From positions 555,643-619,642 of the forward strand of contig NW_006763151.1 in NCBI RefSeq assembly GCF_000264905.1: 64,000 nucleotides of DNA, written 5' to 3'. A program made the translations under genes and the position numbers. Under the pieces are notes generated by a model. The model was not told where the DNA came from, did no database searches, and saw only the letters and a program-made list of their open reading frames with translations. Origin of the DNA: Stereum hirsutum FP-91666 SS1. Lineage: Eukaryota > Basidiomycota > Agaricomycetes > Russulales > Stereaceae. Shown here piece by piece: positions 1 to 64,000 of this stretch; the first letter of the stretch is position 1; the number at the start of each line of letters is the position of its first letter.

Positions 1-330
1 AACATGCTGTTTCCCCTCGCCATCGAAGCCGAAGATCGAGCCGTCCGCCCCTCTCAACGCCGCAGACTGAGACGATACGCGACCCTGCTTGCGAAACGAC
101 GGTGACATTCCGGTTAGGTTGTAGATGGCGTGCATCTCGGCGTGCATCGACACTGGCTTCCGGTGTCCTCGCGTGCGCACTTCGGCGCCATCGTAGTGTG
201 GGCGGTGGTGATTGTGGCCCGTAGATATGATCTTGCCGCCCTTGACGAGAACAGCACCGAGCGTGTACGACATAGGGCTCTTGGAAGCTGCATCAGCGCA
301 GGAGGACAAGTAGAACTGTGACTTGTTCAT
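1..330 (-). CDS. CMP/dCMP deaminase-like protein, 3' end cut by window edge
   Basis: The frame is open from ATG at 330 to the window edge, 110 codons with no stop. The protein starts MNKSQFYLSSCADAASKS. It then has GAVLVKGGKIISTGHNHHRP, the usual first strand pair of cytidine/deoxycytidylate deaminase folds. After that comes SMHAEMHAI, the H-A-E motif that supplies a zinc ligand and the catalytic Glu in this family. The second zinc motif (PCxxC) would lie beyond the window. Family assignment rests on the HAE motif and the preceding beta-hairpin. The substrate (free nucleoside, dCMP or RNA) cannot be told. Upstream exons are possible because the start is inferred only from the first ATG. Confidence 0.7.
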   Translation of the reverse strand, partial: MNKSQFYLSSCADAASKSPMSYTLGAVLVKGGKIISTGHNHHRPHYDGAEVRTRGHRKPVSMHAEMHAIYNLTGMSPSFRKQGRVSSQSAALRGADGSIFGFDGEGKQHV

Positions 331-3300
331 GTTAAAGATATGAACGAAAATCTGGGCTGAGGAAAGATTGGACAAGGCAACTGATTAGCGATATTGTGGT
401 TAAACGGTGTGACAGGAAGTGACGCTGTCATCATTCGCCGCCACCTCACTTGTTCTGCTCTACCTCAATCCAATACGCCCTATCAAGCCTGAGGCCTGAA
501 TACATACGATTGCCCTCCGGGCGCGACCTGGTCCTTTGTCCTCTATTAAATCGTCAACCGTTCCTACGTCCTCTTGTTTTATTTGTATGGCACGCGTACA
601 TGAAAAAGTCATGCGAGTTCTCTTGGAGTTCTCATTACACCACAGAAACACAGAGAACTAAGAAGTCACTTCAATGCAGACCATGTACGAAAGCGAGATC
701 AGTGACTCAAAGGATAATACTCTCAGTCTCCGACAGGTGTTAGTAGTATTTTTCAACTCTGACCATACCTCCTACAAAGTAATATTGATGCAGGCGGGCC
801 ACTGCCGCGCCAGGGCTGCGCAAGCTCCGCCCAGCCGCTTCGTGGCCCGAAGTGGTTTTGTCAACCGATAAAATCTTGAACAACTCTCAGTAATCAGTAC
901 TCAGTGATAGTGCTTATATGGTCTATCAGGAAAGCTTCACCAGCAGCCCAAGTCAATAGGCACACTCAGAATTGTTTTAGACCATTGTTTCGATGTATTA
1001 CCCCACACCATCCGACTACATAGGCCCAACTACAAGGATCTATACAGCAAAAACAGAGCATCTCGAATTGAACAGAAAATACCTTAGACGCCAACTCCTC
1101 GGACAATGCACTCCGAATCGCGCTCTCCTCCAACATATCGGAGATGATTTTCACACCGCTCACCTTCGTCACAGAGTGCGTTCGGGATTTGAATTTTCTT
1201 TGAATCACGTTGTCGGAATGTGTGGTGACAACGATAGAGGCGACTGTACCTTTGACGGAGGCTGGGCTTTGGAGTATTGAGGGTGTATGGGTGCAACATA
1301 ACACTTGCTAGAACAGCGTTATGTGGCACATAACATGGGTTTCACTCCTATCAGAAAGGTGTTAGTTGATGTTTGTTGGAGGCGCCTACGGCGCCACACG
1401 TGTAGTTGGAATCATAATGCTCCATCCAGAGGCCATTGCTATCCTCTGGATCGTAACACTTGACCTTGCCGTTGCTGCCATACAAGTTGCCTCAGTGATC
1501 TGAGACGCCGAGGGCGTAGTTATTTGTCACTGAGGGAGCGCCAAAGAGCTATGTAGAGGGTAAGTGTCAGATGTCGGACATATGAAATGGCAAAAAGTTG
1601 AGTGAAAGCAGAAAATAGCCGAAATACGTACTGCGAATGATCCAGGAGTATCGTAAGCAGGCGCGGAGAGCCAGGAGAGGAGTACAAATAGATAGACTTA
1701 CCGGTGACGGTGGACGATGCCACTGGATCGGCTACGAGACCCCTCTGCACCATATCTAGCAAAAAGAATTCTCATCAGCATCCCCCCAATGAGCCCTGCG
1801 ACACCATTTTCTTTTTTATGTCAGATCCAGACATCCACCACTCACCTCTTTTGAAGGTCCACAGCCACCAAATTAGACCACACCGCCCCTCTCCCTCATA
1901 CATCAGCGTACTTATATCCCAGACCGAGGCTCCGTTGCGTCAGACAGGGTAGGGCCCACGAATCGGGCGAGACGGGCTTGGTACGCTTGTCATCCCGGAT
2001 GCGAGTGGTGAGTGAGACGGGAGAGGAGGGGGGACAATTGATTTCTGTGGGTCGGGAATTCGGTAGGGTTAGGCAAGGTGAATTACGCGGAGCAGAGGAG
2101 AGGGAAAGGAGTAAAGAGAGAGGAAGAGAGAGAGAAGAGAGGAGGGGAGAGAGAGGAGAAGAGAGAAGAGACGCACCGTGTAATCTCGCCCGGTCTACAG
2201 TTGAGCTCGTAGCAGATCTCGAGCAAAAAAACGCACAGGCTAGGAAGGTGCCGTCCGCGCCTGGAGGAGGAGGAACAATTCCCCGCGTGAGCGGTTTACA
2301 TTGTGGCGCGCGTCTGGTGAGAAGAGCGAGGAGGGTGGTGGCGAACTGGAGGTTGGAGCGGTCGAGGACGTTTGTCTCCGTGAGCATCTGTGTGTGTGAA
2401 TTATTTTGCGCGCCATACGTGTTGTTTGGGTAGGACAAGGGGGAAGAAGCGGAGAGCAGGAGGATGAGACCGTAGAGGGACTTGATGATTATCACATCAA
2501 TCAATGAAACAAATATACAGAGGACAACGGGAACACACCACTGCACAGCTGAGACCGTGGAGGTGAGAGAGCATTTGCTGCCAAGAGTTGCAGTGCGTGT
2601 TCGCGGAAGACGATGCTGGTCATAGTAGACAGCGAGAACTAGGATATAGATCAAAAGTAATGCTACTGATATAGGGGAATTGGGGCTCTCATAAGATATA
2701 CGCACCTTGACCTGGCTGGACATTAAATAACTGTTATGTATGAGCAGGATGAGCGACTCGGCGATACCTGTCGTCCACAATGCTCACGATGAGGGACGGA
2801 GAGCAGCACTGTCAACGTACCAGAAGTACCCGACCGGAAAATACGGGCCTTGCCGGACTCCTTTCCCTTGACTGCCAGCGTTGGCGACATTCTCGAGAAA
2901 CAAGAAAGAGATGGGAAGAAAGTCGTGGTACGCAGCGTCGATGAACTTCAAAAAAGGTTTAGTGAAGGAGTCGTCTTTGCAGTGAGAGTCTGAGACACGA
3001 GCAAGAGATGGGTATGACGTCGGGAACCGCACCACTACTGTTTGCCGAGCTCTGGAACGGGCAGCGTGGGAGATGCAAATTACCCCGTTTTGGAAGGCGA
3101 GTAGCGATTTCGTCCACGTCCACAACCTGCTCCTAAACGGACCAGGTATAACCATACCGTTCCGCCGAACACCTTTTGACGCCAAACATTTATAAAACTG
3201 GTGAATACTCTCGATAAGACGTTTCTCTGTTCATGCTCATCTCAAAGCGACCGCTCGTGGTGTCACACGCTGTCACATCACAGACAGGTTGGGAACCGCA

Positions 3301-3702
3301 GGTTCTCTTTAGGTTTTCTTCCTATGACAGTTTCTTTTTTTTCATCTTCTTGCTTTCGATCCACTTGATTGATTGGTAGGTTACCTGGCACCAAGGTCCT
3401 AGGTGAACCCACAAATATCGAGTCAGAATCCTTCACGCGTCCAATCGCACTCAGCTATCGGTAGTATCCTATCGGGTGGCAAAAACTATGCAGACTGAGG
3501 TATCACGAAAAGGTGTCATGGGGCATGTGTGGCCACATAACCAAGTGTTTGCGTGTTACAAACCCGTTTCGTTGGCGAATGATCCTACCAATCCTGGTCC
3601 AAGCACAAGGCCGGAAACGCCGCACCCTTGCAGTCCCGACCGACCTGAGACGACATATAATTCAGGACTTGACCAACGGCTGGACTCTGCCCTCGTTCGA
3701 CC
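331..3702. other. Unresolved stretch; probable minus-strand membrane-protein exons at about 1.4-3.2 kb
   Basis: No complete gene could be assembled. The minus strand between about 3189 and 1896 holds long open stretches with hydrophobic segments. One around 2640-2700 reads ALLLIYILVLAVYYDQH. A second around 2450-2540 reads VPVVLCIFVSLIDVIII, followed by a Ser/Leu/Pro-rich tail. A splice pair near 2781-2820 would join an exon ending PVGYFW to one beginning GIAESLILL. This suggests a multi-pass membrane protein in the style of agaric lineage-specific families, but frames and start are uncertain. A purine-rich tract (GAGA-type) lies at about 2080-2170. Nothing recognisable is seen at 331-960 or 3190-3440. 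Confidence 0.25.
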
Positions 3703-4823
3703 ATGCCCGCCATCGTGAAACTGCTCGAGCATCCGACCGGTCAACCCATCTCCTTGATCTACACCTTGCAATATTCTGATGCATCAAATTTTCCGACTCA
3801 CAGATATCCAAATCGTTGAATGTGCCGCTCTTCTCTCGAAAGCGCTTGAGGGAGGTTCGTGGTGTCCCGTCATAGTTATCTGATCGGATAACCAAGGATA
3901 TACCCTGATCCTCCACATTCCACAGATGTAACCATCCGTGCCATGACTGGCGGCCGGGAAGAGCTCGCTCCTGCTCTCTTCCGCGCAATGCTCCGCGCTG
4001 GCTCGCTTGGAGGAAAATTCCATGTTGTTTCAGACGAGGTGTCCGGGCAGATCACCACGGTGGCGATCTCATTTGCTCCTGGAGGCGGCTTATTCGATAG
4101 GTCAGTCTGCATAATGCCATTCGTGCCTCCCATCATCTATCACTGCTCAGAAGTACTAACAGGCCATTTTCTCTCAGAGTAGACCAGCGCGAGGCTGGCT
4201 GGAATGATTTCTTTGCATCATTGTCTCACGAGACCCAAACATGGTGGCGTACGACAGTGAGATATCCCAGTTGTCTTGATGGAATGGCCCTCGGTACTAA
4301 TTCGTGTAGCTCGGTAAAGATTACGCAGATGCGATTCATGCGATACTAGGCAATCATGTATGTCTTCTCGATTTCTAGATGGACTTGACTGTTACTAACC
4401 TACCCGATTGACTGCCCTGCTCGAAGTACAACAATCGTTGGCAGATCAACGTCCTCGCCACACATCCAGAGCGCCAACGGAATGGTTATGCCACGGCGGT
4501 CATACAGGCTGTGTGCTCTCTGGTGTGTATCTTTCGTGCATGCAGTTCCTGTCCAATCGTCACTCACCACCCTACTCCAACACACAGGCCGCAAAGGATA
4601 AAACTGTACTTGCACTAACAACTCAGAACGAACGAAATGTCGGTTGCGTTCCATGGCTTTGCTGCTTGCAGAAGTGACCTAACCTATCTTCATTCGGGAC
4701 TTACCGCAGGCACAGTTCTACCAGCACCGAGGCTTTTCTATTGTAGGAACGACAGAAGTCAATGCACCGACTGGTCCGTGGACACAATACGTCGTGCTTT
4801 GGGACCCGAACGTGCCTTCCTGA
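3703..4823 (+). CDS. GNAT-family N-acetyltransferase
   Basis: An eight-exon model (3703-3739, 3804-3854, 3926-4100, 4178-4256, 4310-4357, 4427-4522, 4588-4638, 4710-4823) gives 216 residues with consistent splice phases. The N-terminus MPAIVKLLEHPTDIQIVECA, the block IRAMTGGREE and the later AMLRAGSLGG match the layout of fungal GNAT proteins. The acetyl-CoA-binding motif A is WQINVLATHPERQRNGYATA, containing the Q/RxxGxG/A signature (QRNGYA). The end, AQFYQHRGFSIVG, is the usual beta-bulge and final helix. It should transfer acetyl from acetyl-CoA to an amine. The substrate is unknown. The first donor (GTCAAC) is the weakest junction. Confidence 0.85.
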
Positions 4824-5247
4824 CGAACGGCCGCAATCTCGCATTTTCTCCGGTATAAATCATGTACATTACATGGTATATTACTACATGCAATATAAAT
4901 ATCACGAGCAACCCTTCTTACCGAACCCCCCTTAACGCAAAGCCCTCGTACACAATAAGCAATCTGAGCCGCTCTGCCAGTATCATAGTAGTACTACTAT
5001 CAACAACTTCCTACATAATCTAATAGGCATCGTCAAGGCATCACTCTAAGTCCAGTTGAACGAGCTGCGCGGAATGGGATAGAAAAAATGAAAGCAAAGC
5101 GAAGATAAAGCGTGCCAAGTTCACAGATATATGCTCGGCCTTCATGTAGCGAGAGTAAAGGGAGATCATACAGCTTGATGGTACGACTGCGGGAAAGCTA
5201 ATAGTCTGAGTCTGAGTGTTAGAGTAGTATGTCATGTTTAACAATCC
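4824..5247. other. Intergenic, convergent 3' ends
   Basis: This is the space between the GNAT gene and the minus-strand Ser/Pro-rich gene, both ending here. It is AT-rich with no convincing coding frame, so it probably holds the two 3' untranslated regions. Confidence 0.6.
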
Positions 5248-6613
5248 TCAGTCATGACCTGTTTCTGCATTCGTTCGTCGTGGAGTTGAAAACTGCGTTT
5301 GCCTGCAATGCATACGATGAGATAACGACAAGGCTATTCGATTCCCTGGACACGATTTATAACGAAGTGTACACATACTCATAACATCGCTCTCCATTTC
5401 ATCAGTCTCGGCAACCAAGGCGTGATCACCAAACTCTTGCCCAGCAGGTAACTCCATAAGCTCATCGCTCTCCCCGGTTTCCTGAGACTCAAGCGACGAG
5501 CTCAAACTATCCAAAGACGTCTCTGTCTCGTCTACCCTACGGTTCCGACTCGTGAACGCGCGCCTCCTGTACCTTCTCGTCAGAGTCATCAACTCGACGA
5601 TACTCAGATCGAACTCGGGTGGAAATAACGGATGGTTGAGCGCCGGGAGCGCCATCGAGGCTCTGTCGAGGGGATGACCAATGATCGGGGTAGAGGTGGC
5701 ATTGGAAGACGAAGTAGCGGTTCCGAGTACGAGATTAGACGACGACGTAAATGCGGAGTCGGATATCGGGTCGGAGTTCGTGGTGGATCTGAGCCAGCGA
5801 AGCGTCTCGTTGCTAGTGATCCCAGCACGCAGAGCTGAGGATGGGGATGGGTAAAATGATGGGGTCGGCGAAACAGGCGACGGGATGATTGGCTGCGTAG
5901 AGCGATAACTGGCCGGACGCCGTAGCGAGAAATAGTCGGTGGGACCTTGGAGGGATAAGGCAGGGCTGGTATCCTCAAGATGGCTTCCGGTGCCATCGAT
6001 CGTGCGTGGTACGTTTAGTGGCGAGTCGGAGGGTGACGATCGTGGAGAGTAAGGAGAAGGCATGAGCCGTACGAAACCATTTGGGCCTATAGAGAAGGGT
6101 ATCGTGCTCTTCACATCGACGGCTCCTTCTGCGTGTCTCGTTCGTAGCCTGTGGCTGAGCTCGGGACGTGTTGGAGATGGAGGTTCGTGAGGTGAAAGAT
6201 TCGACGGGATATATAGCGAAGACGTGAATACGAAGGACTCGGGAGTTGGAGTTGGTGGTGACGAAAATAACGCATGGGTTGAATTTGAGGAGGAAGCAAG
6301 AGGACTCGAATTGTCCATAGAGCCTGCAGCAGCGAGCTTTATGGGTTGCGGATGAGGATGGCCTGAAAGAGAGAAGGACCGATGGTCAGATCAGTCAAGA
6401 ATTATATCCAGCGGATGGCCAGACCTGCATACTCACAGGAAGGTCTTCTATGCCGGTGCACGGTGCGAGCAAGCGAAATCGGTGGGACTCCGTGTCTCTC
6501 CGGGCGTAATCGCAGGCCAATCCTGGAGTTATCTCGCTGCAGTTGGCGCCTACTGGAAGTCCCTTGTCCCGAGGACCTACATGCGAGGCTTTTCGTATAA
6601 CCCATTAGAACAG
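5248..6613 (-). CDS. Ser/Pro-rich hypothetical protein, 5' end unresolved
   Basis: Three exons are supported: 6437 to about 6613, 5379-6362 and 5248-5302. They are separated by 74- and 76-nt introns with GT-AG ends and matching phases. The largest exon contains ATG at 6318 (MDNSSPLASSSNSTHALF), but the frame stays open upstream to the acceptor at 6362. The junction to the next exon (LARTVHRHRRPSC) keeps frame, so the ATG at 6318 is probably internal. The protein is low-complexity, rich in Ser, Pro and Thr, with a short basic patch (MTLTRRYRRRAF). No domain was recognised. It could be the cytoplasmic tail of a membrane protein, since hydrophobic frames lie just upstream at 6690-6900, but those exons could not be joined with confidence. 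Confidence 0.5.
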
Positions 6614-7473
6614 CTCCCACCTGCTATACAAAGACCAACAACGTGTGTTCGCCGTTTTTATATAGGAATAAGACACCACCTCATCGAAGGGCCGATATTC
6701 GCCAGCAATGGTCCCAACGTTGAATCGCGCTGGCGCGCGATTGTCCACAGAACGGCATACGATTCACCGAACATTCATGTTGGTGTAAAGATAGCATAGA
6801 AAGGTGGCCTTCTTCGATGGGAACGGCGCTGCGAGGACTGACATAAATGACGGTAATGAGAAAAGAACAGGCCGTGATACCTGGAAGCATGCACATCCAG
6901 AAGCCAGCGGGAACGTCGCGAGGCAGTCAGGCTGTCATTATTTCGAGGATGAATGTCGCCGTTTGGGGGCAGGCGTTGCTCACGTAGAGCAGGTGACGAG
7001 GCCAATGTAGATTCCACGCTTGTTACGGCAACTCTACGGGTCTGAGATCGGACGCTCTTTGCCAAACATGCCGCAGCCTCAAATCTTTGGGGAACAGGCT
7101 TCAGCTTGATCTGTATTGCGCCCTAGATCACTGAAAACGTTTAATAGAAAATAATCAGTCCCGATGACGCAGATAGAAAAGTGGAAACGGTGGACCGCCG
7201 ACGTACGAACTCATTGCCTCAAACCCTCTCCAACTTCGCATCACTCTGGAGGATCGGCTTGGACGGGGGCACGTATTAATTCACAACCGGTCGGAATATA
7301 AGCGGGGAGTTCTGTCCTCTAAAGCACGTTCGCATTACCCTCAAAAGAACACCATAAGATATATCGTCCAGAAGAACGTGCAACCAACTCCCACATCTTC
7401 CCCTCTCCTCTCTACACGCCACTCAGTGGGTCACACCTGCCCACCCAATCACACCTCTCGACCAGGTCCCCAT
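6614..7473. other. Unresolved region, possible 5' exons of the Ser/Pro-rich gene
   Basis: On the minus strand, 6690-7060 contains a frame reading ACPQTATFILEIMTA, a stop codon, then FWMCMLPGITACSFLITVIY. This looks like two membrane helices interrupted by an intron or a stop. Several GT-AG combinations are possible and none gives a clean gene. An ATG with a short open start (MSSYVGGPPFPLFYL) lies near 7210. From 7210 to 7473 no coding signal is seen. Confidence 0.25.
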
Positions 7474-8963
7474 CTACCACTTCTTCCCCTTCGCCTGTTC
7501 CTCAGCCAACCTCTGCTGATCCGCGATATACTTCTTCACATTCACCCAAGACTCCTTGAACGTCACCGGTTTCGCATTCGCGTCTACGATGCGGGGAGCG
7601 ATGCCGCATATCTTGCGAACGGAGGGGATGCGGAGGACCGCGTTCTGGGCAGCGATGAGGGCGATGGAAGTGAATACTTGTAGGTTTACGCCCTGGTAAT
7701 TTGGGAGGTGGTATCGAGAATAAAGAATGGAGAAGTCCGCCGCGGAAGAAAACAGTCGCGGGTGGAAAAGGTGATGAGTGCTCAGTGCTGCTCACGAGCT
7801 GGGGAAAAGGTAACTTACAATAGGAAGAGAACCCATGAACCAGATACCAGCTACGGAGGCAACACGGAAGAAGTTTATCATGTTGGCCATTGTCTCACGG
7901 TTGGCCGACATATCCTGCTGGGAGAACTATACCTGACAACGTTAGGTCTGTAGTCAGAACAAGCGAATAAGCCAATACTTACATGAAGTTGGACCTGCAT
8001 AAGCAACGCAGAAGCGATGGGCAGAATATAATACGGGTCGACCGCGGTCAGGTCCGGCATCATCTCTAGCCCGCTCCACTTCATCTGCTCCAGGGGCGCC
8101 TGGCACAGATTCCTCGTCCCAAAGAACAACCCTAGCTGGAGCGGTAGCTGAACGAACGGCATCGCAAGCATGGGGAACATGTTAACGTTGGCCTTCTCAT
8201 ACAGCTTTTTCTGCTTGACCGCAACCCTCTGCACGGCGAGAGGATCCTTGTTCGGTCCTGTCGACAAGGCCGTCAGCTCGTCGCGCAATTTGAGGAGCTC
8301 GGGTTGGTGAGGTGCAAGACGAGCTGAATTTTGTTGTGAGGTGATGAATAGAGGAAGAATGAGAATACGTGTGACGGCAGTGCCAGCGACGATGGTCCAG
8401 AACCATGGTAGGTGAAAGGTGACGTTTAGAGATTCGTAAAGCCAATAGCAAAACCCGGTGGGCCACCAGGAAGAGAAACCAAGTGCGGCGAGGTCGCCAT
8501 GTTGGAGGGGGGTCAAGGCAGATGTAAGGGTGTCGATGGAAGACGCATCGGAAAGAATGGAGGGATCGGTGATTGGGGATGAGGAAGTCAATGTCTCGGA
8601 GAGGGATTCTGATGGTGGGACTGCATCGATCGCTACAGAAGATACGGGTTCGAGCTCTGTCGGCTGGGACACGGATTCAGGTACTGGTGCTGCCGCTGGT
8701 GGAGGTGTGGGTTTTGATGAGGAGAATCCCCAGATATTACGGGACGTGATGGGTGTAAGCACGAGTCCATGGACTGGAAGTTTCCTGACGCGCTTCGGAG
8801 CGTTAGTACGGACTAGTCATAGTGCACATCCTCACTTGACCTGGCCAACAACTTTGGTACAATGATGGTCATCCCCAAAGGCCAACTTGCTCGTCCCGAG
8901 TCTACCTAGCCTGACAGTTCCAAACCACGAACGATTGGCCTGACCTCCAATTTGACCGGACAT
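7474..8963 (-). CDS. OXA1: Mitochondrial inner-membrane insertase OXA1
   Basis: The four-exon model (8836-8963, 7983-8784, 7819-7926, 7474-7692) encodes 418 residues, phases consistent. The N-terminus MSGQIGGQANRSWFGTVRLG is rich in Arg, Gly and Ser with no acidic residues, as expected of a mitochondrial targeting peptide. A Ser/Pro/Glu linker follows. The YidC/Oxa1 core starts near residue 160: the first helix (LPWFWTIVAGTAVTRILILP), a cytosol/matrix loop (QQNSARLAPHQPELLKLRDE), then NMFPMLAMPFVQLPLQLGLF and ASVAGIWFMGSLPI. The basic C-terminus (NVKKYIADQQRLAEEQAKGK) fits the matrix ribosome-binding tail of Oxa1. It inserts mitochondrially encoded proteins into the inner membrane. It is divergent from the DUF202 gene at 9443. 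Confidence 0.93.
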
Positions 8964-9442
8964 TGGCCATAACCACCATTGTAGACGTCTTGGCCAGATG
9001 AAGTGAATGATACTCCTACGAACGACATACCTGTGTACCGAGCGTCGAAATTAATCGCGCTCGAGGGCTCACGAAGAGACGTGGTGCGGCCCTGTTCACG
9101 GAATCATCGCGTTTTAGACTAGTTAGGACAGAGAGCAAAATGCCACGCACCTGTGACCCAATATACGTGTCGTCCCCAGCATTCTTGGAGGCGATAATGT
9201 AAAAGACTTTTGGGAGGAGGAAGCGTTTATTTCAACTGACGAAACTCGAAAGAAATTCGGCTCTGACCGGCGTTTGCCGGGAGATTTATGTGGCGACCTG
9301 CGCCACACCTCTCCTTCTTTTCAACGTTCATGCCCGCCTGCAGCCAGCAGGTGTTCAGGACTCGTTGCGCTCCTCGTCCTGATCTCTTCAGGGTCTTATT
9401 GCAGATAGGAATATACATCTTACTAGACCTGCGTGGCTTACA
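8964..9442. other. Shared divergent promoter region
   Basis: This interval of about 480 bp separates the start codons of OXA1 (minus) and the DUF202 gene (plus). No convincing coding frame is present. It must hold the promoters of both genes, so the two may be co-regulated. No TATA box is obvious. Confidence 0.5.
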
Positions 9443-10055
9443 ATGTCTACCGTTGGAGGTCACAGGTACAGGTGAGTATCGCCTACTCCTCCACACTGTT
9501 GATACCCACCGTTCATGACTTTCCGGTCACAGAGGACATCGAGCCGAATCATTTGTTGCAGATGTCGATGAATTGATAGAGGTCCGGGCGCGACAGCGCA
9601 CATTCAACGGGGCATACTCCCGTACAGCGTTAGGCAATCTGGGCTACTCCCTGGCAATTCTCAAGCTCTTTGATAGAAGGTTTTATCGCAGTGCGTATGG
9701 TCTCTCTATCCCCTTCCTCATAGATATATACTCATGCAATTCAACCATCCGAATGTGTTCAGTCGGCCTTCTTTACGCCGTCCTCGCCGCGCTTCTCTTC
9801 GTCTGTTCTTTCCTCCGCTCACGCCACTCCCAGCACGATTTTGCCGACAAATACAAGCCCTCTTCCAATGACTGTTGTGATGACGCTAAGACGCAGGAAA
9901 GGTTAAGAGCGCTCAGAGTTATTAAGACGAAGGGACAAGAGAACGAACGGAACTTTGGGCGACCCTTCGTGACGGCGGGATGGATCGTGGTGGCGGTTAC
10001 GGGCGTGGTGGCGGCAGTGGAGATTGCTTTGGTAGTGTTGATTTTGAAGTATTGA
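9443..10055 (+). CDS. DUF202 (YidH-like) three-helix membrane protein
   Basis: Exons 9443-9471, 9533-9690 and 9763-10055 join in phase to 159 residues. The block RARQRTFNGAYSRTALGNLG matches the DUF202 signature (RTxxAWxRTAL-type) at the start of the domain. It is followed by SLAILKLFDRRFYRIGLLYA and then the hydrophobic stretch AVLAALLFVCSFL. A charged loop (YKPSSNDCCDDAKTQERLRA) and a last helix (TAGWIVVAVTGVVAAVEIAL) complete the usual three-helix layout. Yeast relatives sit in the vacuolar membrane, but biochemical function is unknown. The start was chosen because the short first exon has a good donor (GTGAGT) that restores frame. Confidence 0.85.
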
Positions 10056-10683
10056 AGATGTTTTTTTTCGGGCTGGAATACGGGCGAGATGGCTGGGGGA
10101 AGCCGTGTTCATAGAGTACGTCTGCGCTTATGTTCAATGTTGTCATTTATACTCCTTACTTACCTGCAATGCTCGTCGTCTAGTCTTATCCAGGAGAACC
10201 TATTTTATTTGCCACTGCGAGGTTATTGCGCTAAAATTCTCATAATCCTGATTTTCAGCACCCATCCCTCTCTAAACGATATCTGCGAAGTTGCCCTCCG
10301 TGTGTGGCAATTTCAGTGGCCCATGCGAGGTACTCTGCACCGCACCGTCCAGTTCTTTCTTCTCCTCGGTCTATGATAGTAGGGTGGGGTTTACGGAGCG
10401 GTCTGCACGTTGGAAAGTCTGCTGCGTGTCTCGTTATTCTCACGCTCGCCACACACCCGTTGTAAATATCAGCATACCCAAGAGTAAACAGGAGCGGACG
10501 CTTCCATCTGGCTCCATGACCAGCTGCCTTTATTCACCCGGGGCAACAAGAACGGTCTACTTCAGACTGCTAGCGTTACACGCATACAAAGAATTTGGAA
10601 CATGAGTAGACAATTCTCCACCGAGGCAAAAGTCCTTCCGTTTGCTAACTTGCCCTTTTCGGGCCCGACCCAACATCCCTAAA
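10056..10683. other. Intergenic, convergent 3' ends
   Basis: This lies between the DUF202 gene (plus) and the first DUF6535 gene (minus). Only short open frames without splice support are present. Nothing was recognised. Confidence 0.5.
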
Positions 10684-13600
10684 TCATACTGCACTACTCT
10701 CAGACCCCGTAGACCTCCTTTCGGTTGACGATACCCCACCAGGACCATGTCGCGATGCGTCGTCAACATCAGGTTCGTAGTAGTCGCGCGCTATAGACAG
10801 CACATCTTTGACCTGTTGTACCAGGTTATCCAGGTTGATTGGGATTTTTTTTAGGTCAAAAATGGAAGGTGAGGCATCCGAGGTGTTACTCGACGCTTCA
10901 ATTGTTTCTGCGATGTGCATAATGTTCTTCGACCACATGCCCCGCACGGTGCTCTTCTTCCATTTCCACAAATCATGCTCCTCACGCACAGTGTCCAGCA
11001 TATTTGGACTGAGAGAGCGGGACCGAACGATATAGACAGCCCACCGTAAACACTGTGCTATCGCGACTCGAGAGGACTGGTTGGTTGACCACAGAGCATC
11101 ATGGTGAGACGTGAAGCCTGTGATGATGGACAATAAGAGCAAGAAGAGTCGGTCATTGTACATAAATAATTCCGCACCACGTTCTAACGTGTCTGGGTGG
11201 TTTAATACGCGGGGGTATTCGTCAAAGAACCCCAACACGGGATGATAGAGCATGCAGTACAATGCTTCCATGACAGGGATACCGGAGAACATGATCTCTT
11301 GTCGCAACGCACGGTTCGCATCCAGATCATCATCATCAATCTGGAGTTGTTTGTCTAGAATCAGCAATATTTTGAGATGCCGGTTAAAATCTCGAAAAGG
11401 CGCCATCAGATATGTTCCTATTATGCTTCTGGACAAGCTCGCACGGGAGTTCATGATCGAATATATGTACCGAAAGAAAGCCCACAGCTGAGGGCCATCT
11501 CGAGGATCCAAGCCATCTATCAAGTTCTGGTATCCCTTTGACAGCACATCCGATTGCTGGTAAGAACTGATAACTTGCCTCACCCTGTCACGAGTCTTTT
11601 GACTCCACCAAAACAGTCCAGAGACTGCACTAGCGATACATAGAGCATGGAGAGTGGCGCACAAGGCGGAGACATTGCGGTTGTTGAACAAGTCTTTATG
11701 TTTTTCGAGCATAGTTATCGCTAGCTCAACACGCGATTTGGACTCGGCGGGAGACTCTGAGTCAGAGGGCTCCCACAGAGTATCGAAGTCCTTTGCAAGT
11801 TCCCAAGAGTGCTTGTGCGACAACAACCTTGTCAGTCCTCGTGAGATCCGCTCAATCTTCTTGCAGAGTTTGTGTTCGTCCTTGGCTTGAGTAACCGACG
11901 AAGCGAAGACATCGTCAACAGTTGATGCCCAATGGCTGATAACACCCCTCACTACATCGTGACTGGCATGAGGACTACGTATACTCTGGAGAGTGTTTAG
12001 TATTGTGGTCATGGTTTGATCATATCCACCAAATGATTGATAAACAATGCTAGTAACAGAGGGTCTCGTTGTAGTCCGCAATAAAGACCGCATTGCTTCC
12101 ACGGTGAAATGAGAAATCTCGGCTTTATTATCTTGAACAAGGGAAATCTCCTGCGCCTTCAATTTTTTCACATTGAACGCTGTCCAGTCTAGTTCATCGA
12201 GTGAGAGCCTGATATGAGTCATAGTGTCCATCCCACACAACCCACGAAATTTAATAAGGCACCACAGTATAGATACAGATGCCAGTGATCGCGTATTTTT
12301 GGCGAGAGCAGATGTGGCATAGATATAGTCGGAGAGAGGGGTGCGGTACGAGCAATTCACGAAAAACACAGGCAATATCGTGGAAACGACATATGCCACA
12401 TATGTCATTCCTGCCACAAGGACCATTATCACGCCGATTGTTTCGTCCAGGGGATTTAGGAAGATTACAAGGCCTATGAAGAAGAGCAACAATGCGGCGT
12501 GCAAAAGAAAAGGCAAGAAACCGACAATGTCGCGCACATGCCACTGTTTAATGCCCAAAAAGCGCATCTGTCGGAGAAGGGCACGCTCTCTGGGAGGTCC
12601 CGAGATGGTGGATGCATAGTTTTGTGCCCATTGCTTCACCAAGATGCAGAAAAGTGCTGTAGATAGGCTGAGGGCGAGACTTGTGAACCAGAATCCGTTC
12701 ACGGCTCGATCGATGGCACTAGCCGGAGCGGACTGGGTAGAAGCATTTAACGCGGACGCAGGAACAACGCTCGGAGACAGGCCTTGAGCAGCAGCGCGCT
12801 GCAGTGCTACTAACTCGGTGAGAAGCGAGGCAGTCGTCTGCGTATAATCGACCTGTAAAGACTGAGACGTCTGAGCCACAAAGGTCGTCACGACGGCGGA
12901 AAAGAGACCGGCCTACGACCATCAGGTGGTTCAGTGACAGTGATCATGGATGAATGAATTACACATACGAAGACAAGAAGGGTGTCTACTGTGTCTTTCC
13001 ATTCATCGACCATCTCGCGATCGTATATCTCCGCTTCGTCGAGGTATACTCTCCAGACACGGGCGTTCATTCCAGTTTCATCACCGAGTGTGTCTGGCTC
13101 GTATTTCGCCTCGTAATCGTCGTTGACAGGCACTACATGTAGGCAACTTGAGCATCAAAGATAGGTATTCAAACAGGCGTGCGTACCGTAATTGGTGACA
13201 TTCTGGAGAGGTTCGGGTAATGATTGTTGATTGACTTGCCCATCGCCGCCTGTTGCGCCTTTTCCAAAAGACTGAGAGGAAGTGTGCTCCACGGGAGCAT
13301 GTCCTAAGGCATTAGGCGCTTCAGCGGCTGTAGTGGCACCAACGTGGGCAGGACTCGGAACAGTAGATCCAGCCTTCGACTGCGGGCCTTCGTAAGATCC
13401 AGATACGTTCGTGACATGCGCGCCAATGATATCAGTGCTGATAGCAGCTCGGTGACCATGAGATGAACGGTCAACTTGGCCGTCTGCAGTCTCGAGCCTA
13501 ACATCTTCGTTCGTAGCAATTGGATCGATGTTATCGTTGCTAGGTACGACGGCCTTCTCGAAGTGTGGATCATTTGTATCAGTACGACTATATGAAGGTC

Positions 13601-13718
13601 TATGCTCATGCTCATGCTCAGGGGAAGCAGGAGGAAGCCTATGGAGCTCGATCTCAGAGTGATTCGTTGCCCTCTCTAAAGGGCTGTCTACGCTTGTAGA
13701 CGGCGAAGATGGAGCCAT
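10684..13718 (-). CDS. DUF6535 membrane protein, copy 1
   Basis: Exons 13187-13718, 12969-13132 and 10684-12912 join in phase to 974 residues. The N-terminal 177 residues are polar and disordered (SEIELHRLPPASPEHEHEH). The DUF6535 core begins with DDYEAKYEPDT and VWRVYLDEAEIYDREMVDEW. It continues across an intron with LLVF-AGLFSAVVTTFVAQTS. Helices follow: GFWFTSLALSLSTALFCIL, then VGFLPFLLHAALLLFFIGL and MVLVAGMTYVAYVVSTIL. The remaining C-terminal part (about 600 residues) is helical and cytosolic-looking with no known fold. DUF6535 is an expanded, uncharacterised family of agaric fungi. Together with copy 2 it forms a tandem pair. Confidence 0.9.
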
Positions 13719-14594
13719 GGTTGAGTACGCCCTAAAAACGATACGGGGTGGGTAAGTACTGGGTTAGTTAAGAACGCGACGATGTGAAGAGTATGAGAAG
13801 AGGGGCGTCTGTGCGAGTCAACGTCCCCCCATCCGTGTATATATGTCAAGTCCCTGCACAGCATACCTTCAGGAGTCTGCATGGAAAGCCTCCACCATCA
13901 AGCATGTCTCTGGAAACATTCTGAACTGTCAAGCTTGCGAGACAGACATGAGCATTGCACGCCATGCATATGTCCATTTGAGGATATCTATACCCTTCGG
14001 GGTCAAGCCAGCAATTTACCTGCAGGCTTGACACAATACGATCTGTAGTACTATTTTTGTTTCGGGAAGATTCTGTGGTAGTGAAAGGTCACCTGGTGTT
14101 CATCTCCGTTTGGTTGATATAGTTAACATCGACCACTCTATCGAAGTTTAACTCTCTCCTGGAGACCGTGTTACGATTTCGATCACATGAATAAAAATTT
14201 CGTAAGTCGACTGAAATAAGGAAATCCGAAGGTGAGGTCAGGTGTATTTTTGTATCTGGAGAGCGCGGAGAGATACCATGCCTCATATGAGCACCTCATA
14301 TCTGTTCTGTTCACTGTCACCCTATCATATTGCGTTATCCAAAAGTACAAGAACCTACGAACATACTCCGTGGTAGCAGAGCAAAGAAACCACTTCCATA
14401 ACAATATAAGCGAACTTTGTTCCTGAAGAGGTAAGCTACCATCCACCTCCCTATTTGTTTGAAGAGACTCACCTTACAGTAATGTGATCGTGCCCCAAGT
14501 CTATCCTACCACCCATCAGAGTCGTGCCCGCTCCACATTCTCCACATAGGCACATCCACTACCAGGTTTAAGAAGAGTGTCGCACGAGGACGGC
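13719..14594. other. Region between DUF6535 copy 1 and the truncated copy
   Basis: No gene was recognised. The stretch was searched for the conserved second exon of the neighbouring DUF6535 genes (motif DDYEAKYEPD) and for the helix block; neither is present. It probably represents the lost 3' part of the truncated copy plus promoter sequence of copy 1. Confidence 0.4.
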
Positions 14595-15215
14595 TCATCG
14601 TGATAGGAGAGACACCTGGTTCGACGCTTGAGCTGCTTTGATCGCCCACAGCATGTCCCACGGCTCTAACGCTCCTCTCCGGCACCTCCTTGGAGAAGAT
14701 ATCCCGGTCGAGAAAATAAATCGCGCATTTTGTAAAGTGTATCGCATGTCTGCATTTTGCCTTGGTGCCAGAAGGCCGAGGAATTTTGTGTACTGCGGGA
14801 GCTGCAGTATGGAAAGATCCCGGATTGTAAGCTTCGGCAACGAGCGCCTCGTATAATTGTTAGACCTTGAATGCGTACAGACACCAGAAATCGGATGTAC
14901 CAGTACATCGATGGCGTCAACACGGGTAACACTGACAGAGCGAGGGGCGTGAGACGCCTCGTCGACGAGCTGGAGACCATCAATCTCGATCGCGACATGA
15001 AGCTCAATAGCATCGTTTCCAGGAATGATAACCTCTTCTAGACGAGCTGCGTCACTGTGAGAGTGGTGCTCTGAAGCTTTGAGCCCATGCTCGCAGAAGG
15101 CCCCGTTATCAACCTCAGTATCGGAACGACGAGCCTGAAGCTCGGTTTCACTGGCAGAGAGAGATACGCTTTTGAAAGCACTGTCTGAGGTGTTCTGTAG
15201 GTGTGGTAGAGTCAT
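14595..15215 (-). pseudogene. Truncated DUF6535-gene copy (N-terminal part only)
   Basis: The frame opens with ATG at 15215 (MTLPHLQNTSDSAFKSVSLS). It is clearly related to the N-terminal region of copy 2. Here ARLEEVIIPGNDAIELHVAI and SHAPRSVSVTR correspond to IRLEQIIVHGNHVVERTAAS and LHTPRSVTYAD there, and NNYTRRSLPKLT corresponds to DNVTRRSSSRAG. After about residue 125 the similarity ends and the frame runs into an unrelated tail to a stop at 14595. No DUF6535 exon follows. It looks like an incomplete tandem duplicate or the remnant of a deletion. It could still produce a short protein. Confidence 0.7.
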
Positions 15216-15663
15216 TAGAAAACCCAAGTTGACCTAGAAAATGAAGGATAAGTAGTCGAAGTCCGCAGTGGTAGCCTACCAAAGAAAAGAGAGCTGCGCT
15301 CAGGCGCGGGAAGTGCCGACGCGCCTTGCCTTTCTATAGGTGAGCACAAAAAGTGCCCCAAGTCATTGCCAGTTTCCTTCCGAACTTGAATCTGCCTTCA
15401 TACAGATCTCGCAAATACACTTCAATATTACCTGCTCCCTTACGCTTTCCCTATCTTGCCTTGGTGTGCGACTCACTTCGATTCTCGAATATGCATGGAA
15501 AGGCGAACTAGTACTAACAACCTCGTTTGGAAGGAAACACAAAGATGGACATTCTCACATATCATCTTCATCACCGAGCCCTAAAGTCACCTCCCATCCT
15601 CTCCCATCTCATTTTCTAGCAGTTCCGATAGACAATACGGTCAGAAATATCCCTCCGACACAT
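15216..15663. other. Spacer between truncated copy and DUF6535 copy 2
   Basis: About 450 bp without a supported gene. It probably combines the 3' region of copy 2 and promoter sequence of the truncated copy. Confidence 0.4.
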
Positions 15664-18587
15664 CTAACTTCCGGTGTACATCTTTCTGAGCGATGATACC
15701 CATCGCTGAGACATAGCTGTACCAGTACTAGAAGGCATAAAATAATCATAGCTGATGCAATCCACCGCCTCAGCAGAGCGTATCAGATCTTCATAGTCGA
15801 TTTGAGACTCGCTTGGATCATTAACGGAAGACAGGTTATCGGAGCGATGAGCGATGATTGTTTGGACGACGGGCATGATGTTTTTTGGCCACATGGCCCG
15901 TATTGTACTATGCTCCCATCCCCATAAATTGTACTCATTAATATGTTCAGTGTCTAACATATCTGAGGTAGGAGGATCAGAATCATGCATCAGAATGGTC
16001 TGGCAAATCCACAACAAGCATAATCCCAATGCATCACGAGCCGATTTACTGGCTGACCATTCTGGATGCCTAGTCGCGAAACCGGTGATGATAGACAACA
16101 ATAGCAAGTAGAACCTGCTGAAGAAGATAGACCTCTCAAGAATGCCTGACCCTTCCCTAGCTTCGTTAGATATTCCGAGTTCTCTGATAAACACCAAGTC
16201 GGGAGAGTAGAGCATACAGTATAAGACGGTCATGACAGCGACTGCAGGCATATGCGGTTCATGGTATGCATCATCAGTGGTGAAGACCAGCATAGTGAAG
16301 GGCCTCCGATAGAGGTATTTACCGAGAAGAATTAGTATCTTGAGGCGACTCTCGAAATCCTGCAAGGGCCGCAGCAAGTACAATGTTTCTCTATATCCAG
16401 CTGTGTCGTTCAAATTGTTCGTAAGATCAACTCGGTGGAGCACCAAATCCGTGATCAATGCGACATAACGTAGGAAAGGCCAAAGATGAGGGCCATTTTC
16501 GGTATTTAACCTGTTGAACAGCTCGTGATATGTCTCTATTAATGTGTCTCTGGACTTCACAAAAACTTCCTTCGGACTGTGCATAAGTGAATAGATATAC
16601 AGAGCATGAAGAGCGGAGCAGACTGAGGATAACTGGTGATCGTCAAGAGACCCTGGATGATTCTTCAGCAGGGTTATGGCTTGCTCGACCCGCGAGGGCT
16701 GCTCTGGTGGTCCAGGCACTCCACAAATGAAATCAAGTGCAAAAGGGAGCATCCTCTTGGGGGCTCGCACGTGCGACCAAAACTTCGTTAGTGCCCGTGA
16801 CATCCTCTCCAGATGAAGGACCTTCAAATGCAAGATCCGCTCACCCTCAGTCCCAGGATGAGAGACCCATGCCAAAACATCGTCAACAGCTGATGCCCAG
16901 TCGCTGGTGATGTCCCACTGCTCATCCTCCCAGCTGAGAACTGCCATGTCTGCCATAGTCGTTTGGTCGAACCCAGCAAGGGACTGGCGGACAATGCTTA
17001 TGGCAGAGGGTCTTGTTGTGGTCTCCAATAAACACTGCGTCGCGGTCGTGGTTAGATGCGAGACCTCGGCAGGGTCATGGATTAGGCGTATATCCTGTCC
17101 CTTCAAAGTCATCATGGAGGATGTTCCATCTCTCATGCGGAAATACTGCCAAGGTTTAGCATTTAGATGGCATACAAAACCAATGTAGCGGTAGCACCAC
17201 ATGATCAATCTCCACATTCCTCTGACAATTTGTCGAGTAAACGCCACGGAAGCGTAAATATAATGAGACAACGGCGTTCGATATGGACAATCAAGACAGA
17301 TTGCAGCCAGGAAAGTGGAGATAGCATAGGCTGTATATGTCAGACCAGCCACAAATATTATAGCCGAACAGATCGCCACGTCCAGGGGGAACAGAAAGGT
17401 GGCAAGGCCAATGAAGAAAAGCAGCAGCGAAACATGGAGTAGAAGGGGCAGGACCCCTACGATATCACGGACACACCACTTATTCACTCCGGCAAAGCGC
17501 ATCTGTCGAAGGAAGGCGCGCTCTTTAGGAGTTCCAGATATCGTAGAGGTATAGTTCTGAGACCACTGTTTGACCAGGATGCAGATTAGAGCCGTGGAGA
17601 GGCTTAGTGCAAGACTCGCGAACCAGAAGCCGTTAATGATGCGATCGGATTGAGCAGAACTGAACGGCGTAGTGGCGTTCAAAGGCGACGCTGGAACAGA
17701 GTCAGGAGAAAGGCCTTGAGCAGCGGCGCGCTGCAGCGCGACAAGCTCGGTGAGAAGCGAAGCGGTCGTCTGTGTGTAGTCGGCCTGCAAAGATTGAGAC
17801 GTTTGGGCTACGAAGGTCGTCACAACGGCGGAGAATATACCGGCCTACGACCATTATTATGTCAGTGTATGCGGCTTCTGACGAACAAAAATAACTAAAG
17901 TGAACTCACAAAGACAAGAAGCACGTCGACTGTGTCTTTCCACTGCTCGGTCATCTCGGAGTCGTAAGCTTCTGCCTCGTCGAGATATACTCTCCAGACA
18001 CGAGCATTGGAGCCGACTTCCTCACCCCATGGATCTGGCTCGTACTTCGCCTCGTAGTCATCTCCTACACACATCAATAAGCGTACGCACGGATGGTTTC
18101 CGTGGGAGTATTCGGAGAGACACGTACCATAACCGCCGGTATTCCGATGGAGTCCAAAAAACGGCTCTTTGGATTGTCTCTTGGGCTCGGCGGTACCGTT
18201 AGTCGGGGCCATCCTAGAAGGATGAGACGTGCTGTGGAGTTGCACAGGGGTTGTAGTGGAGACATTTCCTACATCATATGTCCCTTCGCCGTTATTGGAG
18301 GCGACGGCGGCAGGGTCAACATTCGAACCCGCTCTAGATGACGATCGCCTTGTGACATTATCCAGCTTAGAATTTAGAGGCACATAGACTCCCAAACTCG
18401 GGTGTGCATCGTGTGCATCAGCGTAGGTAACAGAGCGAGGGGTATGCAACACCTCGTCAACTCCAGACTCGGGTTTCCCAGCCTCGACGATATCGTGCCC
18501 ACTCGCAGCAGTACGCTCGACGACATGATTTCCGTGAACAATTATCTGTTCCAGCCGAATTTTATCAGAAAGCCCAGTATCGGACAT
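15664..18587 (-). CDS. DUF6535 membrane protein, copy 2
   Basis: Exons 18128-18587, 17910-18064 and 15664-17844 join in phase to 931 residues from ATG at 18587. The second exon carries DDYEAKYEPDP and VWRVYLDEAEAYDSEMTEQW. The third starts AGIFSAVVTTFVAQTSQSLQ and contains the membrane helices GFWFASLALSLSTALICILV and PLLLHVSLLLFFIGLATFL. Intron positions are the same as in copy 1, so the two are tandem duplicates. The start is uncertain. The frame is open upstream for about 270 nt and reads SSGIELHARSSRLQAPETE there, like the N-terminus of copy 1. However, the homologous ATG (near 18727, MTVPAPLE) is in another frame. Function unknown. Confidence 0.85.
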
Positions 18588-18727
18588 GACATCCCTCTCA
18601 GGATGTTGGTCTGAGGGCCCGTGCTCGGTTTCGGGAGCCTGAAGGCGAGAAGAACGAGCATGTAGCTCGATTCCGCTCGACGCGCTGTTCGAGAGATCAG
18701 TGTCTCTAAGGGAGCCGGTACAGTCAT
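18588..18727 (-). pseudogene. Possible frameshifted N-terminal extension of DUF6535 copy 2
   Basis: The truncated copy starts MTLPHLQ and runs on to SVSLSASETELQARRSD; copy 1 has DSPLERATNHSEIELHRL. In copy 2 the matching start MTVPAPLE near 18727 and the matching continuation SSGIELHARSSRLQ lie in different frames, with no intron signal between them. A single-base indel in this copy, or in the assembly, would explain it. Confidence 0.45.
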
Positions 18728-19623
18728 GATAAGATGTGGGTCGACCTGAAGAACGAGGAGCCGAGAGACGAAGAGGACGAGATATAAGGACAAGGAGAAG
18801 ACGCAGTAGGAGGAGTCGTAGTGGGGATGTATCGCCTCGGGCAGCCTCCAGAGCAATTGCACACTACTTCGGACTCCGCTGGTCAGAGCCATGGTGTGGG
18901 AACCAACTTGAAACGCAAAATGGTGTGGCGTGGTGTGGCGTCTCCCACTTCTCCCACATCCGAGTCATTCATGCAACCCTCCCCCGTTCACAACAAAATT
19001 CTCCCTTAAGCACATCTTACCTTCATAAACACAAGCAGCTGAAATCCAACACAAGTTCGCTCATTCATCCACGAATACAAGCTGCAGGAAGAGTCAACCG
19101 GCTTCTTTCCCTCGTCCAACCACGTTCCGCTACACTACATCAGAACAGACAAATTTATGAACATCACGCATCGAACAGAGAAGAGATCCAGAGGAGATAC
19201 GAGGGAACCTAGTGCTAAGTGCTCCTCAGGGTATATTACTCGACTTCAAGGGTAGGGTGTGATATGGTAGAGGTGGAGGTAATGACAGGCGCCGGCGGTA
19301 TGTACGCAAGGACGGACACAGACAATGTTAAATAGGTAGACGACCAGAAGCGAATGTGGGGGGTGAAGGAGCACTAAGTGGTAGGGGCTCGCTCGGAGGT
19401 AGAAACAAACAAACAGAGTACGAGGATGGCCACATTGGAGTAAATAAGTGAAGATTGAAGAAGACAATAAACGACGCCACAAGAACAAGCGTAAGACGCG
19501 GTAGTAGCCTACGCTCGTTCGATGAACCGATTCGATAATGCAACATAGGAAAAGATCCGCAACACAACATTCAACCCGATGAAGCGACTAAAATATGCAA
19601 AGTCCGCTAACTATGTATACCCC
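18728..19623. other. Intergenic region
   Basis: No gene was recognised on either strand. The stretch includes the promoter side of DUF6535 copy 2 and the 3' side of the GPI-protein gene. Short frames lack splice or codon support. Confidence 0.5.
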
Positions 19624-21209
19624 TTAGAGCAAGAGGGTAACGGCACCGAAGGCCAACGCTCCCAACATCGACCCAGCGACAACGACCTGTCCAACCTGAG
19701 CCCTCGCGCTAGCAGCGCTGTCCAACAACCCGCTGCTGATAGATCCACCGGCAGCGACAACGGAGCCGCTAAGGAAAGTCGAGCCGCAAGTGGTCTGGAT
19801 ACCGTTGTAGAGGGCGGTCTGGCCGGAAAGCATGGGCGAGTTGGCGAGACCTGGGGCGTAGGCGACAGACGACTCGAAGTTCATGTATGCGGTCATAATC
19901 TCCTGCGTGCACGTGGTGCAAAGTTGCTCGCTGGTGAGGCCGGCGGTGAGGTAGAGGAAGAGGAGGTTGTCGGAGCTGTACGTCGTCACGTTTGGAACGA
20001 ACGCGACCTGGTCGTCCCTCTTGCTTGACAACGATACGCTCGAATACAGGCTGTCTCCGCTGCTGCTGCTACCGGCGAGACGAACAGTTGACGCGGCGGA
20101 AGAAGTCGTGTTTAGGGTGCTGACGCAGTACCTGCCACTGTCATCCTTGGAGCAGATGGCCTCCTTGAAGGGGATGAGAGAGTAGAGGACATCGTAGGTG
20201 CGGATGACGTCCGAGTTGACGGAGGATGTGAGCTCTGCGGTGCAGTTCCCGTAGAAGGATGCGAGGAGGCCGCGAACGGTGGATTGATCGCAGGACGTGG
20301 TGCTACTGCAAACGTTGTTGAGCGCAGAAGAGATGGTAGATGCGGAGGCAGTGCCGGTGGAGTTTCCGGAAGGACCGAAGTCGGCGGTGGCATTCACAAG
20401 TGGGCTGGCGCAAGAGGCGAGAGCAGTGTCGGTATCGAGCGAAGTGAGGAATGAGGAGCAGGTGGAGGAGATGCCGCTGGGGATAAGCGGGTTGGCCTGG
20501 GACATAGAAGGTCAGTATGAAAGTTTCAAGATATCGTCCGACCTGAACTGAAAAGACTGTTGCACAATGCATCGGACAAGCCAAAATAAAAAGACCAAGA
20601 CGCGAGATAGCTAGGCTCGCATGGAAGAAGACCTAACCGGAGTGCGACCTGAAAACGGGCATGGTAGGCCGTTCTATGCCCGACAAGACAGTTTCGAGTA
20701 CGCAACCCTCGACATGACAGTGAATAAGGAGCGATAGGATATGTCCATCAAGGCCTCCGATCAAGGCTAGGCTCCATGCCATGGTGCACAAAGATGTAGA
20801 GTAAGTAGAGTGAAGCCGTGCGGGTCGTTGTTTCTGAATTGGCTTTGAACGTTCAAACCAGACTTGTCTCACCAACGAGCAATCCGCACAACGTTAGGAG
20901 GTAACATGGAGAGGAAGGATCTGGAGTATCTTCGAGTCAAATTCTAGAAAGATACAAATCGTCGAGGAGTAAACCATCCTGGGCGTCGCACCAGAGAGAT
21001 TGGGCAGCGCTTGTCAACTCCTCGCTTTGACTCGGTTTTATACCACCGACTCACAGCACCGCAATCCCAAGACTCTCTTCACTCTCAACGTCACCTGCTG
21101 CGCTCTCAACTGCGCTGCCCTCAAAAAGACCACGACCCCACAAAAAATTCGAAATACTCACCGCGAGGACGGCGGTGGCCATGAGCGAGACTACTGCGAC
21201 GGACTTCAT
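19624..21209 (-). CDS. Secreted, probably GPI-anchored Ser/Thr-rich protein
   Basis: Exon 1 (21162-21209) encodes the signal peptide MKSVAVVSLMATAVLA and ends with a strong donor. Exon 2 (19624-20496) continues ANPLIPSGISSTCSSFL, for 306 residues in all. The mature part contains many Cys (for example CASPLVNATADFG, NNVCSSTTSC, LCTTCTQEIMTAYMNF) and several N-glycosylation sites (NVT, NTT). It ends in a hydrophobic tail (VVVAGSMLGALAFGAVTLLL) after a small-residue stretch, as expected for a GPI attachment signal. Similar proteins (DUF7729-like) are common cell-surface proteins in mushrooms and have no known role. The intron of 665 nt is unusually long, so a missed small exon is possible. An alternative start at ATG 20505 would lack the signal peptide. 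Confidence 0.7.
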
Positions 21210-22013
21210 ATCTCACGAGCTTGAACGGAGGACTGGGGGTGAGCTGAATGAGCGACTAGGGTAGGGAGCAGAACAAAGCTGACGACGACGACGAAGAGAG
21301 TCCGAGCGCGACAGTGAAGGCGATGGGCAGCGGGTAAAAGTCAATCGCGGGAATGGCCCAGAAGCCTGGCAACCAAAATCAAACACCCCACGTGGCTTTC
21401 CTTGGCTCGTTCGTCTTGGCGCACGAAGAGTGGCGACAAATCATTTTTGTGTGGCCCAGAATGTTCATCCAAGGTATGGAGTGGGTTGAAAGAGTGACAA
21501 CAGACTAAACGATGTTGGAGGAGAGTTCCCGAAAAAATATGTTGTGTCAATGAGCAAGTCACCACGGGCACTTGAAAGTTGAAGGATGCTGAAGTTGAAG
21601 CTCCGATATATACATGCCGGTCTCTCCCGCGCCTCTTCCAGGACTCGGACATTTACGATCCCATCATCTTTGCGTCTGACAGTCTTGTAAGTGTCCATTC
21701 TCCCCAAGTCACGACTTCAAAGGCACTCGATCATTTACATTCGATATACAAGTACATACAACGCATAAATCCCAAAACAGAGCGTAGAAAAATAGCGGCA
21801 TCAAGAAGTTCACCCAAAGTTCACCCCACAGGCTGAGAATGCCGTCAGCTCACATTAACGCTGGATTTATCTCGAGAAGAAGTACGTACCCTATCCCGCC
21901 TGTTGTTTGCATTGACGTCTCTCTTGTGCTTGATACAGAAAATTAGGTTAACAGCCAGCCTTATCCGGAGCGCTAGCGATACTAGTACTCAGCCGATGCT
22001 TACACATATTGCC
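21210..22013. other. Intergenic region
   Basis: About 800 bp between the GPI-protein start and the 3' end of the repeat-peptide gene. No gene was recognised. It must contain the promoter of the GPI gene and the terminator of the peptide gene. Confidence 0.5.
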
Positions 22014-22632
22014 CTAATCTTGGCCCTGGGTCCAGTCATCACTGTCGCCATCTACACTATCCTCAGCGCGCTATGGACTGTTATGAGACCTGGGCGGATG
22101 CTTTTTCAAACAGGAGACACACCTTTTGCCCGCTGGATGAAGTCCAGTCGTCGCTATCGCCATCCACGCTATCCTCAGCGCGCTACAATTTGGCATGAGA
22201 CTCGAAACGTTGCGCATGTTATCAGGGACAGACTTTTTTTCCGCTGGACGAAGTCCAGTCGTCGCTGTCCCCATCCACGATATCCTCAGCGCGCTATAGA
22301 CTAGCATGAGACTCGAGACGTGGCGCATATTCAAACAGGAGACACACCTTTTGCTCGGTGGACGAACTCCAGTCATTGCTGTCGCCATCAACTTCATCCT
22401 CAGCGCGCTGAATTTCCCTTGAGTATCATAATCGGGTTGCCTGTCGGTAATGGACAACATACCTTTCTCTGGGTACATTCCCAATCATAATTGTCATCAT
22501 CGACGCCATCGTCGCGCTAGAGTCATAATGCAGAAGGGGCTGAGAAACTTGCTATGTACGCAACGAGTTCGAGATTACCTTGCCCGAGCTGGCTTGCCAG
22601 CAGCTATTATCCTCGTCGATGCTATCAGTGCG
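22014..22632 (-). repeat. Six tandem exon-plus-intron units of about 110-116 bp
   Basis: The block is built from units of one 54-60 nt exon plus one 51-62 nt intron. The four 3'-most exons (ending at 22407, 22293, 22182 and 22070) are nearly identical over the sequence coding RAEDxVDGDS. Their introns are also alike (GTGTGTCTCCTGTTTGAA shared by the introns after exons 4 and 6). The two 5'-proximal units are diverged but keep the length, the CGC start and the AAG end. This is tandem duplication of an exon with its intron. Confidence 0.9.
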
Positions 22633-22779
22633 CTAAACATTGACCATGAGCTATCAAACCGTGTACTGCACGACGAAACGGACGAAGTGGTAGCCTACCT
22701 TCATCGCCAAGGTCGGAGCGGCAGCAACTGAGGCGACCCACACCAAGGCAGACACGGCGAAGATGGCGAGAAGTTTCAT
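22014..22779 (-). CDS. Secreted Kex2-type repeat-peptide precursor (candidate RiPP precursor), one repeat per exon
   Basis: Seven exons (22699-22779, 22579-22632, 22463-22516, 22348-22407, 22234-22293, 22123-22182, 22014-22070) give 141 residues. Exon 1 is a signal peptide (MKLLAIFAVSALVWVASVAA) plus APTLAMK. Each later exon begins with CGC (Arg), and each exon except the last ends with a Lys codon before a phase-0 intron of 51-66 nt. Every junction therefore reads KR, a Kex2 site. After cleavage the units are TDSIDEDNSCWQASSGKR, DDGVDDDNYDWECTQRKR, AEDEVDGDSNDWSSSTEQKR, AEDIVDGDSDDWTSSSGKKR, AEDSVDGDSDDWTSSSGQKR and AEDSVDGDSDDWTQGQD, then a stop. Each unit is Asp-rich with one Trp. The architecture matches fungal Kex2-processed repeat proteins, including dikaritin precursors. 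The UstYa-family gene at 24108 supports a modified-peptide product. The product itself is unknown. Confidence 0.85.
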
Positions 22780-22866
22780 GATGTTGAAGTTATCAGGCGA
22801 AAGAGATGAGCGGGGTCAGATGTGGTAGGCTTCCTTAACTTATTTCCTCTCTTCTTGCTCTATGTC

Positions 22867-22873
22867 TTTTATA
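22867..22873 (-). promoter_or_regulatory. TATA box of the repeat-peptide gene
   Basis: The minus strand reads TATAAAA here, 88 bp upstream of the ATG at 22779. It is preceded by GC-rich sequence and followed by a pyrimidine/purine-rich leader. The position suits a fungal TATA element. Confidence 0.5.
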
Positions 22874-23618
22874 CTCGCTTCGCCCCTCCTATCAGCTGCC
22901 AAAACTGATATTTGTTCCTATTAATGCGCCCTAGACCACTCCGCATGCTCGCCCACCTCGCCCAACAAACTTTCATGAGCAGGTGCTCTCCAAAGTTTCA
23001 CACCTCCGCGTTCTACATTCGAATGAGAGAGGACAATTGCTTTTATCGTCTCAATTCTACTTGGTAGTCTCCCAGACCCCCCAAACTGATCACTGCCACG
23101 TCCCCATTCCGATGAGTTCTATAGAACTTACGCTCCTTGTCCTCAGAGATTCGCCTGGAGAGAGTCATATCCTGTGCTTCATGCCGAGAAGAACACCGCC
23201 AGTAGAGCAGTAACAGCTCGAATAATCTCACAAATCTTCTTCACCTGTACCATTGATCAACTCATCATTCCTAGGTGCACATCCCACTGCCTCATATACC
23301 GTAACACATGATCTGCCAAGAGATCTACCTGATGTCTGTGAGGGATATCCGACTCAGAATCCTGTGGCGAATGCTGATCTTCACGCAATAGCTCACCTAG
23401 CGGATTCGCCTGACCATCTGTGATATAACTTCACAAATCGTCTTAGGGGAAGACCATACTCTTTTGAAACTCGTTTGGGGTGATCTCGTACTCAGGAAGG
23501 TCGTATGTATGCATGCCACTGCACACTTGGTAGCAGACAATCCTCGTGTGTCCGTCAACCGTCTTAAGTACGACGACTCATTACTGGCCTAGGACATTCC
23601 ATCTCGAACAACTACCTT

Positions 23619-23665
23619 GAGACAACCTCTCGAATGCTGACTGACAGATGTGAGTCGCAAGACAT
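23619..23665 (-). repeat. 47-bp dispersed repeat, second copy at 44821-44867
   Basis: The reverse complement of this stretch matches 44821-44867 with one difference. Both copies begin ATGTYTTGCGACTCACATCT and end GAGAGGTTGTCTC. Weaker similarity continues for about 60 bp beyond. It suggests a shared gene fragment or a mobile-element remnant. Confidence 0.7.
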
Positions 23666-24107
23666 ACAGTTATGGGAAACATCATGGAAACTTCCCGCAA
23701 CTGACTTAGATATCATCGTTCAGGGGTTTCCGGCGCTACGCCACCCCGTATATACCTGCTTCCTCCGGGAAATGAACTGCTCTGTTGGTATACACGCTCA
23801 TCCTCAGCAGACGCCGTTGGTCGCGGAGGTGTCTCAGGCCGTGGTATTCCTGTACGTTCTAGCAACCAAAGGCCCGCGATGGTGAGCTGTCTCGCGGGGA
23901 AAGAATGAACGACTGTCTACGCCCGCTCTAATGTCATGAGCGTATTTCTTCTCAGAACAGTTATCACGAGTGTGATGATCCTCGTTACTGGCTCTTGTCT
24001 CTCTTTATGTCGCTGGCTCAGCTGTTCGTCTGCGTTGGCTTTCCTCTAGTGCATCTCTAGTCCTCCTTGACCACAGTTTCCTCGATCACTTGCAGGAGAA
24101 CCCCCAC

Positions 24108-25199
24108 ATGCTCTCCTCAACAAACGATTCCGCAGACTACGAGCCTCTCAAGTCGTCTTACACAGACTTAGACGCTGAGTATGACACTTCGGATGTTGCT
24201 CCATCACAGACCATCAAACGTCCCCTTCGTCGTATTGTCATCATTCTCGCCATTGTCGTTCAAGTCGTCTTCGACTTCCTCGTTATCGCGAATGCAATAT
24301 ACGACACTGTACACAGTCATCGTGTTTCTCCATACCCTGTTGCACAGCATTTATATTGTAGGTATTCGCTCGCTTGTTTGCTCTACGACCTATTTTCGAC
24401 GAGTACTCTGCTTCTGCTTTCATAGCTCCAGCGCAAGATGCTCTTGAATATCAAACATACAAATTTGACAGCGGTTTCGGCACGGGAAGTACGATCTATC
24501 AAGGCGAACCATCTGACTCGGTCGACCAGGCATGGGAGGACCTGTACAGTTGTAAGTTTTCAGTCTCACGAGTGATGACTGCCCTGATCACTGAACCAAC
24601 GCTTTGGTGAATTATTCTATTCAGTCGGAATCTTAGAGGTTCCAAGATCACAAGCGGCCTTGATGGTCAACAATACTCGTCCAATACCTGGTAAAGAAGG
24701 CTACTATATCACCGAGCTTGACGTGTTTCACGAGCTTCATTGTCTGGTAGGTCCTACCTTCCAGCGCCGAACATATCTATTAGTCGTTGTTCAATATTTC
24801 TACTCGGACTAGAATGTGATCCGTCAGAAGCTCAGCCCGGAGTACTATGGTCAAAACATGACGAGACTACACAAGAGCCTCATGCGCCCCGACCATATCT
24901 CTCACTGTATCGATTCGTACGTTGAGATTTCGTGCACGACTACCACATGTCTCCAAGTATTCTGACTCTCGTGATTATCTTGTAGGATTCGACAGTCACT
25001 TATGTGCTCATCCGACATCAGCACCATCGTCTGGGTCTGGGAGGAGGATACACACACTGCGAAGCCATCGGGAACGGTCCTTCACTCGTGCAGAGACTTC
25101 GACAAACTCAGGGACTGGGCGAAAGAGCATCATATCAGTGTCCATTTCGACGACTCTGTGTATATGGAAGATGACTTGAGCATTCCTGTTATTCCTTGA
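24108..25199 (+). CDS. DUF3328 / UstYa-family oxidase-like protein
   Basis: Exons 24108-24357, 24426-24551, 24625-24746, 24813-24916 and 24986-25199 join in phase to 271 residues. A short acidic cytosolic N-terminus (about 1-40) precedes one membrane helix (RRIVIILAIVVQVVFDFLVI, about 41-65). The lumenal domain has the family pattern: YQGEPSDSVDQAWEDLY, then HELHC at 161-165 and HISHC at 194-198. These are the paired HxxHC motifs thought to be catalytic in UstYa-type proteins. Family members carry out oxidative cyclisation, chlorination or hydroxylation in fungal RiPP and cyclopeptide pathways (ustiloxin, phomopsin, asperipin, cyclochlorotine). The gene is divergent from, and about 1.3 kb from, the KR-repeat precursor, so a shared pathway is likely. 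The start uses ATG 24108. Confidence 0.9.
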
Positions 25200-25753
25200 C
25201 ATCTCGTGTCTTTGTATGGTTCTGGGAGACCGTCTAAGAAAGAATGTGATTGGTGTCACTCTACCTTCTGCATCATGTACGTCTGCACTCTCGATGTCCT
25301 CGATCCTCAATTCTTCTTATTGCGGTCATGAAGTCGAACATTGTCACTTTGAGTACGACTACACGCTTCGCATCCTTATATCGCAAAAAAAATCCCTATG
25401 AGTCGTCCACCTTCAGTCCGAAAAACAATTAAATAATAGCGGGGGTAAAACAAGAGCAACCTGAAAATTTCGGATCGTGAGGTCGGACAATAGCCGTAAA
25501 TGTCCTTCGGGAGAACGGTCAACGCTGGCCCTGGGTAAATGATATTTAACTTGAGTCAATATCAGTGAGGCGTGACGCGCTTTAAGCACAAGACAGAGCT
25601 TGACGAGTGACTTTCAACAATCGTCAGATAGACTCACAATTCATGCAGAATAAATCCCGAGTGAATAGACACGTTGCGAGTATTCTCGATGCACCCTGGC
25701 AGCGAATCCACCTTCCAATCAGACTTAATACGCAATATTCAAGGAGAAGGGAC
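25200..25753. other. Intergenic, convergent 3' ends
   Basis: Between the UstYa gene (plus) and the F-box gene (minus). AT-rich short frames only; nothing was recognised. Confidence 0.5.
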
Positions 25754-27634
25754 TCACTGAGGAGGCCAACGATTCTCAACACCATTGTCGTCCTCAATTT
25801 CGTCGTCTTCCACCTGCCCCTGATCAACCGACGTGGTCACACCGTCCCACACCACATCTAGCCCCAACTCCCCGAACCATTTCACCACATTCTCCGAGAC
25901 CGTACAGTTGTCCATTACGACATGCTGGAAAGACGGTCCTAAACGAAGGCGACGCCGGAAAAGATTGTATACCTTGACATCGAGTGACGCTCCTACTAAG
26001 TGCAATCTACGCAACTCTGGGAATAATGGCTTGTCCTCCCAACCATCTGTCGCGGAAGAGATGGGCTCCAACGCTCTGAGGAAATAATCCCCTTCGCGCG
26101 ACACAAAGGTGACTTCTTCCACTTGCTTCAACGGGGCGAAGGCGTTTTGCCACCTCTTCGAGCTTTTCCAGGAGATGTTATCGAGACGTAGATGCCGTAC
26201 ATCCTGGAGCAGCTCGAGACACGCGTCGGAGAGGAGATCCTTATGCCCGCGGGTGATCAATTGAACTGATGTAGTAGAACGCTCATTGGAGGCCGACGAA
26301 CCCGACTCCAGCTCGTAAATCATACCAAGGTTCTGGGACTTCGGATTATGTGTCGCGGGTGTAAGCCTGGCGAAGCAAATCGGCAGTAACATCCTGAGTG
26401 CCTCGAGTATGACGTGAAAGTCTCGACGTCCGGAGTACGCGCATTCGAAATGACCGTTGGTGAAAGACGGTAGGCGAAGGCTCTGGAGTAACCGTCCGAT
26501 AATAGACGCCTGACCTCCGCGAACGATTATCGTGGACAAACGAACCAATGAGACGACAAATGGAGAAAGGGGAATGATCTGACTGTTTTTCTTCCTATTG
26601 TTAGGTAGGGAATTGCACAACTCTAGCGTCTCGAGATCTGGCGTTGTCTTGAGCAGATCGAGGAGAGAGGATATAATCGTGTGATCCTCGGTACCATCTC
26701 TCGGAAGATCCCAGAGTTGTGAAGAAATCTCCAGTCGGGTGAGGTTATGGAAGGGAAATGCGCTCCAAGGGATTGGTGATATACTGTGCAGAGACAGCTT
26801 GCGAAGAAGCGGGACAGACCGAGTGAAAAAGTGGCGGGGAGAATCGAATCCTAGGGTGCTGTCAATCACGATTCCAAATCCACTGCCTGGTTCCCTCATA
26901 CCGGCAATACGAATTTCTTCCAGACTCGGTGCTGATTGGAGAAGGTCGTCAATAAACTTGTGGGCTCTCTCCTGTGCATTCGTCGTATAGCCAATGCTGA
27001 TGCTGTAAACGCGATGTCGTATGCTCTCGATCGGCACTTCTGAGAGTGGCAGGACGTTTGGGCCTGGTGCGTGGTAGAGTTTGAGTGGAGCCGAGTTCGA
27101 GCGGCGAATGAATTCTTCCATGCATTCTCGGCCTAGGCGAAGAGGTATATTGGTCCATAGCAGTGGGGAGTGAAGAGCGAGGTCCCTCCAGAATCGACAG
27201 ACATGAGTTATTTGGACCCAACCTAGATTTGACGAAGAAGGAGTATCGTGGGCAACACTCTCGAGGAATATGGTGATGAGGGTCTCGCTTGGCAGCTGAG
27301 CGATGGGAGACGGATCCGCTGGTAGTTGGTTCGACTCGTCCGCATTAGCTGAATGTTGGTTTAGATCAGAGACAGAGTCTGTTTCTGGTGAGAAGTCAGC
27401 GTGAGAGGTTTCGGAGAGGAGCACAATAGGTATTGCAGCAAACATACCTTCTGGGTCCTCCAAACCGTTTGAGTCCGAGTCTTCCCATCCGAGCAGGCTT
27501 GTCAATGGGACTACAGAAAACGGAGGACTTGGCGGCTGGTAAGTACCACGGATGGATTTCGTCAGTATCCTCCTTAACAAGCATTTCAAAAGCATTACAC
27601 GAACCTCTTGAGGGATGAGATGCAGAGCAGACAT
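25754..27634 (-). CDS. F-box / leucine-rich repeat protein
   Basis: The model uses ATG 27634, an exon to 27448, a 63-nt intron (27385-27447, GTATGT to CACCAG) and an exon to the stop at 25754: 605 residues. The F-box reads AQLPSETLITIFLESVA, then LGWVQITHVCRFWRDLALHS and PLLWTNIPLRLG, the standard N-terminal agaric form. Leucine-rich repeats follow (APSLEEIRIAGMRE, SVPLLRKLSLHSISP, FHNLTRLEISSQLWDLPRDG, TTPDLETLELCNSLP, ELRRLHLVGASL). It would act as a substrate adaptor of an SCF ubiquitin ligase. The partner is unknown. The extreme N-terminus may contain a further 69- or 72-nt in-frame intron. A broken relative lies at 43643-44875. Confidence 0.85.
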   Translation of the reverse strand: MSALHLIPQEVRVMLLKCLLRRILTKSIRGTYQPPSPPFSVVPLTSLLGWEDSDSNGLEDPEGMFAAIPIVLLSETSHADFSPETDSVSDLNQHSANADESNQLPADPSPIAQLPSETLITIFLESVAHDTPSSSNLGWVQITHVCRFWRDLALHSPLLWTNIPLRLGRECMEEFIRRSNSAPLKLYHAPGPNVLPLSEVPIESIRHRVYSISIGYTTNAQERAHKFIDDLLQSAPSLEEIRIAGMREPGSGFGIVIDSTLGFDSPRHFFTRSVPLLRKLSLHSISPIPWSAFPFHNLTRLEISSQLWDLPRDGTEDHTIISSLLDLLKTTPDLETLELCNSLPNNRKKNSQIIPLSPFVVSLVRLSTIIVRGGQASIIGRLLQSLRLPSFTNGHFECAYSGRRDFHVILEALRMLLPICFARLTPATHNPKSQNLGMIYELESGSSASNERSTTSVQLITRGHKDLLSDACLELLQDVRHLRLDNISWKSSKRWQNAFAPLKQVEEVTFVSREGDYFLRALEPISSATDGWEDKPLFPELRRLHLVGASLDVKVYNLFRRRLRLGPSFQHVVMDNCTVSENVVKWFGELGLDVVWDGVTTSVDQGQVEDDEIEDDNGVENRWPPQ

Positions 27635-28271
27635 TGACGAGGATGTTCGACGGCCAATTTCAACTTGAGGTTCGTGATGAATGATATGGCGTTCAGCGGC
27701 CAGTGGGCATTCAGGTCCGTCAGCAACTTTTCGCTGCACCTGGCTGATATTTTCACATATCACACACCTTATACTCTCTTCTGTCGAGGAAAGGATGAAA
27801 GCGACTCGGGGCGCCTTTCGTGCGTCTTTAAGCATACAGTACTCGGCCTTTACCGATCCCGCACAAACAAACTCACGCCACCCAATTCGCCACCCAATAA
27901 AAGATGCGAAGGACAGATATACCTCGTACATATCTACATGACCTATGTACACAGAGCATTCACAAGCATTCCACGACATATTCAGGGATTCAACTATAGG
28001 CAAAACGGGAAACAATAGATATGGCTAATAAAGGCGAGGTCCGAGTCAACGAAAAACCAATCAAGCCTCTCGAGCCATAACCACATCGTACAGCAACGCA
28101 AAGACCACAACGTAGATAGAGAGGAATGAGGATAAGAAAACATTAACTCACGAACGAGAACGAGTATAAAGGAAACAACAGTACGCGCCACACAGCCCGG
28201 AACGAATTAACGAGGAGAAAAGGAGCCATAGCCACAGTGACGGAACGCGATGAACATCAAAGCTGACACCC
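27635..28271. other. Intergenic region upstream of the F-box gene
   Basis: The frame of the F-box exon stays open upstream to about 28015, but it has no ATG start with splice support and reads unlike the family, so it was left out. The segment next to 28271 is the 3' region of the bHLH gene. Confidence 0.45.
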
Positions 28272-30304
28272 TCACTCCGTCCTCTGCCTCTTCCTAGCCT
28301 GCCCATCCTCACCGTCTGCACCATCCTCTGCCTCTTTCTCGTGCTCCGCATCGTCTTCCACCCTCTCCCTCTTCTCTCCCTCCACCACAGTACCCTGCTG
28401 GGACTTCCCCAGCATTTCCCTCAACATCGACAACTCCCCCATATCCTTAATTCTCGCCGTCCTCTCCTCGTCCCACATCTTCCTCACTTCCTCGAGCTGT
28501 GCCTGTAAATCACCCATCGCCTGATCCATGAGCAATTTCTCGAGCGTCCACTTCTCGATGTTTCGTGCTTCGTTCTCTTTGAGATGGTGGATGTACTGCA
28601 CTGCGCGGGAGAGGATAGCGCCTTTAGCTTTCTCGCCGGAACCATTAGGCACGATACGGCCGAGCTCGTTGATTCCCTCGTTGATGTTGCCGCGGCGTCG
28701 GCGTTCTACTTCTTTCTGCTCGACCAAAACCAAATCGAAACGGTCAGCCAAATCATCGAAAGAGGATGAAGGAATATAAAAGAACGAACATGATTATCCT
28801 TCCTCTGTCTAGCCCACTCATCCGAGCCCATATTCGCAGCCCTACCTCTCTGCCTCGTCGGCGTACCCGTTGCCTGTGGTGTCCCTTGCGTCTGCTGCCC
28901 ATTCCCCTCCTCGTCATCTTCTTCATCCTCCATCCTAGGAGGCATACCGCCCGCCGGAGGCGGCATCCCTCCGAGGTGTGGAGCCCCATTATTCGTGCCC
29001 ATTGCGGTAGCCGCCAGAGCTCCAAGATGTCCCATCGGCGGGCCACTCGGATGTGAAGATGGACCTGGCTCAGTTAAATGCTGAGGCAACGTGTGATGGG
29101 TAGGTGCGTATGGATGAATGCCGACGCCTGGGGCGGAGAGAGGCATGGGAAAGGAGGTGGGCTGTGGTTGGGATGGACTTGTGGAGGTTGGCGTTTGTGA
29201 CTGTTGTTGCTGCTGCTGTTGTTGTTGGGCGGACTGGATTGTCTGCGCTTGTGCGTGAGCCTGGGCGGCGAGTTGAGACATTGCGGAAAGGGTCTCGGCG
29301 GCGGAGGACATGGAGGGATCCTTTGTGCCGTTGCCATCCTGGATCTGATTTCATGTGGATTAAAGTCAGCCTTAATATAAACAAATAGATGCAAGAACAA
29401 AGGGACAAGAAACAAATGGACCATCAGCTAGAGATGAAGACGCCACAATCCTAGGCAGCTTGACCTCTGAAGTATCTTCCAATTACAGAGGTGAAAGAAT
29501 GTGAGACATTTCCGAAAACTCATTCCTCGGGTACGCACTAGCAGCGACATCGATTGTACGTCAACTCACGACTATGACATGTTGAACATGTAACGCAGCT
29601 CGACGCCTCTTCCGCAGAAAAAGGGGTACCCAAACGAGACCGAATAAGAGTTCGTGCTATCAAGTCAACACATTCTCGATGGACATCTCGGATGTTCCAC
29701 CGGTCAACGTACGCCGTCGATGGTGATACTACACAGCGCAATGCGACCAAATCCCAAACACTCTACACAACGACGACGAGACAATATTTGTCCGTTCGCC
29801 ACGTTGTCCCCAACTTCAATCACGCCGACACACGTCGCCCGTGCAGCAGCCGTGACCGTCGGGCACCATCACGTGGAGGAGCGCGACGCAGCGCGATCAT
29901 TGATCGTCTCGTCGCGACCTTCACCATCATCCTTCTGACCATCACCATACTCCCCCTCAACTCTCGAAAGCACACAAACACAAAAAGGAGCAACAAAGAC
30001 CCACCTTTCCCAGCATCCCACCCAACCCCGGCAAGCTCCTCACGAGCAGCATGATCGAGTTCACATCCAAAGGTACGCCCGGGCTATGCTGCAACTGCGT
30101 TATAAGATCCGCCGTCGCAGCGGCAGCCTGTGAAGGACTCGTCGTCGCTCCAATACTCCCATTAGCTGTCGATGTCGTGGTTGGTCGAGCTGAAGCGGAG
30201 GAGGATGGTCCTATAGCGCTGATGGAGGAGGATGCACCAGGAGGGGCGCTCGCGGATGTGAGGGCCGGCTCGTGAGCTGGATTCGGCACTTGCGTCGTCG
30301 ACAT
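28272..30304 (-). CDS. CBF1: CBF1-like bHLH transcription factor
   Basis: Exons 30005-30304, 28790-29344 and 28272-28715 are all phase 0 and give 432 residues. The first 270 residues are low-complexity, with Ser/Ala/Thr stretches, a run of nine Gln and a Pro/Gly-rich part. The basic region spans the second junction: RQRKDNH plus KEVERRRRGNINEGINELGR. The His-Glu-Arg set (H, E, R) that reads the E-box CACGTG is present. Helix 2 is GAILSRAVQYIHHLKENEAR and a leucine-zipper-like coiled coil follows. This matches the Cbf1/USF type, which binds E-boxes in centromere and sulphur-amino-acid gene promoters in yeast. The C-terminus is acidic and ends in a basic RKRQR stretch. Intron 1 is about 660 nt, long for this genome. 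Confidence 0.88.
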
Positions 30305-31044
30305 TATCGTCTACTGAATGATTACGATAGTGATACAAGGCTCTGCGAATTGTTGCTGATATTTATGCGAGATTAGCTGAGGCAGGGGCTAGAGGCGGGG
30401 GAGAGCGATCACGGGAGGGACGCGTGGGTCACGACGAGGGCGTGATTTTCGAGACAAGGTCAGGCTTTTTATGTCCCCCACGTGCGAGAGTCTCGGCCCG
30501 GAACCGGCATCATGGGACCCGCTGCTTGCATCGAGACTCCGACGTCCGAATAGTTGGTGGCCAATGAAAGGCCTTCATGTGGCGAAGGTGGGGAGACGGA
30601 GAAGGCCACAATCGATAATAAACGGGGCTACACTGGAGAGAACTGGTAGGCTGGATAGTAATACGAGGAAAGAAAGAGTAGCAAGTCGTAGCTGTACTGT
30701 AATGCGCACTGAAAACAGTCAGTGGAATGAGAAGACATAAAGCTGCAAAGGATCCTGTGGAACTGAGGACACTGGACGGTCTCGTAGACGAAGCTATAGC
30801 ACATACACTGGATAGTTAGATAGATAGATTCGAATGCAGATCCTAGAGAAATAAAATGAGATAGGCAGCTATATCCTCTACTTTTAGGGATAAAGCAGTA
30901 ATTAAGGTAGGAGCACAACATTACGATTCGTAAATCCGTTAAAAGATGGATAGATGTATGGAAGAGACAATATACTTAGGGTATGAAACGCGCTTATACA
31001 CATATGGTGAGTTTGGGATGTGATAGGGATGTGACGGTCGGGGC
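30305..31044. other. Intergenic region
   Basis: About 740 bp between the start of the bHLH gene and the end of the G-alpha gene. No coding signal was recognised. The part near 30305 is the bHLH promoter. Confidence 0.5.
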
Positions 31045-34000
31045 CTAAAGCAAGTCGGCTCTCCTCAAGCTATCGCGCAGGATACCTTCCTCCACGGTCC
31101 TCAACGTCGCAGCCGTCGCACGCGTATCCTACGGCAAGTCATCAGCATAAACTCTACTCACACGAATGCAGAGGCAAACGCACGACGACCGTAGTCAAAT
31201 GAACGTAGAACCTTCTCTGCTCTGGAGAGTTCTGCTTCGCAATTTCCTTGAAATGACTCTGGAAGTCTGTTGCGCCCCATGCGGTAAGTCAAAACGGATA
31301 TAAGAGAAGGGCAAGACGATATATACGCACATTTCTTAACGGTCTCCACTGTATTCTCCCTATCTCCATAACTAGGCACATAGTCGCGAACCCTCACTCC
31401 AGCCTGCAACTTTCTCTCCAGCAGATCGCACTACGTAACCACCGTATCAATATCAACATCATACCATCACACAAGTTGACCACCATAAAGAAGAGGAAGC
31501 GAAGAGTTCAGGAAGAATGACGCACCTTATTTAAGAACAGGATAATCTGCGTTTTGCTCAACAGCTTCAACCCACAAAGTGTCTTCCAGAGCATATACGT
31601 ATCCTCCAACCTATTCACCCTCCTATCCTCCGCCAGCCGTTCATCGAAACACGAGATCGGAGCGAGGAAGATGATAGCGTCCATATCGTCGAAGTAGGGG
31701 TACCAGATTGCGCGCTGTATCATATGATAAAAACAACGAGTCAATCAGTCACCAAAGATAGTGACCTCGAACGGAAAAGAAGAGCGTAGACGTACGGAAG
31801 ACCTCGTCCCACCGACATCGTACATCAACCACTCATGACCTGCAGTACGGCCTTACGGCCGTGGTCAATAAACCAGCTTCTTCTTCGGCACCATAGATTA
31901 TCATAGCAATGAAGAGAAAAGGCTCACCTTGCTCAATGGAGAAGCTGTATTCCTGGACGCCAACGGTACGTAGACGAGCTCTGATAACATCATCGTCCGA
32001 AGGCTCGTAATCCCTCTTCGTGATCCTCTCTATATCGTTCAAAAAGCTGCACACCAACAAAACCAATCAACAAACGTCCTCTGCCAACCAACCCGACTAT
32101 AAACCGAGAAAGAGAAACTCACAACCCCGGCCCATTCTCCAACGTTATCTTCTTCCGCCTCAACATCTCCCTAACCACCCCATCCTCCCACAACGCCTTC
32201 ATAGCCTCCCCACACCCCGCAAGCACCCCACTAACCTCCTCTTCCTTCCTCCTCGCCCTCTTCTCCAACGTCTCTTCCGCACTATCACCAGAACTCGACG
32301 GAGCCCAAGGCTTCAACTTCTCCAATGCGCTCTTCCAGCCATCCCGACTCCGGACGTAAAACTCCTGTGGTCTACGAGACGCACCAGCTGAGGCGGCGGC
32401 GGCGGCGGCGGACGCAGTAACAGGAACAGAAGAAAGAGGCGGAGGCGGCATAGGAAGCGCATCGTGTGGTTCCGAAGTACTCGTCGTAGGCTCCTCAGCC
32501 GCAGATCCCAACCGAGCCTCCAAATCCTGCTGCACGCCCTTCAACGGCGCAAGCCTCAACTTCAAAGTCCTATGCGCATCCGTCCACTGCAGAGGCCCGA
32601 GCAACAAAGGGCTCGTCGGCGGTGACGTTCTGGGCGGTGTAATGGCCCCCGCTGAATCGGAACCGGCGTGATGAACCTCCTCGATCCCAGCGGTCACTGT
32701 AATTCCCGGAAGATCGACGTTGCGGGTCGGGGGACTCCTCTGCCCCGTGCTCGTGGTCGTGGCTATAGTCGACGTGCTCGGTCTCGCATGTGAGAACGTC
32801 TGATGATTTGCGTGTGGGGAAGGTGGTGACGATCCGGAGCCGGATGAATTGGGTAGGGTGGTGGTGTTGGTGGGAGAAGGAGGGACGGTGGAGAGGGCAT
32901 GTGAGAGGTGGTCGATGATGTTGTTTATGGACCGGAGGAGGTTGAGCTGGATGACGGCGCGCCAGGAGGAACGTTCGGCTAGCCAGGTTGTGCGGGCGTA
33001 TTGCATTTGGAAGTCTGCATATGTGGGTTTGGATCAGAACGATGATATGACATTGGAAATGAATTGGTGGTTAGTAAAATTATCGGTAGAAGGTGAGAAG
33101 ATTATGAAGAGGAATTATTGGATCACAAGTTCCTGTTTTGAGCTGTGAAAGACCCCATGGCTGAGGTAGCTTCAGAGGAACAAGATGTAGACAAGAAGAC
33201 TGTGGCGTTCGAAGCTGTTCTAGCAGGATCTCAGGCTCTTGTCCGTTGCACCGTGGGATGAAAGACGATGAACGAAACTAGAAGCGAGCTGCTCCGCCAC
33301 GGTAACAATCTCCCGGGTGCAGAAGTGCTGCCAATCATCCAGGACGCATGAAACGAAGCTAACTGCGTAGTAGTGCGGGACAATAATGGAGCGATGCTAT
33401 GGACATGGACGTCTTGCTATCCACCATCTCAAAATTACGTCACCGAAGTCCTTCCAGACATGATCAAACAGGGAAGCACTGAGACAAATCGGCCTCTAAT
33501 GGAAGGACCGTGAAGGGAAGCAAAGATGATCATGTTCAAACGACGCTAAATGCCATGTAGCCCGTCCGTGTGGGATGAAACTCCCTGTAGCGGGCCGCTT
33601 AAGACCCCATATCCGCAACATATTCTATGGAGAATGAATGTCTGGCGAGCGACAAAACGAGGAACAAAAGACGGAGTCACGTAGGTGAACCCTGAGATCA
33701 GAAATGTCGATGAATGGTCTGCGTGTGCAAGACAGGGTCGAAGGGGCGCCGATGGACAGCGAATGGGCGCAATTCGACATCAACATGAAACACTGTCAGA
33801 GATCTGTGCCCAAGTACAACGGCACATATACACACAGACCAGACCATAAGGCTACACAGCGACGGGAGGAGCGATGACCCTAGGACACAGCTCACTGGCT
33901 TGCGTCGAAGTATACGAGAAGGAAGCAAGAAGGCGAAGATCCTAGGTCAGCGCCACCGGGGGCAAACTCCGAGAACATAGGCATGGAACGGCATCGATTG

Positions 34001-34478
34001 AGACGATCGTTGACGCCAAACCGAGCTGTCTGGTGACAGAGATGCAGGACGAGACAGAAGACACGATGAACATATTCTGTCAAGCGCTCGATGGTCCGCA
34101 AGTTCGCAAGTCAGTCAAAAAAAGAACAAGCACTCACTCTTCAGAGTCGTACTTTTGCCTGCACCCAAACGGTCAGAACACACTCGAGAAAGGGATTCAC
34201 AGTGAAGACGCACCACTTTCGCTTTGACCAAGCAGCAGCACCTTTACCGGAGCCTTCTTCTTCTTCAAAGCCATCCTCTCATTCCGGAGCTGCTCGTCGA
34301 TCTCATCGCTGACACGGCGTGCCTCCGCCTCCGCTGCCTCCCTCAGCTCCCTCTGCTCTGCGGTCTCATCTGGCGGCGGAGCGAGTGCAGCTGTGAGAGG
34401 GTCGTCGTCATAATTGGGCAAATGTCGGTCGAACGAATGGGAAATTGAGGATGAAGGCCGGGAGACGGCGACACTCAT
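31045..34478 (-). CDS. Atypical large G-protein alpha subunit
   Basis: Nine exons (34214-34478, 34138-34158, 32123-33014, 31928-32046, 31796-31839, 31526-31714, 31331-31430, 31184-31266, 31045-31128) join in phase to 598 residues; typical G-alpha is about 350. The P-loop is LLLGQSESGKSTT (84-93). Switch I is RARLRTVGVQEY, keeping the Arg and Mg-binding Thr. Switch II is DVGGTRSSR (440-448), with Thr444 where GTP-hydrolysing members have Gln. The base-recognition loop is FLNKCD and the late loop is LTTVVDT. An insert of roughly 200 residues, rich in Ser, Thr, Pro and Ala, lies in the helical domain. There is no N-terminal MGC acylation motif. It should bind GTP, but hydrolysis may be altered. 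Exon 2 is only 21 nt and intron 2 is 1123 nt. Confidence 0.9.
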
Positions 34479-37400
34479 GGCGCGGATGTAATTGGGGCGG
34501 TTGAGTCTGGCCTTGTCTCCGAGACACGGGTGCTGTCGATGATCGACGCCGGTGGGATTTGAACGGGGACGACGAATTCAAAGCGCAAGTGAAGACCGTG
34601 TCGAGTGAGAGGAGAAGGACAAAAAAAGAAAAGGACTCGCTTTGAACTCGAAGAAAGGCGAGTCAAGTATTTACGACACTGGCCTTCGACTTCAAGCGCG
34701 CACGCGGCTGTGCCTTCCCGGCCGCATTGTTCTACCAAACGAAACTCGTCTTTTGAGTACGGTACTAGTCCTTGATTGGATACTGGCTTACTTCTTATGG
34801 CATGAAACAGTATCAGATCTCTGTAACAGTGACATTCAACTGGCAATATAATCGTGGGCATGTGTATCCCCACTGGTCTTGCTTCCTTCGTTCCCTCGCC
34901 GCTTCCATCATCTCGACGAACAACTTGAAACTAGTGGTGAGCGCACTCCTTCTTTCCCTTCTTCTCTTACTCTATGTTTACCCCGCCTCCACGAACCGCA
35001 TCATGTCCAAGTATGCAGCGCATCAATCGTTCAACTCGTCCATGCCATCGGCGATTCACCGCTGCACAAATATTCGTGGCTTGGCTTTCGCTGCAGCTGT
35101 CTATGCCGTCCTTCTTCTCGAATGGGGTCGTCGCCCGGCTGGCATCAATGATGAAGATCATCACGTTGAACTCGTGCTGATAGGATGTCTCGCCCTCGGC
35201 CGTCACCTTTGTCGCCCATTCCGAGTACATTTTGAGCCTAACTTGAAAAACCTCCGGCTTCCTGACATCGTGCCGCATCATGCATCATCCTTCCCCGGGT
35301 CGGACGGTATTCGCGTGGGCATGCCTGTTTCGTCGGAACCTTATGCGATCGGAGATGCATGGTTCGCGTTTCTGTCTTCCGCTGCCACGGTGGACTCGGG
35401 AAGTGAGCCTGTGAAGGGAGAGGGATATATATCTCACACCTCGAGAATTCAGGCGGCTATGAGACCCTCACCCGACGACGTGCGAATTATTGATATGCTG
35501 GCCACCACAATGCTCAACCGAAAGAAAGGAAGGCTACTCCGGTTTATCCTTACCTTGATTTTCTCAGGTTGACGATATGCGCTCACAGTCAAATTGGTTC
35601 TCTACTAACGTGTTTACCCCGATGCAGACGATATTATCTGAATCAGAACCTCTCCAGATTTTCCCCTGTTCGCGGTGTGTACTCCCACCCAAGCCTTCCT
35701 CTTCTCTGTGCCCAACACGTGCTCACCAATAGGTCTGATGCTCGTATTGTTCTGCTTCAGTCGTCTCCATCAAGATCATCTCGTTGGCCCATGACTTTCG
35801 CGTTATTGAGAAGTGAGTGCATCGTCGTACGATTGCGAGATCTCGAACGCTGACGGCAGCATACATAGGAATTCGACAGGCTGTGGGCTGTGTCTTTTAA
35901 CTTCCACAACCTCCAAGACTAGTCTCGGACTTATATCTCAGCGCATTTATACCAGTTCCCCCACTGGTCTTTTCACGAGCGACGATCACCGAGCTTTTAT
36001 CCCCTGGATCCTTCAATCTATTGCGATATATCGGAGTTTATCAAGGTCAGGGCCTCTGACAATCACCTTAGAGGGCCGATTCGCTTCGAGAGGCTCGAGC
36101 AGCGCACGGCAGCGCGCTTTCATCCATGTGCACAGAGCATCTTTCTGGGCCGTCAAAACTCGTGTAAAATCTACGGTACATACCTTCAACGCCGATTTCG
36201 ATCATCTTTTTCGTGGGTGTCCCAGAGGCAGTTGGAACTCCAACCGATCAAATACTGCGTCGACAGACATTCATCCTTCTCGAACAAACGATACTTTTTG
36301 TGGGCGGAACCTTGTTGGCCGGGCCTTTCACGTACATACTCGTATGCAGATAACCAGGATCGGGCCTCAATCGGGCGTACTACCATGGCTCGACCAATTT
36401 CTTGCGCCCCATACCTCCAACGCTGCATGCTGTCACACTAACGCATAGAGATTCTCAGACTAGTAGGGCAGTCGTCGAGGGACATCCTCCTGGTTTATAT
36501 ACTCCGCTGATATCCTCAATTTCAGCTCTGATTTGATCATTCTGCCACGCCTTGCCCTGTCTCTGTTCCTTGTTAAAAGTCAACTGATCGCTTTATTTGA
36601 CGCCTTGAGGTGTAGCACAGGTTATAAGTACACGATGTCCGACGGGCTGTTTATTTGACTTCGTCTCTCAACGTTTCATATCTCGGGCAATGTGGGAGTC
36701 TCCCTAGTCGTACACTATCGTGCTCGTTTCCTTACTATCTTACTTCCACGGAGGCCTGGCTACTAATGGGTTCCCCTGTGCCTGCCATTCTTGACTGGTC
36801 ACTATCTTTCACTACCGGTAACCGCGTACTAGTTTGGAGCACGTTACCGTTTGTGAGTCTCAGTAATCTATATTTTCGTGGATCGTGACCTGTTTACTCA
36901 TGTTCATTTCTCCAATGCCTCACGCTGTGTAGCGAGCCGGAACTCCCAACTTGACATTGCAAGAAACAAGTTTGATCACCTCTATCGCATCTCAGGTTCT
37001 TTCGTCGTCCTCATCATTGGCTTACACACAGTTCGTCAAGATCACGTTCAGCCGGTCTGTGGCGCAACCGTGAGAATATCAAACGACTCTTGACACGCAA
37101 AATCGCGTGCTACTTCGCCCGCAGAACCAATCCGTCCAACAAACATCGTCAACTTCCTCCTTGTGCATGGAAGAGTTACGCGTACTCATGCACGCATCTT
37201 CTATCTCTGATCCCACCACACAGGTTCCCGCACTCCCCGAGGGGTAACCTGTAAGTGCAGTCTAAAACGATCAAAGGCTTTGTGATGCTCGCTTCGGCAG
37301 GTCACGGGCAGTCACCTGCCATGGGAGGATTGGGAGGATTCGCATTGAAGGATTGTTCAGCTTGCTGTTTCAGCAGTTTCAGCGGCAGGCGCCAAGATAA

Positions 37401-37621
37401 CCTCAGATTGCTGTTCTATGCACGCAACACGCAATACGAGGCTAAGGTTTGCGCGCGGGTTGGGGTGGTTGAGGACATATAAGAAGGGGGATGTGCGCGG
37501 TACTGATGGGCATACCGCATCTTCCAGCACTCTCATTCCTCTCTCACAGGACCAGTCTTCGAGTTTATCAAATACTTCTATAAACATCAATCGATCGTAT
37601 CAAGGTTTATTTCTGTAAACG
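34479..37621. other. Unresolved region with candidate plus-strand membrane-protein exons
   Basis: At 34970-35570 both strands are open. The plus frame runs without stop to 35572, while the minus frame at 34967-35250 has the more gene-like codon choice (for example NVMIFIIDASRATTPFEKKD). From about 35570 to 37080 the plus strand has possible spliced exons. One reads VSIKIISLAHDFRVIEK. Another is TFILLEQTILFVGGTLLAGP, ending at a GTATGC donor near 36350. These look like parts of a multi-pass membrane protein, but no consistent gene or family emerged. 37090-37470 shows nothing but upstream sequence of the GST gene. Confidence 0.25.
37476..37482 (+). promoter_or_regulatory. TATA-like element of the GST gene
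   Basis: ATATAAG about 140 bp before the ATG at 37622, followed by a CT-rich leader. The spacing and leader type are usual for a well-expressed fungal gene. Confidence 0.4.
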
Positions 37622-38897
37622 ATGTCTTCGGTACGTAGATTCCACTGGCCATGGTCACGATCGTCCAAGAAAGCCAGCAAGACCAGTCTTGTTCGTTTCT
37701 GTTTCTGTTCCCCGGATTGCGAAATCGACCGTCAGTCGCTGACCTGATCTGCATCTGCGTGCATCCCCTTTTCGCTTTCGCTTCATTTCCTATAATAGAC
37801 AACTCTCTACACCTTCGAACTCTCGGTCTGGTCCGCTGTTGCTGAACTCGCGGTGTACGTGGTTCTAGGCACTTTGTCCATGCTTTAAACACTAACGATG
37901 ATGTGCCTTCTTACAGCTTGGAGCTTGGCCTCGCAGACAAGGTCGAAAAGAAATATGTTGACCTCGTCCACGGAGAGAATTTCAAGCCCGAGTTCGTCAA
38001 GATCGTAAGCATCTATCCACTCTCCATATTTTCACCAGCACCCTTGGTTCGTCCGTCTGATCGCACTCTTTGCCATATCTGCAGAACGAGAACGCCACCC
38101 TCCCTACTATCGTTGGTCCTGATGGCACGGTGTACAAGAACACGACAGACGTGGTGAACTATTTGGCGTCGATCGCGCCTGTCAAGGTGAAGGCTGCCAC
38201 CGAAATCACAGCCTTGACCCATGAAGCGAACATCGACCCGAACTTTGCGTTGCTTTCCGCTGTGAGCATTTTTTTCCAGTATTAATCTGAGTTTCTGTCT
38301 AACGAAGTATCTGTTCTTCATAGAGGAACGCGGAGGAGCTCGCAGCGAAGTCTAGCGCTTTCCCCAAGGTCTTCGTCGAAAACCGTACGTCTCACACCTA
38401 CATGATGCATTAATTCCGCATGAATTCTGACTATAGTCTCATAAATAGGCCATGCCGGTATCACCAAATACTCTTCCACCCCCGAAGCCAAACCCTTCGA
38501 AGCCCTCTACACCGGCAAACTCGCCGGCTCTAGCTGGCTCCTCTCCCTCTACACCAACACCGCCGACGAGGCCACTAAGGCCGAGTTCTACAAAGCATCG
38601 CAAGCCACTTGGGACGCTCTCACCGTCTTCTACTTCGAGACTCTCCCCGCCAAACTCCGTGACGCGGGAGCTGGACCGTTCTTGGGCGGAGAGAAGCCTG
38701 GCGTCGATGATTTCCATGTGGCGGCGCGGGTGGCGCATTTGGCGAGTTTGTTCGGGGCGACGAAGAGCGAGGAGGGTTTGGAGGCCTTTAGGAAGGGGTT
38801 TGGCGGCAAAGATGTTCCGGTTGAGATTGTGAAGTACTGGGAAGCGTGGACCCCCAGGGAGAGCTGGAAGCAGGTCTACGCGAAGACCCTTCATTAG
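37622..38897 (+). CDS. Glutathione S-transferase
   Basis: Six exons (37622-37630, 37799-37854, 37917-38004, 38085-38261, 38324-38384, 38449-38897) join in phase to 279 residues. The first exon is 9 nt (ATGTCTTCG) with a strong donor. The thioredoxin-fold N-terminal domain reads TTLYTFELSVWSAVAELAVL, then ENFKPEFVKINENATLPTIV with the conserved cis-Pro, and DGTVYKNTTDVVNYL, where the Glu/Asp-Ser glutathione site of classic GSTs is replaced by NTTD. The C-terminal helical domain contains FLGGEKPGVDDFHVAARVAH, the usual N-capping motif region. It likely conjugates glutathione to electrophiles or acts as a peroxidase. The exact class is not assigned. Confidence 0.85.
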
Positions 38898-39246
38898 AGA
38901 ACGACCGTGTTTGATGTTGAGGGACATTGTACTTTATACCTGGATTGTTTGGCTTTGTTGTTAATGAATGAATGATACCATTTTCTTTCCTTGTGCCTGT
39001 ACCGAGCGCCACACCTCCTTTGGTGGAATTCGGGAGAAGTGCCACAGGAATATTCAAGTATATTATTACTTACATAATCAGGATTCGCCACGCAACTCGA
39101 TCAAGTGGCGGCGTCTGGACTTTGCGAAGAACAACGACTTCTACAGCGCTCATCATCGTCACTGACGTTCCAGACCGTGTATCTCCCCACTCTCCACGTC
39201 GTCCTTGCTACTGTCGACGACTAAACCCACACTTCGGACGCCATTC
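38898..39246. other. Short intergenic region
   Basis: About 350 bp between two plus-strand genes: the GST 3' end and the NHX1 promoter. No coding signal is seen. Confidence 0.5.
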
Positions 39247-42200
39247 ATGGCCATCCAACTACCCTCACTCACCATCGCCGCCGCCGCGGCAGCATCCCCA
39301 TCTGAGACCGACATCCCCATTCCCGAGGAAGAAGAGTTCTACTCGTCATGGTCTCTGTTCCTCGTTTGCATGCTCCTTATCCTTTCACTATGGACGTCGT
39401 ATTATCTGCAGATCAAAAGGATACGCGCGGTACATGAGACGCTGGTGTCGATATTTGCGGGGATGTTTGTGGGGTTTATCGTTAGGCTCGCACCGGGACA
39501 TTTGATCAGGGAAATGTTGGTGAGTGTTCTTTCTCGTGTTCCAGTGATGAGGGATATGAAATTACTATGGGAGGTGACGCTGCATTCGTCTGGGTTATGA
39601 GTGAAACGCTTGAGTCGAATATGGCGATTCTCTGCTTGAGCGTGCGTCCTTCGTCTCCTGTGCGCATACTCTCCCCTTTGTAGGGCCAGAATGATATACT
39701 CTAGGTCATTGCACGCGAATGTTCGCGAACATAGTGAGATATCTTTCTTTGGAGCGTATGGGGGCATTGCAAGACGCGATTTATTATAATCCGTTCCAAA
39801 TGACTGCGTCTACATTCCTCTGCAGCTCCGTAAGGAATACAGTCCTTGATAATTCAGTAACGTGGCCGGCTTGTCTGTCTTCCCGTTACTAGCTTCTTGA
39901 TGCTTTTATTTGTCGTTTAACGTCTGCCATGGATTGTACAGAGACTGCTTATCGTCTCGTCATGTCTTGCTACCTTTGCAGCTTTCGCTATACCTTCACT
40001 CCAACCCATCTATGCTGTCTAGCTGATCATTCATTATATTACAGACCTTCAAACACACCCTCTTCTTCAACTTGCTCCTTCCCCCAATCATTCTGAACTC
40101 TGGCTATGAGTTGAAACAGGCCAGTAGACACTGCGTCTTCCTTCCGTCGTCTTTGCTGACTTACTGCGCAGGAGAATTTCTTCCGAAATTTCGGTTCCAT
40201 CCTCACTTTTGCCTTCTTTGGTACCTTCATCTCCGCTGTTGGGGTTGGGTACGTTCAAGCTGTTCATCATCCACTACAGTGGCCCTTATCACACGTAGTA
40301 CAGAGTGTTGGTATACATCTACTCCTTCCTCGGCCTGGAGAAGCTCGAAGTTTCTCTGCTTGAGTGCCTTATCTTCGGAACCACGTTATCTGCTACGGAC
40401 CCGGTAACTATCCTGGCCATATTCAATCAATACAAGGTCGACCCAAAACTGTACACTGTCATCTTCGGCGAGAGTTTGTTGAACGATGCCGTCAGTATCG
40501 TCATGTACGAGTAAGTAATCACATCTTTCTCTACGACTCAGCTGTATCTGACATCCCATAGGACCCTCTCCCAATTCCATGGAACCGAGATCTACCTCAC
40601 CTCCCTGTTCCACGGAATCGGCATCTTCTTGCTCTCTTTCGGCACTTCCATGGCGCTCGGTATCTTCTTTGGCCTTGCCATGTCCCTCGTCCTCAAACAC
40701 TCCTCCCTGGCGATGTATCCCGCCATAGAATCTTGCCTTGTCGCTCTCTCCGCCTACACCTGCTACTTCTTCTCCAACGGAACCGGCATGTCCGGCATCG
40801 TCTCCCTCCTCTTCTGCGGCATCACTCTCAAGCACTACGCCTACCACACCATGTCCCGCCGCACACAACGGACCACGAAATACATATTCGCCACGCTCGC
40901 ACAACTCTCGGAGAATTTTATCTTCATTTACCTGGGCCTTTCGCTGTTCACGAGTCCGCCTTCATCCGAGGCCGTGACGAGCTATGTGAAACCACTGTTC
41001 ATCACGATTACAACGGTGGCCGTCGTCTTCACCCGCTACGCAGCCGTCTTCCCGCTCTCCGAGGCTATCAACTTCTTCCACAGACACGCCCGCGGCCAAC
41101 GTACGGACGAACTGCCGCATTCTTACCAGATGATGCTCTTTTGGGCGGGTTTGAGGGGCGCGGTCGGTGTCGCGCTCGCTGCGGGCTTCCAGGGCGAGAA
41201 CGCGCAGACGTTGCGAACTACGGTGTTGATCGTAGTCGTCGTCACGGTTTTAATGTTTGGAGGGACGACCGCGAGGATGTTGGAGGTGTTGGGCATCCGG
41301 ACGGGTGTGGAAGACGAGGCTGCGTCGGATTCGGAGGACGAAGGTGGGATGTTGAGTGGCGCTAGGAACTGGAGTCTTGCAGGATCGAGGAGGAACAGTT
41401 TCTCGAACGGAAGATGGGGAATGGGAGGATACGTCGACGAAGATATGTCCCTCCATACGCCCAGGACACCAGGTGGCGGAACGAGGTCGTATTTCGCGTC
41501 GCAGCAACAAGGGCCACCAGGGAGGAGGGACTCGAGGGACGCGGCGGCTGCCAGGATTGGAGCCCATTATGGACGACAACAGCAAAATGGAGGTGGTGGA
41601 GGTGGTGTGGGTATTGGTGGTGGGCCGAGCAGTTGGAATCATCAGCACCAGGCTGGGTTTACTTTGGGACCTGGTGCGCCTGTGGGGTTGACGAGTGGGC
41701 CTGGATCGCCGATTCAGTCTGGCTCGGCGTTCTCCGCTGCGTCGAGCGAGTCGTACGATAGTGATGGTGGGGAGGTGTTGCCGCTTGCATCAGGCTCGAA
41801 TGGGCGAAGAGCTTCAGGGGAAGATAGGAGTTCTGCGGCGAACGGTGGGAGGGCGAGTGGGGAGAGGACGCCGGAGGACGGGAAGTGGTTCCAGCAGATC
41901 GACGAGCGGTATCTGTTGCCGCTATTCTCGAATGCGACTGCCAGCAGAACGTTCCATGCGCGAAGGGCGAGGCGGAGTCAGATTTTCGGACAGGGAGATG
42001 CGGGGGCTTCTTCGCTGGGCCCGAATGGGGAGGAAGGCGATGAGGAAGATGAGGGAGCAGAAGTCGAGTTGGGAGTGCCTTCGAGGATGTCGATGGGTTT
42101 GGGGATGGCTATAGGTGGGAACGGAAGGGACGGACAGGAAGATGACCTTGAGGATGGGATGATGATGCCGATTCCACACGGGGGCGTTCCAGGAGCGGAG

Positions 42201-42275
42201 AACAGGATGGAGAGGGGGCTGCCGAGTCCGAATCTGAGGAGCAATACAGATTTCGGCCCGTCGAAGTCTCCGTGA
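39247..42275 (+). CDS. NHX1: NHX1-type endosomal Na+(K+)/H+ exchanger
   Basis: Exons 39247-39519, 40045-40119, 40172-40248, 40304-40510 and 40562-42275 join in phase to 781 residues. Family blocks appear in order: [39 protein letters not shown] (the FFxxLLPPI drug-site motif); [60 protein letters not shown] (the ND motif that carries ions); and [18 protein letters not shown]. It exchanges Na+ or K+ for protons in endosome or vacuole membranes. The C-terminal tail of about 300 residues is far longer than usual, Gly/Ser/Asp-rich and disordered. Intron 1 is 525 nt. Intron 2 begins GC instead of GT (after codon CAG at 40119). Confidence 0.9.
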
Positions 42276-43642
42276 TGACTCTTGACAGAGAGAGAATAAG
42301 ACGGTGCGAAGTGGGTATTTATGATGCGCGTTGTTGTGTTTTCAATCTTTATGCCTTTTGCGCCTTGACTGCTTGGAGTTTCGTTTTCTTACGCTTTTAC
42401 TTCTGTATCTCTGGAGTTGGTGGGCGGTGGAAGAAGTGTAGGCCACGAGGCAATAGGGCATGGTTTCCAAATAGGCTTACAGGGCCCAAGAAAGAATGTG
42501 GCCCAAATCAGATAAGACCAAGTAGGGCCACCGAGTGGCATCGCCCGCTACCGTCGCTCACGTCTTCGCGCCAGGGTTGAATCTACTCACCATTTTGACT
42601 TGCTCTGGTATGCGCCACGGCAGAGTGGCTCTCAAATCACACGATGATTATTGAGGAAATAATACATTCCCTCACTGTGTTATAGTACAGTATTGTGACA
42701 TACTTTCAAGCCGAGTACATATTCAGTAGGTACATCCGCATTAGTTGGTGTTCACGGGCCCGGGAAAAGGTATAGACTCGGCTCTCGATTGCGATACAAG
42801 GACACTGAAGACGTAGCGTGCCATTCGTGTCATGCATATTATTTTCGAAATTGGGAAAGGAACTGGCGTAGTTGTCGACATGAGAGACCGACGGTGGAAC
42901 AGGTGAAGGCATTGCGGAAATATAGCACGGTTCAGGCAAAGAGACGCATACTTATAATTATGAGATCGAGTGTCGCGACGCACAAAAAACCTCCAGATAA
43001 CTTACGACGACTGAGATGCAGCAGCAAAGAAGAAAGCGACTTGACGGTCGGGACGAACGTCGTGGAAAGCGACATGAACATGGACAAGAGCCATGGGTTT
43101 CGCCGAACAGGGGTGAGAATCGAATACTGCAAAGGGCGAAGTCTGACATTAGGTAAGAAAAACCAGAATACTCGATCGCCTGCGAAACGGAAGCACTTTT
43201 CAGAGCTACCTAAGACCCACTACAGTAGTAGCGGGAATTATCGTCCATATGCACAAATATACAAATACCGTATTGCATCCCGGAGATGAACGAGATCTAT
43301 AACGGGACCTACTTGCTATCCACATTCGCCTCTAACAGGCACGCAACTCCCCACGCAACACCTCCCCCGTATTATCACCTCACCACCCAGACTAAAGGCT
43401 TTACACTTTGTGGCCGTAAGTATTGATAAGAAATTCTACCTTTGGTAGAGCTGTCTTTCTTAATCCTTCCTCACAGGTTCTAAAAAGGAAATAGTAACTA
43501 CGCCTTTCAACCATCGTTCGGAGTTAGTATCCAGTGACCAAGGTGCATCCAATCCCATATGGCTGGCCTCTGGGCTTTATATCGCAAAAGCTGAACTATC
43601 GTCCTCTGAATCACTTTTAGCGATCATCGCGTTTGGCAAGTG
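42276..43642. other. Intergenic region, no gene recognised
   Basis: About 1.4 kb. The minus strand at 42930-43140 contains an exon-like stretch between a TTGCAG acceptor and a GTAAGT donor, and more open sequence follows at 42740-42860. The frames do not join into a recognisable protein. The rest shows nothing. Confidence 0.3.
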
Positions 43643-44875
43643 ATGTCCGACCACGTCGAGGATCAGGACTGCGACGCTGGGGACACAGAGCTGCCCATCA
43701 TACCTCCCATCAGTAAGCTTCCGAACGAACTCTTGATCGTAGTCTTCTCCCTCATCAGAGACAAACCGTCGCGCTCGACCCTCGGATGGATTCGGATCAC
43801 GCATGTTTGTCGATCCTGGCGTGAAATTGCCATTGGCAGTCCCATTCTGTGGACCGCCACCCCTTTTCAGCTCGGAAAGTATTGGATGGAGGAATTTCTT
43901 CGTCGCTCAGAGCCGGTTCCTGCAAAAATCTACTGGTCACCCACTGTCAGCTCGCTGCCCCTCTCCGAAATCCCCATTGCCAGTATCCAAGCTCGTCTAA
44001 GTAGCCTCAGCATCGGTGTCACTACCAGTAAGGAAGCACTGAAAAGATTACTTCAAGGGTTTCCCACGTCCGTGCCCGTGTTGGAAGAACTACGCATCGC
44101 CTATTTGAACCGTTCGGGCACGATACATCACTCCACTGTTCCTGTACTCTCCGCCCAGGATTTACCATGCCTTCGTAGACTATCTCTGCATCGTATACCG
44201 CTGCACATGTGGCGGAGGTTCCCACTTCACATCCTCACAGGCTTGGATGACACCGAGAGACGCAGCCGCGAATAGTGTGATACTCACTTCCCTTCTCAAC
44301 GTCCTCCAGGCCACCCCGGTTCTTCAGTCGCTTGAGATCCGTAACCAGCTCCCATCCACTGGAAATGTCAACGACCCTGTCATTCCGCCCCTACGACGAC
44401 TCGTCCCGTTGAACAGTTTGTGCACACTCGTCATTCGAGGGGGGCTGTCATGTCTTGTTGGCCGGCTGATACAAAGCCTTTACATCCCGTTGCTCGCCAA
44501 CGGCGATTTTGAGGCCACTTACAGGCACAACCACGATTTTCAGGTTTATTGGCTATACGACGAACGCACAGAAGAGAGCCTACAAGTTTATTGACGACCT
44601 TCTCCAATCAGCGCCGAGTCTGGAAGAAATTCGCATCACCGGTATGAGGGAATCAGGCCATGAATTGGGAATCTTGCTTGACAACACCCCAGGATTCGAT
44701 TTTCCCCGCCAATCTCTCACTCGGTCTGTCCCGCTTCTTCGCAAGCTGTCTCTGTACAATATATCAGCAGTTCCTCGGAGCGATCTTCCCTTCCATAACC
44801 TCACTCGACTGGAGCTCAGTATGTTTTGCGACTCACATCTGTCAGTCAGCATTCGAGAGGTTGTCTCGACGTAAA
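43643..44875 (+). pseudogene. Broken, chimeric F-box/LRR gene
   Basis: The first part (MSDHVEDQD onward) has a complete F-box: SKLPNELLIVVFSLIRD, then LGWIRITHVCRSWREIAIGS. LRR-like sequence follows to HILTGLDD. Near 44245 the frame shifts: the continuation TPRDAAANSVILTSLLNVLQ is in another frame, with no intron signal. At about 44540 a second F-box-gene fragment begins, out of order: YTTNAQKRAYKFIDDLLQSA, then SVPLLRKLSLYNISAVPRSD and FHNLTRLELS. That fragment is closely similar to an internal part of the intact gene at 25754-27634. The locus is therefore a frameshifted copy joined to a partial duplicate, ending in sequence that includes the 47-bp dispersed repeat. Confidence 0.75.
44821..44867 (+). 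repeat. 47-bp dispersed repeat, partner of 23619-23665
   Basis: Matches the reverse complement of 23619-23665 with one difference. It lies at the 3' end of the broken F-box locus and directly before the repeat block. Confidence 0.7.
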
Positions 44876-44939
44876 AGCATAGGTTGTTCGAGATTGGTCT
44901 AGTAAATCGTCGTCCTTGTGTCGGGGTTAAGACGGTTAA

Positions 44940-45550
44940 CGAAAGTCACAAGCAGGGAGGGACAAACATTACAATTACGAGGTATTACTTAGAAATACTT
45001 ACGATTACTTACGATTACTTACAGTTACGGCGGCTGCGCTTCTAGGATCTATTTCGTTACAATTACTTTCGATTACAGTCGAGGTGCGAAATGATTACTA
45101 TTCAATACTATTCATTTGTATGATCCGTACGCACCAAAGACATTTTTGGGTCAGGTGGAAGCTCCGGATAGGCCCCGACTGTTCGATTGCCGCCACATTC
45201 ACCTTTTGGGGATGAGTGCCCGTAGCCTGCTTTTCGCCACATTTTTGCTGTTCTACCTGCCGTTCGACTCAACACTGTAAGAACACGGGAAAATCATGTG
45301 TATATCACTTGCAATGCTGCAGCACTTGTATCATTCAGCATTGGTGCGAGTGAGTTGCTGAACCAAAAAGATATGATGCACGTGCACGCAAGAGATTTCA
45401 TACCATTACTTACAATTACTTACGAATTGGGCGCAATACAGGGGGAATACATTACAATACATTTCCGGATCTCAACGCGCATGATTTCGAGGGAATACTA
45501 TTAGATTACATTACGTGGCGGTAATGTAATGTAAGTAACGTTTGGGAAAC
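44940..45550. mobile_element. Decayed repeat block with TTACGATTACTTAC-type ends
   Basis: Short iterations of TTACGATTACTTAC and ATTACTTACAATTACTTACG occur at both ends of this block, near 44970-45030 and 45405-45425. The right side finishes with GTAATGTAATGTAAGTAACG followed by TTTGGGAAACCC. There is no protein-coding frame. The pattern resembles the AT-rich subterminal repeats of small DNA transposons. No clear target-site duplication could be fixed by eye. Confidence 0.45.
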
Positions 45551-45556
45551 CCTGGT

Positions 45557-45741
45557 CACAAGTAGTACTGTACTTTTTCGACCAACTGTTCGTCACGCGT
45601 CACGGTCAAGAAATTCTGAGGGTGCCGATGAGCTCCGATTAGAAATCGAGGTTCATCGGCCAACCCCAACCCTAGGAATTTCCTAATCGGGCGAACAATT
45701 GGTCGAAAAACTACAGTACTGCATTGTAAGTTACTACTTGT
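45557..45741. mobile_element. Small inverted-repeat element (MITE-like)
   Basis: The left end (ACAAGTAGTACTGTACTTTT then TCGACCAACTGTTCG) is matched by the reverse complement of the right end (TACTACTTGT preceded by CAGTACTG, and CGAACAATTGGTCGAAAAAC). Together they form arms of about 28-40 bp with few mismatches and one insertion. The inside (GATGAGCTCCGATTAGAAAT versus TTTCCTAATCGGGC) is itself partly palindromic. At about 185 bp and non-coding, it fits a hairpin-like MITE. It sits just before the HNH-domain gene. Confidence 0.65.
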
Positions 45742-45784
45742 CGAAGTCGACGAGGAGACTCGTCCGCGTCAGCCTGAGACGAGA

Positions 45785-47396
45785 GTGTGGCGCGTCGGAG
45801 CGAGCCGCGAGCCGGTGAGTCCAGAAAAGGCAGGGATTGCCCTGGCCCATTGTCTTACACTGACTTACGACTTGAGTATTGCTTCAGTACCACGCAGGGA
45901 GCGACCTCTCGCCATTTCCAGAGTTATCGATGATTTCAGGGCCCTCTATATGCCAAATGCAGTCTCCAAATTCCCCACGACACCCGGCATCACCGCCGAT
46001 GATCTACCTTAGCTGCGCTCGCCACCGACGCCAACCGGGCAGGGCTCGACTTCGACCAAAAGGTCTCTCAGCCGGGATGCTAAAGCCTTTAACGAGGACA
46101 GAGCACGGTTTGCGGATGACCCTGGTTGCTTTCTCACCGGGTTTTCCTGTCTTTCCCTTGAAGCAGCCCACCTAGTGAACACTGTTCGTGATCGACATGA
46201 CCCGGCACGATTGACCCCATCTTGACTTCGCCCCCTAGCTTCATTTTTTGACAAGTGTTCTGGCTATCGTGCGCCGAACTAGAGACTTCACGCTGGAAAG
46301 CCTGGAGAATATGGTTCTTTGTACGACCTTCCTTTCCTGATTGTGATTCTTGTGTGTCTGACTGATGTGATCTAGTGTATCCACCGTATCACCGACACCT
46401 GGACTTATATGCCACGTACTCCATTACATTATGCAAGGATTCGCTGCAAGAGGTGATTGAAATTTTGAGGGAGGCCAACCTGGAGTGGGACAGATTGGTA
46501 GCGCTTCCAGCCCCGAGCAGTCTTCGGGATATTCCGGTGCGTATTTTAAGCCCAGCTAGACCTCATCAAGCTCAGTTCTATAAATTTCGCAGTGGGGCCA
46601 AAAGCGCCTTGGTCCATATGAAGTTCGACCTAATCCTTCTCCACCCTGCGCTTTTCCTCCCGCGCGGTCAGCACCTCGTCGCCCTCAAAACCCATGAGCC
46701 GCCAACGTACGCCGACTGGGCGGTCATCGATCGCGAACTGCGTGAACGGAACTCTCCCTCCGACTCCGCGCCCTACCCTCCCTTTTCCTACACCTCCCGC
46801 AAACGCACCACTCTCGACTACGTGAACCCATTCCTTCTCATCCTCAATGCGGGAGGAAGCTTCGGTATCATGAACAGAAATACGCATTTGATGATCTGAC
46901 GGACCGCCAGCTCGAGCTCGCGCAGCTGACCCTCGAGGCTTACGACCTAGTTTTATATCGCCCGTCCGCTTTTGTGGTCGAGCCTCTCCCGACAGCTGTT
47001 CCGAGTATGCCCCCTCTCCCCCGTCAGATCGCTGCATCTCATCAGGTGTCCAGTAATGGGGCTAGCATATACCAAGATGATGAGGAGAGAAGTGACAGTG
47101 TATCGGAGACTGGTAGCGAGCTGCTCAGTCCGGATGAAAGTCACAGGATTCTGGCGAGACTTGAAGACCCGAGTACCACACTGGAAGAAAGGAAGGATCT
47201 CGTGGATCTATTACTTGATGGTGCACGGCGTCAGTCCCTTTTGCGTCCTCTTTTTTGTCGTCGTCGTCGCCGTGGCTTGAAAATACGGAACCTGACTGTC
47301 ACTCTTCTGCCAGCCTACCGCCCTTTTCCCGTGGTCCCCGGTGTGGAGTTGCCCGAAGTGCCCAGTCTGTTTGGTCATGGAGGGCATGGGTCGTAG
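45785..47396 (+). CDS. HNH nuclease-domain protein, 5' end not found
   Basis: Downstream exons are well supported: to 45961, 46013-46174, 46239-46320, 46376-46821 and 46878-47396, with matching phases. The HNH fold is split over exons. DPGCFLTGFSCLSLEAAHLL carries the first conserved His. After SVLAIVRRTRDF come the Asn (FTLESLENMVLL) and the second His (YPPYHRHLDLYATYSITL), in the usual N...L....H..lD.Y order of the many agaric HNH proteins. The C-terminal part is charged (FDDLTDRQLELAQLTLEAYD) and ends in a basic, then Pro-rich tail. No ATG was found: the frame simply opens near 45785, 45 bp after the MITE. The gene may be 5'-truncated or have an unseen first exon. The biological role of this fungal family is unknown. 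Confidence 0.65.
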
Positions 47397-47710
47397 CTGT
47401 GTCGTAGTTCTTCGTGCTGTGTAGATGCCCCGCCTTTGTACGTACAACGTCCGAAACAAATGAACATCCATCCTTTATTTTCTTCCGCCTCTAATCAACG
47501 TCGTGTTTAGTTATTCCCCCCTATCATTCCAGGCATCAACACTCTTCATCGCGCTCGACGTCGATCGAAGGTTGACGACCGTATACCCCTTCATGAGCAA
47601 TTCTCATAGAATCGTAAAGCATAGCTGAGATATCTTAACATCTAGTTAAGTCGCAAAGGTACACATTCTTTTGAAATCTTTGTCGCGCACTCGGAACCGG
47701 CCCTCAGTGC
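47397..47710. other. Short intergenic region, convergent 3' ends
   Basis: About 310 bp between the HNH gene (plus) and the next minus-strand gene. Nothing was recognised. Confidence 0.5.
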
Positions 47711-48582
47711 TCACTTCCCTTCGTTACAAAACTCCTGCACAATCTCCGCGATCCTCCCCCGCCTCTCCACCCCCAAACCCCTCCCCGGCTCATAAACCCT
47801 CTGCCCCTGCCCATCCCTCCTCGTCACCGTCCCCACCGTCCCTCGCCTCCAACTCGCCTCCAACAACATATCCACACTCCGCGTGTGACTCTTCGTCTTA
47901 TGTTCCTTCCATCGTTCGAGCGCGTTGATAAGCAAGACCCCCAGAGGGACTGTAGGCAGCGTCGTCAGCTGGGCGGAGGACTGGGACTGGGACTGAGATT
48001 GGAGTTGGAAGAGGGAGGACGAGGAGAAGTGCCCGACGCGGGCCATGATCCATTCGAGGTCTCCGCCTGTGAGGTCGGTAGGCAGGCCGAGGGTTCCGGG
48101 AAGGACGAGTAGGATGTTACAAGAGGTCCGAGTCTGAGGTTCCTCGAAACGGATGATGCCGCTTGTTTCGTGCAGCTCAGGCTGGAGAAAATTGGAGACG
48201 AGTGTCAGATGGTGGGACTGAGCATGAGCATGAGATGAGACGATCTTCTCGAGGATGGTGTGGATCGGTTCGGACATTATTTGCACCGACGAAGCGGGCA
48301 TAAGAAGAATTTGGACGATCTACAGTATACGTATAGGGCGTTGAGATGCTGTATGGTCAGTCTGTAGACTCGGATTGAGGGGAAGAGCAGAATGAAGATA
48401 AATATTACCGTGCTTGGCCCTGGATATTCATAAGGGAACGCTCTGTGCAGCTTCGCCGCGACATCACCGAACAGTGCGCCTTTGTATCCAAGCTCTTTAA
48501 GCGTATTGAGCACGATGGATGCGCTCAGGAGCATCGTTTGGTATGTAACCGCGAGTGAAGGTTCTTGTGGTGCTTGTGACAT
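47711..48582 (-). CDS. Conserved-looking hypothetical protein
   Basis: Two exons (48409-48582, 47711-48319), phase 0, give 260 residues starting MSQAPQEPSLAVTYQTML. The acceptor before IVQILLMPASSVQIMSEPIH restores frame. The protein has amphipathic helices (VLNTLKELGYKGALFGDVAA), a hydrophobic strand (SCNILLVLPGTLGLPTDL), a Gln/Ser-rich stretch and a conserved-looking C-terminus (GVLLINALERWKEHKTKSHT, then GRIAEIVQEFCNEGK). No domain or signal peptide was recognised. The first part (LKELGYKGALFGDVAAKL) resembles the N-terminus of nucleotidyltransferase-like fungal proteins, but this is a guess. Confidence 0.65.
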
Positions 48583-48664
48583 GATTCAGATATCTATGTA
48601 GGAATACTGACGAGATGATGAAGAAGATGCGAAGGATGGAAAGAGGAGGAAGAGGAAAGCATCC

Positions 48665-48673
48665 TTATATATA
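48665..48673 (-). promoter_or_regulatory. TATA-like element
   Basis: An alternating TATATATA stretch 83-91 bp upstream of the ATG at 48582 on the minus strand. Confidence 0.35.
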
Positions 48674-48759
48674 TGTGTGTGCCGCTTTGTTCGAACAAAG
48701 AACCGTACCCAAAAGGGTCTTTGACACGCAACAAACCGCGGCAAGTTCCGCCTGTGACG

Positions 48760-48985
48760 ATGGTCAGTTATGGCAACAATCACTTTCACTTTCACTTTCA
48801 ACGTCACAAGAGCGTGCTTTGTGATCCCAAAACTCCATCAAGGGGATACCGTTTAGGTACTATTGCGCGCGGGAGCAGCAGTACTTAATTAACTGAAAGC
48901 GATTTCTTTTTTCAAAAGGACATGAATAAGCAGCTCTAAACACACGCACATCGGTAGATGCTCGACCCAGGTGAGACTCGCTCGT
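48760..48985. repeat. Diverged duplicate of 50420-50640
   Basis: Shared order of motifs: GTCAGTTATGGCAACAATCAC versus GTCAATTATGGCAAATGGCA; TATTGCGCGCGGGAGC versus TATTGCGCGCGAGCGATACTC; CTGAAAGCGATTTCTTTTTTC versus CGAAAGCGATTCTGTGTCG; and GACATGAATAAGCAGCTCTA versus GATATGGATGAGCAGCTCTG. The copy here is close to the promoter of the gene ending at 48582. Confidence 0.6.
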
Positions 48986-49149
48986 GTCGTGACTGGTAAA
49001 TCTCTTCCTGGACGACCTTCACGACCTTCATCGTGAGGGGCAACTTAGAATTCGTCAAATTATGAAGCTTGAAGCTGTGCAAACAGTAAAGGATAGAAAA
49101 GGTGCTGATTCGGAGGGTTTGAGGCCTACTTATGCCGAAGTAGAACCAT

Positions 49150-49610
49150 CGGGGGTGGCGAGGCTACAGATTACGGTGAGGGACTGGGAGGAGAGGGAGG
49201 AGAGGGACGGGGTGGTGGGTTTGATTTTGAGTTCGGATATGGAGATGACAGGCCTGCGAGGAGGAGGAGGAAGAGGGGGAGGTTAGACGAGGGATATATA
49301 GTTTGTGTTAACATCGGGTTCGTCTTCATTGTTTTCCATCGGAGGGTCGTCTTGTAAACTCGGAGCTGGGTCAGTGTTAAGAGTTTGAGCTTGCCTATCC
49401 GTTTGAGTTCGGGTTTGCCGATGGGAACAGCTGTGTTGTGGGTGATGGGAACGGGAAGCTTGTTCCAACCTTCGTAAACGAAAACTTTAAGAGTGGGAGA
49501 ATGTAGAGTAATTTCGTCTTTCCATTGCTGGGACAGGGAGACGGGGGTTATTGGTTTGAGCCTGGGCCTGAAAAAAAGCATGAATGTGAGAGTAACTTTC
49601 AACTTACTCC
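49150..49610 (-). pseudogene. Fragment of a SNF2/SHPRH-like helicase gene
   Basis: The minus-strand frame reads ITPVSLSQQWKDEITLHSPT followed by LKVFVYEGWNKLPVPI. This matches the segment after helicase motif Ia in SNF2/SHPRH-type proteins (hydrophobic-PxSLxxQWxxEI, then LKVxVYEG). A second frame gives DDPPMENNEDEPDVNTNYIS. No Walker motifs or other helicase blocks occur nearby, and frames are interrupted, so this is a relic. Related fragments are at 50700-51110 and 60310-60560. Confidence 0.6.
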
Positions 49611-50009
49611 AACGATGGATGAACCGCGCGAAAAGGCACCATGTCGATGTCAGTCCGTTCAGAATCCAGATCGGTGCTCCGAACCAAGAAGGCAGAACCG
49701 GTGGGTATGCTATGTATGTACGATGATTTTACTCAGTAGAGTAATCACCAACGTAACACAACGCAGAATTCCGCCAGGCCGCTTCCTCTGGGGCAAGTAT
49801 TTACTTACACCGCTTTGAACGTCGTCCCTGCATTGTGGCCTTACAGTAGGCAGTGTGAGATCATTTGTCAGTATGAGTGGTACTCGATGTCATGTCATGG
49901 TACTCACTAGTAAGTAAGTTAGAAGCTGCCATGGTTTTCTTTCACGGACGGCTTCGCCTCCAGACTGAGAAGGACACGCCGATCTGGCATGCCATGGTGA
50001 AAACCGAGC

Positions 50010-50400
50010 TTCGAGTCCGTTTTGCGTCTATTTGATCTGTGGGACTTGGAGCTTGCAATTGGCTATCACTCGTGTCGACTTCGAGTTTGAGCCTGTCAGT
50101 GTCAGAGGCAAGGAGACGGCGGGCCCGTGAGAATTAAGAGTGTGTGGACGAGGCACCTCGAGGAAGTGTCAATGGACGTACCGTGCCGTTTCTTGCGAGA
50201 CAGATCATCGAATGAGAGCAGGCGAGAACGAATCGCGAGTTTCCCGTAATATTAATGAGGTAGTTCAGTCCAAGACGAGAGGTGCTAGAAATATAGGATT
50301 TGAATTTGCGCCATCCATTTGTGTGATGTGGCGTACGGTACGGATGATCTGGGGTCTACATTGGAGCAGAAACGGATCCATTAATATTGCGCGTGCGAGG
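50010..50400 (+). repeat. Repeat family A, diverged copy
   Basis: Similar to 51165-51540. Shared landmarks include TTGATCTGTGGGACTT, GACGAGGCACCTCGAGG, GTTCAGTCCAAGA, GATGTGGCGTACGG and GATCTGGGG in the same order. It has no coding frame. Confidence 0.65.
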
Positions 50401-50419
50401 TTCCTGTGACGATACCATC

Positions 50420-50640
50420 GTCAATTATGGCAAATGGCAACATTCACATCTTTACTGTACCGTGGTAGAGGGAGCATGCTCTGTGAGCGCAAAAACCATC
50501 GGCATCAAAGGGATATAAGTATTGCGCGCGAGCGATACTCAACCGACCGAAAGCGATTCTGTGTCGAAAGGATATGGATGAGCAGCTCTGGATACACGCA
50601 CTTCGGCATATCTCTTGACCCAACAGATCCTCGGTCGTGA
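50420..50640. repeat. Diverged duplicate of 48760-48985
   Basis: Partner of the repeat at 48760-48985; see that entry for the shared motifs. Confidence 0.6.
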
Positions 50641-50699
50641 ATTGTACATATTTCCATTGTCCCTTATCCCTCGTTGCGAGAAGCTAGAGCTGCGGGCAT

Positions 50700-51110
50700 G
50701 CAAAAAACTTAGAGTGCGTCTGACAAATTACGGCACTGGGAAAAGGGTAGAAAAGGAACTGACTGGTTGGATCTGAAGCGCAGTATGCCATAAGCAGACT
50801 TATAGAAGGATTGACAATCATAATATGAAGTCGTCGAGATCCACGAAAGAAGGAAGAGAGTGAGGATGTTTAGGCAGGGAGTGTCAGTAAGCGCGGGCTT
50901 GACTTCGGGTTTGGAGGTGGAAGGCGTGCGAGAAAGAGGTGGTGAAAGGGGGAAGGTTAAATAAGAAAGAGCCCGGGATGATTTGTGGTGGTGATTATTG
51001 AGCTCGTCTCGTGGACTAGGAGTGTGGTTACAAGAGCTCAAGCCAGAGAGTGAGATCCGTGGGACTCTACTAGTAACTGCGACGCAAGGTAACACAAAGG
51101 TCTGTCAGAC
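50700..51110 (-). pseudogene. Second relic of the SNF2/SHPRH-like gene
   Basis: On the minus strand the stretch TTTAACCTTCCCCCTTTCAC and CTCCAAACCCGAAGTCAAGC parallels 60310-60560 (TCTAACCTCCCCTCTTTCTC and CTCCAAACCCGAGGTTGAAC) and, more weakly, 49150-49300. Frames are broken. Confidence 0.5.
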
Positions 51111-51164
51111 TCAGGAAAACACGCTGCTCTTGGACATCGCGCGGTAAAACTAAGAATTGAGTCT

Positions 51165-51790
51165 GTTTACATTGATCTGTGGGACTTCGAATTGAGTACC
51201 ACTCGTGTCAAGTTCGAGTCAGAGTCAGAGCGAGGGGACGGTGGGAACCTGCATGGACGAGGCACCTCGAGGTAGCAAGTAGACATACCACTGGATTCCC
51301 TGTACTAGCAAGACAGTCCATCGGAGACACTGGGCGAGAATATATCGCGAGGGATCTGGAACGAGAGTGTTCAGTCCAAGAAGGGAGAGGCGACAAAGAG
51401 AGCGCAAAGTTCCATTTGATGTGGCGTACGGAAGATCTGGGGCCACACTCAAGCAAAAACGGATTCGCCGCGTTTTCTCCCTTGCTTGACCGCCCGAAAA
51501 GCTATCCACTGCGGAGATATACGTGTCGGGATCCCACAGCATTGTCAAGCGACCCGTTCTACCCATCAGAGACCAAAAGAAACGACGAAAAGAAATCGTG
51601 GAGACCGCAAAGCTTCAACGCAGAAGTCGCGCATCTTCCGAGCGCGGCGGTTCGTTCGCGTCAAAGACTTCCGCCAGATCTGGAGCGTGCGTGCGTGCGT
51701 GGCTCAGCTGAGTGGCACAAATTGGGATATGGTAACAGAAATGAAAATGAATAACAAAATACAGGACAGGGCCGCGGATGGGAGACGTCA
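51165..51790 (+). repeat. Repeat family A, left arm of inverted pair
   Basis: Closely matched by the reverse complement of 59285-59900. Examples: CGCAGAAGTCGCGCATCTTC here and its complement GAAGATGCGCGACTTCTGCG there; CAGCTGAGTGGCACAAATTG here and CAATTTGTGCCACTCAGCTG there. It has no intact coding frame. It lies just outside the acyl-CoA synthetase gene. Confidence 0.85.
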
Positions 51791-52229
51791 ATCCTCGCTT
51801 CCCTCTCCCCTGTGTATCGCCACACTCCCATGCCCACAGACTGCATCGTCAGCGGAACCGCATGCATATGCAAGCATGGTGCCTCGGACTCGGACGCACT
51901 CCTCTGCAGAAGAGCTTATCAGTGACGAGTGTTGGTCTCCACTGGAAAGCTTCCATCATGTATCATCCAGACTCCCCGTCGCCACCCATGGCCACAGAAT
52001 CCATCCATCACATTGCACATGCACAATTTCAAGGCATGAACGAGAGAGATCATTCATTACAGGGACTCGACAGCAGAGAAAGACAAGAAAGTAAGAAAGA
52101 GGGCAAAAAGAGAAACACCATCCCGTAGATCGCACAAACGAACAACAAGCCGTCTAGGTAAAGCACAAAGTCCCGGCCTATCGTACCCGATCGTATTCCT
52201 AGGGCCGACTACTCTAACCCTGAACCCGA
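51791..52229. other. Non-coding stretch downstream of the acyl-CoA synthetase gene
   Basis: No gene was recognised. It contains the 3' region of the minus-strand synthetase gene. Confidence 0.4.
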
Positions 52230-55223
52230 TCACTGACTCTTGTACGCCTCCTGATCACACCAGAACCAGCCATCAATGAGCAAAAATGTCGCAGCAAAGA
52301 GAAAGCGAGCATAAAAGAGACGGACCTTAATCTCCTTCGCATACCTCTCTGCCACCTTCTTCCTCTGCACCTTCTGCGCCGCCGTAACCAGCCCGTTCTC
52401 CGGCGTCCACTCCTCATGCGTGAGTACAACCTCACAAAGCATCTCCATCCCTTTGAATCCCGCTTTCTTCCCGAGCGCATTACACTCCTTCAACACCAGC
52501 TCATGCACCTTCCGATCCTTGCACAGCGTCTCGATATCAATATCTTTGTGCTCGATCTGGCCGGCGTCGGAGGACGAGGAGGCGGAGGAAAGACCGGCGC
52601 GGAGATGCGCTTCGTGCGGGATGATGATGGCGATGGGTTGTTTGGCGTCGGTGGTGGCGTGTACGCAGATGTTGGAGACGTATTGGCAGGATTTGTAAGT
52701 TGCTTCGAGGCGTTCGAGGGCGATGTATTCGCCGCCTTGGAGCTTGACGAGGTTCTTGATCCTATAAGTCCCCGTCGTCAGTTCATCTATTTGCGTTGAG
52801 TAGAGGGAGAACACCAACCGATCAATCAAACTCAACGTCCCATCCTCATTCCACTGCCCCACATCCCCCGTCCTCAACCACCCATCCTTCGTAAATATCG
52901 TCTCATCATTATTCAGATCGTCCCTCTTGTAATACCCGCTCGTCACCGACGGACCCCTGATCAACACCTCCCCGCGCGGGCGCTCGCCCGGCTTCGTCGG
53001 GTTCGCGAAGTAGCCCGCTTCGGACACGTCGAGGAGCTTGATCTCGACGGAGGGAGAGGGCAGGCCCACGGAGCCGTATTGCATCGCTTCGGGGGGAAGG
53101 ATAGCGCACATACCGCAGGACTCGGTCATCCCGTAGCCTGTAGATCAAATCTGCATCAGTTTCTCTACGCAGAAGAATAGGGGAAAAAAGGGGGGGGGGA
53201 AAGACAAACCCTGCAAAACCGTAACAAGCGCCAAACTCAAAAACTCCTGCGTCTCCCTACTCAACGCCGCCCCTCCACTAAGCGCAAGTCTCAACTTCCC
53301 CCCCGTCGCCGCCTTGATCTGGCTGAACACCACGCTATCCACAACCCCCGTCAAGCCCGGCACCTTCGCCCTCTTCACGCTCATCGCCCCATTGAACACG
53401 CTCTTTTTCAATGTCCCGCCCCCGTTCACCTGGCCCATAATCCCCTTCCGGATGAGTTCCCACACGGCCGGGACACCAATCATGATCGTCGGCCTGAACG
53501 CCTTGATATCGCCCACGCAGTTCCGCACCGACGCGTCCGTCAGCGTCTTCACCCTCCCATAGCCGAGCGTCATCCCGATGAACACGAAACAGAGCTCGAC
53601 GACGTATTCGAGGATGTGCGCGAGCGGGAGGAACGCGAGGTAGGTGTCGTCCATCTGGAGGTGATGTCCGAACAGGGTGTACACGCTCCCCACGGCAGCA
53701 ACAAGGTTCGAATGCTTGATCATCACGCCTTTGGGGGGTCCAGTCGTCCCGGAGGTATACATGATGCAGGCCATATCCTCAGCCTTTGGAATCCTGCTCT
53801 CTTCCAACTCTTTCGGCTGCTGTTTTCCGATCGCGCGCACTTCGTCGAGGCTGAGGACTTTCACTTCGTTTCCCTCACCGTGGGCGGCACGGAGGGAGGC
53901 GAGCAAGTCCGGCTTGGGCGTGCCGTCGTAGATGACGAGACGGACGGAGGGGGTGGAGGGGAGGACTTTGGAGAGGACAGGGAGGAGCTCGGCGTTCGTG
54001 AATACGGCGACACATTCAGGTTCGTTTAGGGAGTGGGTCAGGCCGGATTCGCCGAGGGTATCGTAGGCGGTCGCGCAGATGACGGAGGTCATGGCGCAGG
54101 CGTACGAGACGTATTGCCATGATGGGCTGTGAAGTGGGAGGGAAAAAATGTGAGTTTTGGGCTCTTGGAGTGAGACGGTGAACATGAAAAGCCATTGATG
54201 TGGCGTATAAGTAGTTCTCGAGAGCGCCGGTCAAAAACCGCGTCGTTCACACCGAGCGAATCGAGCTATGAGTGCTCGGGTGCATGCATTCAGAATCATC
54301 CGTCCTCAAAGCTTCAACTGTTGTGAAATCGATAATTGGGCCGCATTACTGCACCGCGACGACGTCACCGGCCCAAACACGCGAAATAGGGGCCGGCGCC
54401 AACGGCGCAGACCACGACTCAGCACGACTCGTCTTACATGGCTCCACGTAGTGGTGCAAGAAAAGATATCGAGAATGCACTGCAACGAGTTTTCGCATAG
54501 TTGTGTTACTTGTGTGGTCGGCATGAACTGCATGAACAACAGCTACACACGCGTCGCGGTTCCCGGTTCGAACCGGAGTCGTCGGTAACGATGTTGAACG
54601 CGAAGAGAAAGAGATCATGCCGTCGTGCAAAGAAGCGCTGAGGTCATCTCTGTATATACTTTCCATGCCGGAGTGCATAAAGACACCCAAGTAAGCCCGT
54701 CCAGCAAAACGTGGTCCCAAAGACATACCACGTCATCCACACGAACACAAGAAACAAAACGCACGAAAATAACGACAAAAAAAAGAAAGACTGACCTCGT
54801 CTGCGCATATATATTCAACACCTCCCCCTTCCCCACCCCAAGCTCAATCAACCCCCTCGCCACCTCTCCCACAGTCCCCCTGAGCTCACCAAAGCTCACA
54901 TACCGATACCCACTCAACTGAAAATACTTCCACACCTTCTTCTCCGTCGTCTCCTTCCCGCCCACCATCTTCTTCACCTCCTTCTCCTCCTCCACCATCT
55001 TCTCCACATCCCGGTACCCGAACACGTTCCGGCTCCCGTGTGTGCGCGCGGCGTAGGTCAGGATGTCGTGCACCGTGTGGATCGATTCGAGCGGCTGCGA
55101 GATGAGACGGTCGGCGGTCTTTGCGAGACGGCGGATGCGGGATTCGCCTGGGGCGGCGGGGGGGCCGACTTCGATGGATCCGACGCCCCAGACGGGCATG
55201 CCTTTGTTGTTGTTGGTCGACAT
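52230..55223 (-). CDS. Long-chain fatty-acid-CoA ligase
   Basis: Exons 54796-55223, 53210-54126, 52819-53137, 52326-52761 and 52230-52250 join in phase to 706 residues. AMP-forming ligase motifs appear in order. The ATP/AMP-binding loop is MYTSGTTGPPKGVMIKHSNL (about residue 265). Then come LAFLPLAHILEYVVELCFVF, LRLALSGGAALSRETQEFLS and GYGMTESCGMCAILPP. The hinge region is DGWLRTGDVGQWNEDGTLSL with IDRIKNLVKLQGGEYIALER. It activates fatty acids to acyl-CoA with ATP, like yeast Faa1-4. The C-terminus ends EAYKSQ from a 21-nt last exon. The first intron is about 670 nt, while the others are near 57-75 nt. The gene and its neighbour HPC2 are enclosed by an inverted repeat pair. Confidence 0.92.
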
Positions 55224-55971
55224 TCGTTTACGCGTTGTGGTAACGACGAGGCTGCTATGCTAGTATAGTTGACGACGACTGACGAGGAGACTAACTTATA
55301 AAATTGTAGAACGTCTGTCTGTCTGTTGGCGGTTGAGGTGGTGGTCGTGGTGGTCGTGGTGAAGGTGAGGATGAAGTGATGGCACTGTGTGGGTCTTCCC
55401 GCCGAATACACCCAATTACTACGCGCGGCTGCAGCCCCAATCCAAACAGCCCCAATTACCTCATTGCCCGCCACGTGCCCAAAGTTCGATCAAACAATGA
55501 CATGTCCCGTTCGACGCGTCATTTCAGGCATGTCTCTCCAGGGGAGGACAAATGGCCATTGGTGGCGCAAGGACCTGAGGACAGGACAGGAGAGGAGGAG
55601 AGCGTTTCGAAAGGGCGTAACTCGGAATCTGAGTCGTGCCTCCTAACCATACAATGGCATAAAGGGGATCAGGAGACTCGAGACCCACGATCGTAAATGT
55701 ATGTGACAGGAGCGAAAGGGGCAAGACGCAAAAACGAAGAGAAAGGGGTAAAGAGGCGAGAAGGGAAGAGGTGGGGGGTGGAAGGCAAGAGAGGAAGAAG
55801 GACTAGAGTAGAAAGTCCGGCGTAGGTGTCGTACGCTACATACAGGCGATATACATAGTAAGATAAAACACAGAGACAGAGCGGGGACGCTGGCTGACAC
55901 GACACGAGAACAGGACATGACGGAACAGAACAAGTCAAGAAGAACAACACAACAGGCAATGATCCCCACAT
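55224..55971. other. Intergenic region between two minus-strand genes
   Basis: About 750 bp holding the promoter of the synthetase gene and the 3' region of the HPC2 gene. No coding signal was recognised. Short CACCAC-type runs occur near 55330-55360. Confidence 0.5.
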
Positions 55972-58900
55972 TCATCCCTCCGCGCCCTCGTACTCCTTCT
56001 CCAGCTTCTTCTTCATCACGCTCACTATAACACGTCCCAATCAATCAGCACCTCTCCACACATCCCCATTCAACTAAAAAAAAGAAAGAAACACTCACCC
56101 TCTCTCGAAATATACCCACTACTCATCCACCCCTCCGGAAAACTCCCCACAATCTTCTGATAAAGCACCTTCCTCAGTCCCTGCTCACTAACCTGCGACG
56201 TCGACCCCTCCAGCGAATTCTTCTCGTTCTCGATCCGACAGCATTCATTGCTCAGACAGACTAGGCTCCACACGATATTCTTCATCGAGTCCGTCATGCG
56301 GTATTTTTTCGCGGGCGGATTTTGTGCGGTGTTGGGGGGTGCGGCGGCATCCTTTCCCGCACCTCCGTTGGTAGAGGAGGGGTGAGTGTCGTGGTCGACG
56401 TCCATGGAGTTGTCGTCGGCTGTGATAGAAGGGAGGGGTTGTACGACCGGCGTTCCTTCCGCGGACGTCGCGCCCTCCGTCGGCTTTCCCTGCTTCTTCT
56501 CTATTACACGAACGTCGTCAGTTCGTAATCTCTCAATGATCAATTTCTCAATCAAAGAAGGGAGGAAAGCATCTCCAAATGAAGTGTATGAAGAAAAAAA
56601 ATCGGACATACCCCAAACAACAACACTCCTCTCCCACTCCTCCCTCGCCCTCTCGAACCCCTCGTCCGCCTGCTTCTTCAGCTCGGCCAACAGCTCGTTC
56701 TGCCGTTCTGTGAGCAGCGCGGTGTGTTCGGTGAAGACGGTGCGTTTGATGAGTTTCTGTTGAGTTGTTCGCGTCGTAGAGATCGTGTTAGCAACTCGAA
56801 AACTCGAGAGGATAGCACGCAGAACGAAGGAATACAGTGAAAGTGAGGGATGAGGAGTGAAGAAACGGAACTCACGCTCATAGTAAACCGATTATACGGG
56901 AATATCTTCGGCATCAGATTGAAGAAATTATCGTCGTACTCGTTCAGCGTGATCGCCTTAAGCGCGACCTGTGCGAGGAGCGGCTTCAGTCCGGGCGGGA
57001 ATTTGCCTTTTACGTCCCAGTTCTCTGTGTTTTTCGATGTACATCACGACGTCAGCGTTGGCCCGGCAAGTGGTGCACGAGAAAAGAGGAAGAGTGAGGA
57101 TGGGGATGGGGATGAGGATGAGGGAAGTCATGATGAGGGGACGGGGAATGGAGATGGGAATGAGAGACGCACCCTTCGCAACAGCAACCCTCAACTCCTC
57201 CAACTTCCTCTCCAACTCCGGATGAAACGGATGAATCTCCACCCTCCTCTTCTTCTTCCCCCCCGCCGTCCCCACCGATCCTTGGCTCGTCACGCTCATC
57301 ATACTCACGTCTCCCGCCCCGCCTCCTACACTCCCACCCATCCCTCCACCGACACTTCCACTCATGTTGGGGTTGGTGTTACTGTTGCTGTCCATAGATT
57401 TGCGTTTTAGTCCCGCGCTTGCGCCTGTTCCGTTTAGGCCTACGCCCAGCGGTGCACCTCCACCCCCTCCTCCTCCCGCACCCGCGCCGGAGACGAAGCC
57501 AGGGGGACCTCGAGCGTCGTCGGACGTATCGTCCAATAACGCGATCGGCGTCTCTTTCGTTCCTATCCCCGATCCTGGGCTCACTCCTACACGGACGCCG
57601 TCTCGCGTATTTGACCCTTGTGGCCCGACACGGGTTAACAGTCCCGTCGTTGTTGTCCCAGTAGTAGTAGTACCAGGCAACGACGATCTCGGCGCACCCG
57701 TATGCGTAGGTCCCGTCCGCGTCATATTCGCATGTTGATACGTATGGCCATTTGAGCCCTGTGGATATGCAGTCGAGTGGGAAAGGGGGTGTGAAGGATG
57801 GGAAAGGGTGTGGGAGGAGTGGGAGGGATGTGGGAAGTTGGAGGGGCCGGCGATGGGTTCGGGAGGGGGGAGGAGGGGACGGCGGGATTTGGGTTTTTTG
57901 GGGGTTGTTCTGTTGAATTGGGGATGAGGGCACGGTTAGTTGGTATGAGAGGTGCGGAAGTGTACTGAGTGGAGTGGGGAGAAAGAGGAACGTACTTGTC
58001 TTTGAGGAGCGCGACCTCGCCAGAGGAGACATAGAACCCCTGTTGTTTGGTCTGCGCGAAGAAGGTACGTTCGTCGACTGCGAGCTCTGAATCGTCGATG
58101 AACGGATCATTCAGGTCGTAATACTCTTGTCCCAGATTCTTCTTCTATAACCCACAACATCAATCAATAAAAGCATTGGCATGTGCAAGCAACAGAAGAT
58201 AAAACAACTCACCTTCCTCCCCCTCTTCGGTTTCGCACCCACGTCCAACTCACTAGGCAGCACCGGCACCTCCGGCTCATTCTCCGTCTCGCTCTCATAC
58301 CTCTTCTTCAGCATAGGCGGCGTAGCGGGCCTCTGTCCCGTCGCCTTCGCCATCGCGGCGATATCGACCTCGTATTTCTCTGGACCACCGAGCGCGATGT
58401 CGAGTCGGATTGTTGTGAGCGGGGGTGGGGGTGGAGGTGGTGGGGACGGGGAAGGTGATCGGGGACGTTTGGTCTTGGGTTTGGGAGGGGCGGGAGGAGG
58501 AGCGACGGTGGTGGCTGCTGTGAGATCTGTGGTAGTGGCGACGGCGACTGCATCATTAATCGTTGCATTATCGGCAGTGGTGGTTGCTGTTGTATTTGCA
58601 GGAGGTCCAGCATCCGGTGTGGCGAGGGCAGCAGGAACAGGTGAAAGAGAAGATGTGGCGACAGGGTCCGAATTAGCGCCCGCGGCTCCGGAAGGACTCT
58701 CCGCCTTGGACTTTCCTCTCATCCCGGCGTCCTCGGCATCCACGCTCACGCTAGCCGCCGAAACCGGCTTATCGCTCTCCTCGCCCTCGTCCTCGTCGTC
58801 GTCGTCCGAGCCGCTGTCCTCGCCCGATTCGCTCTCTTCTTCGTCTTCCGCTTCTTCTCCTTCTCCCTCGCCCTCGCCTTCCTCCTCGCCTCCTTCGTCC

Positions 58901-59022
58901 GAGTGCGATGAGGCGTGGTCGTCAGCGTCGATGATGGGGGCGACTGTCTCGACGGGCGGTCCGTGCGCGTCGACGACGGCGGTGTCGGGCTCGACACGTA
59001 TCTGCACGTCTTCGCCGTCCAT
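55972..59022 (-). CDS. HPC2: HPC2/ubinuclein-like subunit of the HIR histone chaperone complex
   Basis: Seven exons (58213-59022, 57996-58144, 57173-57909, 56876-57024, 56612-56756, 56099-56500, 55972-56024) join in phase to 814 residues. After an acidic, low-complexity N-terminus (about 270 residues), exon 2 carries the conserved HPC2/UBN domain: KKNLGQEYYDLNDPFIDDSE, then DERTFFAQTKQQGFYVSSG. A long disordered linker follows. Next is a helical middle domain (WDVKGKFPPGLKPLLAQVAL and NEYDDNFFNLMPKIFPYNRF) like the ubinuclein middle domain. The C-terminal helical part has MKNIVWSLVCLSNECCRIEN and RKVLYQKIVGSFPEGWMSSG. It should act in the nucleus with HIRA/Hir1-2 in replication-independent H3-H4 deposition. 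Confidence 0.9.
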
Positions 59023-59284
59023 ATTATTTGTGTTTTCTTTTCACAAACCTGATATGCGCTGCGAATACGTTCAATGAACAGGTATAAAGAAAATGACCGA
59101 AAAAGGCAAGTTCGGGGTGGAGGGCAGGAGGGAGGGAGGAGGGAGGGAGGAAGGGAGGGGGAGGAGGAAGCACGCAAGCGGGGGCACGCACGGATTGATC
59201 TGGAAATGCGAGCCAGCGAGCTCCTGTGTTCGAAACGCAACGCGCGCCGGATTTGCGATGGGCCTGTGGATGTGTCGTCCGCAC
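59023..59284. other. HPC2 promoter region with purine-rich tract
   Basis: Upstream of the HPC2 start. A GGGAGGGAGGAGGG-type purine tract spans about 59115-59165. No coding signal is seen. Confidence 0.4.
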
Positions 59285-59900
59285 GGACGATGAGAAAACC
59301 CGGATTGACGTTTCCCGTCCGCGGCCCTGTCGTGTATTTTGTTATTCATTTTTATTTACCATATCCCAATTTGTGCCACTCAGCTGAGAGCCACGCACGC
59401 TCCAGATCTGGCGGAAGTCTTTGACGCGAACGTACCGGCATCTTCCCGCGCTCGGAAGATGCGCGACTTCTGCGTTCAAGCTTTGCGGTCTCCGCGATTT
59501 CTTTTCGTCGTTTCTTTTGGTCTCTGATGGGCAGAAAGGGTATTCCATGATACTGTTGGATTTCTACATGCTCTTGTGCGCTGCGGAAAGCTTTTCGGAC
59601 GGTCATGCAAGGGAGAAAACGCGGGGAATTCGTTTTTGCCTGAATGTGGCCCCAGATCTTCCGTACGCCACATCAAATGGAACTTTGCGTTCTCTTTGTT
59701 GCGTCTCCCTTCCTGGATTGAACATTCTCGTTCCAGGTCCCTCGCGATTCTTTCTCGCCCAGTCTCATTTGATGAATTGTTCTACAAGGGAATCAAAACT
59801 CCAATGATGTGACCAATTGCTCGAAGTGCCTCGTGCGTGCACGTTCCCACGGGCCCGCCGCCCGTTTGCTCTGACTCTGACTCGAAATTAACAGCAATGG
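59285..59900 (-). repeat. Repeat family A, right arm of inverted pair
   Basis: The reverse complement closely matches 51165-51790. Together the arms enclose the synthetase and HPC2 genes. There is no intact coding frame. Confidence 0.85.
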
Positions 59901-61100
59901 TAACGACATAAAACGGATTTTCGATTCTCACCGCGAGATGACCATCGCCGGAATGTCCTTCTCAGCTGTAAAACGAAACCATGGCAGCTTGTACTGCTCG
60001 TTTCACAATATCGACTCGGAGTGTTTAATTTACTCGTACTGACCATGATATCGCGCTGCCGATTATATGGTCACAATGCACAGACCACGTTCAAAGCGTG
60101 TAAGTATTTATTCCAGGAGATCAGCCCGGCCAAATCCTGCATCTCGTTGCGTTAGGTGACGAAAGGTATCATACTGCCCGCGTTTCATCCGCACTCGGAG
60201 GATCGACCTGGATTTTGGAGGAACTGCCAGCATCATTCCCTTTCGTACGGTCTGTCTATTCTTACGCCGTACTTCAGAGTAGGATAATGCTCAAACTCTT
60301 GCTACCGACCCGATTTTGAGTCTACAATACTACCCTCCGATGGGAATGATGAAGACGAACCCGATGTCAACGAAAAGCTCCCTTCATTATCTAACCTCCC
60401 CTCTTTCTCCTCTTCCTCCTTCCTGGCTCATCATCTCCAAACCCGAGGTTGAACTCAAGCCTACTGGCATACCCGTCCCGCATTCCTCCCTCTCCCTCTT
60501 CTTCCCCCTCACCACAATCCACATCCATACCCGCCGGAAACAGCGACAGAGATGACAACTTAAACCTGGGTCAGGTCCGTAGGGTGTTTAGAACTTCGAT
60601 TAGGACTACCCTACTAAACACATAAGAGATCTTCGGATGCTCTGTAGTAGAGCCTGGTGTTTCACGGACGAAAATGACTTTGAATGTATCCGGTCATATG
60701 AAGCAAACGATTCGGTGGATTGGGCATCAATGGGCATACATGGTCATCTACAATATCCGTGGTAGACTGTACGTTATTACATCAGGTAACATGAAACAAA
60801 CAATGTCGTGTATTGGGCATCGCATACATGGTCGTCTATGATATTCGTGGGCGGCTGTACGTTGTAGATTTCGTAGATCATAAGCAGAGTTCAGCAACCA
60901 AGATATACCGATGAGAGGTGGACTACGGAGTGGAAGGGCCAAGCCCTCCTACGGAAAATGATGAGTAAGACCGCGATACTAGTAACAAAAACTGAGAGTA
61001 TGGCCGGGTGCCAAAGGATGTCAACTCACCTACCGTTCTCCATATCTCCCCCTCGTCACCCTCGCTAGTCTCCGACCTGCACCTCGTCGAGTACATCCTC
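59901..61100. other. Relic-rich intergenic region
   Basis: Mostly without coding signal. At 60310-60560 (plus) lies a third fragment of the SNF2/SHPRH-like gene (ESTILPSDGNDEDEPDVNEK, then LPSLSNLPSFSSSSFLAHHL). Around 60690-60870 a short internal duplication occurs: GAAGCAAACGATTCGGTGGA with ATTGGGCATCAATGGGCATA, and GAAACAAACAATGTCGTGTA with ATTGGGCATCGCATACATGG, each followed by GGTCRTCTA and ATATYCGTGG. Confidence 0.45.
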
Positions 61101-62109
61101 TCATGCTCCCCTTCCGCCATTCTGCTCATGACGTGTTATCCGGCAGTTGACCGCATCCACCAGTGTGGTCCCTTCGAGAACGGTGTTAGGACTTCTGGGA
61201 GTGTTGGTGTTCGAGTGAGTCGAGTTAGGGCTCCGGCAGCGAATATACTTGTCGTCATGTGGTAGCAATGGTCCCAGGCGAAGCGCTCCGGGATCTTTCT
61301 TCGCCAATAGACTTGAGACAAACCGGTTCACCTCCTTGCTGTCTACATCGAGTGAAAGCTCTTATTGAGCACATCTCTCTCGCTCGTGAAGTGTACCATC
61401 ACATACCTAGCGCGCGGGCAAACTTTTCCTTCTCGTTTTTGCCCATGTTCATGGTCTCATCCATGACCTGGAATCCCTTGAACTGATCCCACTGAGCCTC
61501 CCAATCCCAGTTCCACCCGCAGCTGCTATCCACTAAACACTTCAAGGTGCCCTGAATCCACCGATCTTCCACGACATATCCAGACTCTCCTCCCGGAACG
61601 GGGCTTGTAGGATCATTGTCACGGTTTCGATCGCCAACTGCACAAGCGCTGAGGGTATGGGACGAGCCTCCAAGACTGACGCGTACGTGGGTACGAACGT
61701 AGAAGGTGTATCCGTGTGCTAGTTCGTGCACCATGCATACGAGGAACAGGAAGATGAGGTCCGGGTGTTGCTTCTCTGTCAAAGCGGGCAAGAGGTGCGG
61801 CGCAAGCTCGATCCTGTAAGGCGAGGTTGGCGTGTCGGGCAGCATCAAGCGAGAATAATCGGTGACCTCCGCATTCTCCACAAGGGTAAAGACTTTCGAG
61901 TCCAGAAAACTATCGAGGGTAGTGTTGTGCTGCGCTTGTTCTTCCTTAGTGACGGATCTTTGTGCGTCCTGAATGAACAAGGCGGCAAAGGAGGAACGAA
62001 GGGCGGATGATGTCCGCAGCGCATGTCCGAGTGCTTCGAGCAGTGAACACACGTATTTGTTGTTCGCAGAGTTCCACTTGACTTGAATATTCAGCTGTAA
62101 GGTAATCAT
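61101..62109 (-). CDS. Putative metallopeptidase-like protein (HELAH motif)
   Basis: Two exons (61407-62109, 61101-61342) join in phase to 314 residues from ATG at 62109 (MITLQLNIQVKW). A hydrophobic helix carries the zinc-binding consensus HExxH: LFLVCMVHELAHGYTFYVRT. Further on, PGGESGYVVEDRWIQGTLKC provides Glu and Asp residues that could act as a third metal ligand. The C-terminus is polar. The motif and its helix context resemble minimal zincin-type peptidases, but no family was recognised. The family seems confined to fungi, and activity is inferred only from the motif. The start codon lies 31 bp from a MITE, so upstream exons may have been displaced. Confidence 0.65.
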
Positions 62110-62139
62110 TTCGAGTTTAATGCAAAAAAATGAGATGTA

Positions 62140-62532
62140 CAGTGTAGGCCCACTCCTTGATCCGCCACTTCGAAATTATTTATTTTCTGACCCGCCTTCA
62201 CATCCTCATGCAAGGTGTTTGCTTTGGGGTTCGAAATGTTCTTAAGGGCCCTCAGGATAAAATCCACAAAGCTCCTAAGGCAAATATGCACTTTCTGGAG
62301 ACCAAACAGTGATGTGGCACCCGATCGCCACAAAAGTCACTCCTTGATCCAACCCCACCCCGCACGATTCCCCCCTTACAATAGTGGCACATGTTGGTTT
62401 ATATACTGGACATGACCTCAAATATTGATAATTGACAGTATTCATGCTCGAGCTCCAAGGTGGACGAGCTGTGAGCAGCACATTTGCAGTGGATCAAGGA
62501 CCGGGGTCGGATCAAGGAGTGGGCCTACACTG
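62140..62532. mobile_element. MITE with perfect 25-bp terminal inverted repeats and TA target site
   Basis: The left end reads CAGTGTAGGCCCACTCCTTG and continues ATCCG; the right end is its exact reverse complement. TA dinucleotides flank both sides (62138-62139 and 62533-62534), consistent with a TA target-site duplication as in Tc1/mariner-type elements. The element is 393 bp and non-coding. A third, internal CACTCCTTGATCC motif lies near 62340. Confidence 0.85.
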
Positions 62533-62534
62533 TA

Positions 62535-63205
62535 TCGTAGGCGGATTACTGACCCCAGCATTCTCTGGAGCGCAATTGTCAGTTTCTACTACTGTAGATC
62601 GAAGCCTTGGTGCTACTGATGGCCGGGTTGAGGCTGATACTGGTCTTGTCGGACTGTTTGGAGTGGTCGGAATTGATGCCGGTATGATTGTGTCGGGAGT
62701 AGGTGGAAATAGTAGAGTTACGACTGGGACCGTTGGATCTGGGCGAGTCATTGTAATCGAGCGCGTGCCAGAGACCTGGGCGGATTTATGCAAGCTTGAA
62801 GTGGAACCACCCGTCAAGCTCGATGCAGAAACACTTGAACGAAGAGGCGACGGGTGCGAGCGCGCCTCCACTGACACGCCTTCTGGAGACACTGGAGATG
62901 GCTGGCGTTCCAATATGATACATTTTAAGGCCATGCGTTTGGGGTACTAAAAAGTAGACTGATGAGATGCTAACACGCACGTTGGATTTCCATAGCGCCA
63001 TCGGCACTGCCTGCACGACAGCCATTAATCCCTTTCTGATCGCTTTTCCCATACGAGAGCTCTTGACTGAAGTGTCTGCAGTCATGCGCATTAGAAAGGA
63101 GTCAATTAGAGGCTGGTTGGAGCCTCTGTGTAGTAAACATACCTCGACGGTCATGCCTGGTGCCAGGAAGTACCGAATCAGACTCTTCGGGTTGGTGACC
63201 TAGGG
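62535..63205 (-). CDS. Fragmentary hypothetical protein running into the MITE
   Basis: An exon following a CCCTAG acceptor near 63205 reads VTNPKSLIRYFLAPGMTVEV, a pattern seen in an uncharacterised group of agaric proteins. A 79-nt intron (about 62905-62983) then joins in phase to a Ser/Thr/Pro-rich exon (PSPVSPEGVSVEARSHPSPL, then PAQ-free stretches such as DPTVPVVTLLFPPTPDTIIP). The frame continues into the end of the MITE and stops there. The gene either ends in the element or has been broken by it. No start was found. Confidence 0.4.
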
Positions 63206-64000
63206 GCAAGCAACCACTGATCAATGAACGTACAGAATGGAAAGCTGGCATCATAGTTGAATGGTTCCTCGGGTAAGAGATGGATGAGATTGTGGTGGTG
63301 TCGGATAGAGACTGGACGCCCGCTATCTCGAGGGAGAATACTGTGATGCGTATGCGTTATTTGGATCGGGCGCTACGCCAAGCGGAAGAATCGCGCGGAT
63401 CAGTAACAAAAGCGCCCTGAATTCCCTGAGTGGGAACGAGAAGCGAGTTTAGAGCACGGTCAGACACTGAACGTCACAGATCTAGTAGAGGCCCATAGCT
63501 GTGATATTTCCTCTAGTCAGCCTTATACTGCAGGTGGAATTTTCGTGTGGAATTCTTTCGCGCTTCCTATAATAACCTGGGATTCGGGGTGAAGCTTTCT
63601 CCAGTTCATAATCTCAGGAGACGCCTTTAGAATTCACCATAAGTAAAGCAGATAGGGTCATGATTGGAATCCAGGACCACGAAGTAGCTTCAAACTGGAT
63701 TGGTGGATGACGACAACCCTCCCAACACGTTGAACAAACCAGGCAGAGATTATTGATCAAAAATTTCCATACATAAATTAAGGGAACGCAAAGGCCTCAA
63801 AATTACCAATAGTAAGCAAATAATGCGTCAAATAAATGTACGACCCGACCGCACTTTTAAGGCATTCTCGCTGAAGGTGTTTGCTCGGGATTCAGACAAT
63901 CCGGTATGAGTGAGGCGACTAAGGTTAGGAGCGACGGCAATAGCAGTAGCAAGAACAGGAATGGAATTCAAGGGAAATCCCGGAATGGAAGGCGCGTACG
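63206..64000. other. No gene recognised at window end
   Basis: About 800 bp with only short frames on both strands. It may belong to the 5' part of the fragmentary gene at 62535-63205 or be intergenic. Confidence 0.4.

Follow-up and report, generated by a model that had tools for sequence, protein, structure and literature searches.

A 64,000-nt stretch of the Stereum hirsutum genome, hereafter called the window, contains a gene modelled as a secreted precursor of six related Asp-rich peptides, in which each peptide is encoded by an exon of its own and every intron falls between the Lys and the Arg of a dibasic site. Taking sequence evidence from the gene, its surroundings and the remainder of the genome together, we put the probability at roughly two in three that this gene specifies a secreted, KEX2-processed repeat precursor that works with a neighbouring UstYa protein, that its products are probably a family of modified (RiPP) peptides, and that copies of the peptide were added as exon-plus-intron modules. 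We class it as a UstYa-linked KEX2-processed repeat protein (KEP), most likely a RiPP precursor that would carry Trp rather than Tyr in its core.

Gene model and the series of K/R-splitting introns

The precursor gene occupies positions 22779 to 22014 on the minus strand of the window and comprises seven exons and six introns, giving a product of 141 aa that is open from ATG to stop. Exon 1 (22699–22779) encodes MKLLAIFAVSALVWVASVAAAPTLAMK, consisting of a putative signal peptide, judged by eye from a hydrophobic stretch with an A-x-A-type end, followed by APTLAMK. The six units then follow one by one on the same strand: unit 1, RTDSIDEDNSCWQASSGK, in exon 2 (22579–22632); unit 2, RDDGVDDDNYDWECTQRK, in exon 3 (22463–22516); unit 3, RAEDEVDGDSNDWSSSTEQK, in exon 4 (22348–22407); unit 4, RAEDIVDGDSDDWTSSSGKK, in exon 5 (22234–22293); unit 5, RAEDSVDGDSDDWTSSSGQK, in exon 6 (22123–22182); and unit 6 together with the stop codon, RAEDSVDGDSDDWTQGQD*, in exon 7 (22014–22070). 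They are separated by intron 1 (22633–22698, GTAGGC..TAG), intron 2 (22517–22578, GTAATC..TAG), intron 3 (22408–22462, GTATGT..CAG), intron 4 (22294–22347, GTGTGT..TAG), intron 5 (22183–22233, with the unusual donor GTCTGT) and intron 6 (22071–22122, GTGTGT..TAG), which measure 66, 62, 55, 54, 51 and 52 nt, respectively. All six introns are of the GT..AG type, lie in phase 0 and split a K/R pair, the preceding codon being AAG in five cases and AAA at intron 5, and the following codon being CGC for Arg without exception. The spliced product, which reads MKLLAIFAVSALVWVASVAAAPTLAMKR, then TDSIDEDNSCWQASSGKR, DDGVDDDNYDWECTQRKR, AEDEVDGDSNDWSSSTEQKR, AEDIVDGDSDDWTSSSGKKR, AEDSVDGDSDDWTSSSGQKR and AEDSVDGDSDDWTQGQD, carries KR at all six junctions and hence consists of similar units parted by dibasic sites, as is characteristic of KEPs. 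The units encoded by exons 2 to 7 are Asp-rich, comprise 18, 18, 20, 20, 20 and 18 residues and contain exactly one Trp each; they start with TDS, DDG or AED and share the motif [VI]-D-x-D-[NS]-x-[CD]-W, and Tyr occurs in one of them only. The gene model thereby bears out the preliminary description of this DNA, which had placed six phase-0 introns between a Lys codon and CGC at these coordinates and on this strand and had assigned one Asp-rich, single-Trp unit of 18–20 residues to each exon from the second onwards.

A putative core promoter element, TATAAA (22868..22873, minus strand), is located 94 nt upstream of the ATG. The model has two weak points. The donor of intron 5 is poor, which we count against our reading, and without splicing at this position the frame stops at the fourth codon of the intron; furthermore, exons 2 and 3 bear only a loose resemblance to exons 4–7. 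The length of every exon is a multiple of three, and because the introns are in phase 0, skipping or duplication of an internal exon would keep the frame and leave KR at the junction. It would follow directly from these exon lengths and this intron phase that, as proposed earlier, units can be gained or lost with frame and cleavage sites intact.

Is such a series more than a product of chance? In general, AAG is common before splice donors, and a Lys codon of this sequence resembles the usual end of an exon. An intron at a KR site may therefore be easy to gain or to keep, and once it is there, duplication of exon plus intron would copy a complete, in-frame and cleavable unit. A search for chains of internal exons that open with an Arg codon behind AG, close with a basic codon before a GT donor and are joined by introns of 45–130 nt returned a chain of four at the precursor gene (exon 2 was missed, its donor GTAATC lying outside the donor pattern). 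Of the 40 real strands covered, namely both strands of the window and of 19 loci of about 10 kb, two of which overlap, the remaining 39 gave no chain longer than one, and the same was true of both strands of 30 dinucleotide shuffles of the window. In the complete assembly (45,982,361 bases in 38 contigs), the pattern AAG/GTRNGT-N(30-60)-YAG/CGC, in which slashes denote exon/intron borders, occurred 58 times compared with 67 times in the reversed control, so that there is no genome-wide excess of K/R-splitting introns, and the only matches less than 1 kb apart on one strand were the three in the precursor gene. A lone K/R-splitting intron is therefore ordinary, and a series of them is not. The six junctions do not represent six independent events, as some of the introns are copies of one another.

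Duplication of the exon-plus-intron module and constraint on the core

A segment of 105 nt covering both exon and intron sequence is repeated ungapped, with 85% and 68% identity, at spacings of 111 and 114 nt. In alignments of the introns, intron 4 matched introns 5 and 6 with z scores of 8.9 and 10.0, introns 5 and 6 matched each other with a z score of 3.2, and the remaining twelve intron pairs of the gene reached 0.5–4.9, the highest value being that for introns 1 and 3; the percent identity of the gapped intron alignments (65–80%) had no discriminating power. Judged from these repeats, the last units of the precursor arose by tandem duplication of an exon-plus-intron module of 111–114 bp. 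The first two units likely share this origin, though their introns no longer reveal it clearly.

Codon-level comparisons point to selection on part of the unit. Exons 6 and 7 show five synonymous and no non-synonymous changes across the 13-codon Arg-to-Trp core, and in this core the six pairs among exons 4–7 show dN values of 0–0.13 with dS ranging from 0.37 to saturated, as compared to a dN of 0.50 and a dS of 2.5 for exons 2 and 3. Two observations count against our reading: raw counts for the three core comparisons involving exon 4 give four to five differing amino acid-changing codons versus two synonymous ones, and over the whole of exons 4–7, amino acid-changing codon differences exceed synonymous ones in five of the six pairs. 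The latter excess arises because the tail after the Trp appears free to vary. By the pattern of substitutions, then, constraint is confined to the R..W core of the units. Exon duplication as the means by which the peptide is multiplied, as had been proposed earlier, is supported at least for the last units by the 105-nt repeat, the alignment of introns 4, 5 and 6 and core dN values below dS. DNA and protein searches of the same genome matched only the gene's own exons and yielded no further copies. No homologue of the precursor was found at an E value of 1 or better among 24 candidates from a protein database, a result that we count against our reading, bearing in mind that so fragmented a gene would rarely be predicted.

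The adjacent UstYa gene and precursors at other UstYa loci

A gene for a UstYa protein (DUF3328; Pfam PF11807, E = 8.4e-55) is located head to head with the precursor gene, its start lying 1.3 kb from the precursor ATG. This gene (24108..25199, plus strand) is apparently intact and was modelled with five exons (24108–24357, 24426–24551, 24625–24746, 24813–24916 and 24986–25199; the borders of exons 1 and 4 were picked among several options) that encode 271 aa with one N-terminal hydrophobic, presumably membrane-spanning segment and two HxxHC motifs, HELHC and HISHC. In the available part of one source (PMC12048977), two such motifs serve as a criterion for DUF3328 proteins. The preliminary description lacked this gene, which bears on the likely class of the precursor. 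A genome search with PF11807 gave at least 30 exon-level matches, grouped by eye into about 24 genes, one of them in the window, and with 24 genes evenly spread over 46 Mb the chance of finding one this close to a given spot is about 0.1%. The top database match of the window UstYa stems from Sanghuangporus vaninii (52% identity), and further matches come from Crucibulum, Mycena, Fomitiporia, Pleurotus and others. A close relative (P0051; 75% identity over 31%) is encoded on a 6266-base metagenome contig that may carry an orthologous precursor; viral contigs, screened with a view to its neighbourhood, yielded no relative.

Among the ORFs near the precursor, Pfam revealed DUF6535, F-box and HLH family members. 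Tyrosinases, P450s and methyltransferases were absent from the 26 distinct proteins and ORFs scanned, which include 22 of the 60 ORFs of at least 95 aa at 12,900–36,500, and this counts against our reading. Two neighbouring DUF6535 genes lie at 10684–12912 and 15664–17844 (minus strand). Downstream of the precursor and on the same strand, an ORF for 293–295 aa without a Pfam match (19624–20511) is rich in Ser, Thr and Ala and may encode a secreted protein. A short direct repeat of about 88–93 nt was noted at 60689–60863 by protein-level self-comparison. The genome contains at least one match to P_proprotein above the Pfam cut-off and hence a kexin-type gene, as is expected of an organism with KEPs; by eye, the surrounding ORFs contain subtilase-like and membrane segments, including what we take to be the subtilase catalytic motifs. 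Together with the gene model, this supports the earlier view of the gene as a precursor of secreted, KR-separated repeats.

We then inspected about 10 kb around each of the other UstYa genes (18 regions, representing 17 distinct loci) and, at four of the 17, read precursors that are spread over several exons and have dissimilar cores: L022 (C4), L028 (C12), L030 (C1:634k) and L018 (C1:254k). In the first three of these, most of the modelled repeats own one exon each. The L022 precursor (L022:6315-6739, plus strand; model incomplete at the exon 1 donor) has YEIG-containing cores (NNYEIGYSDYQGA), and its exons 2–4 correspond to one unit each, APTGPNNYEIGYSDYQGAKR, SPTGPNNYEIGYSDYQGAKR and SPEGPEDYEEPYSD*; both introns between units interrupt the Arg codon of KR in phase 1 (AAGC, then GTCAGT..CAG, then GN, with GTCAGT donors). 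For L028 (L028:3160-2057, minus strand), ten exons were modelled, with a provisional border between exons 1 and 2. A leader is followed by six units of the form KR-AIGASVYYMSEEEEA-KR-SEEE with the core AIGASVYYM; four phase-0 exons of 69 nt are each one unit long and begin mid-core (AIGA, then SVYYM), and the Arg codon of KR is interrupted by two additional introns in phase 1, which create two micro-exons of 14 nt. The L030 precursor (L030:2368-1584, minus strand; 3′ end incomplete, with no stop reached) consists of five Pro/Gly-containing units of the ARDTPLPGAFVEGVGVTSDTSDFE type, the last of which is degenerate, with phase-1 introns near the unit boundaries and mostly monobasic boundaries. 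At L018, AAALxxPQPDxVFK recurs over at least four small exons; the model is incomplete in its 3′ part and does not show an exon-per-unit pattern. When the precursors were compared by blastp, no match below an E value of 0.1 appeared. A homologue of the L028 precursor at E 0.1 or better was likewise absent from the best 7994 database candidates by shared words. The units of L028 (dN 0.04–0.10, dS 0.65 to saturated, six pairs) and L022 (dN 0.02, dS 2.2) show the same kind of constraint as the last units of the window gene, and the single pair from L030 is less clear (dN 0.22, dS 0.59).

Candidate single-unit secreted precursors near UstYa were noticed at L015:6632-6864 (plus strand), with a TATA box at −100, and at L031:1772 to about 1970 (plus strand), with a TATA box at about −105 and seemingly an intron at KR. 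At the remaining 11 of the 17 loci no precursor was recognised. Five of the seven candidates (window, L015, L022, L028 and L030) face a UstYa gene head to head; the one at L018 sits between two UstYa genes and that at L031 is on the same strand as its UstYa. As precursors were sought almost only beside UstYa, their linkage to it is partly built in. The sequence TATA[AT][AG] occurs at −94 to −107 in five of the seven candidates and at −52 at L018, and is absent from the 200 nt considered at L030; we count in favour of our reading that the TATA box of the window gene, at −94, is placed similarly to those of four of the other six candidates.

A detector for repeats as such fired in the window, in five of the 18 UstYa regions (L014, L022, L028, L030 and L031) and in one of six other regions (L034), and remained silent in L032, L033 and L035–L037. 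Repeat arrays are therefore not visibly enriched near UstYa by this measure (5/18 versus 1/6, with a small random control of five regions), and as the detector is unspecific, we relied on the leader, the splice and basic sites and constraint at the codon level. Tandem arrays with long units of about 281 and 169 nt at L014:430-1280 (minus strand) and L034:5700-6950, respectively, are probably non-coding. On reading, neither the L014 nor the L020 repeats were recognised as precursors, and leader candidates in L014, L021 and L023 were not accompanied by a clear repeat precursor. A search of the loci for KEP ORFs uninterrupted by introns gave only two hits, one in L031 that is of low complexity and another that reads the window gene out of frame.

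Proposed maturation, alternative readings and wider meaning

How might the precursor mature? The spliced mRNA would encode the signal peptide and six units, and the product would enter the secretory pathway. UstYa, a membrane protein, would then act on the motif [VI]-D-x-D-[NS]-x-[CD]-W, with the Trp as its most likely target and the Val/Ile as a further possible one; taking the Tyr-Ile link of ustiloxins purely as an analogy, a link made by UstYa could involve the Trp and the branched Val/Ile. Kexin would cut after each KR and a carboxypeptidase would trim the basic tail, with the release of six related Asp-rich peptides of 15–18 residues. Copy number would grow by tandem duplication of the module of about 111–114 bp, and since the edges of the module coincide with the KR site, each duplication or loss would preserve frame, splicing and cleavage. 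Precedents for the enzymatic steps come from the dikaritins: DUF3328 proteins are described as indispensable for cyclisation of the ustiloxin, asperipin-2a and phomopsin cores (PMC7329392), and dikaritin cores as released by KEX2 and KEX1 (PMC9769878).

With KEPs (Le Marquer 2019; Umemura 2020; Vogt 2022) the window gene shares the hydrophobic leader, the similar KR-separated units and the kexin-type gene in the genome; it differs in that each unit is an exon of its own with an intron within the KR site. With the dikaritins ustiloxin, phomopsin and asperipin-2a it shares the pairing of a repeat precursor with a nearby DUF3328 gene whose protein has two HxxHC motifs, whereas its cores have Trp and acidic residues, its precursor is multi-exonic, and one UstYa gene and no tyrosinase of the UstQ type are present among the ORFs scanned (22 of 60). 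Tyr is the residue cross-linked in characterised dikaritins, so that its absence from five of the six units counts against our reading, and with Tyr in a single core we do not claim membership in the strict, Tyr-linked dikaritins.

Several other readings deserve consideration. The most serious of them, which we regard as unlikely, holds that the gene is a linear KEP from which kexin releases six unmodified acidic peptides and that the adjacent UstYa serves another substrate. It would fit the lack of Tyr in five of six units, the detection of linear peptides ending in ..AADW in mushrooms (PMC9769878, in the part available) and the figure that a DUF3328 gene is among the nearest genes of only 103 of 1680 basidiomycete KEPs (PMC7329392, likewise). 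What speaks for modification by UstYa instead is its head-to-head position at 1.3 kb, repeated at L015, L022, L028 and L030; these four were found by looking beside UstYa and therefore back the orientation more than the linkage. A relation to alpha-pheromone-like KEPs can be dismissed, as the units begin with TDS, DDG or AED and show no runs of XA/XP dipeptides (the STE13 motif) after the KEX2 site, which one source gives as the mark of that group (PMC9769878, available passages).

That the protein, secreted and Asp-rich, stays uncut, for example as a cation-binding or cell-wall component whose D-x-D-x-D pattern could bind calcium, and that KR is a mere by-product of AAG/GT donors followed by CGC, gains something from the general frequency of AAG before donors; we nevertheless hold it to be improbable, given that CGC follows all six introns though introns 1–3 are not clearly related to introns 4–6, and given that KR likewise delimits the units of L022 and L028, single basic residues doing so for the most part at L030. 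Still less probable is a decaying pseudogene of such a precursor: the weak donor of intron 5 and the divergence of exons 2 and 3 would agree with decay, and against it stand seven exons that are open and in frame, introns that all obey GT..AG, exon 6 and 7 cores that differ synonymously only, and an open UstYa model. A non-coding minisatellite that mimics exons we consider hardly credible; arrays of this kind do exist in the genome, such as that of about 169 nt at the control locus L034, and yet the exon 6/7 core differences fall on the synonymous sites of the one frame, and a hydrophobic leader and a TATA box are found where they would be expected.

The preliminary description had also stated that no precursor with this layout was known. 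For the fungal literature this stands as far as the passages at hand reach: the KEP papers (Le Marquer 2019; Umemura 2020; Vogt 2022) do not describe, in their available parts and under the words intron, exon and splic, how the repeats are laid out over exons; the two 'intron' passages in papers on KEPs and fungal RiPPs concern cDNA cloning and amatoxin clusters rather than repeat layout; and an exon-per-peptide arrangement in fungi was not found in the accessible portions of PMC9769878, PMC7329392, PMC6339444, PMC12048977, PMC7099791, PMC9233826, PMC2853521, PMC8786786, PMC5293756, PMC6514808, PMC10885120 and PMC11333574, nor was there a pointer to it among the titles and abstract starts listed. 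Within the genome itself, the layout is not unique to the window gene: roughly one repeat per exon is found at L022, L028 and L030 too, the exons having their edges elsewhere in the unit (L028, L030) or the introns lying in the Arg codon of KR (L022). The precursors at all four multi-exon loci resemble the window gene in having units spread over tandem small exons with UstYa nearby; they differ from it in where the introns fall, namely within the Arg codon at L022, within the core at L028, at boundaries that are mostly monobasic at L030 and at other places at L018.

Two further systems invite comparison, each seen through part of its source. The SP7-like effectors of arbuscular mycorrhizal fungi are fungal secreted repeat proteins with a conserved [KR]R motif in their units; they have one conserved intron before the first repeat, the passages available make no mention of per-repeat introns, and they are studied as whole proteins in plant nuclei (PMC11333574). 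In the nasonins of Nasonia, a single exon codes for each repeat, as in our case, and the genes were multiplied by exon duplication; these are animal proteins with defensin-like domains and carry no processing signals between repeats (PMC2853521). KEPs, dikaritins and the exon duplication of peptide units in an insect were thus known, and what appears new, measured against these passages, are per-unit exons with K/R-split introns in a fungal precursor. The window gene would be a clear case of exon duplication adding peptide copies, in which splice site, reading frame and protease site coincide.

A wider claim can be put forward tentatively, and we believe it somewhat less than we doubt it. In intron-rich basidiomycetes, precursors of the UstYa type may commonly have one exon per peptide, a state that they would have reached independently on several occasions; the number and mix of the peptides would then be set by exon duplication and possibly also by in-frame skipping of exons. 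Gene prediction would miss such precursors, which would explain why few basidiomycete KEPs are linked to DUF3328 genes. This claim of commonly exon-modular, under-annotated precursors draws on one genome, in which precursors with repeats become legible near UstYa at five loci (the window, L022, L028 and L030, with L018 the least certain) only when exons of 14–81 nt are joined. In the available part of the survey by Umemura (PMC7329392), DUF3328 genes are near 1647 of 5372 ascomycete KEPs versus 103 of 1680 in basidiomycetes, and it was proposed that in Basidiomycota the cyclisation motif differs or KEP cyclisation hardly occurs. If the arrangement described here were general, the low basidiomycete figure may partly be an artefact of gene prediction, and the missing peptides could be found via tandem exon-plus-intron repeats head to head with UstYa.
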